64,000 nucleotides of DNA from positions 2,418,001-2,482,000 of the forward strand of contig OY751486.1 of the NCBI GenBank assembly GCA_963565915.1, given 5' to 3'. The position numbers were made by a program, and so were the translations under genes. Source of the stretch: Entoloma clypeatum. Its lineage: Eukaryota > Basidiomycota > Agaricomycetes > Agaricales > Entolomataceae. Below, piece by piece: positions 1-64,000 of this stretch (positions are counted from its first letter, which is position 1; the number at the start of each line of letters is the position of its first letter). Below the pieces are notes generated by a model. That model ran no database searches. It was not told where the DNA came from and saw nothing but the letters and a program-made list of their open reading frames with translations.

Positions 1-49
1 ATGTAATTCCCATAAAAAATGATCAATATATGATCAAATTACTCCAGGG

Positions 50-1294
50 ACTCATTGAATCAGTTTTGTGAGTATGTACAATAAATACAGTATTTTATAC
101 TTTAGTACTTGGTATTACCCCCCTTAGCTTTGATTACTGCCTCTACCCTTCTTGGCATACTTTCTATCAGGTTTTGACACACTTCTGGCCCTATATTATT
201 CCACACCTCTGCTGCTCTGTCCCAAATCTCCCAGACTCCCTTGGGTGGTGTTGGATATTCATTCAACTTCCTTTTAATATGAACCCAGAGGTGTTCAATA
301 GGATTGAGGTCGGGGGACTGTGCAGGCCAATCCAGCAGAGCAATATTCTTGCTGTCCATCCATTTTTTGGCCTTCTTGGAGGTGTGCTTGGGGTCATTGT
401 CCTGCTGAAAAATAATCTCCTCTTCAGAGATTCCACTCTCCTCCATGCTGGGCAGCAAATTGTCCTCCAAAATGGACACATAACTGATCAGCATCCATCC
501 TCCCCTCAACCTCTGCAAGTCTCCCCACACCTTCCCAACCCATACAACCCCAAACCATAATATTTCCTCCCCCAAACTTGACTGTGCCCTGAACCTCTCT
601 TTCAATAAGCCCCTCACCCTTCTTTTTCCAGACCCATTCCTTGACATCTGACCCAAACCTGTTGATTTTGGTCTCATCTGACCAAATGACCCTCTTCCAG
701 TCCTCCATTGTCCATTCCCTGTGCTTCATAGCAAATGCCAACCGCCTCTTCCGATGTATGGCCTTTGAGAAAGGTCTTTTCTTCCTTGTTACAGCCTTGA
801 ATTCATGTTTTCTGAGAACCCTTCTCACAGTTTCTGGGGAGACAGGATTGGAGATGACAGTGTTGATGTGTTTGGTAGCCTTCACAGCATTGGAGGCTCT
901 CCCTGAGGCGATTTGTGAAAGTATGTTTCATGTGTTGGTGGGAGGAAAGCTTGGATGGATGACCACCAGAAGAGAGATTGCGATGAGGAAGAAGATTCTG
1001 AAGCACTCTGGAGACAGTTGATTGGCTGACACCCAGGTTAGAGGCAATATGATGAGTGGAGTGACCATTGGAGGCCAGAGAAAGAATGTTTTCCTTGTGG
1101 GAAGAGGAGATAGGGCGCATGATTAATTATGGAGGCTGTTGAGGTTGGATTCTTCTTATACAACTTTCCTTGACAACCCATCAGGGTTCTATTCAAGTTC
1201 CATCAGTAAGTCATGACAACTGGTTATCATACAACCAGTGAAGCATTTGATTCTGATAATTGCCATAGGTACTCACAAAACTGATTCAATGAGT
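50..1294 (-). mobile_element. Tc1/mariner-family DNA transposon with 25-bp terminal inverted repeats
   Basis: Perfect inverted repeats bound the element: 50-74 reads ACTCATTGAATCAGTTTTGTG plus AGTA, and 1270-1294 is its exact reverse complement. The inside holds a broken DD34E transposase on the minus strand. Length about 1.25 kb and a single transposase gene fit the Tc1/mariner superfamily. I do not see a clean TA duplication directly at the repeat ends, so the true ends could lie a few bases outside. The frameshifted transposase makes this copy non-autonomous. Confidence 0.85.
102..1120 (-). pseudogene. Tc1-type transposase, two frameshifts
   Basis: Cut-and-paste transposase read in three successive minus-strand frames. 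The first (1120 to about 803) has a helix-turn-helix start with the motif HHIASNLGVSQSTVSRVL, which would bind the inverted repeats. The second (about 885 to 450) carries the first catalytic aspartate in VIWSDETK. The third (to 102) carries the second aspartate in FQQDNDPKHTS and the glutamate in SPDLNPIEHLW, with exactly 34 residues between them, the DD34E signature of Tc1 elements. The three catalytic residues are kept, so the gene seems recently disabled by two small indels near 830 and 500. A programmed frameshift is unlikely because two shifts are needed. Confidence 0.85.
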
Positions 1295-1840
1295 TGCTGA
1301 TTTAATTTAATCATATCTCCATGGATTCTGATCTAAATCATATGATTCCTTTATATTCTGAAAGCCCTGAAGTAGGGCTTTCAATTATATACCAAAGGTT
1401 TAATTCAATTGGTATTCTTTGCAGAGTTATCTTGAAGGTATTCAAAAAGCAACAAACATTGAATCAGTTTTGTGAGGCACTGTACATCTCCCCCAGGTGT
1501 TGAGAATTCCAAAGAGATCCAAAGGCTCCGTTGGAGCGAAAAAAAATTCTGTGTTTTGCACTGTTGTGACTTGTGGTGTGTCTTGCTGACCAATCTCTGG
1601 TGTGATGGTGCAATGCGCCAAGCGCCTTACTTGCTGATGTGTCTTGGACCAATGCTCCCTGAGCCTGACATGGTTCCCAAGGAAAACGATGCGCCATCCA
1701 ATAGTGATGGACCCTGATGTGTGTCTCCGATGAGCTATGATAAGCTCCTGATGTGTTTGATGGTGTTTCCCAGCATGGGAATGATTCTCTCCGTATGATG
1801 TTGTGGCAGTGTAGCTTCCCAATCATGTCGCTGTGCGATG
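1295..1840. other. No gene seen; contains an 8-bp hairpin and a stray transposon end
   Basis: AT-rich sequence with no convincing coding region. A perfect hairpin AAAGCCCT-GAAGT-AGGGCTTT lies at 1361-1381. A third copy of the Tc1 terminal repeat lies at 1457-1476. Confidence 0.5.
1457..1476 (+). repeat. Third, orphan copy of the Tc1 terminal repeat
   Basis: CATTGAATCAGTTTTGTGAG matches the left terminal repeat base for base, in the left-end orientation, 162 bp beyond the right end of the element. No second transposase follows it. Confidence 0.75.
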
Positions 1841-2012
1841 ATGTCGATATGTGGCTGTGTCCAATGATACAGCTCTGTGGCTGTGCAATGATATACTTCT
1901 TGTGGCTGTACGATAATGTCAATGTGTGGCTGTGCACTAATGTGCTTCTTGTGGCTGTGCACTGATACTCTTCTGTGGCTGTGCAGCTGAGGTAATCGGT
2001 GGCTGTGTAACT
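1841..2012. repeat. Degenerate minisatellite, unit about 22-31 bp around GTGGCTGTG
   Basis: The core GTGGCTGTG(C/T) recurs seven or more times at irregular spacing, usually followed by an AATGAT-like stretch and TTCTT. Long open frames here are by-products of the repeat and I do not call them genes. Confidence 0.6.
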
Positions 2013-2106
2013 TCTTTGATGCGCTCCTAGTAGCATAGAGCTTCGGCAGATGTTGGCAAGAGGTGGTGGCTCATTGTGAGCAATAGCGATGAGGAGTGTA
2101 AGTCTT

Positions 2107-2276
2107 CTGAACCGAGCGATGGCTCCAGGTCCCTTCCTGCTGTCCTTGATGACCTCCACAGGGTAATTCATTCCTGAACCGAGCAATGTGCTCCAGGTTC
2201 CTTCCTGCAGTCGTCGATGACCTGCACAGGGTAGTCCGTTCCTGAACCGAGCAATGTGCTCAAGGTTCCCTTCGTC
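2107..2276. repeat. 67-68 bp tandem repeat, about 2.5 copies
   Basis: CTGAACCGAGC starts at 2107, 2174 and 2242. Each copy continues with a CTCCAGGT(T)CC...GATGACCT(C/G)CACAGGGTA stretch. The third copy is partial. Confidence 0.75.
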
Positions 2277-2427
2277 CAGCTGGTCATTGCTGGCCCTGAC
2301 TCCAAGCATCGAGCTTGAGTCGTCTTGCCCTGGAAAGATCATCCAAGGGCTGAGCATTGTGCGTGCGTTCTTGACCTTGGTAGATAGCTCGTTCCTCTCC
2401 GAGTAAGCCTGATGAGATCTAGCAATA

Positions 2428-2885
2428 TGTTATGGTTGACAAACCCATGCAATGCTTAGGCAGAGAGGCTTAAGTAGCAAAGGCAGATACCAAGGTGATT
2501 GCTAGATCTGGGGAATACATGCAATGTATCTATCCTATATATACTAGAAGGTCGAGTCATCTAGATGACTCTAGAGCGGTTCTGGTCTGACTCCAGAAGC
2601 GGACCTGGAGTAGGTGTCTATGGTAACTGCTGCGGCATGAGTCAGAGTATCTAAGTATAGTCCAATAAGTAACACAATGTCAAGGATGTGTGAGAGTAAC
2701 CATCTAGATATGGTAATGATGACTATACTGTAGTGAGTAAGCGGAGGCCGGGGCCCGAATGATGTAAAAGTGAATAGTAAGCATGAAACCAATAGATAAG
2801 ATGAAACTGGCCATTAATCAGATAAGGCCTCTATGTCTTGTATCTTGTCCGAGCGATCAATGCCATGGATAGCGAATCCATAACA
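2428..2885 (-). mobile_element. Solo LTR (458 bp), same family as 54946-55404
   Basis: Begins TGTTATGG and ends CATAACA. It is the reverse complement of the 459-bp LTR at 54946-55404 over its whole length with few differences. No internal retrotransposon region adjoins it on either side. The flanking five bases (CAATA and CCGAT) do not match, so no target-site duplication is visible. Open frames inside are LTR noise. Confidence 0.85.
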
Positions 2886-3430
2886 CCGATGAATCAGATG
2901 CCACACCACATGCTAAAACCCCTGTAGAGCTGTGGAGTGCCCAAGATGAGTGACAGATACGTGGACGTGCACACCGTCAGCCACGGAAGCAGGTTGTCAA
3001 GTGTTACCATATACTTGCACATGAGACGGCAGACCCATTCCCTCGCCCGTGGAAAGCATGATGTCGTGGAGGCTTTCCTTCAGAACGAGAAAGGCAAAGG
3101 TGGGTCGATTAGTCCATTTTCCCAATCCGCTGCTTATTCATCTTTCAGACATGCTCGAGCTGTTCTCCGGAAAAAATGTCGCTGACCCTCAAGATAATTT
3201 TGATCTGATAAGATATCTTGCGCTTTGGAGCCCCCAATGCCTCCTCGTCCTACAGCTTCGGAGCCCTCGATGCCTCCTCACTTGCAAGGAGGGAGCTTGG
3301 AAAAATCAAACCAAGGACGTCTCTCGAAACTCCAACAATACCTGCTCTGGAAAAGGTCTTTCAGGTTCAGTAATACCAATCAACGGTTGATTGAGCAATG
3401 ACACGGATATACTTAAAGCTACTCGTGGAA
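2886..3430. other. No recognisable gene
   Basis: Short open frames only, none with a recognisable motif. The stretch lies between the solo LTR and the 3' end of the helicase gene and may contain decayed downstream sequence of that gene. Confidence 0.4.
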
Positions 3431-6400
3431 CTACGATACCCAATAGTCCATATCATCAAGCCTACTTCCTCTTGCAAGACAAAATGAGTGCATGGGCGTT
3501 GAGAATGTTGTTATCCTGCACCCTCTGTATGAATGCCCACCCTGTAAAGTCGTGCAAGCCCTCGTTCTGTTGCCACTTTCCTTCTCTGTCAAAACGGCTG
3601 CATATCTCAGCCTCCATCTTTTTCCAAAGTACATATATCATAGGACGTATGACGTCTTGTTGGTTGCAATTGCGCCCCATTGTTTTGCCGTGGACAGCCC
3701 CGATCTGCAGCAGAGAACTCGTGATGAGGACAGTCAGAAAAGCAGGAACAAGATGGACTGAACCTGAGGTTGGTAACATCGGAAACAGATACCCGAGACA
3801 GTTTGCACCTGCAACCTCCATTGAGCATAAGGCCCACCAGACCTAAAATTCTCCTCGGCAAAGGAACAGCGACGGCCGTAGTGGATCTGGTGATAATGAT
3901 CGCAACTCAAAATCCAACAAGCTGGACAGCGAGTATCCAACCCAGCGCCACTTGAAAGGAGTTGCATCTCATTCGCCCACAATTCCTCATACTCCTTGTC
4001 TAACGTCCCACCCATGTTGGTTGTGTCTCGGGACATTTTGGCTGCGATCAAGATTTGCATGCTGGGCTGCGCGGGGACAGCGATTTGGTTAGGTATCAGA
4101 ATAGACACCCTAGCTGCCTGGACAGGGATCACATTGGGTGGCAGAACAGGTGCGCGAGTCGTTTGAGCAGGGATTTGGTTGAGTGGTGGAATGGGCATGT
4201 TAGCTGCGTGGACTGAGGTCGCATGGGGTGGTGGAATGGGCGCGCTACTTGCCTGAGTTGATGGCCCCAAAATATCTTGCAGCATCTCCTTGAGGCGTTC
4301 TCGTCTCTGGATAAGAGTATCGTTAGCGACTCAGCGAGGTGAAGAACTACCACTACCATGGGTCTGTCACTCACAGAGCGTCCATCGGATCTAGGTACTG
4401 CCACCCCAGCGCTGTTGCTTTTTGAACTTTCAGAATCTGCTTTGGTGAGCTGCTGGACATCCGTATTGCAGGCGGCCCCCCGATTGCCAGGGTTCTGCCG
4501 GCCTAGAGCGCTCAAGTTTAAAGTTCCGCATCGCTTCCCAGTGCCATGGTGCTCACCTAGTCCGTTTTTGTCCGATGACCGAGTCATCATCCCTTGACAT
4601 CCAGAAGCGTCTGCAACGGTGGGAAAGGACATGCAAATATCACAAAGGGCAATGTTGAGGAGATCAAAGCAGGTTTGTGGCTCCATACCATCTACGACAC
4701 TCAGACTGCTTCGTTGGCATGTCTTGTTGCTGAGATAGTCCTGCATCTCAGTGGTCCCGATCTTGACGGTGTTCCAGAATGGCTTATGGCTTTGGAAAAT
4801 TGTTGAATATGCAAACCTGAGTTTTCTTCCCACGTGGCCAGATTCCTGGAGATAATTGATGATACTTTGTGGTTCTCCTAGACTGACCACGAACAGGACA
4901 GAGTCGTGATCGATTCCCGCCCCCATTGCAGTCGTCCCAACAATTACGGCCTTCGTCCCCACCCTCCACCGATCATTCGGATCTCCAATTCTGCCTTGGA
5001 GACGCCAGCATGGTAGTAGTCACAGCCGATTTCACCTGCAACGTATTCTGCGTCTGCCTTTGTCTGGCAGAATATGATGCCACGGAGATCGCCCTCTAAC
5101 GACTTCTGCACGTGGGTTATGTATTCTCGAACAGGTCGGCTGTTGCCCTGTGTAACATAGGACGAATCGAGGAGACTCGGATTGTTGGCCAGTCCAGAAG
5201 AAGGACGTGTTGCAAAGACTGAATACACTAGGTTTGGGCATATTGTCGGTTCTCGGATGATTCTTGTGCTGCTTGGATGGAGGTGGAAGGTCTTGAGCAC
5301 GTTCTGTGTCATAGATGGTAATAGTGTCACGGTTAGAACGATGAATGGAATTTGCGCATCCTGCAGGTTTCCGAGTGAGCGAAGCTTTTCTCAGTAATCG
5401 CCGTCTGTCACAGGGATGTGCCCTTTGTCAAAGACAACTTCAGACACTTGCTTTGTCCTGGATCCATGGAGGAGATATGTACGGAAGATATGTGCCTTGT
5501 TGCCTGCAGAGTCAGCAGAGACCAAAATGATGGATGCTTGGTAACTCTGAGTCGACGAACCCTGCCACACAATTGTCGGAATGTTGGCTTCGGAAAGGCG
5601 ACGTTGGAGGTCCTTTAGAAGGGCATTTAAGGGGACGACAATGACAATGGCCATCTTCGTCGCGGTGTTGCGGTAGTGAGGCAACATAAATAGAATCGAC
5701 TTCACTCTGCCAGTACCTAGAACAACGATGAGATCCGAGCAATACTGAGAGGCGAGTTGAACAGCGCAGGCTTGTCCCGGAGAACTGAACCGCGCCCCAG
5801 GGCCAAAGAGCCTTTGAAGCTCAGCATAGCGTTCTTTGTCAATCTTGACGTCAGCTATGCGGACAACCTCTGGTCCAAGTGTGGGCGCTGTGCGTGGGGG
5901 GTAGTTGGCTTCTGAGGGAGGGGTGGCCGCGACTGTTTTATGCATGATCTGGGGAGTTTTCTTGCCAGCGAAGGCGTAGCCTTCCACAATGCAATTGGCG
6001 ACATGAGGAAGCAGCGCCGATGCAAGCTGAGTTATGAAACCTGGTGATAGGAGGGTCACGGTGACGCCCGTGGATAAAGTACCGACCTCATTCAGTCGAG
6101 TTGAGGCACTGGGTGGCGGGATTGAATCAGTGAGCGTACAAGTAGCACGCGTATCTGGTTGAGGAGGGGGAACAGGGAATATAAGGCCATGCTGCATCTT
6201 GCTGACTGCGATCCACTTTTCTAAGTCATTGTCACCAACACCGCCGATGCTGGCGAAGTCGACAGCATAACGCTCAGCGACCTCATCGCCATGTCCACTC
6301 TGGGCATTGAGGGCATGAATTATAGGATCGTCATATGCGATGCCCCGGCAATGCTTGTGCATGATGCCGATTAGAAGGTGCTGGGTCTCTCACAGTCCCA

Positions 6401-9330
6401 TTGCATATCCAAGGCCATATTCGGCGGGAGACTGTCTTGTGATGGACCGGAGCACATTGGTAAAGTCGTCAGGTTCAAATAGGCCAGTGGGTCGAGCAAA
6501 CAAGAACATTTCCAACTCATGGGCATCTCTATCTTCACCCTGAGCCGGAGATTCCTCAAGTGCATCAATTGCGAAGGCGAAATGGGCCATCGTGGGCATA
6601 ACAAAAGCCATGTAAATAATGAAAAGGTCAGAGATCTGAGGGAATGCTGCGGCATATAACCTTCGGCTTTTCGGCATTTGTCTGTGTTTTGTTGTAAAAT
6701 GTCACTATATTTAAGAAACCTTTAAAAAAGTACAGTTGGCGCGTTTGGTGCCTCGTGTTCGTGATTGCAAGTGTTTGTAGTTCAGTACCTCGAGCCGGTT
6801 GACCAGCACCATAATGGGACAGAGCAAACAGTAGACCTGTAACTTTCTCACACTCCCTCAGCCATGCACGGATAGCGTCCCTGTTCCATTCGGTATGATT
6901 AGGGCTCGAGAGGTCGCGGAAGTGGAATCCACCGGTTTGGTGGAGGAGGTGCCTTAATAGTGTGTCACGGTGCTGCCAGAAGGGATTTCTGTGATCGCTC
7001 ACAAAGCCATACCCCACCGTTGTTGAGTTGCCGAGGTTGTCAACAATGTCTTGATAGTGGAAGACGGCTGTGGGGAGCAGCATACCACGGAGAACGCCAT
7101 CAATTAGCAGAGTACGGGTCTCCTTGTGGATGTTGTGGTACATGCTGCGGAATGCTGTGAGGGTGATCTTGTGGCCATCCAGGATTATTGTTTGCCCGTC
7201 GTCCTCCCAGATTAACTTGGGCAACCGCGGTGAATTGGCAACCAAATACGCCACAAAATGGGTCATCTCCATCAAGTATGTGAATAATGAGTGGCCCTCA
7301 TCGCGAATGAGTGCTGTTGTCTCCCTCACAATTCTGGAAGACAAGGGAATCATATATGTTAGACCATTAGTAGACCATCGAGAAAGATGTGTTTATTAGC
7401 TGACTGACCTATCGACCGGGGGATTGCCTTCACCCTCATAACCTGCTAATCGCACAGCAATCTTGTGCACAATAAACCCACGGAAGCACCACTTTAGGTG
7501 TGTGAGGGTGTTGTTGATATGTTTGGGTTCACAGACTCGACCCGAGAAAGAAACATTGTCGAACATGATAAAATGTCTGACGGGCAATTTCCTGATGTAT
7601 CTGTAATCCGAGGTGGAGCTTTGAGTAACTCCAACACCAAGTTGTGCATCATTTGGAGCACATCCTGTCCGGTTGATAAAGCTGTCTGCAGTTTCTCTGT
7701 TGCCTCGCGCACTGTGGGAAAAAACATGATTGATGTGTCCACTTCGTTGTTGACGACGCGGAGAGTGAATGCGATGAGCCGGGAAAATGTCCTCCAATAA
7801 GTTTCCAAGCTGCCTGAACCATCCATTGGAAGCCGGAATGGTCGGTTGGCAAGCTCTCTACAAACCAAGGTCAACAGCAAGAAAAGATCCAGTAGAAGGG
7901 GCATACCCGATCTTGGTCGTATTGACCCAACGGAGGGTGGTTGTCATCTTGGAGTTTCCCATCTCTCCTACAATGGTTCGCTTAGACTCTGCTATAACCT
8001 CCTTCAATTGAGCCATATCTGTCACGGAAACCCACCACGCGATATCAATTGGAGATAGACCATCTAACTCACTCATCCATTTGTATCGCGCAAGGAAGAT
8101 CGACAGTTGGGAGGAGTGTGCCGGCTCAGAGAGCTGTTGCGGAGCCATTGATTGGGCGTATCTCCGGAGTAAATTGTCGGCAACATCAAAAGTCTCGTCA
8201 TCAATAGACTCTGTCTGACCCGCGACCGAGAAAGGGATATTTGTTGTTAGGATGGGGTATTGTTTGTCATTGGAGTCGAAGAGTGACTGGACAGGGTGAG
8301 GATGAGGACCCAAGGCAGTAGTATGCCTCGTGCGGAGATGGCGAGTCATGGTCATACGAGATGTCATGCAGTGGTAGCAATCTGGGACAGGGCAAATATA
8401 CCCGTCGAACCGAGGGATCCCAGGGACAGCAGGGAAAGGCTGAGGGCTTCCCGGAATCGTGTTCTCCATGTGAAGTCCATACTGTGTAACCCATTTTTCA
8501 ACTTCCTCGGCCTCGATGGGGTTTGGATCATCATGGGGATGACCCTGGCGATGTTTTCTAAGCCGAACAGGCTGAACGGCAATTTGGCATGAATAACAGA
8601 TCACAATGCGGAGTGGTTTGTAGAAGATGAAGTTGTGGTTAAGAAGGACAATGTCGGGGTTGGTTGGTTTGATGGCTATGATATAGGTCTGGAATTTCTT
8701 TTTTGCTCGGTGGGGTGGGAACTCCTTGAGCAATGTTGTTGCCGGCTGTCATGCAGATTATGAGTGTATAGATTATGCGGGGGGAGGGAGGATGGGGCTG
8801 AGCTCACCAGGTTGATGTAGTGGTGCCACCGCCAGTCCCACATTATCTGATCCCAGTTCCCGCGTTGAGGCTGTGGTGACGTTCATGGCAAGTTATAGTC
8901 ATAAGCAAAACTAGCTCACCGTTCGCGTACGGATGGTCACTTATGCCGGGTCCACCAGCAGACTCTAGTTTGAAGATCAACAAGTAAAATCAATGATCGA
9001 ATGAGTATGACAATTACTGGTGCTGGCACCAGGTGCCGCTGACTCAGAGTCCTCAAGCTCTGGCTCCTCGGTTTTGTGGTGCTTGCATTTTTGCTTCAAG
9101 TTGCCCTGTTTTCAGTGACTCTCGAGATGACGGCGGGTCCTCTGGGATTCAATCAAGGACTCCCCGCAGACAGGACATGTGAAGGCTCCAGTAGTTTTGT
9201 CACGAGTGAGAGTTATACCCGAGGTGGTGACCGACGTGCTGTGGAACTGCTGTCTGTGGTATAACAGACGTTCCTTGGTACTAAATGCAAGCTCACAGAT
9301 GTTACAGATGGGTGGTGGTTGGGACATCTC
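3430..9330 (-). pseudogene. Decayed C2H2 finger - tyrosine-recombinase-like - RecQ-type helicase gene
   Basis: One multidomain gene read through many frames. 9327-9112 has two C2H2 fingers (CNICELAFSTKERLLYH..., FTCPVCGESLIE...). 8733-7858 has a further finger pair as in OrsD-type fungal proteins (CYSCQIAV...H, YICPVPDC...H). 7353-6240 resembles a tyrosine recombinase: ARGTEL at about 6790, a box-II-like stretch interrupted by TGA at 6390-6392, and SGHGDEVAERY ending at 6267. 6240-4129 is a superfamily-2 helicase of RecQ type: a damaged Walker A (VLGTGRVKS), a DEAH box turned to DKGH, RGIIFCQTKADAEY, GAGID, and QESGHVGR for the usual QESGRAGR. The end (4285-3462) is Cys-rich (CPACWILSC, CFRCY). 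Frameshifts, stops and damaged ATPase motifs show it is dead. Such helicase genes are often multicopy and subtelomeric in basidiomycetes. Confidence 0.75.
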
Positions 9331-11390
9331 TGGAGGAGAAGATTATACTATGGCTTCTCGGTCACCACCAGGCTCAGTATATAACTTATCACTATTTGTC
9401 GAGTCGAGATGTCTCAGAGTCAATTACCTGCATATCATCTGCCATTAGGTTTGAAGTCCTGCTGGTTGAGATTCATTTCACACCGCAGTCACTGCACGAA
9501 GCCAGAGTATGTTTGTGAGGCAGACACTGCCCGAATACCATGCATCCTCATCGAGGTGACTCCAGAGCTGTTCAAACAGTCTCTCTAATTTCTGATACTG
9601 ATCGTTATGAAACAACTCCAGTTCATTCATTAACCCGCATGCAATCATACTGTATAGGGTCAGGCAGGAAAGTAGATAATTTACTACGCAACCCCGGGCC
9701 CCCATGTCACATACAAGATGAAACGGTAAATATATCTATCGTTGTGATTGCATGCGCGAACACCACATGTGTGTGACGTTGTTCAAGAATTGACGTGTAC
9801 GTGTCATCCATGCTACGTTTGCAGGAGTTCGTTCCTGTGAGAACCTGTTTCATCAAGTTCGTGGTCTCAGGATCAATTAATCCAGCGATTCAGACATCAA
9901 GATTTATGTATCAAGAGTAAAATGAACCCTGCATGTGCCACGGGTTTGTCCCCCATCCGCAAATATGCACGATGCGGCTGGGCAATGGATTTTGTCCCTG
10001 AAAGATCTGTGGCTGCTATCGGCATGGGTGGGGGAGAGGTAAGCGTGTTTGAGAATCCATCCGAAGAAATCTTTTTATAAAAAACCTGGTATATTTACAT
10101 AGGTACCATGCCGCAAGTGACAATCTCTATCCTCATGTCAACCCAAAATTCCTGCCAACAAAGTCAGTCATGGCTTGTGCACGACTCACCTCATGAAGTT
10201 GTGTCACTGCCATATGGTGGATGGACACGAAGGGGCCCATGATCCTGCTAGTTAGTCAGTATTAAAAACATAATGAAATTTCCCCCAAAAAAAGGACGAT
10301 GCCATGGGGCACCGACATCGGCGTCGGCGCCCTGACAGCGTGAAAGGCGTGATGGGGGCCTGTGGCTGGCGGGGCCATTCGGATGGTTGTCCGCTGGTGT
10401 TATCTTGGGGTCACGAGGTCGTTTTTGGTCACTTGACGCAGATCCATTGATACGGCGCGTCAATCTCCCGACCTGCCCTCCCCTTCCAACAACCCTCTTC
10501 TCTTGTCTCATGTTGCGGTTGGTGGGACCTGGAGCACGTTGATGATAACCCGAGAAGTTCACACAGATACGCATATAGCAGTGACTGTATTAAAAACTCA
10601 CTGCGGCCATGCATAGATATCCCTCTGATCAGGCACGCTCTATATCCCCCAAAGGCGGCAACGCGTCCACAGCTGAAGGGGGCAGTGGAAAGAAGAAGAC
10701 CCAATTCCAATTCCAGTTGGCGAAGATCTTGTTTGAAGGGCATGAGAAATATGGCGGGGTCTTTGCGTGTGTATTGGTAGGGACGAACTTCGACGGTATG
10801 TCACCACTATCCTGAAGAACTGGTGCCGTACTTTCTTGCATCTGATAGCATGAAAATTGTAACGAGGTTGCATATCCCGGAGATGGGAGAAACAGGAGCA
10901 GGTTTGCACACAAGTGAGATTGATATGAGCCTGGACAATGCTTTGACAAACAAATGGGGTGAGTAGCAACTTGAACGTTTCACACTAATTAGTAACCCCA
11001 CCTCGTCAATGACAACAACAGATGGGATGACTGCACCGCACCTCCCACCTCAGGTCATTGATGACCACGCAACACGGCTCACCACTGCACTCTCACCTCA
11101 TTGGCGTATGCCTACTCTTGATAATATGCCTTTCCTGCAGTCGAAGAGATGCCAATGAGGCTCGGCCCAGGCTGTGAGGCTCTCTGCTCTCTCTCTCTCT
11201 CTCTCCCTTGGTCCACGATGTAGATGTTGTACTCCCTCGTAAACATCAATATCTCGCGTCTGGATGCCCACCCTCTGGTCCTCAAGACTTGGCCATTCTT
11301 GCCTCGCCCTTGTCGCTGGACTTTCCCCACTGTGAATCGTTCATTCCCCCCCTACGCCCCGCCCATTCAGTTAGTCTATTTCTTCCCTGG
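9331..11390. other. Mostly non-coding; one possible small ORF at 9478-9705 (-)
   Basis: The 75-residue minus-strand frame 9705-9478 contains an ordinary-looking stretch (KLERLFEQLWSHLDEDAWY) that may be a gene relic, but I cannot assign it. The rest shows no motif. Confidence 0.35.
11184..11207. repeat. CT microsatellite
   Basis: Run of CT dinucleotides with one interruption. Confidence 0.8.
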
Positions 11391-11534
11391 CCTTTCTCAC
11401 ATACTGACTATTCTATTGTTTGAGCACCTTCTCAACTGTCCTGAACCTCTCTCTCACCCAGGAAACACCCGCCCCTCGCCTCCTATCGCCTATGCCCACC
11501 CTTCCTCATTTAACGGATATGCCCATCCTTTCCG

Positions 11535-11883
11535 AGAGAGTCGTGCATATGACAGGAAGATACCACTCTGCTGTGACCACCTACAAATATGTCATTGACG
11601 TCCAGCCCGATGATCGATTTGGTTGCATGGCTGACATTGGCTGGACCACTGGACACACATATGCCACTTACCTTCTCGCCGCCTCTCACCGTTCTCACTA
11701 TACAACGATCCAGGTACATATTGACGGCCCTCGCCAATGGCATCATAACCATGATGTTTGACTCCACTCCCATCTACCCTACACTTCGCGCTACTGGCAA
11801 ACCATTGAAAAGCACAAAATCACCCAGTTCCACTCCGCTCCCACCGCCATATGGCTTCTCCGTCGCCTTGGCGCGCACGCGTT
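11535..11883 (+). pseudogene. Acetyl-CoA synthetase fragment
   Basis: Internal part of an AMP-forming acetyl-CoA synthetase (acetate + ATP + CoA to acetyl-CoA). Signatures in order: [32 protein letters not shown] (11600-11660), then after a frame change [16 protein letters not shown] (about 11733-11785), then another frame change [20 protein letters not shown] and WLLRRLG (11790-11870). These match the family's conserved ADIGWITGHTY, FEGTPxYP and KxTxFYTAPTAIR blocks. Roughly 110 of about 670 residues are left. A stretch at 11662-11715 may be a degraded intron. The adenylation core before it and the C-terminal lid domain are not found nearby, so this is an isolated fragment and not a functional gene. 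Confidence 0.75.
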
Positions 11884-13360
11884 AACAGCCACTCATTGCC
11901 ACTTGGCAGACTGCTCCAACTCCGTTTGACGAGTCCTCCGCGGTTAAACGGCTGCGACTCATGACACCGGTGTCGCCCACCACACCGTGTTGTTCACAGA
12001 AAACGCCTGCCTCTCGCCCTGTCCTTCGCCTCTCATAGCTGTGTAACGGTTACCACTCCACTACGCCCAGTCGTTTCCCATCATACCACCTCGTCGACAA
12101 TGAGAGGAAGACATGGCTGCACCACCGCCACCACATCCCACCACAATACCTTGTCTACCACGGGATGGGGCAACTGCTCCATGGGACCCACAAAGCCACC
12201 TCGTCGACGACGGGGGGATATCACACACACACACACACACCACCTCGTTGACGAGACGGGACAACTGCACCACCAAAACCCTCCACATGCCACCACACCA
12301 CCACATTGACGAAGTGTCGAGACGGCTGCTGACCCCACCCACCACACCACCACATCGAAACGCCCACCGGGCTTACAGCGGTGAGAAGTAAACTCTGTAC
12401 GTCGCATGAGACAGGAGTGGCCAGAGAGGTGCAGCCACGGGTACACAGGAGTTTCATCGAACCTCGGTGTCGGCAAGGATTCGAACAAATGCTACAAGGA
12501 GTATTCTAGCGACCAGAACTCCATATGTTGAGAAAGAAGTGATGAGAGGAAGTGCAGATGCAGGGGTAACCCCCTACATTGCATTGCGCAACCAGCAGAC
12601 GCAGGAGTAGACTGCGTCGTTGCAGGAGCAATGAAGGAAAGAGGAAGATCGGAGATCTCGGAAATCAGATAATCGCTAGTGCACAGCCAGTGCACAGCCT
12701 CACGGAACGAACATACCGAGTCCACATTCAGTGAAACACTGTTATGGTGTTAGTTCTGATGCCATGTGTCACAACTGTTTGGCTTCAACACCAGCAACAG
12801 TTTTCACCTCCTTCCGCCGACGCCGACGTCTCACGTGATATTAAGGGTTTATCCTTAATACTCACAGTTTGCGAATATCAGGGGATTCCCCTGTTACTTT
12901 GCGGGTGCACCCAGCCTCCTCGATGTGGTATGCGCGCAAACCCTCTCAGACAACCCGGTAGCCTCCAACCCTTGACGTAGCAAACTGCGTCGTTGTTATT
13001 GTCGTTCGAGCTTGCTCTAGCCTGATCGCGCTCGAGCATCGGTAAGTAATGTCAAGAACTCCATATTGATCCATCAAACTAATACACCAAAAGGACATCA
13101 GTGTCATTTCTGACCTTGTTGATACCGTCTTTGCCCTCAATAACACATAAGTAGTTCTATCCACATCGGAAAATCTCCAACGAAACTAAACTATTGACAT
13201 AGACGTTGTGTCCTCGTTAGTAGATATTTTTCCACGATAAATACATGTAATAATTGATTTTTTGTCGTGCGAAAGATCATGCCCCCTCATCCTACAGAAA
13301 ACGAAGCTGTCCCTGCGGAGAGAAGGCGACTAAGTAACTAAATCGCAGTCCAAAGCCATC
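11884..13360. other. No gene; simple and tandem repeats
   Basis: Rich in CCACC and CACC runs. Open frames on both strands between 12060 and 12490 derive from the repeats. Nothing recognisable was found in 12500-13360. Confidence 0.45.
12080..12320. repeat. Degenerate CCACCTCGTCGAC repeat with a (CA)n tract
   Basis: CCACCTCGT(C/T)GACGA recurs at about 12085, 12195 and 12240, with partial copies up to 12315. A pure CA run lies at 12222-12242. Confidence 0.65.
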
Positions 13361-13904
13361 TGGCATTCAGTGTCCGGGGTCGTCGTTTCTCCTATGCAAT
13401 TCGCGCTCCCTACCGAAATTTGCAATGACCCGCACTCGACGAGGCTTGAGGATTATGCCAAGACCCGATACCTCAATGATGCAAACATATATAACCCGAG
13501 GAAGCCCATCACGCGGAGCACGCTTTTCTCCGACATTGCTGTCAGTAACGAGCGCCTGGCAGAGGTGATTGTCATTGATTCTACGAATTCGCAGCGGTTT
13601 ATTTTGGCTCCAAAGTTGCGTTCTGCATGGCATGACTTGTAGAATGGTCTCCTTGAGGTATCCAGCTGTTTGATTGCGCGCCACCGACATTCCAGACACT
13701 TCCCTGCCATCCGTCACCCGTGTTATCCATGTGAATACGGGTACGTCGCCGCATGATAGCTTCACCGGCACACTCTGTTGTGCGACGCGCGCGCGTACTG
13801 CATTCTCCATACTATCGGCCTTTGTGTCCTTCACGCTGAGTCTTTTGGTTGACCGAATTCGAGGATGATTGCTTTGACCGAGCTTTCAATTCCTGGCAAC
13901 GCAA

Positions 13905-14345
13905 GGGCAGGACACGTTGCCTCGTGTTTGGCTCAACTATCTAGAAGAGTCCATCATCTGTGATGACTTTGAGCAGGCGGCTTCCTGGATCCCCACACTA
14001 TGTTTTGGGGCCAGTTTGCATATCAGTTTGCCTGTGCTGGGGTGCCGATATGGTTTATCTGGGGCCACGAGAATGACTATAAGAAGAGGCCGCCTGCGGA
14101 TGTTGGCATGGCACATTACCTACCCTCGGATGACATCGTTGAGCACGCAAAACAGCAGGTAGCACGCTTTCAGGCCATGCCTCTGCCGGAAGGGGCAACA
14201 TATTGTTTTGATGGTCTGAGTGGTGCCAACGTTTCTGCTACCCATCCGGATTTTTGGAAAGCCCCTGCGTCCACTGCTCGTGTGGCATCGACCGTTCCCC
14301 CCACCCGTCTGGCATGCCTCTGAGGAGTTCTTGAAGCTGGCCCTC
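13905..14345 (+). pseudogene. Fragment of an unidentified protein-coding gene, frameshifted
   Basis: Two plus-strand frames join near 13998: the first contains WLNYLEESIICDDFEQAASW, the second FWGQFAYQFACAGVPIWFIWGH and DPxY-like stretches up to 14325, and a third frame then reads HASEEFLKLALKTACPA. The balanced residue composition and the neat change of frame suggest a real but broken gene. I do not recognise the family. The minus-strand open frame at 13367-13834 has no recognisable motif and may be chance. Confidence 0.45.
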
Positions 14346-14610
14346 AAAACGGCCTGCCCTGCCACCAGCTTATGACCGGACGGAGCCCCTTGTTCTACTT
14401 TGATTCAAAAATTTCCCAATCCCCAAGGACGAGAAGTGATACATCTAAGTTGTAGTACACTGAACAGAATCAGAATATATATGGTACAACAGGCAATTCA
14501 AGTACAAGTTTTTGGGGAGGGCATGAAGAGGACAAGCAAATAAGTAACGGTTCGTTGTAGGGTCTCGAATGCTAAGGAGTCAATTTAAGCTGAAAATATG
14601 ATGAAGTTTT

Positions 14611-14919
14611 TGTTGAAACTTTTCCCATCACGTAGAATAGATTAGATTAGATTACATCACATGACCTTTACATATCTTCATTACATACTTGTTTGGTTGG
14701 TACAAACAGTAGTACGGTATATAAGACCAGGAAACTGTCAATATCAACAAGTTGTCTCTTGACTCTTAACCAGCTCCATCGCTCTTACCAGCCTCAACCG
14801 CTCTCACCAGCCTTACCCCTCCAAACCATGTAAGTAATCATAGCGGTATCGTAGAGTACTTCCACTGTAGCTATGTTGCTCAGTACACCTGTGGCTAGCG
14901 CCCAGGTGGAACTTCAACA
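14611..14919 (+). repeat. Copia-1 5' LTR (309 bp)
   Basis: TG...CA ends; contains GGTATATAAGACC at about 14716, a likely TATA box for element transcription. Confidence 0.95.
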
Positions 14920-14931
14920 GGTTATGGGCCC
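14920..14931 (+). promoter_or_regulatory. Copia-1 primer-binding site, internal tRNA-iMet type
   Basis: GGTTATGGGCCC directly abuts the LTR and complements the anticodon stem-loop of initiator tRNA-Met, as in Drosophila copia where a half-tRNA primes. The same 12 bases follow the 5' LTR of Copia-2 (57303-57314, minus strand). Confidence 0.8.
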
Positions 14932-15271
14932 TGGATAGCAGAGGGACTTGGGAAACGCTGGCAACAGCGAGTACCTGCCCACTCTACCCTGGTTGGCAAA
15001 GAGATCTAGGTTCTGAGTCTTACTTCTTCACATATGAACCTGGGAACGTCATTACGACAAGTACCTGTCATGAGACGTCCCTAAGGGGATTGACCTAGTA
15101 CACTCCATGTGGAAAACGTTGATCGCACCTTATACGTTTCTGACATATAAAGGGTTTTCCCGTGACCGCTATTCCTAAAGGGAATATGTCATAAGGAATC
15201 ATTTAATTGTTTTCTTGAATCATATTCATAACACATCACTGATTGGGAACCCTTTTTTAGATTCATCTACA

Positions 15272-18200
15272 ATGTCTACCTCTCGCTCTGCTCTTGACAT
15301 CATCACCCCCTTTGACGGCATCGACTACCAAAGCTGGGCCGAAAAAATGAAGTCCTACCTCCTCCATCAAGGAGTCTGGCGCCTTGTTTCTGGCGACATC
15401 CTCCGCCCTGTCATCGCCGACTTCACCACCATGGTCTCCACCCCTGGGGCCACTGCTGCCGCTCCCCCTGTGCTGACTACCACGATCGACCAGCCCGGCT
15501 TCCGTAAGGAAGAAAAAGCCTGGATCAGGGACGACGACGTAGCTCTCGGGGCGATACGCCTGAAGGTCTCTGAGGCAATCAGACGCCATATCAAGGACAG
15601 CACCTCAGCACTTAACGCGTGGAAAACGCTAAAGGATGCCTACTCCAAGGTATCCCCAGCTGTCATCTTCGGCGACTTCAAGACCGCCGCCACCTTCAAA
15701 CTGTCTGGACGCGACCCCGTGCCTGAAATTGAACGCCTGGGGTCTCTTTTCGCCCGGCTCGCCGACTCTAACTTTATCGTCCCCGATCTGATGCAGGCAA
15801 TGGTCCTGGCCAATGTGATTCCCGACGCCTGGTCGTCACTCTCCACCGCCCTCTTCCAGGTCTATGACGCCGACAATTTCACCTACAAAGCCGTCGCCGA
15901 AAGCATCATCTCTGAATACAGGCGCAAGTATTCGGTCAGGTCTACTTGTACGTCCAATGAGCAGGCCCGGAAATTTTCCAGGACAAAGCGAAAGGGGCAG
16001 GACCCCAAATGGGAAAGGCAGCAAAAGCCGAGTACCTCGCAGAACGATGCTGACGAGCAGCCTAACTCGGCCGATCCAAGTACCGCTTCTGAGAAGAAGG
16101 GAAAGGGACGCTGGCGCAATCAGAAGAAAAGCGCTAACAATGCGGACAACATGTCCGACCATGTGGAAGAAACAGTTGAGTTTGTTGCTCCTGCCATTCA
16201 CTTCCCCCCTCTTCCGGCACCGTCCTTCACCACCGTCACTGGTCACGGGAAAACGACAAGTACCGCACAGCCCGATTCCGAAAAAATGCAGTCGCTTCTG
16301 CAGCGCATGAACCCCCCTCCGTCACAGTACACGGGGCTTCCTTCTGGAAAACCATCCGTGTGGAAGAAGAATGACCATGTCCGCAAACTCACGCGCGGCA
16401 TTGGTGCTCGCCCCTCAGGGTCAAACCTTCGCATTCTGGATACAATTATCCCAGAAGAAGACGAAAGACCGTCCAAGCAGCGTCGAGTTACTCCGCCGCT
16501 GGACCAAACCCTTAGGATGATGGACATAGACCATCAAAGCGAGCGGATGGGGCCGGAACAATTCGAAGATGGGCTGATCGAACTTGACGGTTCGTCACAA
16601 TCTTCTCTCAAACTTAAACAAATGGGAAACACTAATAATCACGCACAGACGTTTGAATATATATTAGCTAGTACCGATGCAGACAGTATAGATCTCTTTA
16701 GTGATGATCTGTACAAAAAATATATCAAACATTTCGCGTCCTGCACACACTGCAAAGAGAGAGAACACGCTCAGTGGATCTTATATTCCGGCGCATCATT
16801 ACACTTTACCCATGAGTTTAAAGACTTCGCGTACTACAGGCCTCTCAAGGCTAAGCGATTTGTCCAAACAGCTGCAAAGGGAAAGAAACTGGAAATTCTC
16901 GGAGTTGGGGCCGTTCCAGTACGGCATACCCTAAATGGGGAAGTAAAAACCCATCTTCTCCGACCTGTATTCTACATTCCGGACATGGACACACGCCTAT
17001 TGTCCCTAGGCGTCTTCCTTAATCACAGTTACAAAGTAGACGGAATGCGTGGAGAAATCAACATCTCCAAAGGACAGAACAAAATACAGTTCTCGCCTCA
17101 CATTCTCGGACAAACCATTTATTGGTTAGACACTGAAATACGCTATGACCAAATCCACGCGATCTCTAGCGAAATCACTGTCGAAACCTGGCATAAACGC
17201 CTTGGCCACCCAAATGACCAGGCGCTCAATAAGATTCCCACCAGTACCAAAGGAGTACCCAAAACGTTAGTACATGAGAAATCACAGGAAAGCTGCACGG
17301 GGTGTCTAAAAGGGAAAATGCCGAATTAATCTTATCCTAACTCGATGACGAGGGCTGTCAAACCCTTCGATTTGATCCATTCGGATTTGAAGCAGATATC
17401 CACGGCATCGTACCATAAGTACAAATATTTCCTTACCTTTTTGGATGATTTTTCATCCCATGTCTGGGTCGTCTTGCTTAGGAAAAAGTCAGGCGCCATC
17501 ACCGCGCTGAAACAATTCCTTGCGATGATCCAGAATCAATTTGCCGCCACCCCTAAAAAATGGCGGGTTGATGGAGGTGGAGAATTTGATGAATACAAGG
17601 ATGTACTTGCCAATCATGGAATTCTGATCGACGTCACACTCCCATATCAGCATCAGCAGAATGGTAGAGCAGAACGGATAAATCGAACTCTGTGGGAAAA
17701 ATCTCAGGCATTACGCTTCGACGCATGCTTACCACCTATGTGGTGGGAATTCTGCCTTGAACATGCAGCATTTCTCTACAACAGAACCCCCATGCAGCGT
17801 CTTGAATGGAAAACCCCTCACTTCAAGGTGACCAATGAGATCCCCGACATGTCCAGCATCAGAGTATTTGGATGTCAGGCATATGTATATATCCCAAAGG
17901 AGAAACGTAGGAACTCCCTGGAATCAAGATCCCGATTGATGATTTATCTCGGATCGAAACCAGGGGTCAAAGGATACCGCTTCATGGATCCTGAGACCAA
18001 CACGATTTTCATGGGCGGGAAAGCTATCTTTGATGAAAGCAAGTACCCTAGATGCCACATCGACCCGTTGCCAGAAAACCACCCAGAAATGGAAGACCCA
18101 GAGCCGGCTGATGAGTTTGAGGATCTCATTCCCGGCAGCAATGACGACGATAGTCACAACGAAACACCTCATGACCCAGTTCCCATTGAACAGGATCAAC

Positions 18201-19996
18201 CTGAATCAGACAACAAACTGCCTGCCAGTGAGCCTGATGACGAACCACGAGTACCCACTCCGGAACCCGAGCAAGTACCAGATCGACCGATCAGGGAACG
18301 ACGAGTTCGGAAGATGCCAGGAAGCATCTATGGGGAAGACACTCCAGCGTCTGATCTTGAAAAATTAGATCGAAGACGGAGATTGGGCGGTCAAACGGCA
18401 TGGATGAATGACCTCCTGATGGAGGCAATATCAGTCCAAGTTGGCATCGTTGAAATGTCCCATAAAGACATATACCCTCTTCCAAATAAAGAAGACTGGT
18501 ATGCGGCTGAACGTAAAGAGCTAGACATGCTCAAACACCGCGGGGTGATCACGGAGCTAGTACCCCTGCCTGCAGGAAGGAAAGCTCTAAGGAACAAATG
18601 GGTTTACAACGAAAAGTCCGACGGGCGTCTGAAAGCACGCCTCGTCGCAAAAGGCTTTTCACAGGTAGAAGGGATTGACTTTGATCAGATCTTCTCACCA
18701 GTCGTAAGATATGAAACCGTCCGACTAATACTGGCATTGACAGCCCTTGAAGGGTGGTTCATGACAATTTTGGACGTCTCATCAGCCTTCCTCTATGGAA
18801 CGCTCCGTGAAGTCATTTACATGCGACAACCTGAGGGCTACATAGTAAAAGGGAAAGAACACCTCGTGTACCAACTATTCAAAGCTCTATATGGACTTAA
18901 GCAGGCCGCATTAGCCTGGTGGAGGGAACTTGATTCCTCCATGAAAAAGCTCGGCTTTGTCCGGCTTCACTCCGATGCGGGAGTGTTCATTCACAAAAGT
19001 ACCAACGGGGAAATTGTAATCGCCGTCATCTATGTTGACGACTCTGCTTTTCTCGGCACAAACCAGGAATATACGCTAGAGAAAAAGAAGGCCTTCATGA
19101 CCACATGGGAATGTAGGGACCTAGGGCACCTTGTGCCTGATGGGGAACCGAAAGAATTTCTCTCTATCCAAATAAGGCAACGTGGGAAACGTATCTTCAT
19201 CGATCAAGTACCTTACCTTGAGAAAATACTCGAACGAATGGGGATGAGCGAATCTAACGCCACCCATACCCCACTTCCTATGGGCTACAAACCCATGATG
19301 TCCGAAGATGAACCCAATGCAGAACTTCAATCAAAGTACCAATCCATCATCGGATCACTTCTATATCTGATGATTGGAACAAGGCCAGACATCTGCTTTG
19401 CCATGATTAAAATGTCACAGTTTTCCGCAAATCCCACCAAACGCCACTTAGAAGTGGCTAGGGATATTTGCAGGTATCTGAAGGCGACAAAAAATTACGC
19501 AATCATGTATGATGGCGACTCAGGGAAAGGAATCTATGCATTCACAGACTCCGACTGGGCATCAGATGAAAACACGAGGAGGTCTACCACTGGCTTCTTC
19601 ATATCACTGGCGTCTGGAGCAGTGACATGGGTATCATCGGCGCAAAAGACCATCGCCCTCTCTTCCACAGAAGCAGAGTATATGGCGTTATCAGACTGCA
19701 GTCGCGCAGCAACATGGCTGAGAAGCATGCTTGCCGAACTTGGAATGCAGATCGGATCAGTACCGATCTACGGAGATAACAACGGCTCCGTCTTTATCAC
19801 ATCCAACCCTGTAACTGAGAAGTGATCCAAGCACATTGACGTGCGATTCCACTTCGTCAGAGAAAAAGTCTCCGAAGGGATAATTACGGTCGAATTCATT
19901 GAAGGAGTGAACAACCCTGCAGACCTTTTAACTAAGAATCTGGGAAAAATCCTCTTTTCCAAGTTTATCCCGTACTTCGGATTGATAAAAAACTAG
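15272..19996 (+). pseudogene. Copia-1 Gag-Pol polyprotein (Gag-protease-integrase-RT-RNase H), two nonsense codons
   Basis: A single frame of about 1,574 codons; ATG 15272 is chosen because Copia-2 starts at the equivalent codon. Order is copia-type: Gag (from FDGIDYQSWAEKMKSYLL), protease (WILYSGAS, 16775), integrase (zinc part WHKRLGHP...CTGCLKG, catalytic D in HSDLK, DGGGEF, and E in GRAERINRTL), reverse transcriptase (ARLVAKGFSQ, YVDD at about 19033), RNase H (TDSDWASDE, SSTEAEY). TAA at 17327-17329 cuts integrase after its zinc part and TGA at 19823-19825 removes the last 57 residues. The protease catalytic Asp codon GAT is TAT (Tyr) at 16784-16786. All three lesions are single-base changes, so the copy was functional until recently. 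Confidence 0.93.
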
Positions 19997-20064
19997 GCGA
20001 AACAGAGTACCTATATATATATGTGGGAAAAAGTAAGATGTATTTAGAAGTATGTACTAAATAT

Positions 20065-20071
20065 GGGGGGG
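20065..20071 (+). promoter_or_regulatory. Copia-1 polypurine tract
   Basis: Seven G residues directly before the 3' LTR, the expected plus-strand primer for reverse transcription. Confidence 0.85.
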
Positions 20072-20368
20072 TGTTGAAACTTTTCCCATCACGTAGAATA
20101 GATTAGATTAGATTACATCATGTGACCTTTACATATCTTCATTACATACTTGTTTGGTTGGTACAAACAGTAGTACGGTATATAAGACCAGGAAACTGTC
20201 AATATCAACAAGTTGTCTCTTGACTCTTAACCAGCTCCATCGCTCTTACCAGCCTCAACCGCTCTCACCAGCCTTACCCCTCCAAACCATGTAAGTAATC
20301 ATAGCGGTATCCACTGTAGCTATGTTGCTCAGTACACCTGTGGCTAGCACCCAGGTGGAACTTCAACA
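20072..20368 (+). repeat. Copia-1 3' LTR (297 bp)
   Basis: Matches the 5' LTR except for a 12-bp deletion (after GCGGTATC) and about three substitutions. Confidence 0.95.
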
Positions 20369-21275
20369 GTTTTTGCCACAGCCCTTTGCGAAATGTCGTC
20401 AAGCGAAGGCATATCTCGAAAAGGCAGGCAGGGCACAACTTCTTCCCCGTCACCATGTCCTGTGAAAAGAGGCGTGTTGTACGAAGAAGATCGGATGAGT
20501 CCATACATTTCTCAGCCAGTTGTTTCAACATCTCTGGTGAGCAACATGACACCCATGTGCAGCCATTCATCGAAATAGTGAGATCAAGGTCCTCCGGGAT
20601 ACGGCGAAGGCGTTTCTGTCCCTTGATAAGACAGAGAAGGTCTTCTCCACTTAAGAGTATCCATCAAGTGGATGGCTGTCCATAGTCAGGGACGTCGGTG
20701 GAGTCGCATATTTCATCCCAATCGTCGTAGATTGAGAGTCTCAATAGGTGGTAAAAAGCGGCAGGAAGGATGATGGGCAGGTCGCACTCGCGAGCAAGAT
20801 GGATGGCACCAGTAGGTTCAGGGTACATGTTGTCAAGTTGATGGGTATTATAGTGGATATTTTGGTAGAGTTGTTCTTGGAGGGCACGCCTTCGGCCCTC
20901 AACATAAAGCTCAAGGGCATCCCATTCGAACAAGGTGGATGGCCATCCATGTTTGACATAAGACACGAGGTGGAGATGAATGCCTTCCATGGAGTACTTG
21001 TCGGTTAGTCTCAGGATGTGAAGAAGAGGTTGCAAAGAGACGGGGGCGAGGACATGGGGGTCATGTTGCAAATTGCTGGGCGAAGTTAGCACGGCGTCTT
21101 GGGAATGACAGACCCGACTTACATGTCATGATATATGAATCGCAGTAATGACTCGACTTGGTCAGCAGAATCCTCCATGACAAGCACAGGTGCCCCTTCA
21201 TACTCCTCGTCGGGTGTGGCACCACTGAACATGTTTCCGAGGACAGGAGAGAGTTTGGAAAGGAGTGATTGGTGG

Positions 21276-21946
21276 TGTTATATCCGTCTCCGAATCTCCG
21301 ATCCACTCCGATAGTCCTCCGACATTCCGGACATCTGTTACCTCCGCATCTCCGCACGTTGCCATCGTGCATTTCATATTCTACTTATGCATCGCCTTTT
21401 TCGCATGGTCCGTTGACCGACATCTCCGATGTTCGTTACAGTCGCTGGCAACTTACGCCACAACTCTGGACCTACTCCGACCATCTCCGTAAAGTAATAT
21501 CATTTAGGTATTTAAGCTCGTACCATACCTGTAGTTCCTCAGTTCGAATATCAACAAAGTTCACTCCTCCACTCCCTGTTCATGCCAGAGATCCTCGCTG
21601 TGGTACAATACGCCGACGACATCCTCATCTACTGCTCTTCCTCCATCGTTACCCTTCGACGAGCTCAGTACTGTGTCCGAGTCACAACTCCGACGTCGTC
21701 CGACCATTTCCACGTCAACATGTCCCTCACCGAGATCTTTCCGAGGACCTCCGCACCTCCGACCTCTTCTCTGACCTCCTGAAATTGGGACACCTTATCC
21801 AACAAACGGCGGCGCAACACATACATTGAAGCCACGTCCCTCCCCTTTGTCGTTCCTCCGCATTTCCGGAGTTCCGCTCCGGTCTCAGTCCTACGTCCGA
21901 CCTCCGACGGACTCCGACAAAGCTCCGACTTTTCACCTACTTAACA
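21276..21946 (+). repeat. Gypsy-1 5' LTR (671 bp)
   Basis: TG...CA ends; contains TATTTAAG at about 21510, a possible TATA-like box. Confidence 0.95.
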
Positions 21947-21986
21947 GTATATTTGAACTCAAACCGTTTTTGGATTCCTGCTAGTC

Positions 21987-23165
21987 ATGGCACTCCGAAA
22001 CACCAAGACAGCAAAAGCCGCAGAAGCTGGCACTTCTAGGCAACAGGTTCTACAAAATGTCGAACAACGTTTAACAGAACTATCCCCCGTAACTCCCACT
22101 ACTCCGACACCTCTGGGTTTTCAGCCCATCACACCTCCGCATAATATTCCGATCCCCACTTCCCCCATAGAATCCGCACCCCCGTCTCCTCAGAATATTT
22201 TCGGCCCACAAGCCCTTGCGGATGCTTTCCTCTTAATGACCAATGAACTCAAACGCAGCAAAGGTCACAAGCATCATAAAAAGGCTAAGGATCCGGACAC
22301 CTTCGACGGTTCCGATCCCCGAAAACTGAACCAGTTCATCCTCCAATGCACATTGTTCTTCCGCGACAACTCTGAGTATGACGATGACTCTGCCAAAATC
22401 ACTCTCGCCATCTCTTTCCTCCGAGGCACAGCTCTCGATTATTTCGAGCATTTCATCATCGAACCAGACCCGGACAACCCCCCGGACTGGCACGAAGATT
22501 GGTCCGCATTCCTCCGCACGCTCCGCACAGAATTCGGGGTCATTGACCCCGTTGCGGATGCTGCCGACTCTCTGGACAATCTCAAAATGCGCGAAAATCA
22601 ACATATTCTCAAGTATAATATTGAGTTCACATGCCTTGCTGCCAAAATGCACTGGGACAGCTCTGCCCTGCATCACCGGTACTACTCCGGGTTGGCGGAG
22701 CGGATTAAAGATGTCCTTGGGACTCAAGCAAAGCCAAGCACGTTACCAGCACTTAGGGAGCTAGCACAGACTATTGATGCTCGCCACTGGGAACGTCATC
22801 GCGAGAAATCCCGCTCCGACAAATCCGCATCCAAATCCGACAAATCCGCATCCAAATCCGACAAATCCGAAGCTAAAACCCCCTCCGCAAACTCCGATAA
22901 AAACTCCAAAGCCAAACCGCAGACACAGAACCAGGGCAAACAGTCGAAGCCTTCCTCCGCTCCCAAGTCCGACATCTCCGACAAACTCGGAAAAGACGGA
23001 AAGCTAACTCCGGAGGAACGCAAACGCCGTTTTGACAACAACCTCTGTATGTTTTGTGGCAAAGCTGGACACGTCGCGAAAGATTGCCTGAAGTCTTCGT
23101 CCTCCGCCTCTAAGGCTAAGGCGCGCGCTGCCCAAGCCAAGACCACGGACGAAACAAAAAATTAG
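21987..23165 (+). CDS. Gypsy-1 Gag
   Basis: A 392-residue capsid/nucleocapsid protein, apparently intact. Residues about 95-260 are the retrotransposon Gag domain (FDGSDPRKLNQFI, FLRGTALDYFEH). Then a low-complexity run repeats KSDKSASK, and a single CX2CX4HX4C zinc knuckle (CMFCGKAGHVAKDC) lies near residue 351. The start is the first ATG 41 bp after the 5' LTR. The stop TAG directly follows the slip sequence AAAAAAT, and pol begins in the -1 frame. It would assemble particles that package the element RNA. Confidence 0.92.
   Translation: MALRNTKTAKAAEAGTSRQQVLQNVEQRLTELSPVTPTTPTPLGFQPITPPHNIPIPTSPIESAPPSPQNIFGPQALADAFLLMTNELKRSKGHKHHKKAKDPDTFDGSDPRKLNQFILQCTLFFRDNSEYDDDSAKITLAISFLRGTALDYFEHFIIEPDPDNPPDWHEDWSAFLRTLRTEFGVIDPVADAADSLDNLKMRENQHILKYNIEFTCLAAKMHWDSSALHHRYYSGLAERIKDVLGTQAKPSTLPALRELAQTIDARHWERHREKSRSDKSASKSDKSASKSDKSEAKTPSANSDKNSKAKPQTQNQGKQSKPSSAPKSDISDKLGKDGKLTPEERKRRFDNNLCMFCGKAGHVAKDCLKSSSSASKAKARAAQAKTTDETKN
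23156..23162 (+). promoter_or_regulatory. Candidate -1 ribosomal frameshift site, A AAA AAT
   Basis: Six A then T, in the correct phase for simultaneous slippage, followed at once by the gag stop TAG. The pol frame is -1 relative to gag and is open across the site through to the protease. Confidence 0.6.
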
Positions 23166-26100
23166 CAGGCAGTCCACAGGACTCTGTACGGCCTGAGGAC
23201 TGCGTTGAACCCATCCGTACTACCGCTCTACTCAACGCTTCCACTCTTTCCGATCCCAATTCCCTCTGTGTCCGACTTACATCTCCGCTTATCTCCGATT
23301 CTTCTCCGATAGCTGCCCTTGTGGACTCCGGCTCTACTCATTGTTTTATTGACTCCCGTTATGCTTCATCCTATAAACTCCCTTTCACCTCCATACCTCC
23401 GATCGAACTTAAATTATTTGACGGAACATCCAACTCCGTCATTACTCAGGTGGTTGATCTCCCTGTATACTTTTCCTCTGGTGAATATATGGCCATTACA
23501 GCCTACGTGACTCCGCTCGATTCCTCCTGTTCTATGGTTCTTGGATACAACTGGCTCACCCGCTACAATCCTATGATTGACTGGGTATTGGGCAGTATTA
23601 CTTTCCATCCACAGCTCTTGAAGGAGTCTCCGACCTTGACGTCTTCTGCCAGGTCAGCTCCGCTACCTCCGCAGACCTCTCCCGATACTCCGACCTCCGA
23701 CTCCGGCACACCCGCTGCAACTCCGGATGTTGTTCCAAATATTGCATTGATAAATGCAGCCGCATTTGTGCGCGCTTGCAAACTTCCGGGTGCCCAATCT
23801 TTCCGAATTCACCTCTCTGACCACACGATCTCCGCCCAATCTGTTTCTATGTCTGAGGAGCCTCCGGACCTCTCCCATATCCCAGAGGAATATCACGATT
23901 TTGCCGATGTTTTTAGCAAGACAAAAGCAGACACCCTCGCTCCGCGTATGACCTCCGCATCGAGTTAGAAGACGGATCGACTCCCCCTATTGGCCCTATG
24001 TACTCCATTTCACAATCCGAACTATCTGCCCTGCGAAACTTCATAGACGAACATTTGGCCATTGGTTTCATTCGCCCCTCTCGCTCTCCGCATGGCGCTC
24101 CGGTCCTCTTTGTCCGAAAGAAGGACGGTTCCCTCCGCCTGTGCGTCGACTATCGGGGCCTGAACAAAGTTACCAAGAAGGATCGATACCCTCTTCCGCT
24201 CATCTCCGACCTCCTTTCCACAGCCGGAAAAGCGCGTGTTTATACCACTCTCGATCTCCGGCATGCATACCGAAAACCGCTTTCCGCACTCGTTACAGAT
24301 CATTTGAATGGCTTGTTATGCCTTTTGGACTATCCAACGCCCCTGCCGCTTTTCAGCGATTTGTGAATGATATCTTCAGTGACCTCCTCGATGTTACAGT
24401 GGTGGTCTACCTCGATGACATTCTCATTTACTCCGACGACCCCGCCAAGCACCCCGACGATGTCAAGGAAGTTCTCCAACGTCTCCGCAAGAACGGACTT
24501 TACGTCCGCTCTGACAAGTGTGAATTTTCTGTCGACACAGTCGAATATCTTGGTTTCATCCTTTCTCCCTCTGGTCTCCGCATGTCCGAAACCAAGGTAA
24601 AGACCATTCAAGAGTGGCCTGAACCTCGAAAAGTGAAGGACGTACAGTCTTTCCTTGGATTCACAAATTTCTATCGTCGTTTCATTCACGGTTATTCGGA
24701 CATCGTTGTTCCGCTCACCCGACTCACCCGGAAGGGTACTCCGTTCTGTTTCTCCGACTCCGCACGGAGTGCGTTCAATGAGTTGAAGCTCGCTTTTACC
24801 AAAGCACCAGTCCTCACTCATTGGATTCCTGATCGACCTATTATCATCGAGACAGACGCCTCCGACTACGCACTTGGTGCTATTTTGTCCATCCGGACCT
24901 CCGACGAGGAGATACACCCAGTAGCGTTCCACTCCCACACCTTCACCGCCCCGGAACTCAACTACGACACGCACAACAAGGAGTTACTTGCTATCCATGA
25001 AGCATTCAAGGTATGGCGACATTACCTTGAAGGCTCCGCTGCTCTGATCAATGTTGTCACGGACCACAAGAACCTGGAGTACTTCGCCACTACAAGGGTT
25101 CTCACCCGCCGACAAGCCCGGTGGTCCGAGTTCCTCTCTCAGTTCAATCTCTTGATTCGCTTCCGCCCCGGACGTCTCGGTACCAAACCGGACTCTTTGA
25201 CTAGACAATGGGACGTCTATCCCAAAGAGGGGAATAGTGACTATGTGTCGGTAAATCCAAGCAACTTCCAACCAGTCTTTTCCCAAGAACAGCTGTCCGC
25301 ATCTCTCCGAGCTACGGAGTTGTTCACCCCTGTTCTCCGTGCCACAGTCATAATGGACATTGAACAGTTGCACTCCGACATCCTCCGTTCACTCCCATCC
25401 GACCCAATCTATGCCAACCATCTCAAGGAGCCCAAACTGCACTGGTCCGTAGACTCCGACGGTTTCCTCCGCCATAGTGGTCGCATTTACGTCCGCAACT
25501 CCGATAACCTCTGGCTCCGCATCGTCTGCAACAAGCACGACCATATTCTCTCCGGACACCCTGGACAGAACAAGACAGTTAGTCTCATTCAACGAGATTA
25601 TACTTGGCCTGGTGTTTGAGACTTTGTCAAAAAGTACTGCAAATCCTGCACCACTTGCATGTGCTCTAAACCTCAACGCCACAAGCCCTATGGTATGCTG
25701 AAGCAACTCCCAGTTCTGAACCTTCCGTGGAACTCCATATCCATGGACTTCATCGAGACACTTCCGACCTCCGGCGGTTTTGACGCAATCCTTGTTATTG
25801 TTGACCGAATGACAAAACAAAGCATTTTTGTTCCGACTACGATCCACTGCACCTTGTTCATCCTGCATGTGTTCTCCAAGCACGGAGTACCAGAGCATGT
25901 CACCTCCGACCGAGGCCCGGAGTTTGTCTCCCGCTTTTTCCGCTCCCTCGGAAAAGCCCTCAACATGACTCTGCACTTCACCTCTGGCTACCATCCTGAA
26001 GGCGACGGTCAAACCGAACGTACCAACCAGACCTTGGAACAGTACCTCCGCATTTTCTGTAACTATCAACAGGACAACTGGTCCGAACTACTTCCACTTG

Positions 26101-26804
26101 CGGAGTTCGCGTACAACAATGCTCCGAGTGCTACGACCGGGATCTCGCCCTTCTTTGCCAATAAAGGTTATCATCCGAACCTCTCCGTCCATCCGGAGCG
26201 CGACCTCGCATCCGCCCGTGCCCGACAATTCGTCGTAGACCTGGACGAGCTTCACCAAGAACTCAAATCTACAATCCTAGAAGCTCAACGACGTTATCAA
26301 GGCCCCGCCGATCTCCGGCGTGCTCCGCCCCCTCCGCTCGAAGTAGGACAGCAAGCTTTTGTGAAGGCTAAGTTTTTCCGCACTACACGACCCTCCAAAA
26401 AGCTGTCTGAAAAGTACCTTGGCCCCTTTGACATCCTTGCCAGGAATGGTACACACTCTTACACCCTCCGACTTCCGGACACCATACGCGGTGTTCACCC
26501 CGTCTTCCACATCTCCATGCTGGAGCCATCTGTTCCAAACATCATTCCAAACCAGACAGTAACTCCGCCTCCTCCAATCAATGTTGAAGGAGAAGTGGAA
26601 TACAAAATCGCCGAAATCCTTGACACCAAACTGGATTGGCGGTGTTCTTGCAAACTGCTCTACCTAGTCCATTGGCTAGGCTATGAAGGAACCAATGAGG
26701 AACAGTCCTGGCTACCCGCCACGGAACTCAAACACGTGACGGACTTAGTCGCGGACTTCCACTCCGCGTATCCGGAGAAACCGGGCCCCTTATCACACCT
26801 ATAG
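23159..26804 (+). pseudogene. Gypsy-1 Pol (protease-RT-RNase H-integrase-chromodomain), broken
   Basis: Gypsy order of domains. Protease ALVDSGSTHCFID at about 23312; reverse transcriptase from about 23990 ([33 protein letters not shown] at about 24400); RNase H (IIIETDASDYALGA); integrase zinc part (HILSGHPGQNKT...CKSCTTC), catalytic core (MDFIETLP, SDRGPEF, DGQTERTNQTLE); chromodomain at the end (VEYKIAEILDTKL...LVHWLGYEG). Lesions: a small deletion near 23940; a deletion near 24267 removing about a dozen residues between LRHAY and TAFRTRY in the RT fingers; TGA at 25617-25619 where WPGV[R]DFVK is expected. The chromodomain suggests targeting to methylated-histone chromatin, as known for chromoviruses. 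Confidence 0.92.
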
Positions 26805-26863
26805 AAGCGCGCAAGACTCTCAAAATAATAAAAATAATGAAAAGAAACTAGAGGGGGGAGGGG

Positions 26864-27765
26864 CTACTGGGTTTTGGCCTTTTTGGCCGGCGGACCCTCA
26901 TCCTCCAACCCTTCCTCCGACTCCTCCATTTTTTCCCCTGTTTCTTCCTCCGCTTTCCTCGCCTGCTTTTTCTCCTCCTCCATTTTCTCCGCTTGCAGTT
27001 CCGCAAGCTCCCCCTCGTCCAACCCCTCGTCCTTCTCCTCGTCCTCTTCCTCGTCCTCTTCCGCACTTTTCACCTCCCCTCCGTCATCCTCCGACTCCGG
27101 AGCCGCCGCCTCCAGCAAGAAGTTCCGGTAGGCGAGGTGGTTGTTTAAAATTTGCAGCTGCCGGAGCAGCGCCCAACCGACCCTCGCCGACTGCTCCTCT
27201 CTCTCCTCCAGAGCCTCCCGGAGCTCCCGGAGCTCCTCCGCGACCCCTGTGCCGCAGCATCTTTTCGCCCCACTCGGGCCCGCGACCTCCGCGACGGCCT
27301 CCTCCGTCTTCCCCCGTTTCCGCTTCGCCCTCATCTCGCCGGGTTTCAGGCAAACCCGTTTGCCGTCTTTACACCGCTGGCATGCGGTGCCCTTCCCCTG
27401 CCTAAGGAGACTGTCAGTAAGAAAAAGAAGATGAAAAAAGCGGGTACTCACAATGCCCACTTGCACTCCACCTTCGCCTGCGCACAGGCCTGACACGCCT
27501 CCCCCCGGACCTCCGATTCCTCCGCTCCGCTCTCTGCCCTCTGTTTCCCCGCCTTCTTCGCCCTCTTCCTCTCCGCCTCCGCCTCCGCCTCTGCTTTCTT
27601 CTTCGCCTCTGCCTCCCTCGCCCTCCTCTCGGCCTCCGCCTTCTTCCTTGCCTCTGCCTCCTCCTTCTCCTTGCGTATCTGCGCCAGACAGCGCAGGAGC
27701 TCCTCTTCGGAGTTGTCTAGGTTGGCGCTGGATCGGGTGGGCTGTGTGCTCGAGCCTTGGGGCAT
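26864..27765 (-). CDS. Antisense cargo gene of Gypsy-1: Zn2Cys6 coiled-coil protein
   Basis: Two exons, 27765-27452 and 27401-26864, with a 50-bp GT-AG intron; the spliced frame is 852 nt, 283 residues. It runs opposite to pol and starts 120 bp inside the 3' LTR; the stops of pol and this gene lie 59 bp apart, tail to tail. Residues about 30-85 are a charged coiled coil of the EAEARKKAEAERR type. Then follows CQACAQAKVEC-x10-CQRCKDGKRVC, i.e. C-x2-C-x6-C-x10-C-x2-C-x6-C, the GAL4-type binuclear zinc cluster, split by the intron. After it come a KRKRGK basic patch, a leucine-rich helix, a long acidic EED tract and PPAKKAKTQ. Likely a nuclear DNA-binding protein; its target is unknown. The upstream ATG at 27858 is possible but lies against the LTR. 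Intact frame suggests selection or recent origin. Confidence 0.8.
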
Positions 27766-27884
27766 GTTGGTGGTAACTGGAAGAAACCCTTGAAGCCGCT
27801 CATCTCCGTTAAATAACCGAGACCACATGACCTTGTTTATTTTCTCGCGGTCTTCCATGGGTGTCAGACCTAAGAGGGGAATAC

Positions 27885-28597
27885 TGTTATATCCGTCTCC
27901 GAATCTCCGATCCACTCCGATAGTCCTCCGACATTCCGGACATCCGTTACCTCCGCATCTCCGCACGTTGCCATTGTGCATTTCATATTCATAACTCCAT
28001 GCCTTTATGCATTTCATATTCATATTCCCGTTTACTTATGCATCGCCTTTTTCGCATGGTCCGTTGACCGACATCTCCGATGTTCGTTACAGTCGCTGGC
28101 AACTTACGCCACAACTCCGGACCTACTCCGACCATCTCCGTAAAGTAATATCATTTAGGTATTTAAGCTCGTACCATACCTGTAGTTCCTCAGTTCGAAT
28201 ATCAACAAAGTTCACTCCTCCACTCCCTGTTCATGCCAGAGATCCTCGCTGTGGTACAATACGCCGACGACATCCTCATCTACTGCTCTTCCTCCATCGT
28301 TACCCTTCGACGAGCTCAGTACTGTGTCCGAGTCACAACTCCGACGTCGTCCGACCATTTCCACGTCAACATGTCCCTCACCGAGATCTTTCCGAGGACC
28401 TCCGCACCTCCGACCTCTTCTCTGACCTCCTGAAATTGGGACACCTTATCCAACAAACGGCGGCGCAACACATACGTTGAAGCCACGTCCCTCCCCTTTG
28501 TCGTTCCTCCGCATTTCCGGAGTTCCGCTCCGGTCTCAGTCCTACGTCCAACCTCCGATGGACTCCGACAAAGCTCCGACTTTTCACCTACTTAACA
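27885..28597 (+). repeat. Gypsy-1 3' LTR (713 bp)
   Basis: Same as the 5' LTR but with 42 extra bases near 27990-28030, a partial duplication of GCATTTCATATTCATA. Confidence 0.95.
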
Positions 28598-28815
28598 GGT
28601 GGACACGAAATACAGTGCACTCATTGAAGGTCATGGGTGCCACAAGAGCGATATTTCCGTCGGGAAAGTACAAAGATGGATGGTGAATGTAGCGAGTCTG
28701 AAATATTTGATGTGGCATGGCAACAGGAAGCGTGGGAAATGGAATGATTGAAAACCGTTACCTGTTCGGCAACACGAGCTAGGTTGGGTTAGGTCCCGGC
28801 CCGTCCGCCGAGCAA

Positions 28816-29310
28816 AATGTTAGAATCTAGTCACAATTAGTCACATCGTGATCCTGTGAAATCAGCATGACACATTCTTTGTTTGATCACTTAGGTTAGA
28901 CAGTAGAGATCAACAAGGGGGGAGCGGAACGGGAATCCCAGACCTGGGGTGGGAGGGGATGTGGGGGACCGACTCTGGCTGACCTCGGATCTTGTCACAT
29001 GGTCTGAGCGCATCCCTCTCAATGGCACCCCGGCTCTGGGTTATATTTAGTTTCTTGGATTCCTTTCTTAGCAGGTTTCGGTTATATTGGGTCCTCTGGT
29101 CAGCCATGACAAAGTAGTATAAAAGGGATGTAGTATGTAGTATGGAATCATCATCTCGGGTTCCTCTCATTTTTCTTGTGCCCACGCTCTCTCACTTCTC
29201 TCGACGCGCACTTGCCGCCCGTGGTCCGGACGCCATATAACTGGAGCCCACCGTGAGTCGAGACGAACATTGAGGAGAGCCCTGCCGCCGCTGCTGCCGA
29301 TGCCAACCTC
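28816..29310 (+). repeat. Possible 5' LTR and leader of the 29.3-kb Gypsy remnant
   Basis: TGTTAGAATCTAG at 28816 looks like an LTR start, GTATAAAAG at 29117 like a TATA box, and CTGGAGCCCACCGTGAG at 29239 like a primer site next to an LTR end. No second LTR copy is in the window to prove it. It may have cut off the 5' end of the BTB gene. Confidence 0.35.
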
Positions 29311-30225
29311 GCCGTGTACTCGCGCACTGGATCGGGTACCACTCATGGTGGTCAGGGCAAGGCAATGGAGATCGACAAAGCAGGAGTAGCCCGTTGCTAC
29401 AACTGTCAGCACTTCGGTCACCTTGCCAAGGACTGCAGCACTCCAAAAAAGAAAGATGGTCGCAAGTGTTTCACCTGCAATCAAGAAGGCCATATTGCGC
29501 GCAACTGCCACAAGCCAAAGAAGAACTTTGGAAGGGTCAGGAAGGTGTCTGATGAAGATGCCGAGAATGATGAAACAATCTTAGAAGCCGACGAGAAGGA
29601 TTTTCCCCGAAGGGTCCAATTAAATGATGCTAAGTCGCGACCCTTATTTATCAAACAGACTCGCTTGCCCTGTATGACTGCAGACAATAGAACCTATGTC
29701 ATCCCTGCCGAGCAAGCCGTTGCATCGACTAAGATTGTGAAAGAAGACAAACCCCCAAAACGACGAGAAATCAGACTACTAGCCCAGCTCAAAACACAAT
29801 GAGGACCAAAGGTCATTTGACCTGAAGTTGATAGCAGATGTGAACGCACATGTATCCATCCCAGAATAGTACATGAACAAAACCTCCCCACACAAGGGAT
29901 ACAGCCCATAGCAATCCTAAATGCAGATGGATCGCCAAATCGACAGCAAAAAGCGAACCGACTTGCTGAAGTCAAGCTGGACTTGGGAGTGCATCAGGAA
30001 ACCATGGAAGCAATCATACAGACAAGGCCGGGCCAATATCGTGGCAAAGTGTCTCATGAACACTTGCCAGGCCTGCACAGTGGTTGGGGACAAGATTCTC
30101 CCCAAGGCGTATCCCAAAACACTATGCCCTTCTACTTGAAAGGCGTAATTGAAGATAATGCCGACTATGGGGTTCAATCCCCCAGGCCGCGCATGGTGAA
30201 TAAGGAACTTCACCATTTCTGACGT
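29311..30225 (+). pseudogene. Gypsy gag tail and protease remnant
   Basis: 29314-29802 encodes the C-terminal part of a Gag with two CX2CX4HX4C knuckles (CYNCQHFGHLAKDC, CFTCNQEGHIARNC) and a basic linker. After the stop, other frames read FDLKLIADVNAHVSIP, IVHEQNLPTQGIQPIA, NADGSPNRQQK and LDLGVHQETM, which match the region after the catalytic motif of Gypsy proteases. The usual DSG aspartate motif is not recognisable. No RT follows. The Gag N-terminus is also missing, so this is an internally deleted fragment of a family different from Gypsy-1 to -3. Confidence 0.75.
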
Positions 30226-30273
30226 GTCCATAGTGGCCTCAGGCGTATTGAGGCCAGAACCTTTGGTTCCCCA

Positions 30274-30756
30274 GGTTAAGAACTGATTGACAAAACGTCG
30301 GAGCTACGTCGGACGCATCGGAAGGTCGGAAGGTCGGAGCGCATGCAACGTAGGGGCAAGGACTTGGCTTCAACTTGTGTGTTGCGCCCTCGCTAATACA
30401 TTGGTGTCCTTATTTCGGAGGATCGGAGGATTGGAGGATCAGAGGTCGGAGGTCGGACTCAAGTTAAGAGTCGGAAAGAGGACAGGAGGTATGATGTTGA
30501 ATCTAAGTTGATATTCAAACTGAAGCTAATACATGATTCTACATAAGTTTAAATACTATGTTGGAGGACGTGTGGCTTCGTCGGAGTTGGATAACGAGTG
30601 GCTGTTGGAGATGCTTAACATGGTCGGATGTAAGTAATGTACGTAGTAACGAGATTCATAACAGTAAGTATGCATAATAAGTATTAGTCAAAATGTCGGA
30701 GGTGTCAGAGGTGTCGGGATTGGTCGGAAATCATCGGAATTGATCGGAATATAACA
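30274..30756 (-). repeat. 3' LTR of a Gypsy-1 relative, reverse orientation
   Basis: Read on the minus strand it begins TGTTATATTCCGATC and has the Gypsy-1 LTR plan: many TCCGA hexamers, TATTTAA, GAATATCAAC, and GGGCGCAACACA...GTTGAAGCCA near the end. The terminal CA is changed to CC at 30274. The adjoining polypurine tract (CTAAGGGGGAAATAC, minus strand, 30757-30771) is nearly that of Gypsy-1. No target duplication is seen. Confidence 0.8.
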
Positions 30757-30920
30757 GTATTTCCCCCTTAGGGCCGAACCCATGAGGCCTAAGGACCTAG
30801 GTGGTCGGTGCACGTGAACTGCGTCATGTGATGCATTGGTTGAAAATACCGTGCGAGTGGTTCTTTCTTCTTGTTCCCCCATTCTCTTTTCATTTCAAAC
30901 TCTTCCGAAAAAACCTCAAT

Positions 30921-31379
30921 ATGTCGGCAACCGATTTTCAAAAGGAGATGGAGGCGCTGCAGGCTAAGCTCGCGGAGGTGGAGGCGAAGAAGCGAGCAGC
31001 GGAGGAGGAGGCTGCAAGGAAGGCTGAGGAGGAGCGGAGAGCGGAGAAAGAGAGGGCTGCAGAGGCGGCGCGGTTAGCAGAGGAGATGCGGGTAGCGGAG
31101 GAGATGCATCAGGCGTCGGAGCTGGCGGCTCAGAAAAGGGCCGATGAAGTGGCCGCTGCGCAAGGCGCGTCGAGCAAGGGGTCGGGGGGGGCGCAGGCAG
31201 AGAAGAAGAAGAAGGTGACGAAGAAAAGAAAGGTAGAGGAGGTGACGGCGACGGTCGGAGAGGGGTCGGGAGTCAGGGTCGGGGTCGGCACCTGTGATAG
31301 GTGCATTGTGAAGGGCGTCAAATGCGAACGCGATGAGTAAGTTCTTCTTTGGTTCATCTCTTCTGTTTTAACACACAGG
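30921..31379 (+). pseudogene. Second antisense coiled-coil zinc-cluster gene, next to the Gypsy-1-like LTR
   Basis: ATG 30921 opens a 139-codon frame to 31340. Residues 5-75 are a charged coiled coil (EAKKRAAEEEAARKAEEERR type), then a KKKKVTKKRK basic patch, and CDRCIVKGVKC, the first half (C-x2-C-x6-C) of a Zn2Cys6 cluster. A GTAAGT donor at about 31338 and an acceptor at 31379 bound a likely 42-bp intron in the same place as in the Gypsy-1 gene. Beyond it one frame reads GDGKKRDKICRKRR, which has one cysteine in a suitable place but is out of phase and lacks the others, so the second half seems decayed. Position relative to the LTR (165 bp) and direction match the Gypsy-1 cargo gene. The pol part of this element is gone. 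Confidence 0.65.
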
Positions 31380-32660
31380 AGATGGCAAGAAACGCGACAA
31401 GATATGCAGGAAACGGCGGGTGAGACAAGCGGCGCCCTTCATGTCACGGCAAACCACTGACAAAACATGACAGAACAGTGGGGCAACAGCGTGTGACACA
31501 GGAACAATGAGGCAAACGAGCAACTGCTCACCCCATGCGAGAGGCAGTGGGATATGCCAAAACAGCGCGGCCCAGACAGGAATGGTGGGGGAACTGGCTG
31601 GAGGCGCGGGGGAATGGCAGGCCATGCCGCCACAGGGGACACATGTCAACAAGGAGAGAGGGATGACACCCCCTAAGTAACATAATAATTTGATGGACTA
31701 GAAGACATCCCACATGTGGTGCACAACACCGCCAAAGGTACTGGCTCAAGCCGCCAGCTGCACCGAAACCGCGTCCAACCACGGCTTGGCAAGTCGCAGC
31801 TTCCAAACCTCACGGTTTGGCTCAGCTTCGGCTTTGTCTGGTGCAGTTTTGGCTCACAGTTGACTGGAGTCGGAACCGCGGCAACGCTAAGTGTATGATG
31901 CACAAGGGGGGGGTGGCAGTCTGGATAGATGCCAAGGATGTACGTGCTTGAGCAGCAGGGGGAGAGGCCGAGGCCTGCATCGCCACAGATGGACCGAGGC
32001 CTGCATAGCCATGGAGGTGTGTTCAACATGAGGCAGGGACACCTGTATGCCACATGTTTGGAGAGAGGGCTTGGGGGTCTGCGTTGAACAGGACCGAGTC
32101 GTGGGAGGGGGAGACGGGATGGATAGACCAGTGAAGATGTTGAGAAATTTGCTGATCAGCTTAACCTCGTTCTGTAAGCCTCTGTTGAGATCACAGAAAG
32201 AGAAGGGGATAAAATGTGCATGGAGGGCCATGAGGACATCTTGCAAGTTATCAGGACAAAACCGAGGTTGACCTGGTGAAGGACGGAATTTGGAAAGAAC
32301 ATCCACCGTGGGAGCAGATATGACTGGTACCAGACCAGGTCATACAGAAGACAGAATATGGAGGAATAGATGGAGTGGGAGAGCAAGGAGGCGGCGACGG
32401 CGGTACAACAAATTGGTTGGCGATGGGCTTCTTCAACTGTTTTGACGAGATCCCACTCCTCGCAAGTTGATGACATATGGGATGAGTACATCTGGAATGT
32501 TGATGGGGCAGTGCAGCCAACTTTTGGGTGGGTATCGACTGGGAGATGGGCCATCTGCGGCTGTTGTTAGCATTGATGAAAATGCTCCAGTTCCTGTTTT
32601 AACTGGTGAATTTGCTCTTGATGCTGCTCTTGAAAACATCGAGTTCGGTATTAAGGCAGC
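31380..32660. other. No recognisable gene
   Basis: Several medium open frames on both strands without a motif I can name. The minus-strand stretch FCPDNLQDVLMALHAHFIPFSF (32180-32260) reads like protein and may be a relic of an unknown gene. Confidence 0.35.
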
Positions 32661-32663
32661 GTT

Positions 32664-33870
32664 CTATTTCCGCACCATTGAAAATATGAAAGGCTTGGGA
32701 AGTGAATCATGCCTAATTGAAGCAAACCGCATCTCTGGCAGCAAGTCTTCAGAATTGCAGTGCAGATTGAATGAACCTGTCGCAAAGGGATCGACCGTTT
32801 CGCAAACACCAAGACAACTGGTATCCAGTTTGATAATCCAACTATGATGATTGGTGACCCATCGTTTACCATAATGAATGGAGGATGATTCGTCAATTTG
32901 CTGATCTGGGCTTATCGAATCAACAAAATTCCATCCACAACTCAGATATTTTTCAACAGCGTGTTGGTGCCTCCACTGATGGCGAATACCTGTGAACAGA
33001 CCCCTTTTTTCTTCAAACATAGCTTTTGGGAAAAGTGAATATGCCACATCATATGTGATAGCATTCATAACAATGGCGTTGAAATGTCATAACATGGTCA
33101 GTCGTTAACATATCCTTTAAATGGTAAACCATGACATACTTGAATGGAAGGACAAAATTGAAATCAATGGAGCCAAATCTGTGATGACCACCTGAACTTT
33201 ACGTGGCTGACATAGCTTGACTTCTTGAGACATGAAGGTGAAGATCCCAATGATATGGTTGACCATATACAGATTGTCTACAGCTGCAGCCTCTTCATTG
33301 TTGGGGAACGTCATATAATCATGACAGCTGCGAGCACAAAATTGTGCCCAAGCCACTTCGAACTCCTGTTGATCTTCACCAAACAAAATGAACGAATATG
33401 CCCGAATAGGGTCATGGAGGATAAATTTGCAGACCATCAAGGCATTGCTGAGTTCGACATATATATCGAGATCAGATTCTGGATAGATATTTCGATCCAT
33501 GAATTGGAGTGCATTCGACCCTGAGATGACAAAATGTGTAGTGGCCTGCAGGCGATGAAATCCAAAAGAATCAGTAAAGAACCTTGAGAAATGGGCATCC
33601 ACATCAAAAGCATGCTTCATATAGTCCATTAATGCAGCTTGACTAGTCTTTGAAGTGCAACCCAATCGAAATAGTGTCTGTGGCGTGCATCCATAGAAAA
33701 TCAGATCATAAAAATCAGTGAGAGAAAACGATGTGGTAAAGCTTGAATGAAACAGGCTCTTCATTAGAGATTTCGGCCAAATCAGAAGTATATGGCCATT
33801 CGTTTTCGACCAATGGAGACATGACAATAGCTGAGATATTGACAACTGAGACACTGGTACTTATCGTCTG
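32664..33870 (-). pseudogene. Fungal gene with a nucleotidyltransferase-like motif, decayed
   Basis: 33854-33117 and then 33068-32664 (other frame) form one gene. It starts with an F-box-like helical stretch (FYDLIFYGCTPQTLFRLGCTSK), then HFVISGSNALQFMDR and YPESDLDIYVE, which resembles the GS-x-DxD core of nucleotidyltransferase-fold proteins. The second part continues RGLFTGIRHQWRHQHAVEKYL and ends with WNFVDSISPDQQ and a long tail. A GTATGT donor lies at 33138, but no AG acceptor is present before the second part, so splicing seems broken. The family is familiar from agaric genomes as a multicopy gene of unknown function; I do not know its substrate. Confidence 0.55.
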
Positions 33871-34205
33871 ACTCAAGTTCTCAAACAACAATGTCAGACA
33901 CAAGGATCGAGGGCATGCATAAACTGAACTATCAGTAATACCTGTCCACATAATACATCTCATCATGGATACAGCCACACGGCTTCAAAGACTGTCCATG
34001 AAAGAGATATTTCATGTCGTATCGCAAGATAAGTCACAATCAATGTCAATTCCCAGAAGTGTCCAGCTCAACAAGGCACAACTGATTCAACATGTACTGT
34101 CCAATGCGACAGATGGCCTCATGTTGTTGATTGAAGAAACCATACACAAAAAAAAAATAGTGCCACAGTGCAAATATCAACTGGAAAGAGGAAACACAGC
34201 CCCTC

Positions 34206-34493
34206 TGTTGAGGCGACGCTAAGTCAAACGACGTCGCGAGCCCAAACTTAAGAACGAAGTGGAAAATGTGAAGTGAACTGAATTGCCCAGAGACCCAGCG
34301 GGAATCTCAAGAGAACAAGCTATCGAATACAAGTGAAAGTACTTTACTTATATATGTAAATTCCATGAGGCTGCGTTGTGGCAGCGTCATGCTGCGTGAT
34401 AATAATAAGATGTCCTCATGTGCGATATGATGTAGATAAGATAAGATCGAGATAAGATAAGATAAAGTGAAAAGTGAAAGTACGATCATAACA
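34206..34493 (-). repeat. Gypsy-2 3' LTR
   Basis: TG...CA ends, 288 bp, with several GATAAGATAAGAT repeats; identical by eye to the other LTR. Confidence 0.95.
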
Positions 34494-34504
34494 TTACCCC
34501 CTTT

Positions 34505-37500
34505 CTAGATCTCGACTTCCAGGCGAGATATGATGTTGTCCGGGGTGTTCGTGAAATTTTCATATGGTTTAAATTCCAATCCTTCAAAGATGTTTGCGCG
34601 TAAGCGCCGAGGTGCATTCGGGTTTAATTTAAAGAAGTCCTCCACCGCTTCCTTGGCATGTTCTAGGTGATCCTCGGGTTCCCACGTGTTGTGGTCCTGA
34701 GTCAGACCCTCCCATTGCACTAAATATTCCAGCTTTCCTCTCTTCAACCTTGAGTCAATAACTTTTGCGACGTCGTACTCCTCTTCGCCATTGATAACTA
34801 TCGGGTTTGGTGCCTGCACCCTTTGTGACATAAATAGTGGTTCCTTAAATAATCGGACTCGTGATACATTGATGACCGGGTGGATTTTCCAGGTTTTCGG
34901 TAATTTAAGTTCTACGGCGTGTGACGAAATGATTTTGGTTATGGTATAGGGTCCAATCCATCGTTCGGCAAGTTTCTTTAAGGGTCGGTTCAACTTCAGG
35001 TCTTTAGTCGATAACCAAACTTTGTCTCCAACTTTGTAAACTGGTGCATCACCCCGTTTCAGGTTCGCATACCGTTCCATCTCTTCTCGTGCTTTTACTA
35101 ACGCCGCTTCCGCCTCCTCATGAATCCTCTTCATTCGCTCTGCGAATTCTTTTGCTGGTTCTGACTTTTCTGCCCTCCGAGGTTCTACGCCCATCCTAGG
35201 GTTAAACCCATAATTTACATAGAACGGCGAGAACTGAGTTGCCGTGTGAATTTTATTATTATAGGCGAACTCCGCAGTTGCCATCCATTCGGGCCAATCT
35301 GTTTGCCGGTGGGAAATAAATGATCTTAGATATTGTTCCAACTCCTGGTTGATGCGTTCTGTCTGTCCGTCTGTTTGCGGATGATACGCCGTTGATAATT
35401 TAGTTGTAATCCCCAATATTTTATTTAGTTCCTTCATAAATATTGCCGCAAATTGTGGTCCTCGATCTGATGTTAACGATTCTGGCAGTCCATGAAGTTT
35501 CCAGACTTCGTCCCGATATAATTTAGCTAATCCTTCTGCTGAGACTTCATCGCGTGTTTTGATAAAGTGTGATTGCTTTGTTGATCTGCAAGCCACGACT
35601 AATACTGCGTTGTACCCCTGAGCTTCTGGGAGTCCTACAATAAAATCTGCTGTAACATGTTTCCATGGTCCTGCATGTTCCGTGTTTGCTTTTAATTTAC
35701 CGGCTAGCGGTTGAGGCACGTTTTTTGATCGTTGACATCTGTCGCAGCCCTCGACGTATGCTTTGACCATGTTTGTAATACTAGGCCACCAATAATTACG
35801 TGTAACCAATTCCAGGGTCTTCCACTGCCCTGGGTGTCCTGCAACTGGGTTGTCGTGGTGTAATTTAATTATTTCCTCCCTGAGTTCCTGACTTTTCGGA
35901 ACATAAACCTTTCCTCTATGTAACCAGAGTCCCTGCTCTTCATGCCATTCATCTGCGCGCAATGTTTTGGTATTTGTTTTCTTTAACTCTTCCACTGCTT
36001 TCAACACTTGTTCGTCAAATTCCTTGGCATCCCTGATGCGTTTTAATAGTTTACTTTCCTCTCCATCAATAAGTATGTGACCTCTATCCATTGCTCGTAA
36101 ATGGAAGTATTCTGGTTTTAATAATGTTACATCTTCGTTGTCATTTTCCACCCCCTTTCTATGATCGACCCTTCTCGAAAGAGCGTCCGCCTTTCCCATT
36201 GAGGTGCCAGCTTTGTGTATTAATTTAAAGTTGAAGCGTGTTAGATACAACGCCCAGCGTGCTTGTCTGCGATTAAGCTTTCGTCCCTGCATGAAGTACT
36301 CGAGGTTTTTATGATCGGTCCAGATCTCGACCTCATGTTTGGCTCCTTCAAGGTGGTGTCTCCATGCTTCCAGCGCTCGAATTATGCCCAGCATTTCTTT
36401 ATCGTGTACGTCGTAATTTCGTTCCACATCATTTAATCCTTTAGATAGAAAGGCACATGGCCTCCATTTCTCATCCTCGCATTCCATAGATAGAATTGCT
36501 CCTGTAGCAAAGTCCGATGCGTCTGATTCTACTCTCAACTTCCGATCCGGATCGGGAGATACTAGTATAGGTGCTTCCGTAAATAATTTCTTTAGCATAT
36601 CAAACGCTTCCTCCTGTTCCTCTTTCCAATTCCAGATTGTTTCTTTCCTTGTTAATTTATGTAAGGGCCCTGCCACTTTAGAGAAGTCTTTGACAAATCT
36701 TCGGTAGAAATTGGCCAATCCTAGAAACGACTGAACTTCTTTGACTTTTGTTGGTTTCGGCCATTGTTTGATGGCGTCTACTTTTGAAGGATCCATTCGA
36801 ATTCCGTCTTTCCCAATAATTAACCCTAAGAACTCTATTTCGTCTCGGTCAAAGAAACATTTTCCTGGTTTTAAGAATAAGTCGTTTTCTCGTAATCTTT
36901 TTAGAATTTCCTCCACGATTTCACTGTGTCCTTTTTCTCCTTCAGTTGCTACCAATATATCATCGATATAGATGACTACGTCTCCTTGATCAATCAAGTC
37001 TCTAAATATGTCGTTCATCATAGTTTGAAACGTGCTTGGGGAATTATTTAATCCGAAAAACATGACTGTTGGTTCGAAAGCTCCATCTGGGGTTGTGAAT
37101 GCCGCTTTCCACTCGTCTCCTTCTTTGATGCGTACATTGTTATACCCCCATCTGAGGTCCATTTTGGTAAACCTTTTCTTTCCCTTTAATTTATCGATCA
37201 ACTCCGGAATTAACGGGAGTGGATAATTATTGCGAACGGTCCAGCCGTTAATGTGTCGGTAATCCTGTACCATTCGTTTCTTTCCGTCTTTTTTGGGTAT
37301 AAAGAATACTGGCGAAGTTTGTGGTGACTTGGTAGGTCGAATATATCCTTTGCGTAATTGATCGTTTACAAATTCGGATACTTCTTTCCTTTCATCTGGT
37401 GACAGGGGATAGACTTTGGCCTTCTTTGGTACGAAATCCGGTTTTAAGTCTATAGCGTGGTCCCATGGTTTCCTGACTGGTAATCTCTCCGATGCTTTCT

Positions 37501-38446
37501 TTTCAAAGACTGATAGATATTTGTGGTATTTCCGGGGGACAACCTGTTCTGCCGGTACTTCATCTAAGGGTTCCCCTTTAGCTGCCCTGAGCGTGTGGAT
37601 TACTTCCTCCTCCATTTCTTCCTCATTTCCTTCTACTACTTCTTCCATTCTTCCGCCCCATCTGGTTCTCGCAGTTTTATTTAAATAACGTGTTCGACGC
37701 ATGCCACATTCTTCTGGACATCTTGATAGTTTAATTTCCGCCTTTTCCCAATTGATTTCTGGATTATGGCGTTTCAGCCAGGTATGTCCAACAATAATTT
37801 TAGCTTTCCCTAGGTTGCATGCCTCAAACACGGCTATCTCCACATGTCCTTTATACCGCATAGCCATGACTGCTTCATGCGTGATCGAACCTCCTTGGTT
37901 AAGCGTGCCATCAACATTATAGACCCGAATGGGGAAAGGTAGTTCCCTTAATTTAATGTTGTTCCTTTTGGCGAAGTCCAGATCTATGAACATCCCTGTC
38001 GCCCCTGAGTCTAATAATGCTTCAACATCAAATGTGCGTTTGTCCTGCAACGTTTCCAGCGTGATTTTCATCATAAGCTCCTTTTCCAAAGAAGCGGATC
38101 GAATAAAAGATGGTTCCCCCATAGAGTCCGTTTGCCTAGTTAAATTATCTGATTCTTTGCAACAGGGAATTAAGCATTCATCCGTAGGGGACGAACCAAG
38201 CCTCGTTTCTGAGGGCTCCCCAATGATATAGTTTACAAGGGTATCTAAGTCCGATTCATCTTTTTTTGGTTTTTCTTTCCTACTAGGTTTATCTAATAGT
38301 ATTTTATTGTACGTAACTGCAGCATCCGTAAGTTTCTGAAACCAAGATTTTACAATGTCCTTATGTACGTAAGAGTCTATAGGCAAACATTCATATCGAT
38401 TCGTCAGAGCCAGCGGGGGATTTACTGGTTGACGTTCACAAAACCC
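34505..38446 (-). CDS. Gypsy-2 Pol polyprotein (-1 frame)
   Basis: Open for 1,313 codons from the frameshift site to TAG/TGA at 34505, with no lesion seen. Protease ALLDSGATGMFIDLDF; reverse transcriptase (KKDGKKRMVQDYRHIN, VVIYIDDILVATEG); RNase H (LRVESDASDFATGAI); integrase zinc domain (HHDNPVAGHPGQ...CDRCQRSK), catalytic core (TADFIVGLP, SDRGPQF, DGQTERINQELEQ); SH3-like tail; chromodomain (YDVAKVIDSRLKRGK...YLVQWEG...NTWEPEDHL). There is no ATG at the start of this frame; it overlaps the end of gag, so translation by -1 frameshifting is the simplest model. Product: all enzymes for reverse transcription and integration. Confidence 0.93.
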   Translation of the reverse strand, partial: GFCERQPVNPPLALTNRYECLPIDSYVHKDIVKSWFQKLTDAAVTYNKILLDKPSRKEKPKKDESDLDTLVNYIIGEPSETRLGSSPTDECLIPCCKESDNLTRQTDSMGEPSFIRSASLEKELMMKITLETLQDKRTFDVEALLDSGATGMFIDLDFAKRNNIKLRELPFPIRVYNVDGTLNQGGSITHEAVMAMRYKGHVEIAVFEACNLGKAKIIVGHTWLKRHNPEINWEKAEIKLSRCPEECGMRRTRYLNKTARTRWGGRMEEVVEGNEEEMEEEVIHTLRAAKGEPLDEVPAEQVVPRKYHKYLSVFEKKASERLPVRKPWDHAIDLKPDFVPKKAKVYPLSPDERKEVSEFVNDQLRKGYIRPTKSPQTSPVFFIPKKDGKKRMVQDYRHINGWTVRNNYPLPLIPELIDKLKGKKRFTKMDLRWGYNNVRIKEGDEWKAAFTTPDGAFEPTVMFFGLNNSPSTFQTMMNDIFRDLIDQGDVVIYIDDILVATEGEKGHSEIVEEILKRLRENDLFLKPGKCFFDRDEIEFLGLIIGKDGIRMDPSKVDAIKQWPKPTKVKEVQSFLGLANFYRRFVKDFSKVAGPLHKLTRKETIWNWKEEQEEAFDMLKKLFTEAPILVSPDPDRKLRVESDASDFATGAILSMECEDEKWRPCAFLSKGLNDVERNYDVHDKEMLGIIRALEAWRHHLEGAKHEVEIWTDHKNLEYFMQGRKLNRRQARWALYLTRFNFKLIHKAGTSMGKADALSRRVDHRKGVENDNEDVTLLKPEYFHLRAMDRGHILIDGEESKLLKRIRDAKEFDEQVLKAVEELKKTNTKTLRADEWHEEQGLWLHRGKVYVPKSQELREEIIKLHHDNPVAGHPGQWKTLELVTRNYWWPSITNMVKAYVEGCDRCQRSKNVPQPLAGKLKANTEHAGPWKHVTADFIVGLPEAQGYNAVLVVACRSTKQSHFIKTRDEVSAEGLAKLYRDEVWKLHGLPESLTSDRGPQFAAIFMKELNKILGITTKLSTAYHPQTDGQTERINQELEQYLRSFISHRQTDWPEWMATAEFAYNNKIHTATQFSPFYVNYGFNPRMGVEPRRAEKSEPAKEFAERMKRIHEEAEAALVKAREEMERYANLKRGDAPVYKVGDKVWLSTKDLKLNRPLKKLAERWIGPYTITKIISSHAVELKLPKTWKIHPVINVSRVRLFKEPLFMSQRVQAPNPIVINGEEEYDVAKVIDSRLKRGKLEYLVQWEGLTQDHNTWEPEDHLEHAKEAVEDFFKLNPNAPRRLRANIFEGLEFKPYENFTNTPDNIISRLEVEI

Positions 38447-39507
38447 TGCTGCCCAGCAGCTTGTCCATTGTTCTGACCATTGGGATTCGGCGCAGGCGCG
38501 CCAATCACACCCCTTGGTCCATTTGCGGCTAGTCGTGCTTGACGCCTTGCCGTGATTTGTCGTAGGATTTCTTCTTCCTCATGTTCGTCGATTTGTTCGA
38601 TCACAGCCGCTCGCACCTTGCGTTGTGGCCGTCTGCATTCCCGGGCGAAATGCCCCTGTCCTCCGCAATTGTAACAATTACCAGGCGCTCGGCGCTGGTT
38701 TCTATCGACCTCCATAGCATTGGGATCTCGGCGTCCCTGACCTTGCTGTCCGTTTTGCTGCGGGGCTCGGTACCCCCCGTACTGTTGTTGACCGAATGGT
38801 CGCTGCTGATTCTGCTGGTTTGCGGGCCGATTGCCCCAACCGGTTCTCTGCTGTCCAAAATTGTTGCCGGTCCTCATGCCCGGTCTTGCCGCATAAGTTT
38901 CCTCTGCTCTTCCGATTGCTAAAATTTCCTCACACGTGTCTTGCACGGTGGTCTGTCGTCTTCCCTGCTGAAACATTTGTTGTATGATCGAATCCTTGGT
39001 GTTCCTTTCTAGCAATATCCCATGCATTTCCTCAATTTGGCCTTTGATGACCAACGTTCCAAATTGTGTAATAAAATCGTCCACCCGCATGTTTCCTTGT
39101 TTAAAGGTTTCGATTTTGGCACGTGCCCATTCTATTTCGGTTGCTGATTGGAATCTTGACGTCACCTCTCTCATTAATTGCTGGAACGTGGGCCATTGTT
39201 CTGATTCCATGCACTGCCTCAAGCGTGTTTCCCCATAGGTGCCGGCGGTAGCGCCTTCCAGGCGAGACCATACTGCAATACAAATTTCTTCCTGTCCTTG
39301 GAACAGGTCCCGATTGACCCTGATCCATGCCAGCATCTTTGTCCACCATACTCCGAACGTTGCCTTGGCCCCATTGTACCTGCCGGGGTCTGCAGCGATT
39401 TCTAGTCGTCTTCCATTGGGACGCGGGGCGGCGGGATTATGAGCGGGAGGAGGGAGAGGGGGATTGGGAAGGGGATTGTCGAACTCGTCGTCGTTGTTGT
39501 CGGCCAT
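38422..39507 (-). CDS. Gypsy-2 Gag
   Basis: 361 residues, intact. Residues 1-35 are acidic and proline-rich. A Gag capsid domain follows (FGVWWTKMLAWIR, WPTFQQLMREVTSRFQ, KIETFKQGNMRVDDFITQFG). A Gln/Arg/Gly-rich stretch precedes one zinc knuckle, CYNCGGQGHFAREC, near residue 288. The start is the only ATG near the leader and gives a plausible MADNNDDEFDN N-terminus. About 555 bp of leader separate it from the 5' LTR. It would form the particle and bind element RNA. Confidence 0.93.
   Translation of the reverse strand: MADNNDDEFDNPLPNPPLPPPAHNPAAPRPNGRRLEIAADPGRYNGAKATFGVWWTKMLAWIRVNRDLFQGQEEICIAVWSRLEGATAGTYGETRLRQCMESEQWPTFQQLMREVTSRFQSATEIEWARAKIETFKQGNMRVDDFITQFGTLVIKGQIEEMHGILLERNTKDSIIQQMFQQGRRQTTVQDTCEEILAIGRAEETYAARPGMRTGNNFGQQRTGWGNRPANQQNQQRPFGQQQYGGYRAPQQNGQQGQGRRDPNAMEVDRNQRRAPGNCYNCGGQGHFARECRRPQRKVRAAVIEQIDEHEEEEILRQITARRQARLAANGPRGVIGAPAPNPNGQNNGQAAGQQGFVNVNQ
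38440..38446 (-). promoter_or_regulatory. Gypsy-2 -1 frameshift heptamer G GGT TTT
   Basis: Minus-strand GGGTTTT in the X XXY YYZ phase, five codons before the gag stop (38422-38424). Pol is in the -1 frame and open across it. Confidence 0.7.
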
Positions 39508-40061
39508 GTTGTGTGAGCAATAGTGCTTTGTAGCGGGCGCGCGACCCTGTTCTGCTACTTAAGCGAAAAAGAAAACCTAAAAAAGAAAACCCAAAGAACG
39601 ATCTGTTTACCCAGGCAGCCGAAATGCCCGAATGAAGGAAGATCTGGGAAAAATGAAAACCACGCGGTCAACACCCCTACGCGCGCTGGTTCTGTCGAAT
39701 CCGGGAAAAGATCGGGGGTTGGAACACCTTTTGAGAACTAAACGTGCGCGACCTTCTTTTCCAAGTCGCCACACGCGCCAGCAGCTTTCCCGAAGGTTAG
39801 TTGCGTCGGCCTTTGGTCACCTCGACACGGGACGGGCTCAACGTTTCCCTGTGTGTCTCGAACGGCAACGCTAGTTATAGTGGGTGCACCAAGCGTTTCT
39901 CTTCTTATCCCTGAAGTCCGGGAGGTCCCCCTTAACGCTAGGGTCCGCGTGTAATGGCGAGGTGTGACTTTTAACGCAAAAGCACGAAACGGCGGGGATA
40001 GTGATGGTGATGTGGGAGTGTGTGTGTTTGGGCGGGCGATGATGATAAGAGCTTGTTCTTC
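39508..40061 (-). other. Gypsy-2 leader between 5' LTR and gag
   Basis: No coding capacity recognised. It should hold the primer site and packaging signal; the sequence next to the LTR (GAAGAACAAGCTCTTATC, minus strand) is not a primer site I recognise. Confidence 0.5.
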
Positions 40062-40349
40062 TGTTGAGGCGACGCTAAGTCAAACGACGTCGCGAGCCCA
40101 AACTTAAGAACGAAGTGGAAAATGTGAAGTGAACTGAATTGCCCAGAGACCCAGCGGGAATCTCAAGAGAACAAGCTATCGAATACAAGTGAAAGTACTT
40201 TACTTATATATGTAAATTCCATGAGGCTGCGTTGTGGCAGCGTCATGCTGCGTGATAATAATAAGATGTCCTCATGTGCGATATGATGTAGATAAGATAA
40301 GATCGAGATAAGATAAGATAAAGTGAAAAGTGAAAGTACGATCATAACA
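40062..40349 (-). repeat. Gypsy-2 5' LTR
   Basis: 288 bp, identical by eye to 34206-34493. Confidence 0.95.
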
Positions 40350-41584
40350 CCCTCAGAACACATGGCACCCAGGACAGGTGGTTTCGAGAACAATGATCCT
40401 TTGCTAGGTGAAGAGGCACCTGGTTTTATGGAAGTGCCAATGAAGGAAACACGAAGACGGTGTCATATAGATTTTCAAAAAGTGACGGACCAGCACGTCA
40501 TTCAACCCATGGTTTGCGCTTCATGCGCTCGTGAAAATGACATATTAGAGCCACCCAGTTCATACCATGATGTGAGCATTAATGACTTGCCAAACCAACA
40601 TCGGCTCCAACCCCACACACCTCATCCCGCCCATCAATTAATCAATGGGATGCTTTTGGAACCTCGAGGCATTTCACAGAATCATGACACAGGGACTACA
40701 ATGATCAAAATCTGTCAGGAATCTTGGTCAGCTCTGACGTCAAGCAAAGAAGACTGCCCCAAACATTCACTCGCAAATGACATGTGGATTGGCGATGCAC
40801 CGCCCGAACTTCAAGGATTGACCTTTCCCGAACAACAACTTCTCGGGCTACTATATCCACAAGTTTATGTATTCAAACCTTTCCCAAAAAAAGTGTTGGG
40901 AATTTAAGACGCTAGCTCTCTGCAATGTGCAATTCGGGGCAATGTGACGTCTTTCGAACTTGACAATTCAGGAATTACCTCAATGTTGGAGGGCAATCTT
41001 ATGCCCCGGCCACCTGCTCTCCTTGCCTCCGTCATCACAGTAACGTTTGTGGGGCTTGGAGAGCTACCGAAGGCTTGGCTATGCAAGACCTTCCGGGTCC
41101 GACGTCAGGTTGTTGCTGCTGCCCTTTCATGGCTGAAAAGATATAACCCAAAATACTATGGAACGACTGAGATCAGCTATGCTAGGTTGGAGGACAACAT
41201 ACCAGATGAAATAACAAGCATTATACGGCAAAGCGAGGATGAAGGAGTTGTCAATGAAGAAAGCGCAAGCTATATTCCGACTGACGAGGATCAAATGAGT
41301 AAATGATTAATTTGTTGTCAGCTCCACTATAAAAACTGAAGGACGTTACAGATTGCACCAGCGACAGAGATGATATAAATGCTGATCGTCTTACACCTCT
41401 CGCAAAAACGGCAGATGCAACATGTGAGAATCTTGAATGTCGTGTATTGCTGAGTGTATAGTGACCGCTTGCAGTGCCCGATGTTATACCTCTACAGATA
41501 TCAGGTGCAATAGATACAGATTCGTCGAAGCTCACAGGAAATGAGCTCATGAAATGAGCATTGCTCAACCTGTGGAAAACATCA

Positions 41585-42252
41585 TAGATCACCTGGATCA
41601 TGAAATGAAAATATTTTGACGATGCATATGGATCCTGTGTGATATTCCATGCATGCTTCTCAACATCAGGTCCCACTGTTTGCAGTAATCACTGCATGTC
41701 TATCTCTTCATGTGCAAATATTTGCACAATTGGATCATGGAGATCATCTGGGTTGATAGTAGCCCAAAGAGTGGGGGGATTCAATCGGATCGATGTTGAC
41801 CAAATCTGACTTTTCAAACGGAACTTGCTGGCATTTGACCCCATGATACGACCAGCTGCTGCATGTATATTTCGTTTCAACAACTGCACAGCTGTATCGG
41901 TGACTGCTAATCTTCTCTAACGTGATCGTAGCAAGAACCTGTGACTGTGCTTCAAAGTTCCGCTGATGGGACTGAAGACGTGCTGCGCTGAGGGCCTGGC
42001 GCCTCTGCTAAATACCGAATGCTGTGAACGGAAATGTCTCATGGCGCCGGAATGGCGCATCGCAGTACCGTAAACACCATCAGACATGGTCTGCGAAAGC
42101 AACCAGAATTGGACGATTTGCCTCTATTCCACCTCTCCCATAAGGGAATAGGAGGGGATAGGCTTTCTCAAAGAAATTCTCGCCTTTTTCTTGGCTACGA
42201 TCTATGCCATCATGTTCTCTGTTTAGTGGCCGACCAAAGTCACTGGCTGCTA
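41585..42252 (-). other. Inverted segment inside the Helitron
   Basis: Minus-strand reading gives conserved Helitron core: NFFEKAYPLLFPYGRGGIEANR, FPFTAFGI, QRRQALSAARLQ, RNIHAAAGRIMGSNASKFR, PPTLWATINPDDLHDPIVQI, and SSKYFHFMI. Plus-strand Helitron coding stops at ALLNLWK (about 41583) and resumes at STLFGIERRQYRV (about 42260). Flipping the segment puts all blocks in order. Confidence 0.85.
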
Positions 42253-45063
42253 TAGATCCATGGCGGACAGCATAAGCACGCTCTTCGGAATTGAGAGGCG
42301 GCAGTACAGAGTCATCAGCAAAGATGGCATTTTTGGCTATTTATCAGCTTACTTTGGAGTCGTTGAGTCCCAAGGGCATGGCACCCTTCACCTTCACATT
42401 CTAATGTGGTTACAGAATGCCCCAGGTTTGACAGAAATGCATCGGCTGCTCAAAACGCAAGTGTTTCGAGAGAAGGTGCTGAAATTCATGACAGTCAATA
42501 TACGAGCCCATCTACCAGGAGTGGACAAAGCAATTGATGTTAGATCCATTCCGAATGAAACAGATATTGCATACTCTCATCCTCCGAACCCATCAATAGA
42601 AAACCAGGCATACGAATCTGAATGCAATGCGTATGAGCGTCGTGTTGCGCGGGCAAAGCAGGTCCATACCTGCAAACTTTGCATATGTCTTCAGGTAAAT
42701 GCAAAGGGTATAATTGTGTGCAAGCGCAGAGTGCCTTTCGAAGTTTGTGAAGCTCCGTATGTTAATGAGAATGGTATGTGGTGTCCAGAGCGATACTTTG
42801 CATACTTCAATTCCTAGAACCCATCCATCAGCATTTGTGTCAAATGTAACAATGATTTGAAGATACTCCTTAATGGACCCAAAACGATGAACATTACCTA
42901 CTACATCACTGGCTATTCCCATAAAAATCAACAGAAGAACCACAATGTATCAGCCGTTGTCGCACGCAGACTCACGTACCACATTGAACAATCAGAGTAT
43001 GTCGAGTCACTACAGGACAAGCAACGTCTACTTCTTTTCAGGATTGTGAATGCCATGAACAGCGATCAGGAACTTGTGGCACCAATGGTGATATCATTCC
43101 TAATGGGATGGGGAGACACGTACACATCTCATCAGTACATGGCAGTATACTGGTCTCAATTCGTGTCTGTTTTGCTCCATGAGTATCTGGAACTTGTCCA
43201 GGGGAAAACAAAGTATGTCATTACCGAATTATGTAGTTAGATTTGCTCATGGAGTGCGTAGCGCGACACAAGTTCAAGAGGATGTGACAGCAAAGAACGA
43301 CCCAGATAGAGGTAGCACAGTTCCCGATGATGAGGGCAGGTTGACAATAACAGAGAACCCAGAAGATGATCTCGCCCAGGTTCGTGAAACCATCCCACCA
43401 CATTATATGTTCATCGCCGACAAGTTTGAAATAAGAATGGTGACGAAACTGTGAATCTTGAATTTGATCAACAAGGCAGGCTCTATAGTCCAAATCAAGC
43501 AACAGACTATAGATGTCGTGGAAAAGCCCTAGAGTTGTTAAACGTATACACGTTTTTCACCGATACGAGAGAAGAACCAAACTCAAAAGAGAAAAGTCAA
43601 AGCACAACTTTGCCCAAGGTAAATGCTGTCAGTGAACAGGAAGAACCACAAAAGAAACCAAAAACTCATGGACGGCCATGCAATGAGCGAATACCCTACA
43701 CCGCAGACCATCCATGCAGTGACAAGAAGATATGCATCAGGCGGAGCAAAGGACATAACAATATTCCAAATTTTGTTGGCCGTTATTTCGCGCGGCGGTA
43801 TGACAATGAAGACCTGAATGATTTTTTCTATGCATCAATGCTGCTGTTGCTGAAGCCATGGAGAAACCCGTTGACTGACCTGAAGGCCAATGGTGATACA
43901 TGGAAGGAAGCATACAATAGTTTCATTCAACAGGCATCAGAAATTACCAAGAACATCATCGAAAACATCCAATTTTTCTTTACATGCCAGACCGCGGCAA
44001 AAGTTGCTCAGGAAACAGAAGATCTCGATGCAATTGAGGCAGTGGAAGCAATAGCTCATAGGTTCGAGGTGTTGGAAGATGAAATGGATGAAGATTTGGA
44101 TGAGAGCAGTAATACTGTACTATTGCGGGCGGCATTAGAATGACAGAAGAGGGCCTCGAACAACTCAAGGGAGAGTTAAGACCCATAGCAGAGGACAATT
44201 GGGGCCGTTTAGCTGTGGCCACGGCACAGGGTGGTCTTTTTCTTCCACATAGGATGAAAGATCAATGGCTTTTCAGCATTGATGGTGATTGGGAAGGCAT
44301 CGGTACCGGAAACGAACTTCAAAAACTGTCGATTTGGATGGCACAGATAGATCACATGATCAATCTTCAAAGTATTGGAGAAGAGGCAACAGACGTGACA
44401 GGAGACAGCGAATTGAGTCGAAGCGAGAAAAGCGGACAGAGAGAAGGAAGGGTCGAGCTGCTAGAAAATCAAGACAAAGCGCAAGTTAGGCACGCCAGCA
44501 GTAATTCCGACGATCCTGCAATGGAGCAAGCACTGCCCAACCTCAATGTGAATGATTTAAATGCAGATCAAAAGTGTGCATATGATATCGTATCCCGCCA
44601 TCTGACGCATACCCTAGGTCCATGTTTACTATTCTGCAGCGGCCTGACGATAGAGGCAGCTAAAATAAAAATAAAAATCTTGTTTCACAGCCGGCAGAGC
44701 TGTAGCTCCATTGCGCATGATCATTTACGGAGAAGGTGGTACTGGAAAATCTTGTGTTATCCAGACTATAACAGAAATGTTCGCGAAGAAAGGAGCATCG
44801 TCATTGCTAGTGAAAGGTGCATACACAGGGATAGTGGCATCGCTCATAGGAGGAAAAACATTGCACAATGTAGGCCATATTCCGGTGAACAAGTCTGCGA
44901 AGTCACGGGCTGAAGAGATAGGCAATGAGGTGAAGAAGAAACTTCAAGAATTTTGGAGGACATACATATATTTCATCATTGATGAATATTCCATGATACA
45001 GAAGACCTTTCTTTGGGACCTTGAAAAGAACATCACGATTGGTAAAGGGGGGGGCACCAATGG

Positions 45064-45618
45064 TGTTACAGCGATAGCCTACAACAACAAGTTCAAAGAT
45101 CAGATCGCGTGGGTTCGCACTGGTTCCACAACAAGTCCCTCGATAGGTCGACTTGGTCAATCAGCGAGTTCCTCAGAAGGACGACTCGGTTCGGGTCAAG
45201 CAGAGCTAAGTCCTCGCAAGGCACTTAGTTGGAGAGTGTTCGAAGTAATAGACAAGTAAGCGTTGTTTGCCTAGGTCAAGCTAAGGACCTCTACTCTAAG
45301 GTTACAGGTCTTATATATGTTATCCTATAGCTATAAATAAGTAAGTGCTGCGCAGGAGCTAAATAAGCCATTGGTTAGATAGATGTTTCAAGGGGCTGTG
45401 GCATAAGAGTCAGAGATAAGGCCGCGAGGCCGTGAGTCAGAGATAACGAGTGAAAATGTATCTAAAAGGGGAATAGTCCGAGTCAGTGTGAGTCATAGCG
45501 CTGATAGAGGGGACACATGTCCCAGGGTCGTCGGAGTTAAGTGAAACGGGGTGTGATGGGGATCAAGGGTTGAAGGGTCGTGTGAAGGTGCGTAGGAAGA
45601 GGGTGAAAAAGTGTAACA
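45064..45618 (-). repeat. Gypsy-3 3' LTR (555 bp)
   Basis: TG...CA ends, near-identical to 51489-52048. Confidence 0.95.
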
Positions 45619-45659
45619 TTACCCCCCTTCTATGCTTGAAGTCACCGGCTTCAATGTTT

Positions 45660-46556
45660 TCAAGTTGCCATGTTGTGTATGGCATCGTCGTCAAACTCGT
45701 ACTGGTCATCTTCCAGCGCTGCATAGCCTGGGCCCAAGCACTCGTAGTCGTAGTGTCCAGGTGCTTTCTTCCAACACTTCTGACATACATAGTATCTGCA
45801 TTGACACTCAATGTGTCCATCTGCCCTAGCACAAAGGCCGCATTTGCGCCCTTTGTCAATATGTGGCCATCCAACAGGACGGCGCCAAGGTCCGCTCGGG
45901 GAGTGAGCGCGTCCATGCGTGTCAATCTCATAGTCAAGGTAATCGGGTTCGTTGGTGAGATCGATGGGAGTCTGGGATGATGATCCATGCCCTAATGGAA
46001 TAGACATGATGGTGCATGTGGTTTTTCTTCTGGAGCGTTTAACAACTCCATAGGATTTCTTTTTTCCCTTGATGTCGGTCTTGACGTCGGAAAGGCTTTG
46101 GTCGCTGGTCAAGGGCGATGTGGATTCGGGAGAAGTGGTCCTTGGGGTATCGGGGTTTCTGATGACTAGGGGAACCGGATCAGGGATAGGGGTTGGTTCA
46201 GGGGTGGTGGCAAGATCAGGGAGGGGAGTGGTCAGGATAGGGTTTTCTACAAATGGGTCTAGGAGCGCGACATCGGGGGTGTTCGTGCGGTTATGGAACA
46301 GCCTTGCAAATTGTTGGTAGACACCTCTGTCTAGGAGCGTGTCGATGTGCCCCTCGATGAGTCGGGCGATGTTGGTGGTGGTATCATAATGGAATTGGCG
46401 GAGGGTGATTAGCCCAAACAATGTGTTGACCAAGAATTGGTCGGTCTCATCGTCAATGTGCCGCAGCACTCTGTCATTGTGCTCGGGTTCAGTCAGGAGC
46501 CTAAAGAGGCGGTGTCGGTGAAGTTCCTTGGTGGTGGTATCGAAAACAGTGGTCAT
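45660..46556 (-). CDS. Gypsy-3 third ORF: Cys-rich accessory protein
   Basis: 298 residues, intact, same direction as pol; its ATG lies 25 bp after the pol stop and its end 41 bp before the 3' LTR. Residues 1-90 are mostly helical (LHRHRLFRLLTEPEHNDRVL, FHYDTTTNIARLIEGHIDTLL). Residues about 105-160 are rich in Pro, Thr and Ser. A basic stretch KGKKKSYGVVKRSRRK looks like a nuclear signal. The C-terminus has CGLCARADGHIECQC, YVCQKCWKKAPGHYDYEC, a likely zinc-binding set of seven or eight Cys/His, then an acidic tail. No known retroviral or retrotransposon protein comes to mind; an env-like role is unlikely, as no signal peptide or membrane helix is seen. Confidence 0.75.
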   Translation of the reverse strand: MTTVFDTTTKELHRHRLFRLLTEPEHNDRVLRHIDDETDQFLVNTLFGLITLRQFHYDTTTNIARLIEGHIDTLLDRGVYQQFARLFHNRTNTPDVALLDPFVENPILTTPLPDLATTPEPTPIPDPVPLVIRNPDTPRTTSPESTSPLTSDQSLSDVKTDIKGKKKSYGVVKRSRRKTTCTIMSIPLGHGSSSQTPIDLTNEPDYLDYEIDTHGRAHSPSGPWRRPVGWPHIDKGRKCGLCARADGHIECQCRYYVCQKCWKKAPGHYDYECLGPGYAALEDDQYEFDDDAIHNMAT

Positions 46557-46581
46557 GATGAGAGGATGTGGGTTGTTGGGT

Positions 46582-49500
46582 TCAAAGGTGGTGGGTCTGT
46601 TTGTAGTATCCCAGCGTTTCTTGGGCTCTTTTTAAGTTGGACTTGGGTTCCCATGTGTTATCGCTCGATGGGTATCCCATCCACTTGACCAAATATTTGT
46701 ACCCTCTGCCCTGTCGTTTGTGGGTGAGGATTGCTTCTACTTCGTATTCGTGTTCTCCTTCGATCAGATCAGGAGGTGGGTTGTGGAAGTTCGGTCCGTG
46801 TGTGTCATTTTCCCAATAAGGTGTTAACAAGGAGGCATGGAAAACGGGGTGGATCTTCCATTGTTCTGGAAGCTTCAATTTGTACGTCATGGGTCCAAGC
46901 ACCTCGGAAATGGTGAAGGGTCCTTCTCTTTTGGGTGCCAGTTTTCTGGAAGGGTATCCGATTCGGAGGTTCTTCCCTTCTAGCCATACCTGTTCTCCTT
47001 TTCCAAACGGAGTGAAACCTCGTGTTGACCTTTCAGCCATCATCTGACGGGCTAGTTCATGCGCTGCCAGCGCTTCATCTCTTGCTTGTTTCAGCTCTTC
47101 GAGCCATTCTTCTACGCTTGGCACATTTGTTTTGTCAAATGCCAATGGTATGTCTCTTGGTTCGTATCCCATCATCAGATAGAACGGGGATCGTTTTGTC
47201 GTGGAATGAGTTCTTTGATTGTGACAGAACTCCATTGTTGAATTATGATCGTGCCATGTTTCAGGATTGTTCGAACAGAACATCCAGAAGTAGATCTCAA
47301 GTTCCTGATTTGCTCGTTCCATTTCTCCATCAGTCTGAGGGTGATAAGCCATGCTCATCATTAGTTTGATCCCTAGGAGTCGTCCTAGTTCTCTGAAGAC
47401 CTGAGAGGCGAACTGCGGCCCTCTGTCAGACAGAATAGAGTCTGGAAGTCCGAATCTTCAGTATATGTGATCCAAATAAAGCTTGGCAGTAAGGGTCACG
47501 TTGGTGGTTTTCGTGCAAGGGATGGAAATTACCCCCTTCGTAGAACCATGGTCTACTACGACCATGATACTGTCAAACCCGTTGCTCTCGGGTAAGTCTG
47601 TAATGAAGTCGATCGTCGTTTGAGAGAATGGTCTAGCGTCTTTTTGTGCTTTGATCGGCATTAATCCAGGGTTTGTGGGGTGTGTGTTGACTTTCATTTG
47701 TTGGCAGGTTGCACATCCTCCAACATAATTTTTGACAAACACGTACATTCCTGGCCACCAATAGTTTCTTCTGACCAGTTCCAGGGTTTTTAGATGTCCC
47801 GGATGTCCGCTTGGTAGGGAATCATGGTATCGTTTCATTATTTCCCGGCACAGAGTTTCATCTGGTGGTACATAACATCTGTCACGGAAGAATAATATTC
47901 CGTCTTCTGTTCTCCATTCTGATAAATGGGATTTGATCGGTGGCGTTCCCGATTCTTTTAGGGCAGTGATGGCTTTCGAGAAGAGCTCATCGTTTTCGGT
48001 TGCTTTTAGAATATCTCCTTGTAGCTCAAGGTCCACTGTTTTGACAAAAATGTCATTTGGCAAGACAATAACGTCTTCGTTATCAGTGTCCTCTTCGGGT
48101 ATATGGTCCGGTCGCCTTGACAAGGCGTCAGCTTGGATCATCTTCGATCCTGGGGTATGCACTAGTTTGAGTTCAAACTCGGAGAGATACAATCTCCACC
48201 GTGCTTGTCGTCTGTTCAATTTCTGGGGTTCCCAGTAATACGTCAAGTTCTTGTGATCTGATAGAACCACTGTTGGAAACGGTGACCCAAGGAGGTAGTG
48301 CCTCCAGGTTTCCAGTGATCGGATAATTCCCAAGAGTTCCCGATCATAGATCTCATAGTTCCGCTCTGGCGCAGAGAACGAGTGCGATATATATCCGCAG
48401 GGGTGCCAGTCTCCATTCACATCTTGTTGGCGCAGTACTGCTCCTGTCGCCCATTTTGATGCATCAGATTCTATGATGAATGGTTTGTCAGTGTTTGGCA
48501 TCAACAATACCGGTGATTCCGCGAATTTGTCCTTTAATGTGTCAAATGCCGTCTGGCAGTCTTCGCTCCATTCCCACTCCTGATCCTTCTTCGTCAGATC
48601 ATTCAGGGGTTTGGCAGTGTCCGAGTAGTGTCCAATAAACCTTCGGTAGAAGTTTCCAAATCCAAGGAAAGATCTGACTTGCTTGACAGTCGTGGGTTCT
48701 GGCCATTTTGCTATCCCCGATAACTTAACGGGGTCCATTGCAATTTCGTTTTCTTTGATAATCAGTCCGAGGTATTCGCACTGTCTGACTCCAAATTCGC
48801 ATTTTTCCAGGTTGAGATAGAGGTCATTCTCTATCATTTTTCTTAGTACGCGGAGCGTTCGTTCGGTGTCAATTTCATCATTGACTGAGAAGATGAAGAT
48901 GTCGTCCAAATAAATGAGCAACCATCCTTCCTCAAGTTCTTCTTTGAAGATTTCGTTCATCATCGCCTGAAACGTGGGTGGCATGCCTGCTAACCCAAAG
49001 AAGGCAACCAAGGGTTCATACAACCCTCGATTGGTTTTGAATGCAGCCTTCCATTCATCGCCAGGTTTGATCCGTACGTTGTTGTATCCCCAACGCATGT
49101 CCAGTTTAGTAAAGACCTTTGCTCCTTTCAATTTGTCCAATAAATCTCCGACCAGGGGCAACGGGTATGCATTTTTCACCGTTCCCTCATTCAATCGCCA
49201 ATAATCCTGACAGGGTCTGAGCTTATCCGAGTCCTTTTTAGCCACGAAGAAAAAGGGTGATGCCATTGGTGATTTCGAGGGTCTGATGTACCCCTTTCGA
49301 AGGTTCTCATCAAGGAATTCGTCCAATTTAGTTTGTTCTTCTGGTGACAAAGGATAAACCTTGCAGTCTTTCGGGATGAAGTCCGGTTTTAAGTCAATTG
49401 CGTGGTCCCATGTTTTGTGTTCCGGTAACCTCTCAGATGCCGCTTTTTCAAACACCTTCTGATACTGATCGTATCGTTCTGGTAGTTCTTTCTTTGGTTT

Positions 49501-50304
49501 GTCCGTGGTGTCCATGTTGTGTGTCAGTTTCTGGGAGATCGAGGTTTTGGCTTGGATCCAAATATCCTCAATAGGTTCGTCCGTTGTGACATATGTCCTG
49601 AATAGGTCTAGGTCATCGTCTGATTCTTTATCTATTCTTTTCAAGATAGGTCCATTTGCCGGTAGAGCCTCCTTTTTCGGTTTAAGGGTCTCTTCATCAT
49701 CAATTTCTTCTACTGTTGCGAAGATCCTTTGTTTGGGTTCTTTTTTCATCCATGCTGCAATTGCAATGGGTTTCTTGTCTTTTGATGCTAAGAGTTCATC
49801 AAATTTCTTCCTCATGACCCCTGCCAGAGTCTTCTTGAACCTGATAGTTTCAATATCCAAGGTTCCTCTTTCCCAATCAATCTTCGGGTTGTATTATTTT
49901 AACCAGGGTAACCCCAAAATGGCGGTTTCTTTTCCAAGTCCAGTTACCAAGAATCTGACGTCGAGTTCTTTGTCATCGATCCAGATTTTCTTCCATGTAC
50001 AATGGGTGATTGTTCCTTCTTTGTTCTTTGTTCCATCCACATTGAACACACGAATGGGCTTTAGTAATGGGATAAGCTCCATTCGGTTAGCTGTGGCGAA
50101 CTTCTGATCCAAGAAGGTTCCTCCTGCTCCTGAGTCTATCAGGGCGTTTATCTTTAGTCTTTCATCAATGCTTTCTCCTTCTCCTGACATTGAAATGGGG
50201 ATCAAAAAAGATTTGTCATTCATGTCAGCTACAATTACAGGTGATAGGGAGATTGAAAACTGAGCGGGGGCTGACATCGGTACAGGCCGCTTTATTGAAA
50301 ACCC
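46582..50304 (-). pseudogene. Gypsy-3 Pol polyprotein, two nonsense codons
   Basis: One frame of 1,241 codons in the -1 frame to gag. Protease NALIDSGAGGTFLDQKF (about 50135); reverse transcriptase ([36 protein letters not shown]); RNase H ([15 protein letters not shown]); integrase zinc domain ([14 protein letters not shown]...CATCQQMK), core ([32 protein letters not shown]); chromodomain (YEVEAILTHKRQGRG...YLVKWMGYPSSDNTWEP). TAA at 49894-49896 follows GLPWLK in the protease, and TGA at 47458-47460 lies in integrase (DHIY[stop]RFGLPD). Both are single-base lesions. Otherwise complete. Confidence 0.92.
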
Positions 50305-51194
50305 TGTTTCTCCATTTCGGAGATCAAGGCGTCTTGTTCCTCATTTGGTAAGTCCTTGAAAATGCCTCGGATATGGGCATATGCGTCGGATGCTTTTTTG
50401 AATGTATTGTTCGCAACCGGGGTTTTTCCTCCTTTGTGTGCATCAGCACGATGTCCTGCCTGGTGGCAGACGAAGCATAACCCTTTCTTGAAGTGGTCGT
50501 CTCTTTCTTCGGCAGTCAGCCGGTCAATGTCCATGGCATTAGGGTCTGGGGCGAAATGCGCGTTTCGGGGTGCAGGGTTATAGTTTACTTTGAACTTCTT
50601 TTTTCCCCCATCGGGTCTGAGTCTTTGAGCCACTGCTTTGGCCCTTCTCCACTGGTTGTCCAGTCTGGACGCCGTGGTGTACCATTCTTCCATTGTTCCT
50701 GGGACCTTATCAAGGCCCAATATCTTGTCTCGGAGCACGTGTGGCAACGCCTCCATGAAGTAGTCTCTGAGAGATCGATCGTCTTTGATCAGACTCTCTG
50801 CAGCCCATAACTTGAATTTTTCAACATATTCGTCGGCAGTCATGCCTTCCATTCTTTGTGTTTTCATCATGGTTAACGCGTCTCCTTCTTTGTCGGCTGG
50901 GGAAAACAACTTCCTCAGTTTCTCGATGAACTCCGCATATTTCGGGTATACGGATACTCCGGTGGTGCTGATATCTCTGTGCCAGGACTCCTTCCAGGGT
51001 CCGGCAGTTCCTTCTTTCATGTATGAGACAGTGAACAGGATTTTCTTCTTGTCGGAGTTGTAAATGTCATTGTTCATTTCCAGGTACAGGTTCGTGTTGA
51101 ACAAAAATTCAGATAGTTTCCTTCTATCTCCATTGAAGATCGCCGGCGGGCTGATCTTGATTTCTTTTTCTGGGGTCCTTACTTGAGAAGTCAT
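50292..51194 (-). CDS. Gypsy-3 Gag
   Basis: 300 residues from the first ATG. Gag capsid domain at about 15-190 (FNGDRRKLSEFLFNTNLYL, EGTAGPWKESW, MTADEYVEKFKLW). The knuckle is CFVCHQAGHRADAH, i.e. the last Cys is replaced by His (CX2CX4HX4H). The same frame is open for about 95 codons upstream, back to the LTR, with a proline-rich composition (TPRPPPTPYRR, SYLSPRRNPPPPAAA) but no ATG, so the ancestral Gag may have begun further upstream and lost its start codon. Overlaps pol by the frameshift region. Confidence 0.88.
   Translation of the reverse strand: MTSQVRTPEKEIKISPPAIFNGDRRKLSEFLFNTNLYLEMNNDIYNSDKKKILFTVSYMKEGTAGPWKESWHRDISTTGVSVYPKYAEFIEKLRKLFSPADKEGDALTMMKTQRMEGMTADEYVEKFKLWAAESLIKDDRSLRDYFMEALPHVLRDKILGLDKVPGTMEEWYTTASRLDNQWRRAKAVAQRLRPDGGKKKFKVNYNPAPRNAHFAPDPNAMDIDRLTAEERDDHFKKGLCFVCHQAGHRADAHKGGKTPVANNTFKKASDAYAHIRGIFKDLPNEEQDALISEMEKQGFQ
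50298..50304 (-). promoter_or_regulatory. Gypsy-3 -1 frameshift heptamer G GGT TTT
   Basis: Minus-strand GGGTTTT in correct phase, one codon before the gag stop TAA (50292-50294). The -1 frame continues without a stop into the protease. Confidence 0.75.
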
Positions 51195-51488
51195 TTCTAC
51201 AAGTGGAGTCTTTGGGGTGTCTGGGGTCGGTCTGGGTGCAGCAACAGCAGCAGCTGGCGGCGGTGGGTTTCGTCTCGGAGAGAGGTAAGAGGGTGATGTG
51301 GGGTTGACTGGTACGAAAGAGGAGGTTACTCTTCTGTACGGTGTCGGCGGTGGTCGTGGTGTGATAGGTGCGTCAACGAACTCCTGTTTGTCTTCTGAGT
51401 CGGATGGGACTCCAAAGGTGGATCGTCGGGGAAGAATCTTTGCGTCTAAAACCGCGGTGGGTTGACGGCGTTGATCAGCTTGACCTTT

Positions 51489-52048
51489 TGTTACAGCGAT
51501 AGCCTACAACAACAAGTTCAAAGATCAGATCGCGTGGGTTCGCACTGGTTCCACAACAAGTCCCTCGATAGGTCGACTTGGTCAATCAGCGAGTTCCTCA
51601 GAAGGACGACTCGGTTCGGGTCAAGCAGAGCTAAGTCCTCGCAAGGCACTTAGTTGGAGAGCGTTCGAAGTAATAGACAAGTAAGCGTTGTTTGCCTAGG
51701 TCAAGCTAAGGACCTCTACTCTAAGGTTACAGGTCTTATATACTGTATGTTATCCTATAGCTATAAATAAGTAAGTGCTGCGCAGGAGCTAAATAAGCCA
51801 TTGGTTAGATAGATGTTTCAAGGGGCTGTGGCATAAGAGTCAGAGATAAGGCCGCGAGGCCGTGAGTCAGAGATAACGAGTGAAAATGTATCTAAAAGGG
51901 GAATAGTCCGAGTCAGTGTGAGTCATAGCGCTGATAGAGGGGACACATGTCCCAGGGTCGTCGGAGTTAAGTGAAACAGGGTGTGATGGGGATCAAGGGT
52001 TGAAGGGTCGTGTGAAGGTGCGTAGGAAGAGGGTGAAAAAGTGTAACA
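51489..52048 (-). repeat. Gypsy-3 5' LTR (560 bp)
   Basis: TG...CA ends; five bases longer than the 3' LTR. Confidence 0.95.
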
Positions 52049-53227
52049 AATGGGATGACTTTTGGAGGTATAAGTGTTATTCTGTGTGGCGATTTGCATC
52101 AGTTTCCTCCAGTAGCAGGTGGATTACGCAACGCACTGTATAGCCCTGTCACTGTGGGCGATGCCGATGATCAAAAGTTGGGTCGGCAACTTTACGAAGA
52201 GTTCACAATCGTTGTAATATTGACCGAACAGATGCGTGTTGTAGACACAGGTTGGCGACTTTTGTTGGGAAAATTGCACCATGGCGAGGCTGGACAGGAG
52301 GAGGTTGAAATGCTCCAGAAACTCGTCATTGGACATCCCAAATGCCCCGCGATGGATGCATCACAAACAAAATGGTCAAGCGCATCTCTGGTGACTCCGC
52401 GTCATGGAGTAAGGAGGGCATGGAATGAAGCAGCACTATACAAGCATTGCAAGGAAACAAGAAGGAGGATGTATGTATATCTGCACAGCACAAGATGCAA
52501 TAAAGGGACGATCATTAACCCTTGCGAAACGTTATGGGCTGGCATTGCGCGGCCGGACAGCCACCGGTTGTAAACAAAACACAACACAAGGCATGATCTG
52601 CCAGAGCAGTTGTCTATAGCCATTGGTGCTCGGGTAATGGTTGTCCAAAACATCAAGACTGATCTCGATCTGGCGAACGGGGCAAGAGGAACAATAATTG
52701 GTATAGTCCTTGATCCACTTGAAGCAGATCCTCCCGCAGATCAAAGTATTGTCCACCTTAAATTTCTTCCGAGCTACATCCTGGTCGAGATGGATCACAC
52801 AAAAATCTCGCGATTGAATGGTTTGGAGGAGCGAGTTATTCCGATACAACCTCGGCAGCAGAGCCTACAAATATCTGTCCAGCAACAAAAAGGCAAGACA
52901 TTGGAACGGACTGTCAAGCGTGAACAATTTCCCTTGACGCTGGCCTATGCGTTCACAGATTACCGGGCACAAGGGCAGACTATTGTTCCTGTTATAGTCG
53001 ATATCGCTACACTGCCCGCTGGCAGCATAAATCTCTTCAATGTATACATTGCTCTATCACGCAGCTCAGGCCGGGATAGTTTGAGGTTGTTGCGTAACTT
53101 CGATCCACATGTTATAAAACAGAGTCATTCGGCGGAGCTGCTTATGGAGGACGACAGGCTAGAAAAAATGAATAGCGTAACACGCAGCTTAGTGGAGAAG
53201 GCCCACAATACTATTGAAGATATCTGA

Positions 53228-54194
53228 CAATAAACCTTTTGTTAGTGATATGCTATGACAAAACATGATATCAAACACACCGAAAACAAATATTTCAATA
53301 TTCATCAAACCCACATCGCCAAAATTTTGTTACAAACTTTGTATCTTTTTTTTAGTAGTCTTCCTGCGAGGGTAAATCATCAAAGAGTCAACCACAATCG
53401 CGATTGAGATTCGCAAACGCGAACAGCATGTCTTTAGCATATTATCAAAAGCACGAAACCGGCAACAATATCGAAGTTTTCTGATGAGAAAACTGAAGTT
53501 AGCGACATGCAATCAGAGAACATAAGATTTAAACAACGAAACCAAATACATTGGGAAAACCTTGATTTGTAATATTTCTCTTAATGGACATTCAACAGAC
53601 CAAATGGAACACCAACTCGTCAGGTGGACCGGTCAGTGTTCCAATGGATGCAAGATGGATGCAAGTGTTGTCAAATGTGAATCCACTGGCATGGTGTTAT
53701 AAGAGGCTCTTTCTAATAGTTGTTCAATGATACACTCTTGGATGTAATAGCACCTCAATTGCCTAAGTATAACTTAAAATACACAAAAGTTATGGAGCTC
53801 AAATTATGTATGACAATTGGATGAAGCACAGCGAAGCAATGGAAAAAAAAAGTGCAAGTAATTCAGTAACCTGGTGTATGAAAGTTGGTTAGTTTGAAGC
53901 TCATGGTCCCGAGGCCTGAGGACAAGCATCCATGTATTAAGGTAAGGCCACATGTTATGGTGTGGTGGGGTGGGGGGCAGGTGTCCTAAGTACTTACACA
54001 TGTCGAAGTAAGTACATTGTTGCAGCGACTCATATGGGATACAATTTGTTTGATCAAACATCATCATTGGAGACCGCCCCTGGAAACGATTGAGTCCATG
54101 TGATTATCATAACTTGGTGTTGCAATGTATTTGTTCAATCGCTTCCTCTTCTTCTTCTGCAACCACCACTCTCACTCTTTCTTCAACAACGGCT
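53228..54194. other. Non-coding; likely contains the Helitron 3' end
   Basis: No gene seen. TTCGCAAACGCGAA, a 5-bp-stem hairpin, lies at about 53411-53424, and a near-identical block recurs at about 58500, so one of these could mark a Helitron 3' terminus. Confidence 0.4.
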
Positions 54195-54439
54195 CCCTCT
54201 CACCCCCAACACCCTCCTCCCTTGCCCAATGGCCATCTCTCATTGCCAATGGCCGTCTCTCGCATCCAACAGCTCCCTCTCATGACCAACAGCCGTCTCT
54301 CATCTCCGACAGCCCCTCTCTCGCCAATGGCCCCCCTCTCGCGCCAAACGGCTATCTTTCACCCCCAACGGCTGCCTCTCATCTCGTATGGCCTCCTCGT
54401 GTGCCCAGCGGCCGTCTCACATCTCCGACAGCTCCTCTC
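54195..54439. repeat. Degenerate minisatellite, unit about 20-22 bp (CCAACGGCCGTCTCTCATCT-like), left part
   Basis: About eleven variant copies of CCAA(C/T)GGCC(A/G)TCTCTC up to the Copia-2 LTR. Open frames here are products of the repeat. Confidence 0.75.
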
Positions 54440-54555
54440 TGTTGAAGTTCCACCTGGGCGCTAGCCGCAGATGTACTGAGCAACACAGCTACAGTGGAAG
54501 TACTCTACTTAACCGTTCTAGTCACTTACTTGGTTGAGAAGGGTGGGGCTGGTGA

Positions 54556-56957
54556 TTTTGCTCAAGATCACATGGATCTGGTCATAGCGTATTTCAGTGT
54601 CTAACCAGTAAATGGTTTGACCAAGGATGTGGGGTGAAAACTGGATTTTGCTCAGCCCTTTGGAGATGTTGATTTCTCCACAAGTCCTGTCTACTTTGTA
54701 ACCATGGTTAAGGAAGACGCCTAGGGACAATAGGCGTGTGTCCATGTCCAGGATGTAGAACACCGGTCTGAGAAGGTGGGTTTTAACTTCCCCATTTAGG
54801 GTGTGCCATATTGGAACGGCCCCAACTCCAAGAATTTCCAGTTTCTTCCCTTTAGCTACAGTTTGGACGAATCGCTTAACCGTGAGAGGTCTATAATATG
54901 TGAAGTCCTTAAACTCATAGGTGAAGTGTAAAGAGGCGCCGGAATTGTTATGGATTCGCTATCCATGGCATTGATCGCTCAGACAAGATACAAGACATAG
55001 AGGCCTTATCTGATTAATGGCCAGTTTTCATCTTATCTATTGGTTTCATGCTTACTATTCACTTTTACATCATTCGGGCCCCGGCCTCCGCTTACTCACT
55101 ACAGTATGGTCATCGTTACCATATCTAGATGGTTACTCTCACACAGCCTTGACATCGTGTTACTTATTGGACTATACTTAGATACTCTGACTCACGCTGC
55201 AGCAGTTACCATAGACACCTACTCCGGGTCCGCTTCTGGAGTCAGACCGGAACCGCTCTAGAGTCATCTAGATGACTCGACCTTCTAGTATATATAGGGT
55301 ACATACATTGCATGTATTCCCCAGATCTAGCAATCACCTTGGTATCCGCCTTTGTTACTTAAGCCTCTCTGCCTAAGCATCGCATGGGTTTGTCAACCAT
55401 AACAGGAATCTAATATCCATTGCACGTGTTCTTTTTCCTTACAATGTGTACAAGAAGCAAAATGTTTAATATATTTTTTATGTAAATCACTGCTAAAGTG
55501 ATCTACGCATTCTGTACTGGTACTGGCTATTATATCATACGTCTGTTGAGAGGTATTGTTAGCTTTCCACAATTGGTAAGGTTTAAGAAAGGGTTTCGAC
55601 GAACCGTCAAGTTCTATCTCGTCCACAAACTCATCTGGCCCCATCTGTTCTTGGTCTATGTCCATCATCTGCAGCGATTGGTCTAACAGCGGAGTTACTC
55701 AACGCTGTTTAGTTGGCCTCTCGTCGATGTCTGGAATGATGGTGTCCAAGATACGAAGATTTGACCCAGAGGGTCGGGCGCCAATTTCTCGGGCGAGTTT
55801 TCTCACCTTCTCGTTCTTTTTCCATGCTGACAGCTTGCCCAAAGGAAGCCCGGTGTACTGAGAGGGAGGCAGGTTCATGCGTTGCAGGAGTGACTGCATT
55901 CTTTCCAACTCAGGCTGCGCGGTACTCAAAGTTTTCCCGTGGCCTGTTATAGTGGTGAAGGCAGGTGCATGACGAGGAGGGAGAGGGCAAGGAGCAGATC
56001 GACGAGGGGGCTGCTCAATGGCTGGTGCGATAAACTCAACCATCTCCTCAGCATGGTCGGAGTCGTTGTCTGCGTTGCTGGCGCGCTTTTTCTGGTTGCG
56101 CCAGCGTCCCTTTCCCTTCTTCTTTTCAGAAGCGGTACTTGGGTCGGTCGAGTTAGGCTGCTCATCAGCATTGTTCCGCGAGGTACTCGGCGCTGTCTGC
56201 TTTTTCCATTTGGGGTCTTGCCCCTTTCGCTTAGTCCCGGAGATTTTCCGGGCCTGCTCATTGGACGCCCGAGTAGACCCTATCGCATACTTGCGCCTGT
56301 ACTCTGAAACGATGCTATCGGTGACAGCCTGCCATGTGAAGTCGTCGGCATTGTAGACCTGGAAGAGGGCGGTGGAGAGAGACGACCAAGCGTCAGGAAT
56401 GGCACTTGCCAAGATCATAGCCTGCATCAGATCAGGCACAACGAATTTTGAGTCGCTAAGGTGAGCGAAGAGTGACCCAAGGTGCTCGATTTCCGGCACA
56501 GGGTCCTGACCAGACAGTTTGAAAGAGGCTGCAGCTTTGAAATCGCCAAATATGGTGGCAGGGGAGACCTTTGAATAAGCATCCTTCAATGATGTCCAGG
56601 CGTCTTTTGAGGTCTTGGCATCTTTGATGTGCCTCCTGATTGCCTCAGAGACTTTGAGGCGGATGGAGCCTAGAGCCATGTCGTTGTCCCTAATCCAAGT
56701 CTTCCTTTCCTTGTGGAAGGCAGGTTGGTCGACGGTAGTGGTGACCACCGGAGGTTGAGTTGCAGACGTTGAGGTGGCGGAGGCAGGGGTGGAGACCGTG
56801 ACCGTAAAGTCCGCAATGTCGGGGCGCTCAATGTCGCCAGATACGATGCGCCAGACTCCTTGATGGAGAAGGTACGACTTCATTTTCTCGGCCCAACTCT
56901 GTAGTCGATGCCGTCGAAGATGGTGATGGAGTCAATGGCGGAGCGAGAGGTAGACAT
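54556..56957 (-). pseudogene. Copia-2 Gag-protease-integrase remnant
   Basis: Starts at ATG 56957 (same MSTSRSA start as Copia-1), but a 1-base loss near 56905 shifts the frame before MKSYLLHQGVW (56883). From there 394 codons are open to about 55699: Gag (LKVSEAIRRHIKDAK, SKVSPATIFGDF, DLMQAMILASAIPDAW) and a lysine-rich tail. Another frame (55668-55405) gives CTHCKEKEHVQWILDS, where the solo LTR interrupts the protease exactly after the catalytic Asp-Ser. It resumes at 54940 and ends at the integrase start (IYWLDTEIRYDQI). The protease Asp is kept here, unlike in Copia-1. Confidence 0.88.
54946..55404 (+). mobile_element. Solo LTR (459 bp) inside Copia-2
   Basis: TGTTATGG...CATAACA, with a perfect target duplication GGAAT at 54941-54945 and 55405-55409. 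A TATATATAGGG box at about 55289 suggests plus orientation. Same family as 2428-2885. No internal region; the parent element is not in this window. Confidence 0.95.
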
Positions 56958-57314
56958 TTTTAATGAGTCTAAAAGGGGTTCTCCCAATCAGTGATGTTCT
57001 TGATTTTAGAGAAAACAAATAAATGATTCCTCATAACATATTCCCTTCAGGAATAGCGGTTGTGGGAAAAACCCTTTTTGTCAGAAGTGTATGAGGTACA
57101 ATCAACGTTTCCACATGATGTGTACTAAGTTAATCCCTTTAGGGACGCTTCATGACAGGTACTTGTCGTAATGATGTTTCCCAGGTTCATATGTGAAGAA
57201 GTATGACTCAGAACCTAGATCTTTTGATCGGTTCTTTGCCAACCAGGGTAGAGTGGGCAGGTACTCGCTGTTGCCAGCGTTCCCAAGTCCCTCTGCTATC
57301 CAGGGCCCATAACC

Positions 57315-57624
57315 TGTTGAAGTTCCACCTGGGCGCTAGCTGCAGATGTACTGAGCAACACAGCTACAGTGGAAGTACTCTACTCTACCGTTCTAGTCAC
57401 TTACTTGGTTGAGAAGGGTGGGGCTGGTGAGAGCGGTTGAGGCTGATAAGAGCGATGGAGCTGGTTAAGAGTCAAGAGACAACTTGTTGATATTGACAGT
57501 TTCCTGGTCTTATATACTGTACTACTGTTTGTACCAACCAAATCAGTATGTAATCAAAGATGTGTAAATGGTTACGTGATGTAATCTAATCTAATCTAAT
57601 CTACGTGATGGAAAAGTTTCAACA
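57315..57624 (-). repeat. Copia-2 5' LTR (310 bp)
   Basis: Reverse complement begins TGTTGAAACTTTTCC, as in Copia-1; ends CTTCAACA. Confidence 0.93.
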
Positions 57625-57950
57625 CTCTGGCGCCAAACGGCCATCTCTCGTGCCCAACAGCTCGCCCTCTCATGTGCCCAACGGCTGTCTCTTGTCTCCA
57701 ACGGCTCCCTCACGCTCAAGCCCAATCATCGCCTCTCATCGCCAACGATTTTTCCTTCCAACAGCCGTTTCTCGTGTCCAACGGCTCCCTCGTACCATCT
57801 CTCATCGCCAACGGCTCCCTCTCTTCCCCTGTGGCCTCCTCGTGTGTCCAACTGCTCCCTCTCGCCCATGGCCGTCTTGCGTTCCCGACGGCCTCTTCTC
57901 ATGCACTATGGCCATCTCTTGTCACCCACGGCCCCCTCTTGCAGCTTTTT
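57625..57950. repeat. Same minisatellite, right part
   Basis: Continues the CCAACGGC...TCTC unit seen left of Copia-2, about fourteen variant copies. Confidence 0.75.
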
Positions 57951-59290
57951 TCATGTCAAACCGCGGTTCAAACCTAGGTTCGTGTTCGGGTTCAGGCAAA
58001 AAGGGGTCGAATGATGGGATGGAGGAGCAGTTGCTGGTTTCGATTGACCTTGTCTTGTTTGCCACTCATTTACTCCCTTGCTTATTTGTATCTCTGCGTG
58101 AAATGAAAATACGGTCCTATGTTCAACAACCAATGGCGTGATTAAATCATATGCATGATGATTTATTGGATGTTTGTAAGTTGTATGTTGAAACACCAAT
58201 TGACGAAAATGTGTGTAAAATGTTATTCCATTGGAACTGGATGGAACAGTGGAACTTCTATAGACTCTCATTTTGGTTCAATGGGTCAATTAATGTGGAT
58301 AGTGCACTTTTTGGCCAGATTTACCACTTTTGAGTTCCATTTCTATACTTTTAATTCTACATTTGGTATATTGACCATATTAGCTTTTCCTGATGTAGTT
58401 CAATATCCCCAGAATCCACATTCGATGAACTTTCGTTACAAAATCGAATCGATTTACGGTAGTAACCCGCAAAAGAGTTGATGACAAGCGCAATTGGAAT
58501 TCGCAAACGCGAACAGTACGGTAGGCTTCCCGACTAGGGTAACATGACTAAGAGTTGATGACAATTGCGAATAAGATGAATGAACCTAAAACAAATAAAT
58601 AAAATGTCCGCGAACGCAGACAACATAGCTTTATCATGTTACCAAAAGAACGAATGTGAGATGAGTGCAGTGAAGAATACGCAGATTGGTATCCATTAAA
58701 GCACCCGACCAGCGCGTCCTCAAGGAAAGAAAGGTAAAAGGAGGAAAAACGTGAGAGACCAAAGGAACGCAAGCCAGATGCCAAAGCTATTTGGCATTAT
58801 TTGCGATGTGAGTTCGATCATTCGAATTTCGGGTTTGGGAATGACCTTGCAAGCAAGGTGATTGATTGTTGCATTATAATGGCAATCAGAGGAATTATAT
58901 TGTTGTTAACAATGTAATTATAATGCTGGCCAGAAGGGACACGACAAAGGGACACATCTAGCATTATAATGGATGTGGTATTATAATGTTCAAATGGCCT
59001 CCTCTTAGTGAGGGGACATTATGACGCGGCCCCCAGTAACTACTGGGAAACATTATAAAACTCTTACATGGATGCCTCGCCTGGAAAGGGAAGCACAGTG
59101 GATCGGTCAATACAAATTATGGTTCATTTTGCGCTGCCACATGATCGAACAAGGACCAGAGGAGAAGACAATGCCTTCGCCTCGGGAAGCTGTAGCTCCG
59201 GGCCAGCGATCGCAGTATCGACTTCGCCAAAGTAGAATATGCACCATTTAATGAGAATACAAGCACGACCTGATTGCGCTGGAGAAGGCG
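57951..59290. other. AT-rich, no gene; small inverted repeats
   Basis: GGTAACATGA (58538-58547) pairs with TCATGTTACC (58634-58643). GCATTATAAT (58871-58880) pairs with ATTATAATGC (58917-58926) and recurs at 58961-58970. These could be small MITE-like elements. Confidence 0.45.
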
Positions 59291-59299
59291 GATAGGAAG

Positions 59300-59702
59300 G
59301 TAGGGGTTGTAACAGCGTCGTGCCTTTAACGATACATAGTTAACGTCACCCTCAATTGGAAAAAAAAAGTGAGAGTACGCACCGGTACCAGGTTGACCAG
59401 TTCCCTTCTGACCCCGAAATGCCAGCGCGTCACAGACCCAGACACGTTCAAAGATGTCCATATAACACTTACGGATATGAATGGCGGTCGCAGAATGTAG
59501 GGACACTGGAAAGCTCTCGAGGGGCAAAGGTGGAGCCGCCGATCTTCTTGTCGCCTTTTCCCCACCATGCAGCGCTGAAGTCCTGCCACTTGGTGTTGGC
59601 CTTCTTCCATCCAATTCGAGAGTGAGGCTCCTGGCATGTCCAATTATTGCCAGCATTTGCATTTGCTACCTCCGCTGTTTGGGGAGGCCAGGAACCTGCC
59701 AT
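59300..59702 (-). CDS. Unidentified small gene or gene fragment
   Basis: The minus-strand frame 59702-59469 contains a stretch with ordinary protein character (HSRIGWKKANTKWQDF, AAWWGKGDKKIGG, STFAPRELSSVPTFCDRHSY) and ends at a GTAAGT splice donor (about 59470). GTAGCAAATG...CATGCCAG (about 59668-59630) could be an upstream intron. A further small exon (KGTGQPGTG) may follow near 59390. I do not recognise the family and cannot fix the exon structure; the coordinates are approximate. Confidence 0.35.
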
Positions 59703-60558
59703 ATGCTGAGAGCCTGAGTCGGAGCGATGACTCGTGCCCGACGTCCCCCTCCTATTCAGTCCCCCGGGCCTTCCTCGTCAAGTTACATCGAACGACAAAA
59801 AGACTTGGCTTACGTGGCGTGCCATGGCTACAATAACAACTGAAATAAGCCCATATCCTCCATGTTGACTCCGAGCCGAAAAGACGCCTTCTGCTACACT
59901 TGCCGCTTTGATCTTCACCAGATTCTTAATAATGAGAAGGACGGATCGTTTGCCATATTCACGATGTGCGTTTCCTCCTCCTTTTCCGAGTTTTGTTTCT
60001 ATCCGAGTCTGGGGTTTCAGCTAGGGAAGAAGAGTTGCCTTGCCAGACCTTGTCGAAACGATTTAAATTTCTCCTGAACCGGTAACTGCCACTGCCCCCG
60101 TCGCATTTTCACTCAAGATCCGAATATAATCGTGATTCGGGCAAGCTGTTGTTGACACAGACACAGACCGAAGTCGAGTCAATCTTGCTGATAAGCAGAC
60201 CTTTACCTTGGTTGGGTGCGGGTAAGCGGTACTTTTTTTTTTGACTCACTTTGAATGTGGAGAAATCAATTGAGTTGTCACCCCGTTGTCGGTTTCTTAC
60301 TCGTTAACTCTGATGGAAAGTGGATCCCAAATTCCGCAAACCAAACTATGATGGTGGCAGTTCATCGAATCGATGTAAAGTGGTAGATGGTACACGTGAC
60401 TGAATAGTATTGAAATATTTGAATTTAACATGTGAAAGCCAAGTGAAAGTAGTCCTGTCGCATTTGGTCTGGAGACTGCCTACGACTTATTACCGGGTTC
60501 CCCATCCATGTTCTTTCCATCCTATGCATAACATCATCTCCCACAGCCCGTAATCCTA
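59703..60558. other. Intergenic; promoter region of the kinase gene
   Basis: No coding motif seen. The stretch leads directly to the kinase start; no clear TATA box. Confidence 0.4.
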
Positions 60559-62334
60559 ATGTCTGCAGGTTTCCGCATCACCTCTGCACTATGGGACAAG
60601 ATCCACCACTTTGCATCCTTTCCACAGACAGGAGGTCCGTTCATTCACCCACAGCCAAAGAATGTCATGTTTATGTGCCCATCAGTTTCACTGCAGCAGA
60701 TGGTCCTGTTCGGACAGAAGCCAAACCAAGGGACGCTGCTAAAAGCGAGTCAGTTCTTAGCAGGTATGCACACGACTTGTCCATCATCAAAAGTGAGCAC
60801 AACCTGAACCTTCCGGCAGAGGAGCTCCCGATCCGCCTAGCACACCGTGTCAAGGAGCTTGACAAACTCCCACATAACCTCAGCTCTATGCCGTCTATCA
60901 TCAAAGTACGCAATTGGTACGCCCAATCGTTCGAGGTCAGTCAAAACTTTCATCCGCAGACTCGGCCTTCGGGCTTGCTGCTATATGCCATATGTACTCA
61001 TACACACACGTGGACACTCTCAGGAACTCATCGACTTCCCCCCGATCGCACTGCCTCCTGACATCCGCGGGAGACTCGCTGCTTCTCGCTCACACGAGAA
61101 CCCCCATGCACTGCCCCAGTCACTTCCCAACATCAACGAAGACCTGCACGCGGAGGGAAGGAGGACTGGGAATGGTTTCGACAAGCTGAAGCTGCGTGCG
61201 CCGGTGGACAGGAGGTGAGCCCCCCCTCCTCGTCCTCGCCCGTCTTTAATTTCCGGGGGTTCATGTTTCCTCTACACAGATACTATGCTGACACGGACAA
61301 TGTGACATGGCCTCCGCAAGTGCAGGAGTACAACAAGCGCTTCACCAAGGTGCTCAAGTCGGTCAAGAGCCGCCATGACCCGACGGTGACGACCGTCGCG
61401 CAAGGAGTCCTCGAGTGGAAGCGGTCGATGAATGCCCAGAACATCGGGCTTGATATCCAGGCATGGCTGGATAGGTTTTACATGTCACGGATCGGCATCC
61501 GTTTTCTCATCGGGCAACGTGCGGTTTCCATATCCTATTTGCTGATCTCCGTCGCCGATTATGATTTGACCTCCCAAAAACTTCAGACGTGGCTTTGAAC
61601 ACACAGCAGGCGCATGAAGATTATGTTGGGATCATCTGTACGAAGGCTGTACGTTGCTCGTTTCTTTGCACGTTCATCCTCTGATAAAAACAAATTGAAC
61701 ACGCCCCCACACAGAATGTCCGTGACATCGTCCAAGAAGCAATAGAAAACGCCCGTTTCGTCTGCGAGGAACACTACGCCATGTTCCGCGGCCCACCTGT
61801 CCAGCTCATCTGCCCTTCCAACCTCACTTTCCCTTACGTCCCCGGCCACCTTTCTCACATCGTCTTTGAGCTGCTCAAGAACTCGCTCCGCGCCCTCGTC
61901 GAGCGGTACGGCGTTTCCGACGAAGATGTGGAAAGACATGGGGGGTATCCACCGATCAAGGTGATCGTGGTGGAGGGGAAGGAGGACATCACGATCAAGA
62001 TAAGCGATGAAGGCGGTGGGATCCCCAGACGTGCGATCCCGCTTATTTGGACGTATATGTATACCACGATGCAGGGGCAGAGGATTGATCAGGATTTTGC
62101 GTCGAGTGAATTCAAGGCGCCGATGGCTGGGTTTGGGTATGGGTTGCCGTTGTCGAGATTGGTGCGTCGAGTTGCTTTTTTTTTATTGATGGGTTTCTTT
62201 GTTTGTTGAATTTGGGTTTGTAGTATGCGAGGTACTTTGGGGGAGATTTAAGGCTGATATCTATGGACGGTTTCGGGACGGATGTGTACATCCATCTGAA
62301 CCGACTTTCGAGTAGTCGAGAGCCATTGCCGTGA
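60559..62334 (+). CDS. Mitochondrial 2-oxoacid (pyruvate or branched-chain) dehydrogenase kinase
   Basis: Eight exons: 60559-60634, 60686-60763, 60820-60935, 61024-61214, 61280-61518, 61587-61648, 61715-62161, 62224-62334. All introns are GT-AG, 51-88 bp, and the spliced frame is 1,320 nt, 439 residues. It phosphorylates and so switches off the E1 subunit of pyruvate or branched-chain 2-oxoacid dehydrogenase in the mitochondrial matrix. N-terminal helical domain: [55 protein letters not shown]-binding domain: N box [13 protein letters not shown]1 DEGGGIPR, G2 [18 protein letters not shown]. Length fits fungal members. A 25-residue insert before the YYADTDNV stretch is Arg/His/Pro-rich. Complete and undamaged, unlike its surroundings. 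Pyruvate versus branched-chain specificity cannot be told by eye. Confidence 0.93.
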
Positions 62335-63605
62335 CATCCTTCTCTGTTTGGGCAACTCGGCGGTTTATTACGAGAATATAGAATGCAATGTAATGGACAG
62401 CTACTCATATCTGGATCTGTACGCGGCCAGCATGCAGGACAGTTTGCTTGCGTTTTGGCATCTCCACGGAGTTGTGGCGGTTTCAGGTACTATGGACGCA
62501 GGAACGTCCCATTGGTGGAGTTGACTAGATAGTCAGGTGACCGAGAAAACAGATGATCCCGCCGTGTTCATTTGTTAGCGCCATCGGGGCCGGGTTGTCC
62601 CCACCTCAGGTACCATTCAATCCTACTGCAGTGATTTCGGTGTGGATCTTGGGTCCGTAAGTAATGGCCGCTGAGCCTGATCAAAAGGGTTGTTGCGCAA
62701 AACAAGATAGGGGATCATTCAATCATGCTCTGGGATCATGAACAGCCAAGACTTTGTAAACACGTTGCAAAGATGTCGAAAATATTGCCCCGAATCCTTG
62801 AGATGTCGTAGCGGAAGGTCGCACGGAAAAACGGGCTGCAGAATGTTCGTGCCGTATCATGGCAGTGGCAGGGGGCGTGAAGCTGAAGCTCGCTTTGCCT
62901 CAAGTGAGTTGTGACTTCCGGGCATCAAAATGATGGCGCAGGGGTTGATCTTGGAAAAAAATGGGGAGGTACCTTGGTATTTTACCGATTCCAGCGCACA
63001 CGACTTTCGCGGTCAAGCCTTGGCAGGAGGTTGAAGATCGCAACTTGGGGAAAGTTCCCGACGGTGGCTCAGAAGTTCTACTTGTAATGGGGTTCATTCG
63101 GGGGGTAGGGTTCCAAGGAGTTGCCTGTTTGTGGGTAGATGAATGAATTCATGAGCGAGGCGTCGTGGCTCTCGCATGGCCAGTACTCGTCTGGGTTCTT
63201 CAAAGCATACCTGACTCGGATATGGTTCCCGTTACGTATCGAGTTAATCGAAAGGGTACGATTGTCATAAAATTTTTCGATCCGGTGATTATGATGGCAG
63301 GGTCGGTATACATCTCCGTCCACATGAGGAACTTTGGTGAATAACGACGAGGCATGGGATCGACCAAACGGACGTGGGGATGTCGACGAGGTTGAAGTAT
63401 TGTTGTACCAACATCAAGCCGGGAGCGGCTCAGGTCAAACTCCGCAAACTCCGCGAGGGAAATGGCGGATGGCAGTGGTGGTGCCGACACGGCAGGGTCG
63501 ATATGTGTTGTTTGTCGTCCAAATAGTGATGTCATGTAACAAATTATATATCCATAGTTCACGTGCTGCCTCGTCTGCTGCCCCATCGACAGAGAGCAGC
63601 GAGCC
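62335..63605. other. Intergenic; upstream region of the photoreceptor gene
   Basis: No gene found. Minus-strand frames at 63078-63652 have a shuffled-looking composition and overlap the start of the next gene, so I leave them out. The stretch probably holds the terminator of the kinase gene and the long promoter of the next. Confidence 0.4.
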
Positions 63606-64000
63606 ATGCCGTTCTCAAAGTATCTTGAAAATGACGGCGGGACCACCGCCAACGGCGTCGACGCACCCCGGTTCTCTCATGCAGTCCAGCTACAGGTCCC
63701 GTCTTTTGTCTATACTAGTGTTCCAACGCTGGCCCCAGGCGGCGGTGCGGAGGTCGTGACTTTCAATCCGTCTTGGTTTACTAGCAACGACGATTTCAAT
63801 AAATCAACGTATGGATTTTCAGCCAGCCAGTGACATTGTTTCCACTTACATCCATGTGATAGACCGTCCCCCATCGACTCTGTACCGCTCGTGCTGCCCC
63901 CACCGCTCGGCCTCCCCGTCTACTCGGCTTCTGGTTTCGATCTTCTGTCCATCCTAGCCCGTGTTGCCGTCCGGCAGAACCCTTCCATCGTGCTGGGTCC
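63606..64000 (+). CDS. wc-1: White collar 1-type blue-light receptor, 5' end (cut by window)
   Basis: Exon 1 63606-63808, intron 63809-63862 (54 bp, GTATGG...GATAG), exon 2 from 63863 past the window end. Residues 1-70 are a Gly/Ser/Thr-rich lead. Exon 2 reads DSVPLVLPPPLGLPVYSA, then SGFDLLSILARVAVRQNPS and IVLGP, which is the conserved run just before the LOV/PAS domain of fungal WC-1 proteins. There the flavin-binding LOV domain, two more PAS domains and, in ascomycetes, a GATA finger follow; none is inside this window. WC-1 with WC-2 turns on light-induced genes in the nucleus. The assignment rests on about 25 well-matching residues. Confidence 0.72.

Follow-up and report, generated by a model that had tools for sequence, protein, structure and literature searches.

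Among the described systems closest to the locus reported here, HBZ of HTLV-1 is spliced and encodes a bZIP protein, and VANDAL, the Arabidopsis element encoding VANC, is a DNA transposon. That LTR retrotransposons can contain antisense genes has long been described, their functions being undetermined (PMC7264820), and the antisense TRP28 proteins of Retand elements are predicted DNA binders (PMC11963269). The Botrytis cinerea element Boty (BcGypsy1), a Gypsy element with a chromodomain, carries the antisense extra gene brtn (PMC7264820, PMC8365987, PMC4227169), and a Monilinia transcript is reported to be similar to BRTN and to truncated Pol (PMC5987419). Fungal Gypsy elements were thus known to carry an antisense gene before, in the form of brtn of Boty. 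This narrows the novelty proposed by an earlier reading of the DNA from its letters alone (the sequence-only reading), which knew of no fungal case with a Zn2Cys6 protein; as to the Zn2Cys6 part, no such gene in a retrotransposon was found among the listed titles and abstract beginnings, largely of open literature. The Morchella report PMC6164635, considered as a precedent, only counts both Zn2Cys6 and Gypsy.

Within the 64,000-nucleotide stretch of Entoloma clypeatum DNA that was analysed (the window), we delineated an LTR retrotransposon at 21276–28597 with a 5-bp target duplication flanking both ends (Table 1). Its LTRs differ at 4 of 566 plus 2 of 106 aligned bases, and a 42-bp stretch of the 3' LTR is missing from the 5' LTR. 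Pfam analysis of pol yielded RVP_2, RVT_1, RT_RNaseH, Integrase_H2C2 and SH3_Tf2-1 over their cut-offs and an rve core of 31.3 bits against a cut-off of 32.6, in the order protease, RT, RNase H and integrase. The chromodomain-like end behind the integrase scored 21.2 bits in the window copy (cut-off 25.1) and 32.0 bits, over the cut-off, in a second family, termed B. Judged by its LTR pair, target duplication and pol domain order, the window element is a chromovirus-like Ty3/Gypsy LTR retrotransposon. Comparison with the open pol of a relative confirmed the three breaks that had been noted in this copy: the reading frame changes twice and is interrupted by one in-frame stop. Other copies share the overlapping frame change between gag and pol. 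The same window contains a Copia-type pol (17330–19825) whose open frame spans 831 aa and, just past the Gypsy element, a frame resembling gag that has two CCHC knuckles (29257–29802).

Between pol and the 3' LTR, the two-exon antisense gene proposed by the sequence-only reading was borne out, with its ATG at 27765, a stop ending at 26864 and a product of 283 aa once the 50-nt intron is spliced out. Splicing unites the cysteines 91, 94, 101, 112, 115 and 122 in exactly the spacing claimed, C-x2-C-x6-C-x10-C-x2-C-x6-C, and the coil and acidic tail foreseen beside the cluster were recovered as a charged coil-like stretch preceding it (coil and helix assigned by eye) and an acidic stretch behind it with a net charge of −19 over residues 201–240. 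Since the whole gene lies past the end of pol at 26804, a chance open frame opposite the coding strand of pol is ruled out.

Table 1 Features of the window element and of the neighbouring family B fragment.
Feature	Position	Strand	Basis or remark
5' target-site duplication GGTGG	21271..21275	.	repeated at 28598-28602
5' LTR (TGTTATA...TTAACA)	21276..21946	+	aligned with 3' LTR
gag open frame, DUF4939-like, zinc knuckle	21957..23165	+	both matches below Pfam cut-offs
pol: protease, RT, RNase H, integrase, chromodomain-like end	23120..26804	+	Pfam; window copy broken
Antisense gene exon 2 (Cys4-Cys6, basic and helix-like stretches, acidic tail, KK-rich end)	26864..27401	-	
Intron, 50 nt, GTGAGT...CTGAC...TTAG, phase 2	27402..27451	-	GT and TTAG in 41/41 copies
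Antisense gene exon 1 (coil-like stretch, Cys1-Cys3)	27452..27765	-	splice model, copies
3' LTR, mostly sense-oriented CTCCG/TCCGA sites, TATTTAAG box at LTR position 276	27885..28597	+	
3' target-site duplication GGTGG	28598..28602	.	partner of 21271-21275
Exon 1 of homologous gene, family B	30921..31336	+	related protein; belongs to second, truncated element

We searched the genome (60.1 Mb, 20 contigs) for further copies of this family, termed A. DNA searches returned at least 40 places including the window, the other 39 at 88–97% identity (best 40 of 148 candidates), and protein searches at least 155 match rows (137 of 302 candidates scored), which are often exon pieces or fragments and hence give no copy count; together they rule out a single-copy curiosity. 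The sample analysed comprised 40 fetched copies, 20 long ones representing the best DNA matches and 20 more divergent gene-only ones, giving 41 with the window. The antisense frame is more than a chance feature, as the spliced frame is intact in 30 of the 41 copies, all 41 retain an intron of the form GT...TTAG (46–59 nt), and distinct indels of intact copies relative to the window are multiples of three in 14 of 16 cases within the exons (4 of 11 within the intron). In 40 of 41 copies, a branch-like CTRAY lies ahead of the acceptor. The sequence-only reading had also noted that the gene stays open while pol of the same copy is broken; as a proof of function we dropped this: pol is open in 8 and the antisense gene in 20 of the 21 long copies, yet target size alone leads to an expected gene-intact fraction of 0.80, and the copies were picked by gene similarity. 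The openness of gene versus pol is no evidence by itself.

Selection in family A was analysed on 28 distinct intact sequences, leaving out 11 broken copies and 2 duplicates. Eight cysteines are invariant among them, the six of the cluster and those at 153–154. The dN/dS was 0.31 for 223 pairs with dS ≥ 0.1 and 0.36 for 155 closer pairs. For the divergent pairs, regional values were 0.23 for the N-terminus, 0.20 for the coil, 0.15 for the zinc cluster, 0.21 for the basic stretch, 0.40 for the helix and 0.70 for the acidic tail, and the closer pairs, where short regions are noisy on few changes, gave 1.70 for the N-terminus, 0.58 for the zinc cluster and 1.35 for the helix. In a control redealing the changes, the observed nonsynonymous changes were fewer than the shuffled ones in 10 of 10 divergent comparisons with the window (0–7 of 200 shuffles as low); for 17 close comparisons, 5 to 134 of 200 shuffles were as low, so that most of these are not significant.

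Homologous genes were found in two further families. Behind the family B exon 1 listed in Table 1, the zinc-cluster exon 2 was not found in the window; genome-wide, family B gave 159 match rows (exon pieces and fragments), and 13 of 20 fetched loci contain the complete gene. Its intron is in phase 2, 48–56 nt long and placed four codons past Cys3, the same as in family A, its dN/dS is 0.37 (78 pairs), and the six cysteines are present in 13 of 13 distinct intact sequences. In locus L049, the antisense gene is approached from the opposite side by a B integrase whose chromodomain exceeds the threshold; a Copia element 95% identical to that of the window adjoins this B copy. By eye, the B genes of L053 and L061 seem to join exon 1 of one subtype to exon 2 of another, and the antisense gene may thus recombine between elements.

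Family E was reached via the CTCCGA motif discussed below, through three clusters on contig C1 that read like RT by eye. In 3 of 3 places, L076 (intact) and L077 (broken), both located from the arrangement in A, and a protein-search match at C1:2460840, the antisense gene lies about 2.4–2.5 kb downstream of the RT-like cluster stretch, and apart from L077 the gene is whole in all of the four fetched loci (3 of four); genome-wide, 153 match rows were obtained (exon pieces and fragments). The E intron is in phase 2, 50 nt long and five codons past Cys3, and the three modelled genes share six invariant cysteines with a dN/dS of 0.29 (3 pairs).

Families A, B and E thus have in common the position and orientation of the gene, a phase-2 intron 4–5 codons after Cys3 and a protein composed of a coil-like stretch, C-x2-C-x6-C-x8..11-C-x2-C-x6-C, a basic stretch, a helix-like stretch, an acidic tail and a KK-rich end (GPPAKKAKTQ, GPSNKKQRTK, GVSNKKQRK). 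In the fetched copies of all three, the antisense gene is conserved as a protein under purifying selection: the dN/dS values proposed as a check range from 0.29 to 0.37, the gene occurs in at least three families rather than in this copy alone, and the six cysteines, far from varying freely, are invariant in the intact copies of each. Placed in antisense orientation behind pol and before the 3' LTR and conserved as a protein, it is, as judged from the fetched copies, of the aORF-3R type. The antisense proteins are mutually 31–35% identical (A versus B 31%), whereas integrase identity between A and B is 78% (a control Gypsy lineage being 34% identical to both) and the E pol end (62 aa) is 68–71% identical to A and B, indicating that within one clade the antisense protein diverges far more rapidly than pol. 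The pieces read of two further motif-bearing families, C (L074, L078) and D (L075, L079), yielded no antisense gene. L078 contains a Copia-like gag by eye, and in family C the CTCCGA clusters lie in LTR-like stretches.

The six cysteines stand in canonical Zn2Cys6 spacing and are invariant in 28 (A), 13 (B) and 3 (E) distinct intact sequences. Zn_clus (PF00172) was the top Pfam match of the isolated cluster, with 14.9 bits (E 0.028) for A and 12.6 bits (E 0.16) for B against a cut-off of 21; the whole A protein gave no Pfam match at E ≤ 1, and no zinc-cluster PDB chain was obtained for the A cluster, the four chains at E ≤ 10 being chemokine-like peptides and a trypsin. As the PF00172 cut-off is not reached, the protein is, on its residues, Zn2Cys6-like and no GAL4-type membership is assigned; of the GAL4-type label originally given, the zinc-cluster spacing is retained, and at a Pfam score of 14.9 against 21 a GAL4-type factor is putative.

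A protein database search with A residues 86–215 gave no matches, and a profile of A and B gave two at E ≤ 1, neither significant, from Pisolithus tinctorius (E 0.25) and an unrelated-looking protein (E 0.6). Aligning the Pisolithus protein P0001 to A+B with hhalign resulted in an E-value of 7.9e-7, with the coil making up much of the match. A search with the Pisolithus protein returned 69 proteins including the query, 68 from P. tinctorius and one from P. orientalis, 11 of which are called Zn(2)-C6 fungal-type by UniRef. The six-cysteine cluster is present in 6 of 10 proteins read, and among the remaining four, one carries a fused gag-like part. Against Zn_clus, P0001 scored 13.5 bits (E 0.079), below the cut-off of 21, and none of seven Pisolithus proteins (including P0004, P0012 and P0045) matched at E ≤ 1. 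P0070 of P. tinctorius joins a gag-like part, with Retrotrans_gag below its cut-off, to the coil-like N-terminal part known from the zinc-cluster family. Antisense genes of the kind described here might explain some of the short Zn(2)-C6 proteins that fungal annotations, for example of Pisolithus, treat as ordinary genes.

Zn2Cys6 proteins are DNA binders at CGG half-sites, and we take CTCCGA to be a CGG-type site. Along the A element, TCCG occurs at 24–33 per kb on both strands together (mean 31.7), whereas the remaining window averages 5.9. The carrier exhibits dense arrays in one orientation, strongest in the LTRs, where the sense-to-antisense ratio is 14:0 in both A and B for TCCGA and 18:1 (A) and 7:0 (B) for CTCCG, and where the sites flank the TATTTAA box on both sides in both families. 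Sense TCCG and CTCCG exceed synonymous-codon shuffles (0 of 300) in the A gag, two A pol pieces and the B integrase; TCCGA in one A pol piece does not do so (49 of 300), and the reverse strand is also mildly raised. Inside the antisense gene, TCCG lies mostly on the sense strand of the element (20:7 in A, 22:2 in B), and in A the bias is largely accounted for by codon usage (z 1.9), with the excess beyond codon usage on the other strand (z 4.4). The B counts cover the LTR, integrase and gene; the 3.4 kb past the B integrase in L049, which are unlike the A gag or remaining A pol and partly Copia, are not enriched (12:10).

Genome-wide, triple CTCCGA clusters number 3190 versus 17 for the reversed pattern, the positions used being those among the matches listed. 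Two Copia frames showed no clear enrichment (highest z 2.0), and the Gypsy lineage of L069–L073, five PF17919 controls that by eye represent one lineage rather than five, gave only weak signals, based on few counts (CTCCGA in L072, for instance, 2 versus 0.3 expected, z 3.3), indicating that the motif is not a general sequence bias of the genome. L069, L070, L071 and partly L073 (C6, C8, C13) carry an extra sense ORF past pol (MSNITTSTD...), with open frames of 171–181 aa and about 120 aa from Met. The motif is confined neither to gene carriers nor to non-coding parts: coding parts are loaded too, and so is family D, where an LTR lies directly behind pol and CTCCG is enriched on both strands without an antisense gene in the pieces read. 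Family D therefore rules out CTCCGA as a private signature of gene carriers, and as E alone among the motif-picked families C, D and E carries the gene in the pieces read, the motif predicts the gene poorly across families and the link between the two is tentative. Extra conservation of the LTR motif was likewise unsupported: differences from the window amount to 1.7% at the motif versus 3.8% elsewhere before variable positions are counted once, and with variable columns counted once over 20 LTRs the motif is if anything less conserved (20 of 116 versus 70 of 597 others, p 0.13), other CG positions varying more (32 of 68).

Based on these features, the protein is most likely a nuclear regulator encoded by the element and acting on that same element, and the antisense gene is probably a functional component that contributes to the control of the element. 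The gene would be transcribed from the 3' LTR side, and its intron would outlast retrotransposition as the genomic RNA represents the opposite strand. The protein would enter the nucleus, multimerise via its coil and bind the CGG-containing CTCCGA repeats in the element DNA, those surrounding the LTR promoter first, whereby the element would stay transcribed. We give about an even chance to the proposal that the protein of this Gypsy clade binds its own CTCCGA repeats as candidate sites and keeps the element transcribed. The LTR sites on both sides of the TATTTAA box fit a trans-activator and the body-wide sites would fit a VANC-like coat; against a regulator of the own LTR stand the extent of the motif over the whole element, beyond the LTR, and its enrichment in family D without the gene. 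A wider proposition, which we put forward tentatively and rather lean against, is a fungal Gypsy clade with its own recognition system, in which a fast-evolving antisense Zn2Cys6-like protein and hundreds of mostly sense CTCCG/TCCGA sites in LTRs, gag, pol and the gene would mark element DNA and keep its expression up against silencing, family D exploiting the sites without the gene. A DNA-binding-like architecture that can be recognised, selection in three families and a candidate binding site render the role of this antisense retrotransposon gene directly testable.

The element-wide density of TCCG, well above that of the remaining window, and the sense excess over codon shuffles in gag, pol and integrase could also reflect a protein that, like the anti-silencing factor VANC, coats the chromatin of the whole element via spread motifs and wards off host silencing. 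VANC21 likewise targets dense one-orientation motifs (PMC5735166), and 31% identity of the antisense proteins against 78% of the integrases is what fast evolution of specificity would give. We nevertheless consider such a coat unlikely, as the VANC21 motifs are described as mainly non-coding and rare in other elements (PMC5735166), whereas here coding parts are loaded and family D shares the motif without the gene. Distinctly unlikely, in our view, is a self-limiting repressor, in which the protein or the antisense transcription would lower gag-pol expression and control copy number. The antisense unit is indeed convergent at the 3' end, and dsRNA from such transcripts is discussed in PMC7264820; a form acting through RNA alone would need neither a dN/dS of 0.31 nor invariant cysteines, which the protein form could accommodate.

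Still less probable is an action of the protein on the element RNA, in packaging or export, via CUCCGA in the sense RNA. Such a role would explain the strand bias of the LTR sites and the sense-biased TCCG of the antisense gene, the latter being mostly codon usage in A, where the excess over codon usage falls on the other strand. Moreover, Zn2Cys6 proteins are DNA binders, and single-orientation arrays also occur with the DNA binder VANC21 (PMC5735166). That the protein benefits the element through an effect on host genes, with the CTCCGA arrays unrelated and due to a host factor or a sequence bias of this Gypsy branch, is highly improbable, since the Copia frames and L069–L073 argue against a general genome bias, although family D with its motif and no gene in the pieces read would suit it.

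Compared with known systems, the regulator of its own element that we favour resembles the Zn(2)-C6 proteins of Pisolithus tinctorius in its coil-like start, basic stretch, acidic tail and many paralogues; the Pisolithus cluster is C-x2-C-x6-C-x12-C-x2-C-x6-C (6 of 10 read) with x12 in place of the middle x10 of A, and the Pisolithus protein, known from protein sequences alone, is only about 27% identical (E 0.25). HBZ of HTLV-1 is likewise an antisense nuclear regulator, and HTLV contains an antisense promoter within its 3' LTR (PMC7264820, PMC11963269); HBZ contains no zinc cluster, and no homology is claimed. With VANC of Arabidopsis VANDAL it would share an element-encoded protein and dense one-orientation short motifs within the element, from which the VANC21 case differs by its mainly non-coding motif, rare in other elements (PMC5735166). 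Like brtn, to which it is likened by description rather than by comparison with the BRTN sequence, the gene is an antisense extra gene in a fungal Gypsy element, with an over-threshold chromodomain in family B. With the antisense genes of plant Gypsy elements, which belong to another host kingdom and in whose descriptions the word zinc is absent from the main text (PMC7264820, PMC11963269), it shares position, orientation, presence in most copies and a suspected nuclear or DNA-binding role.
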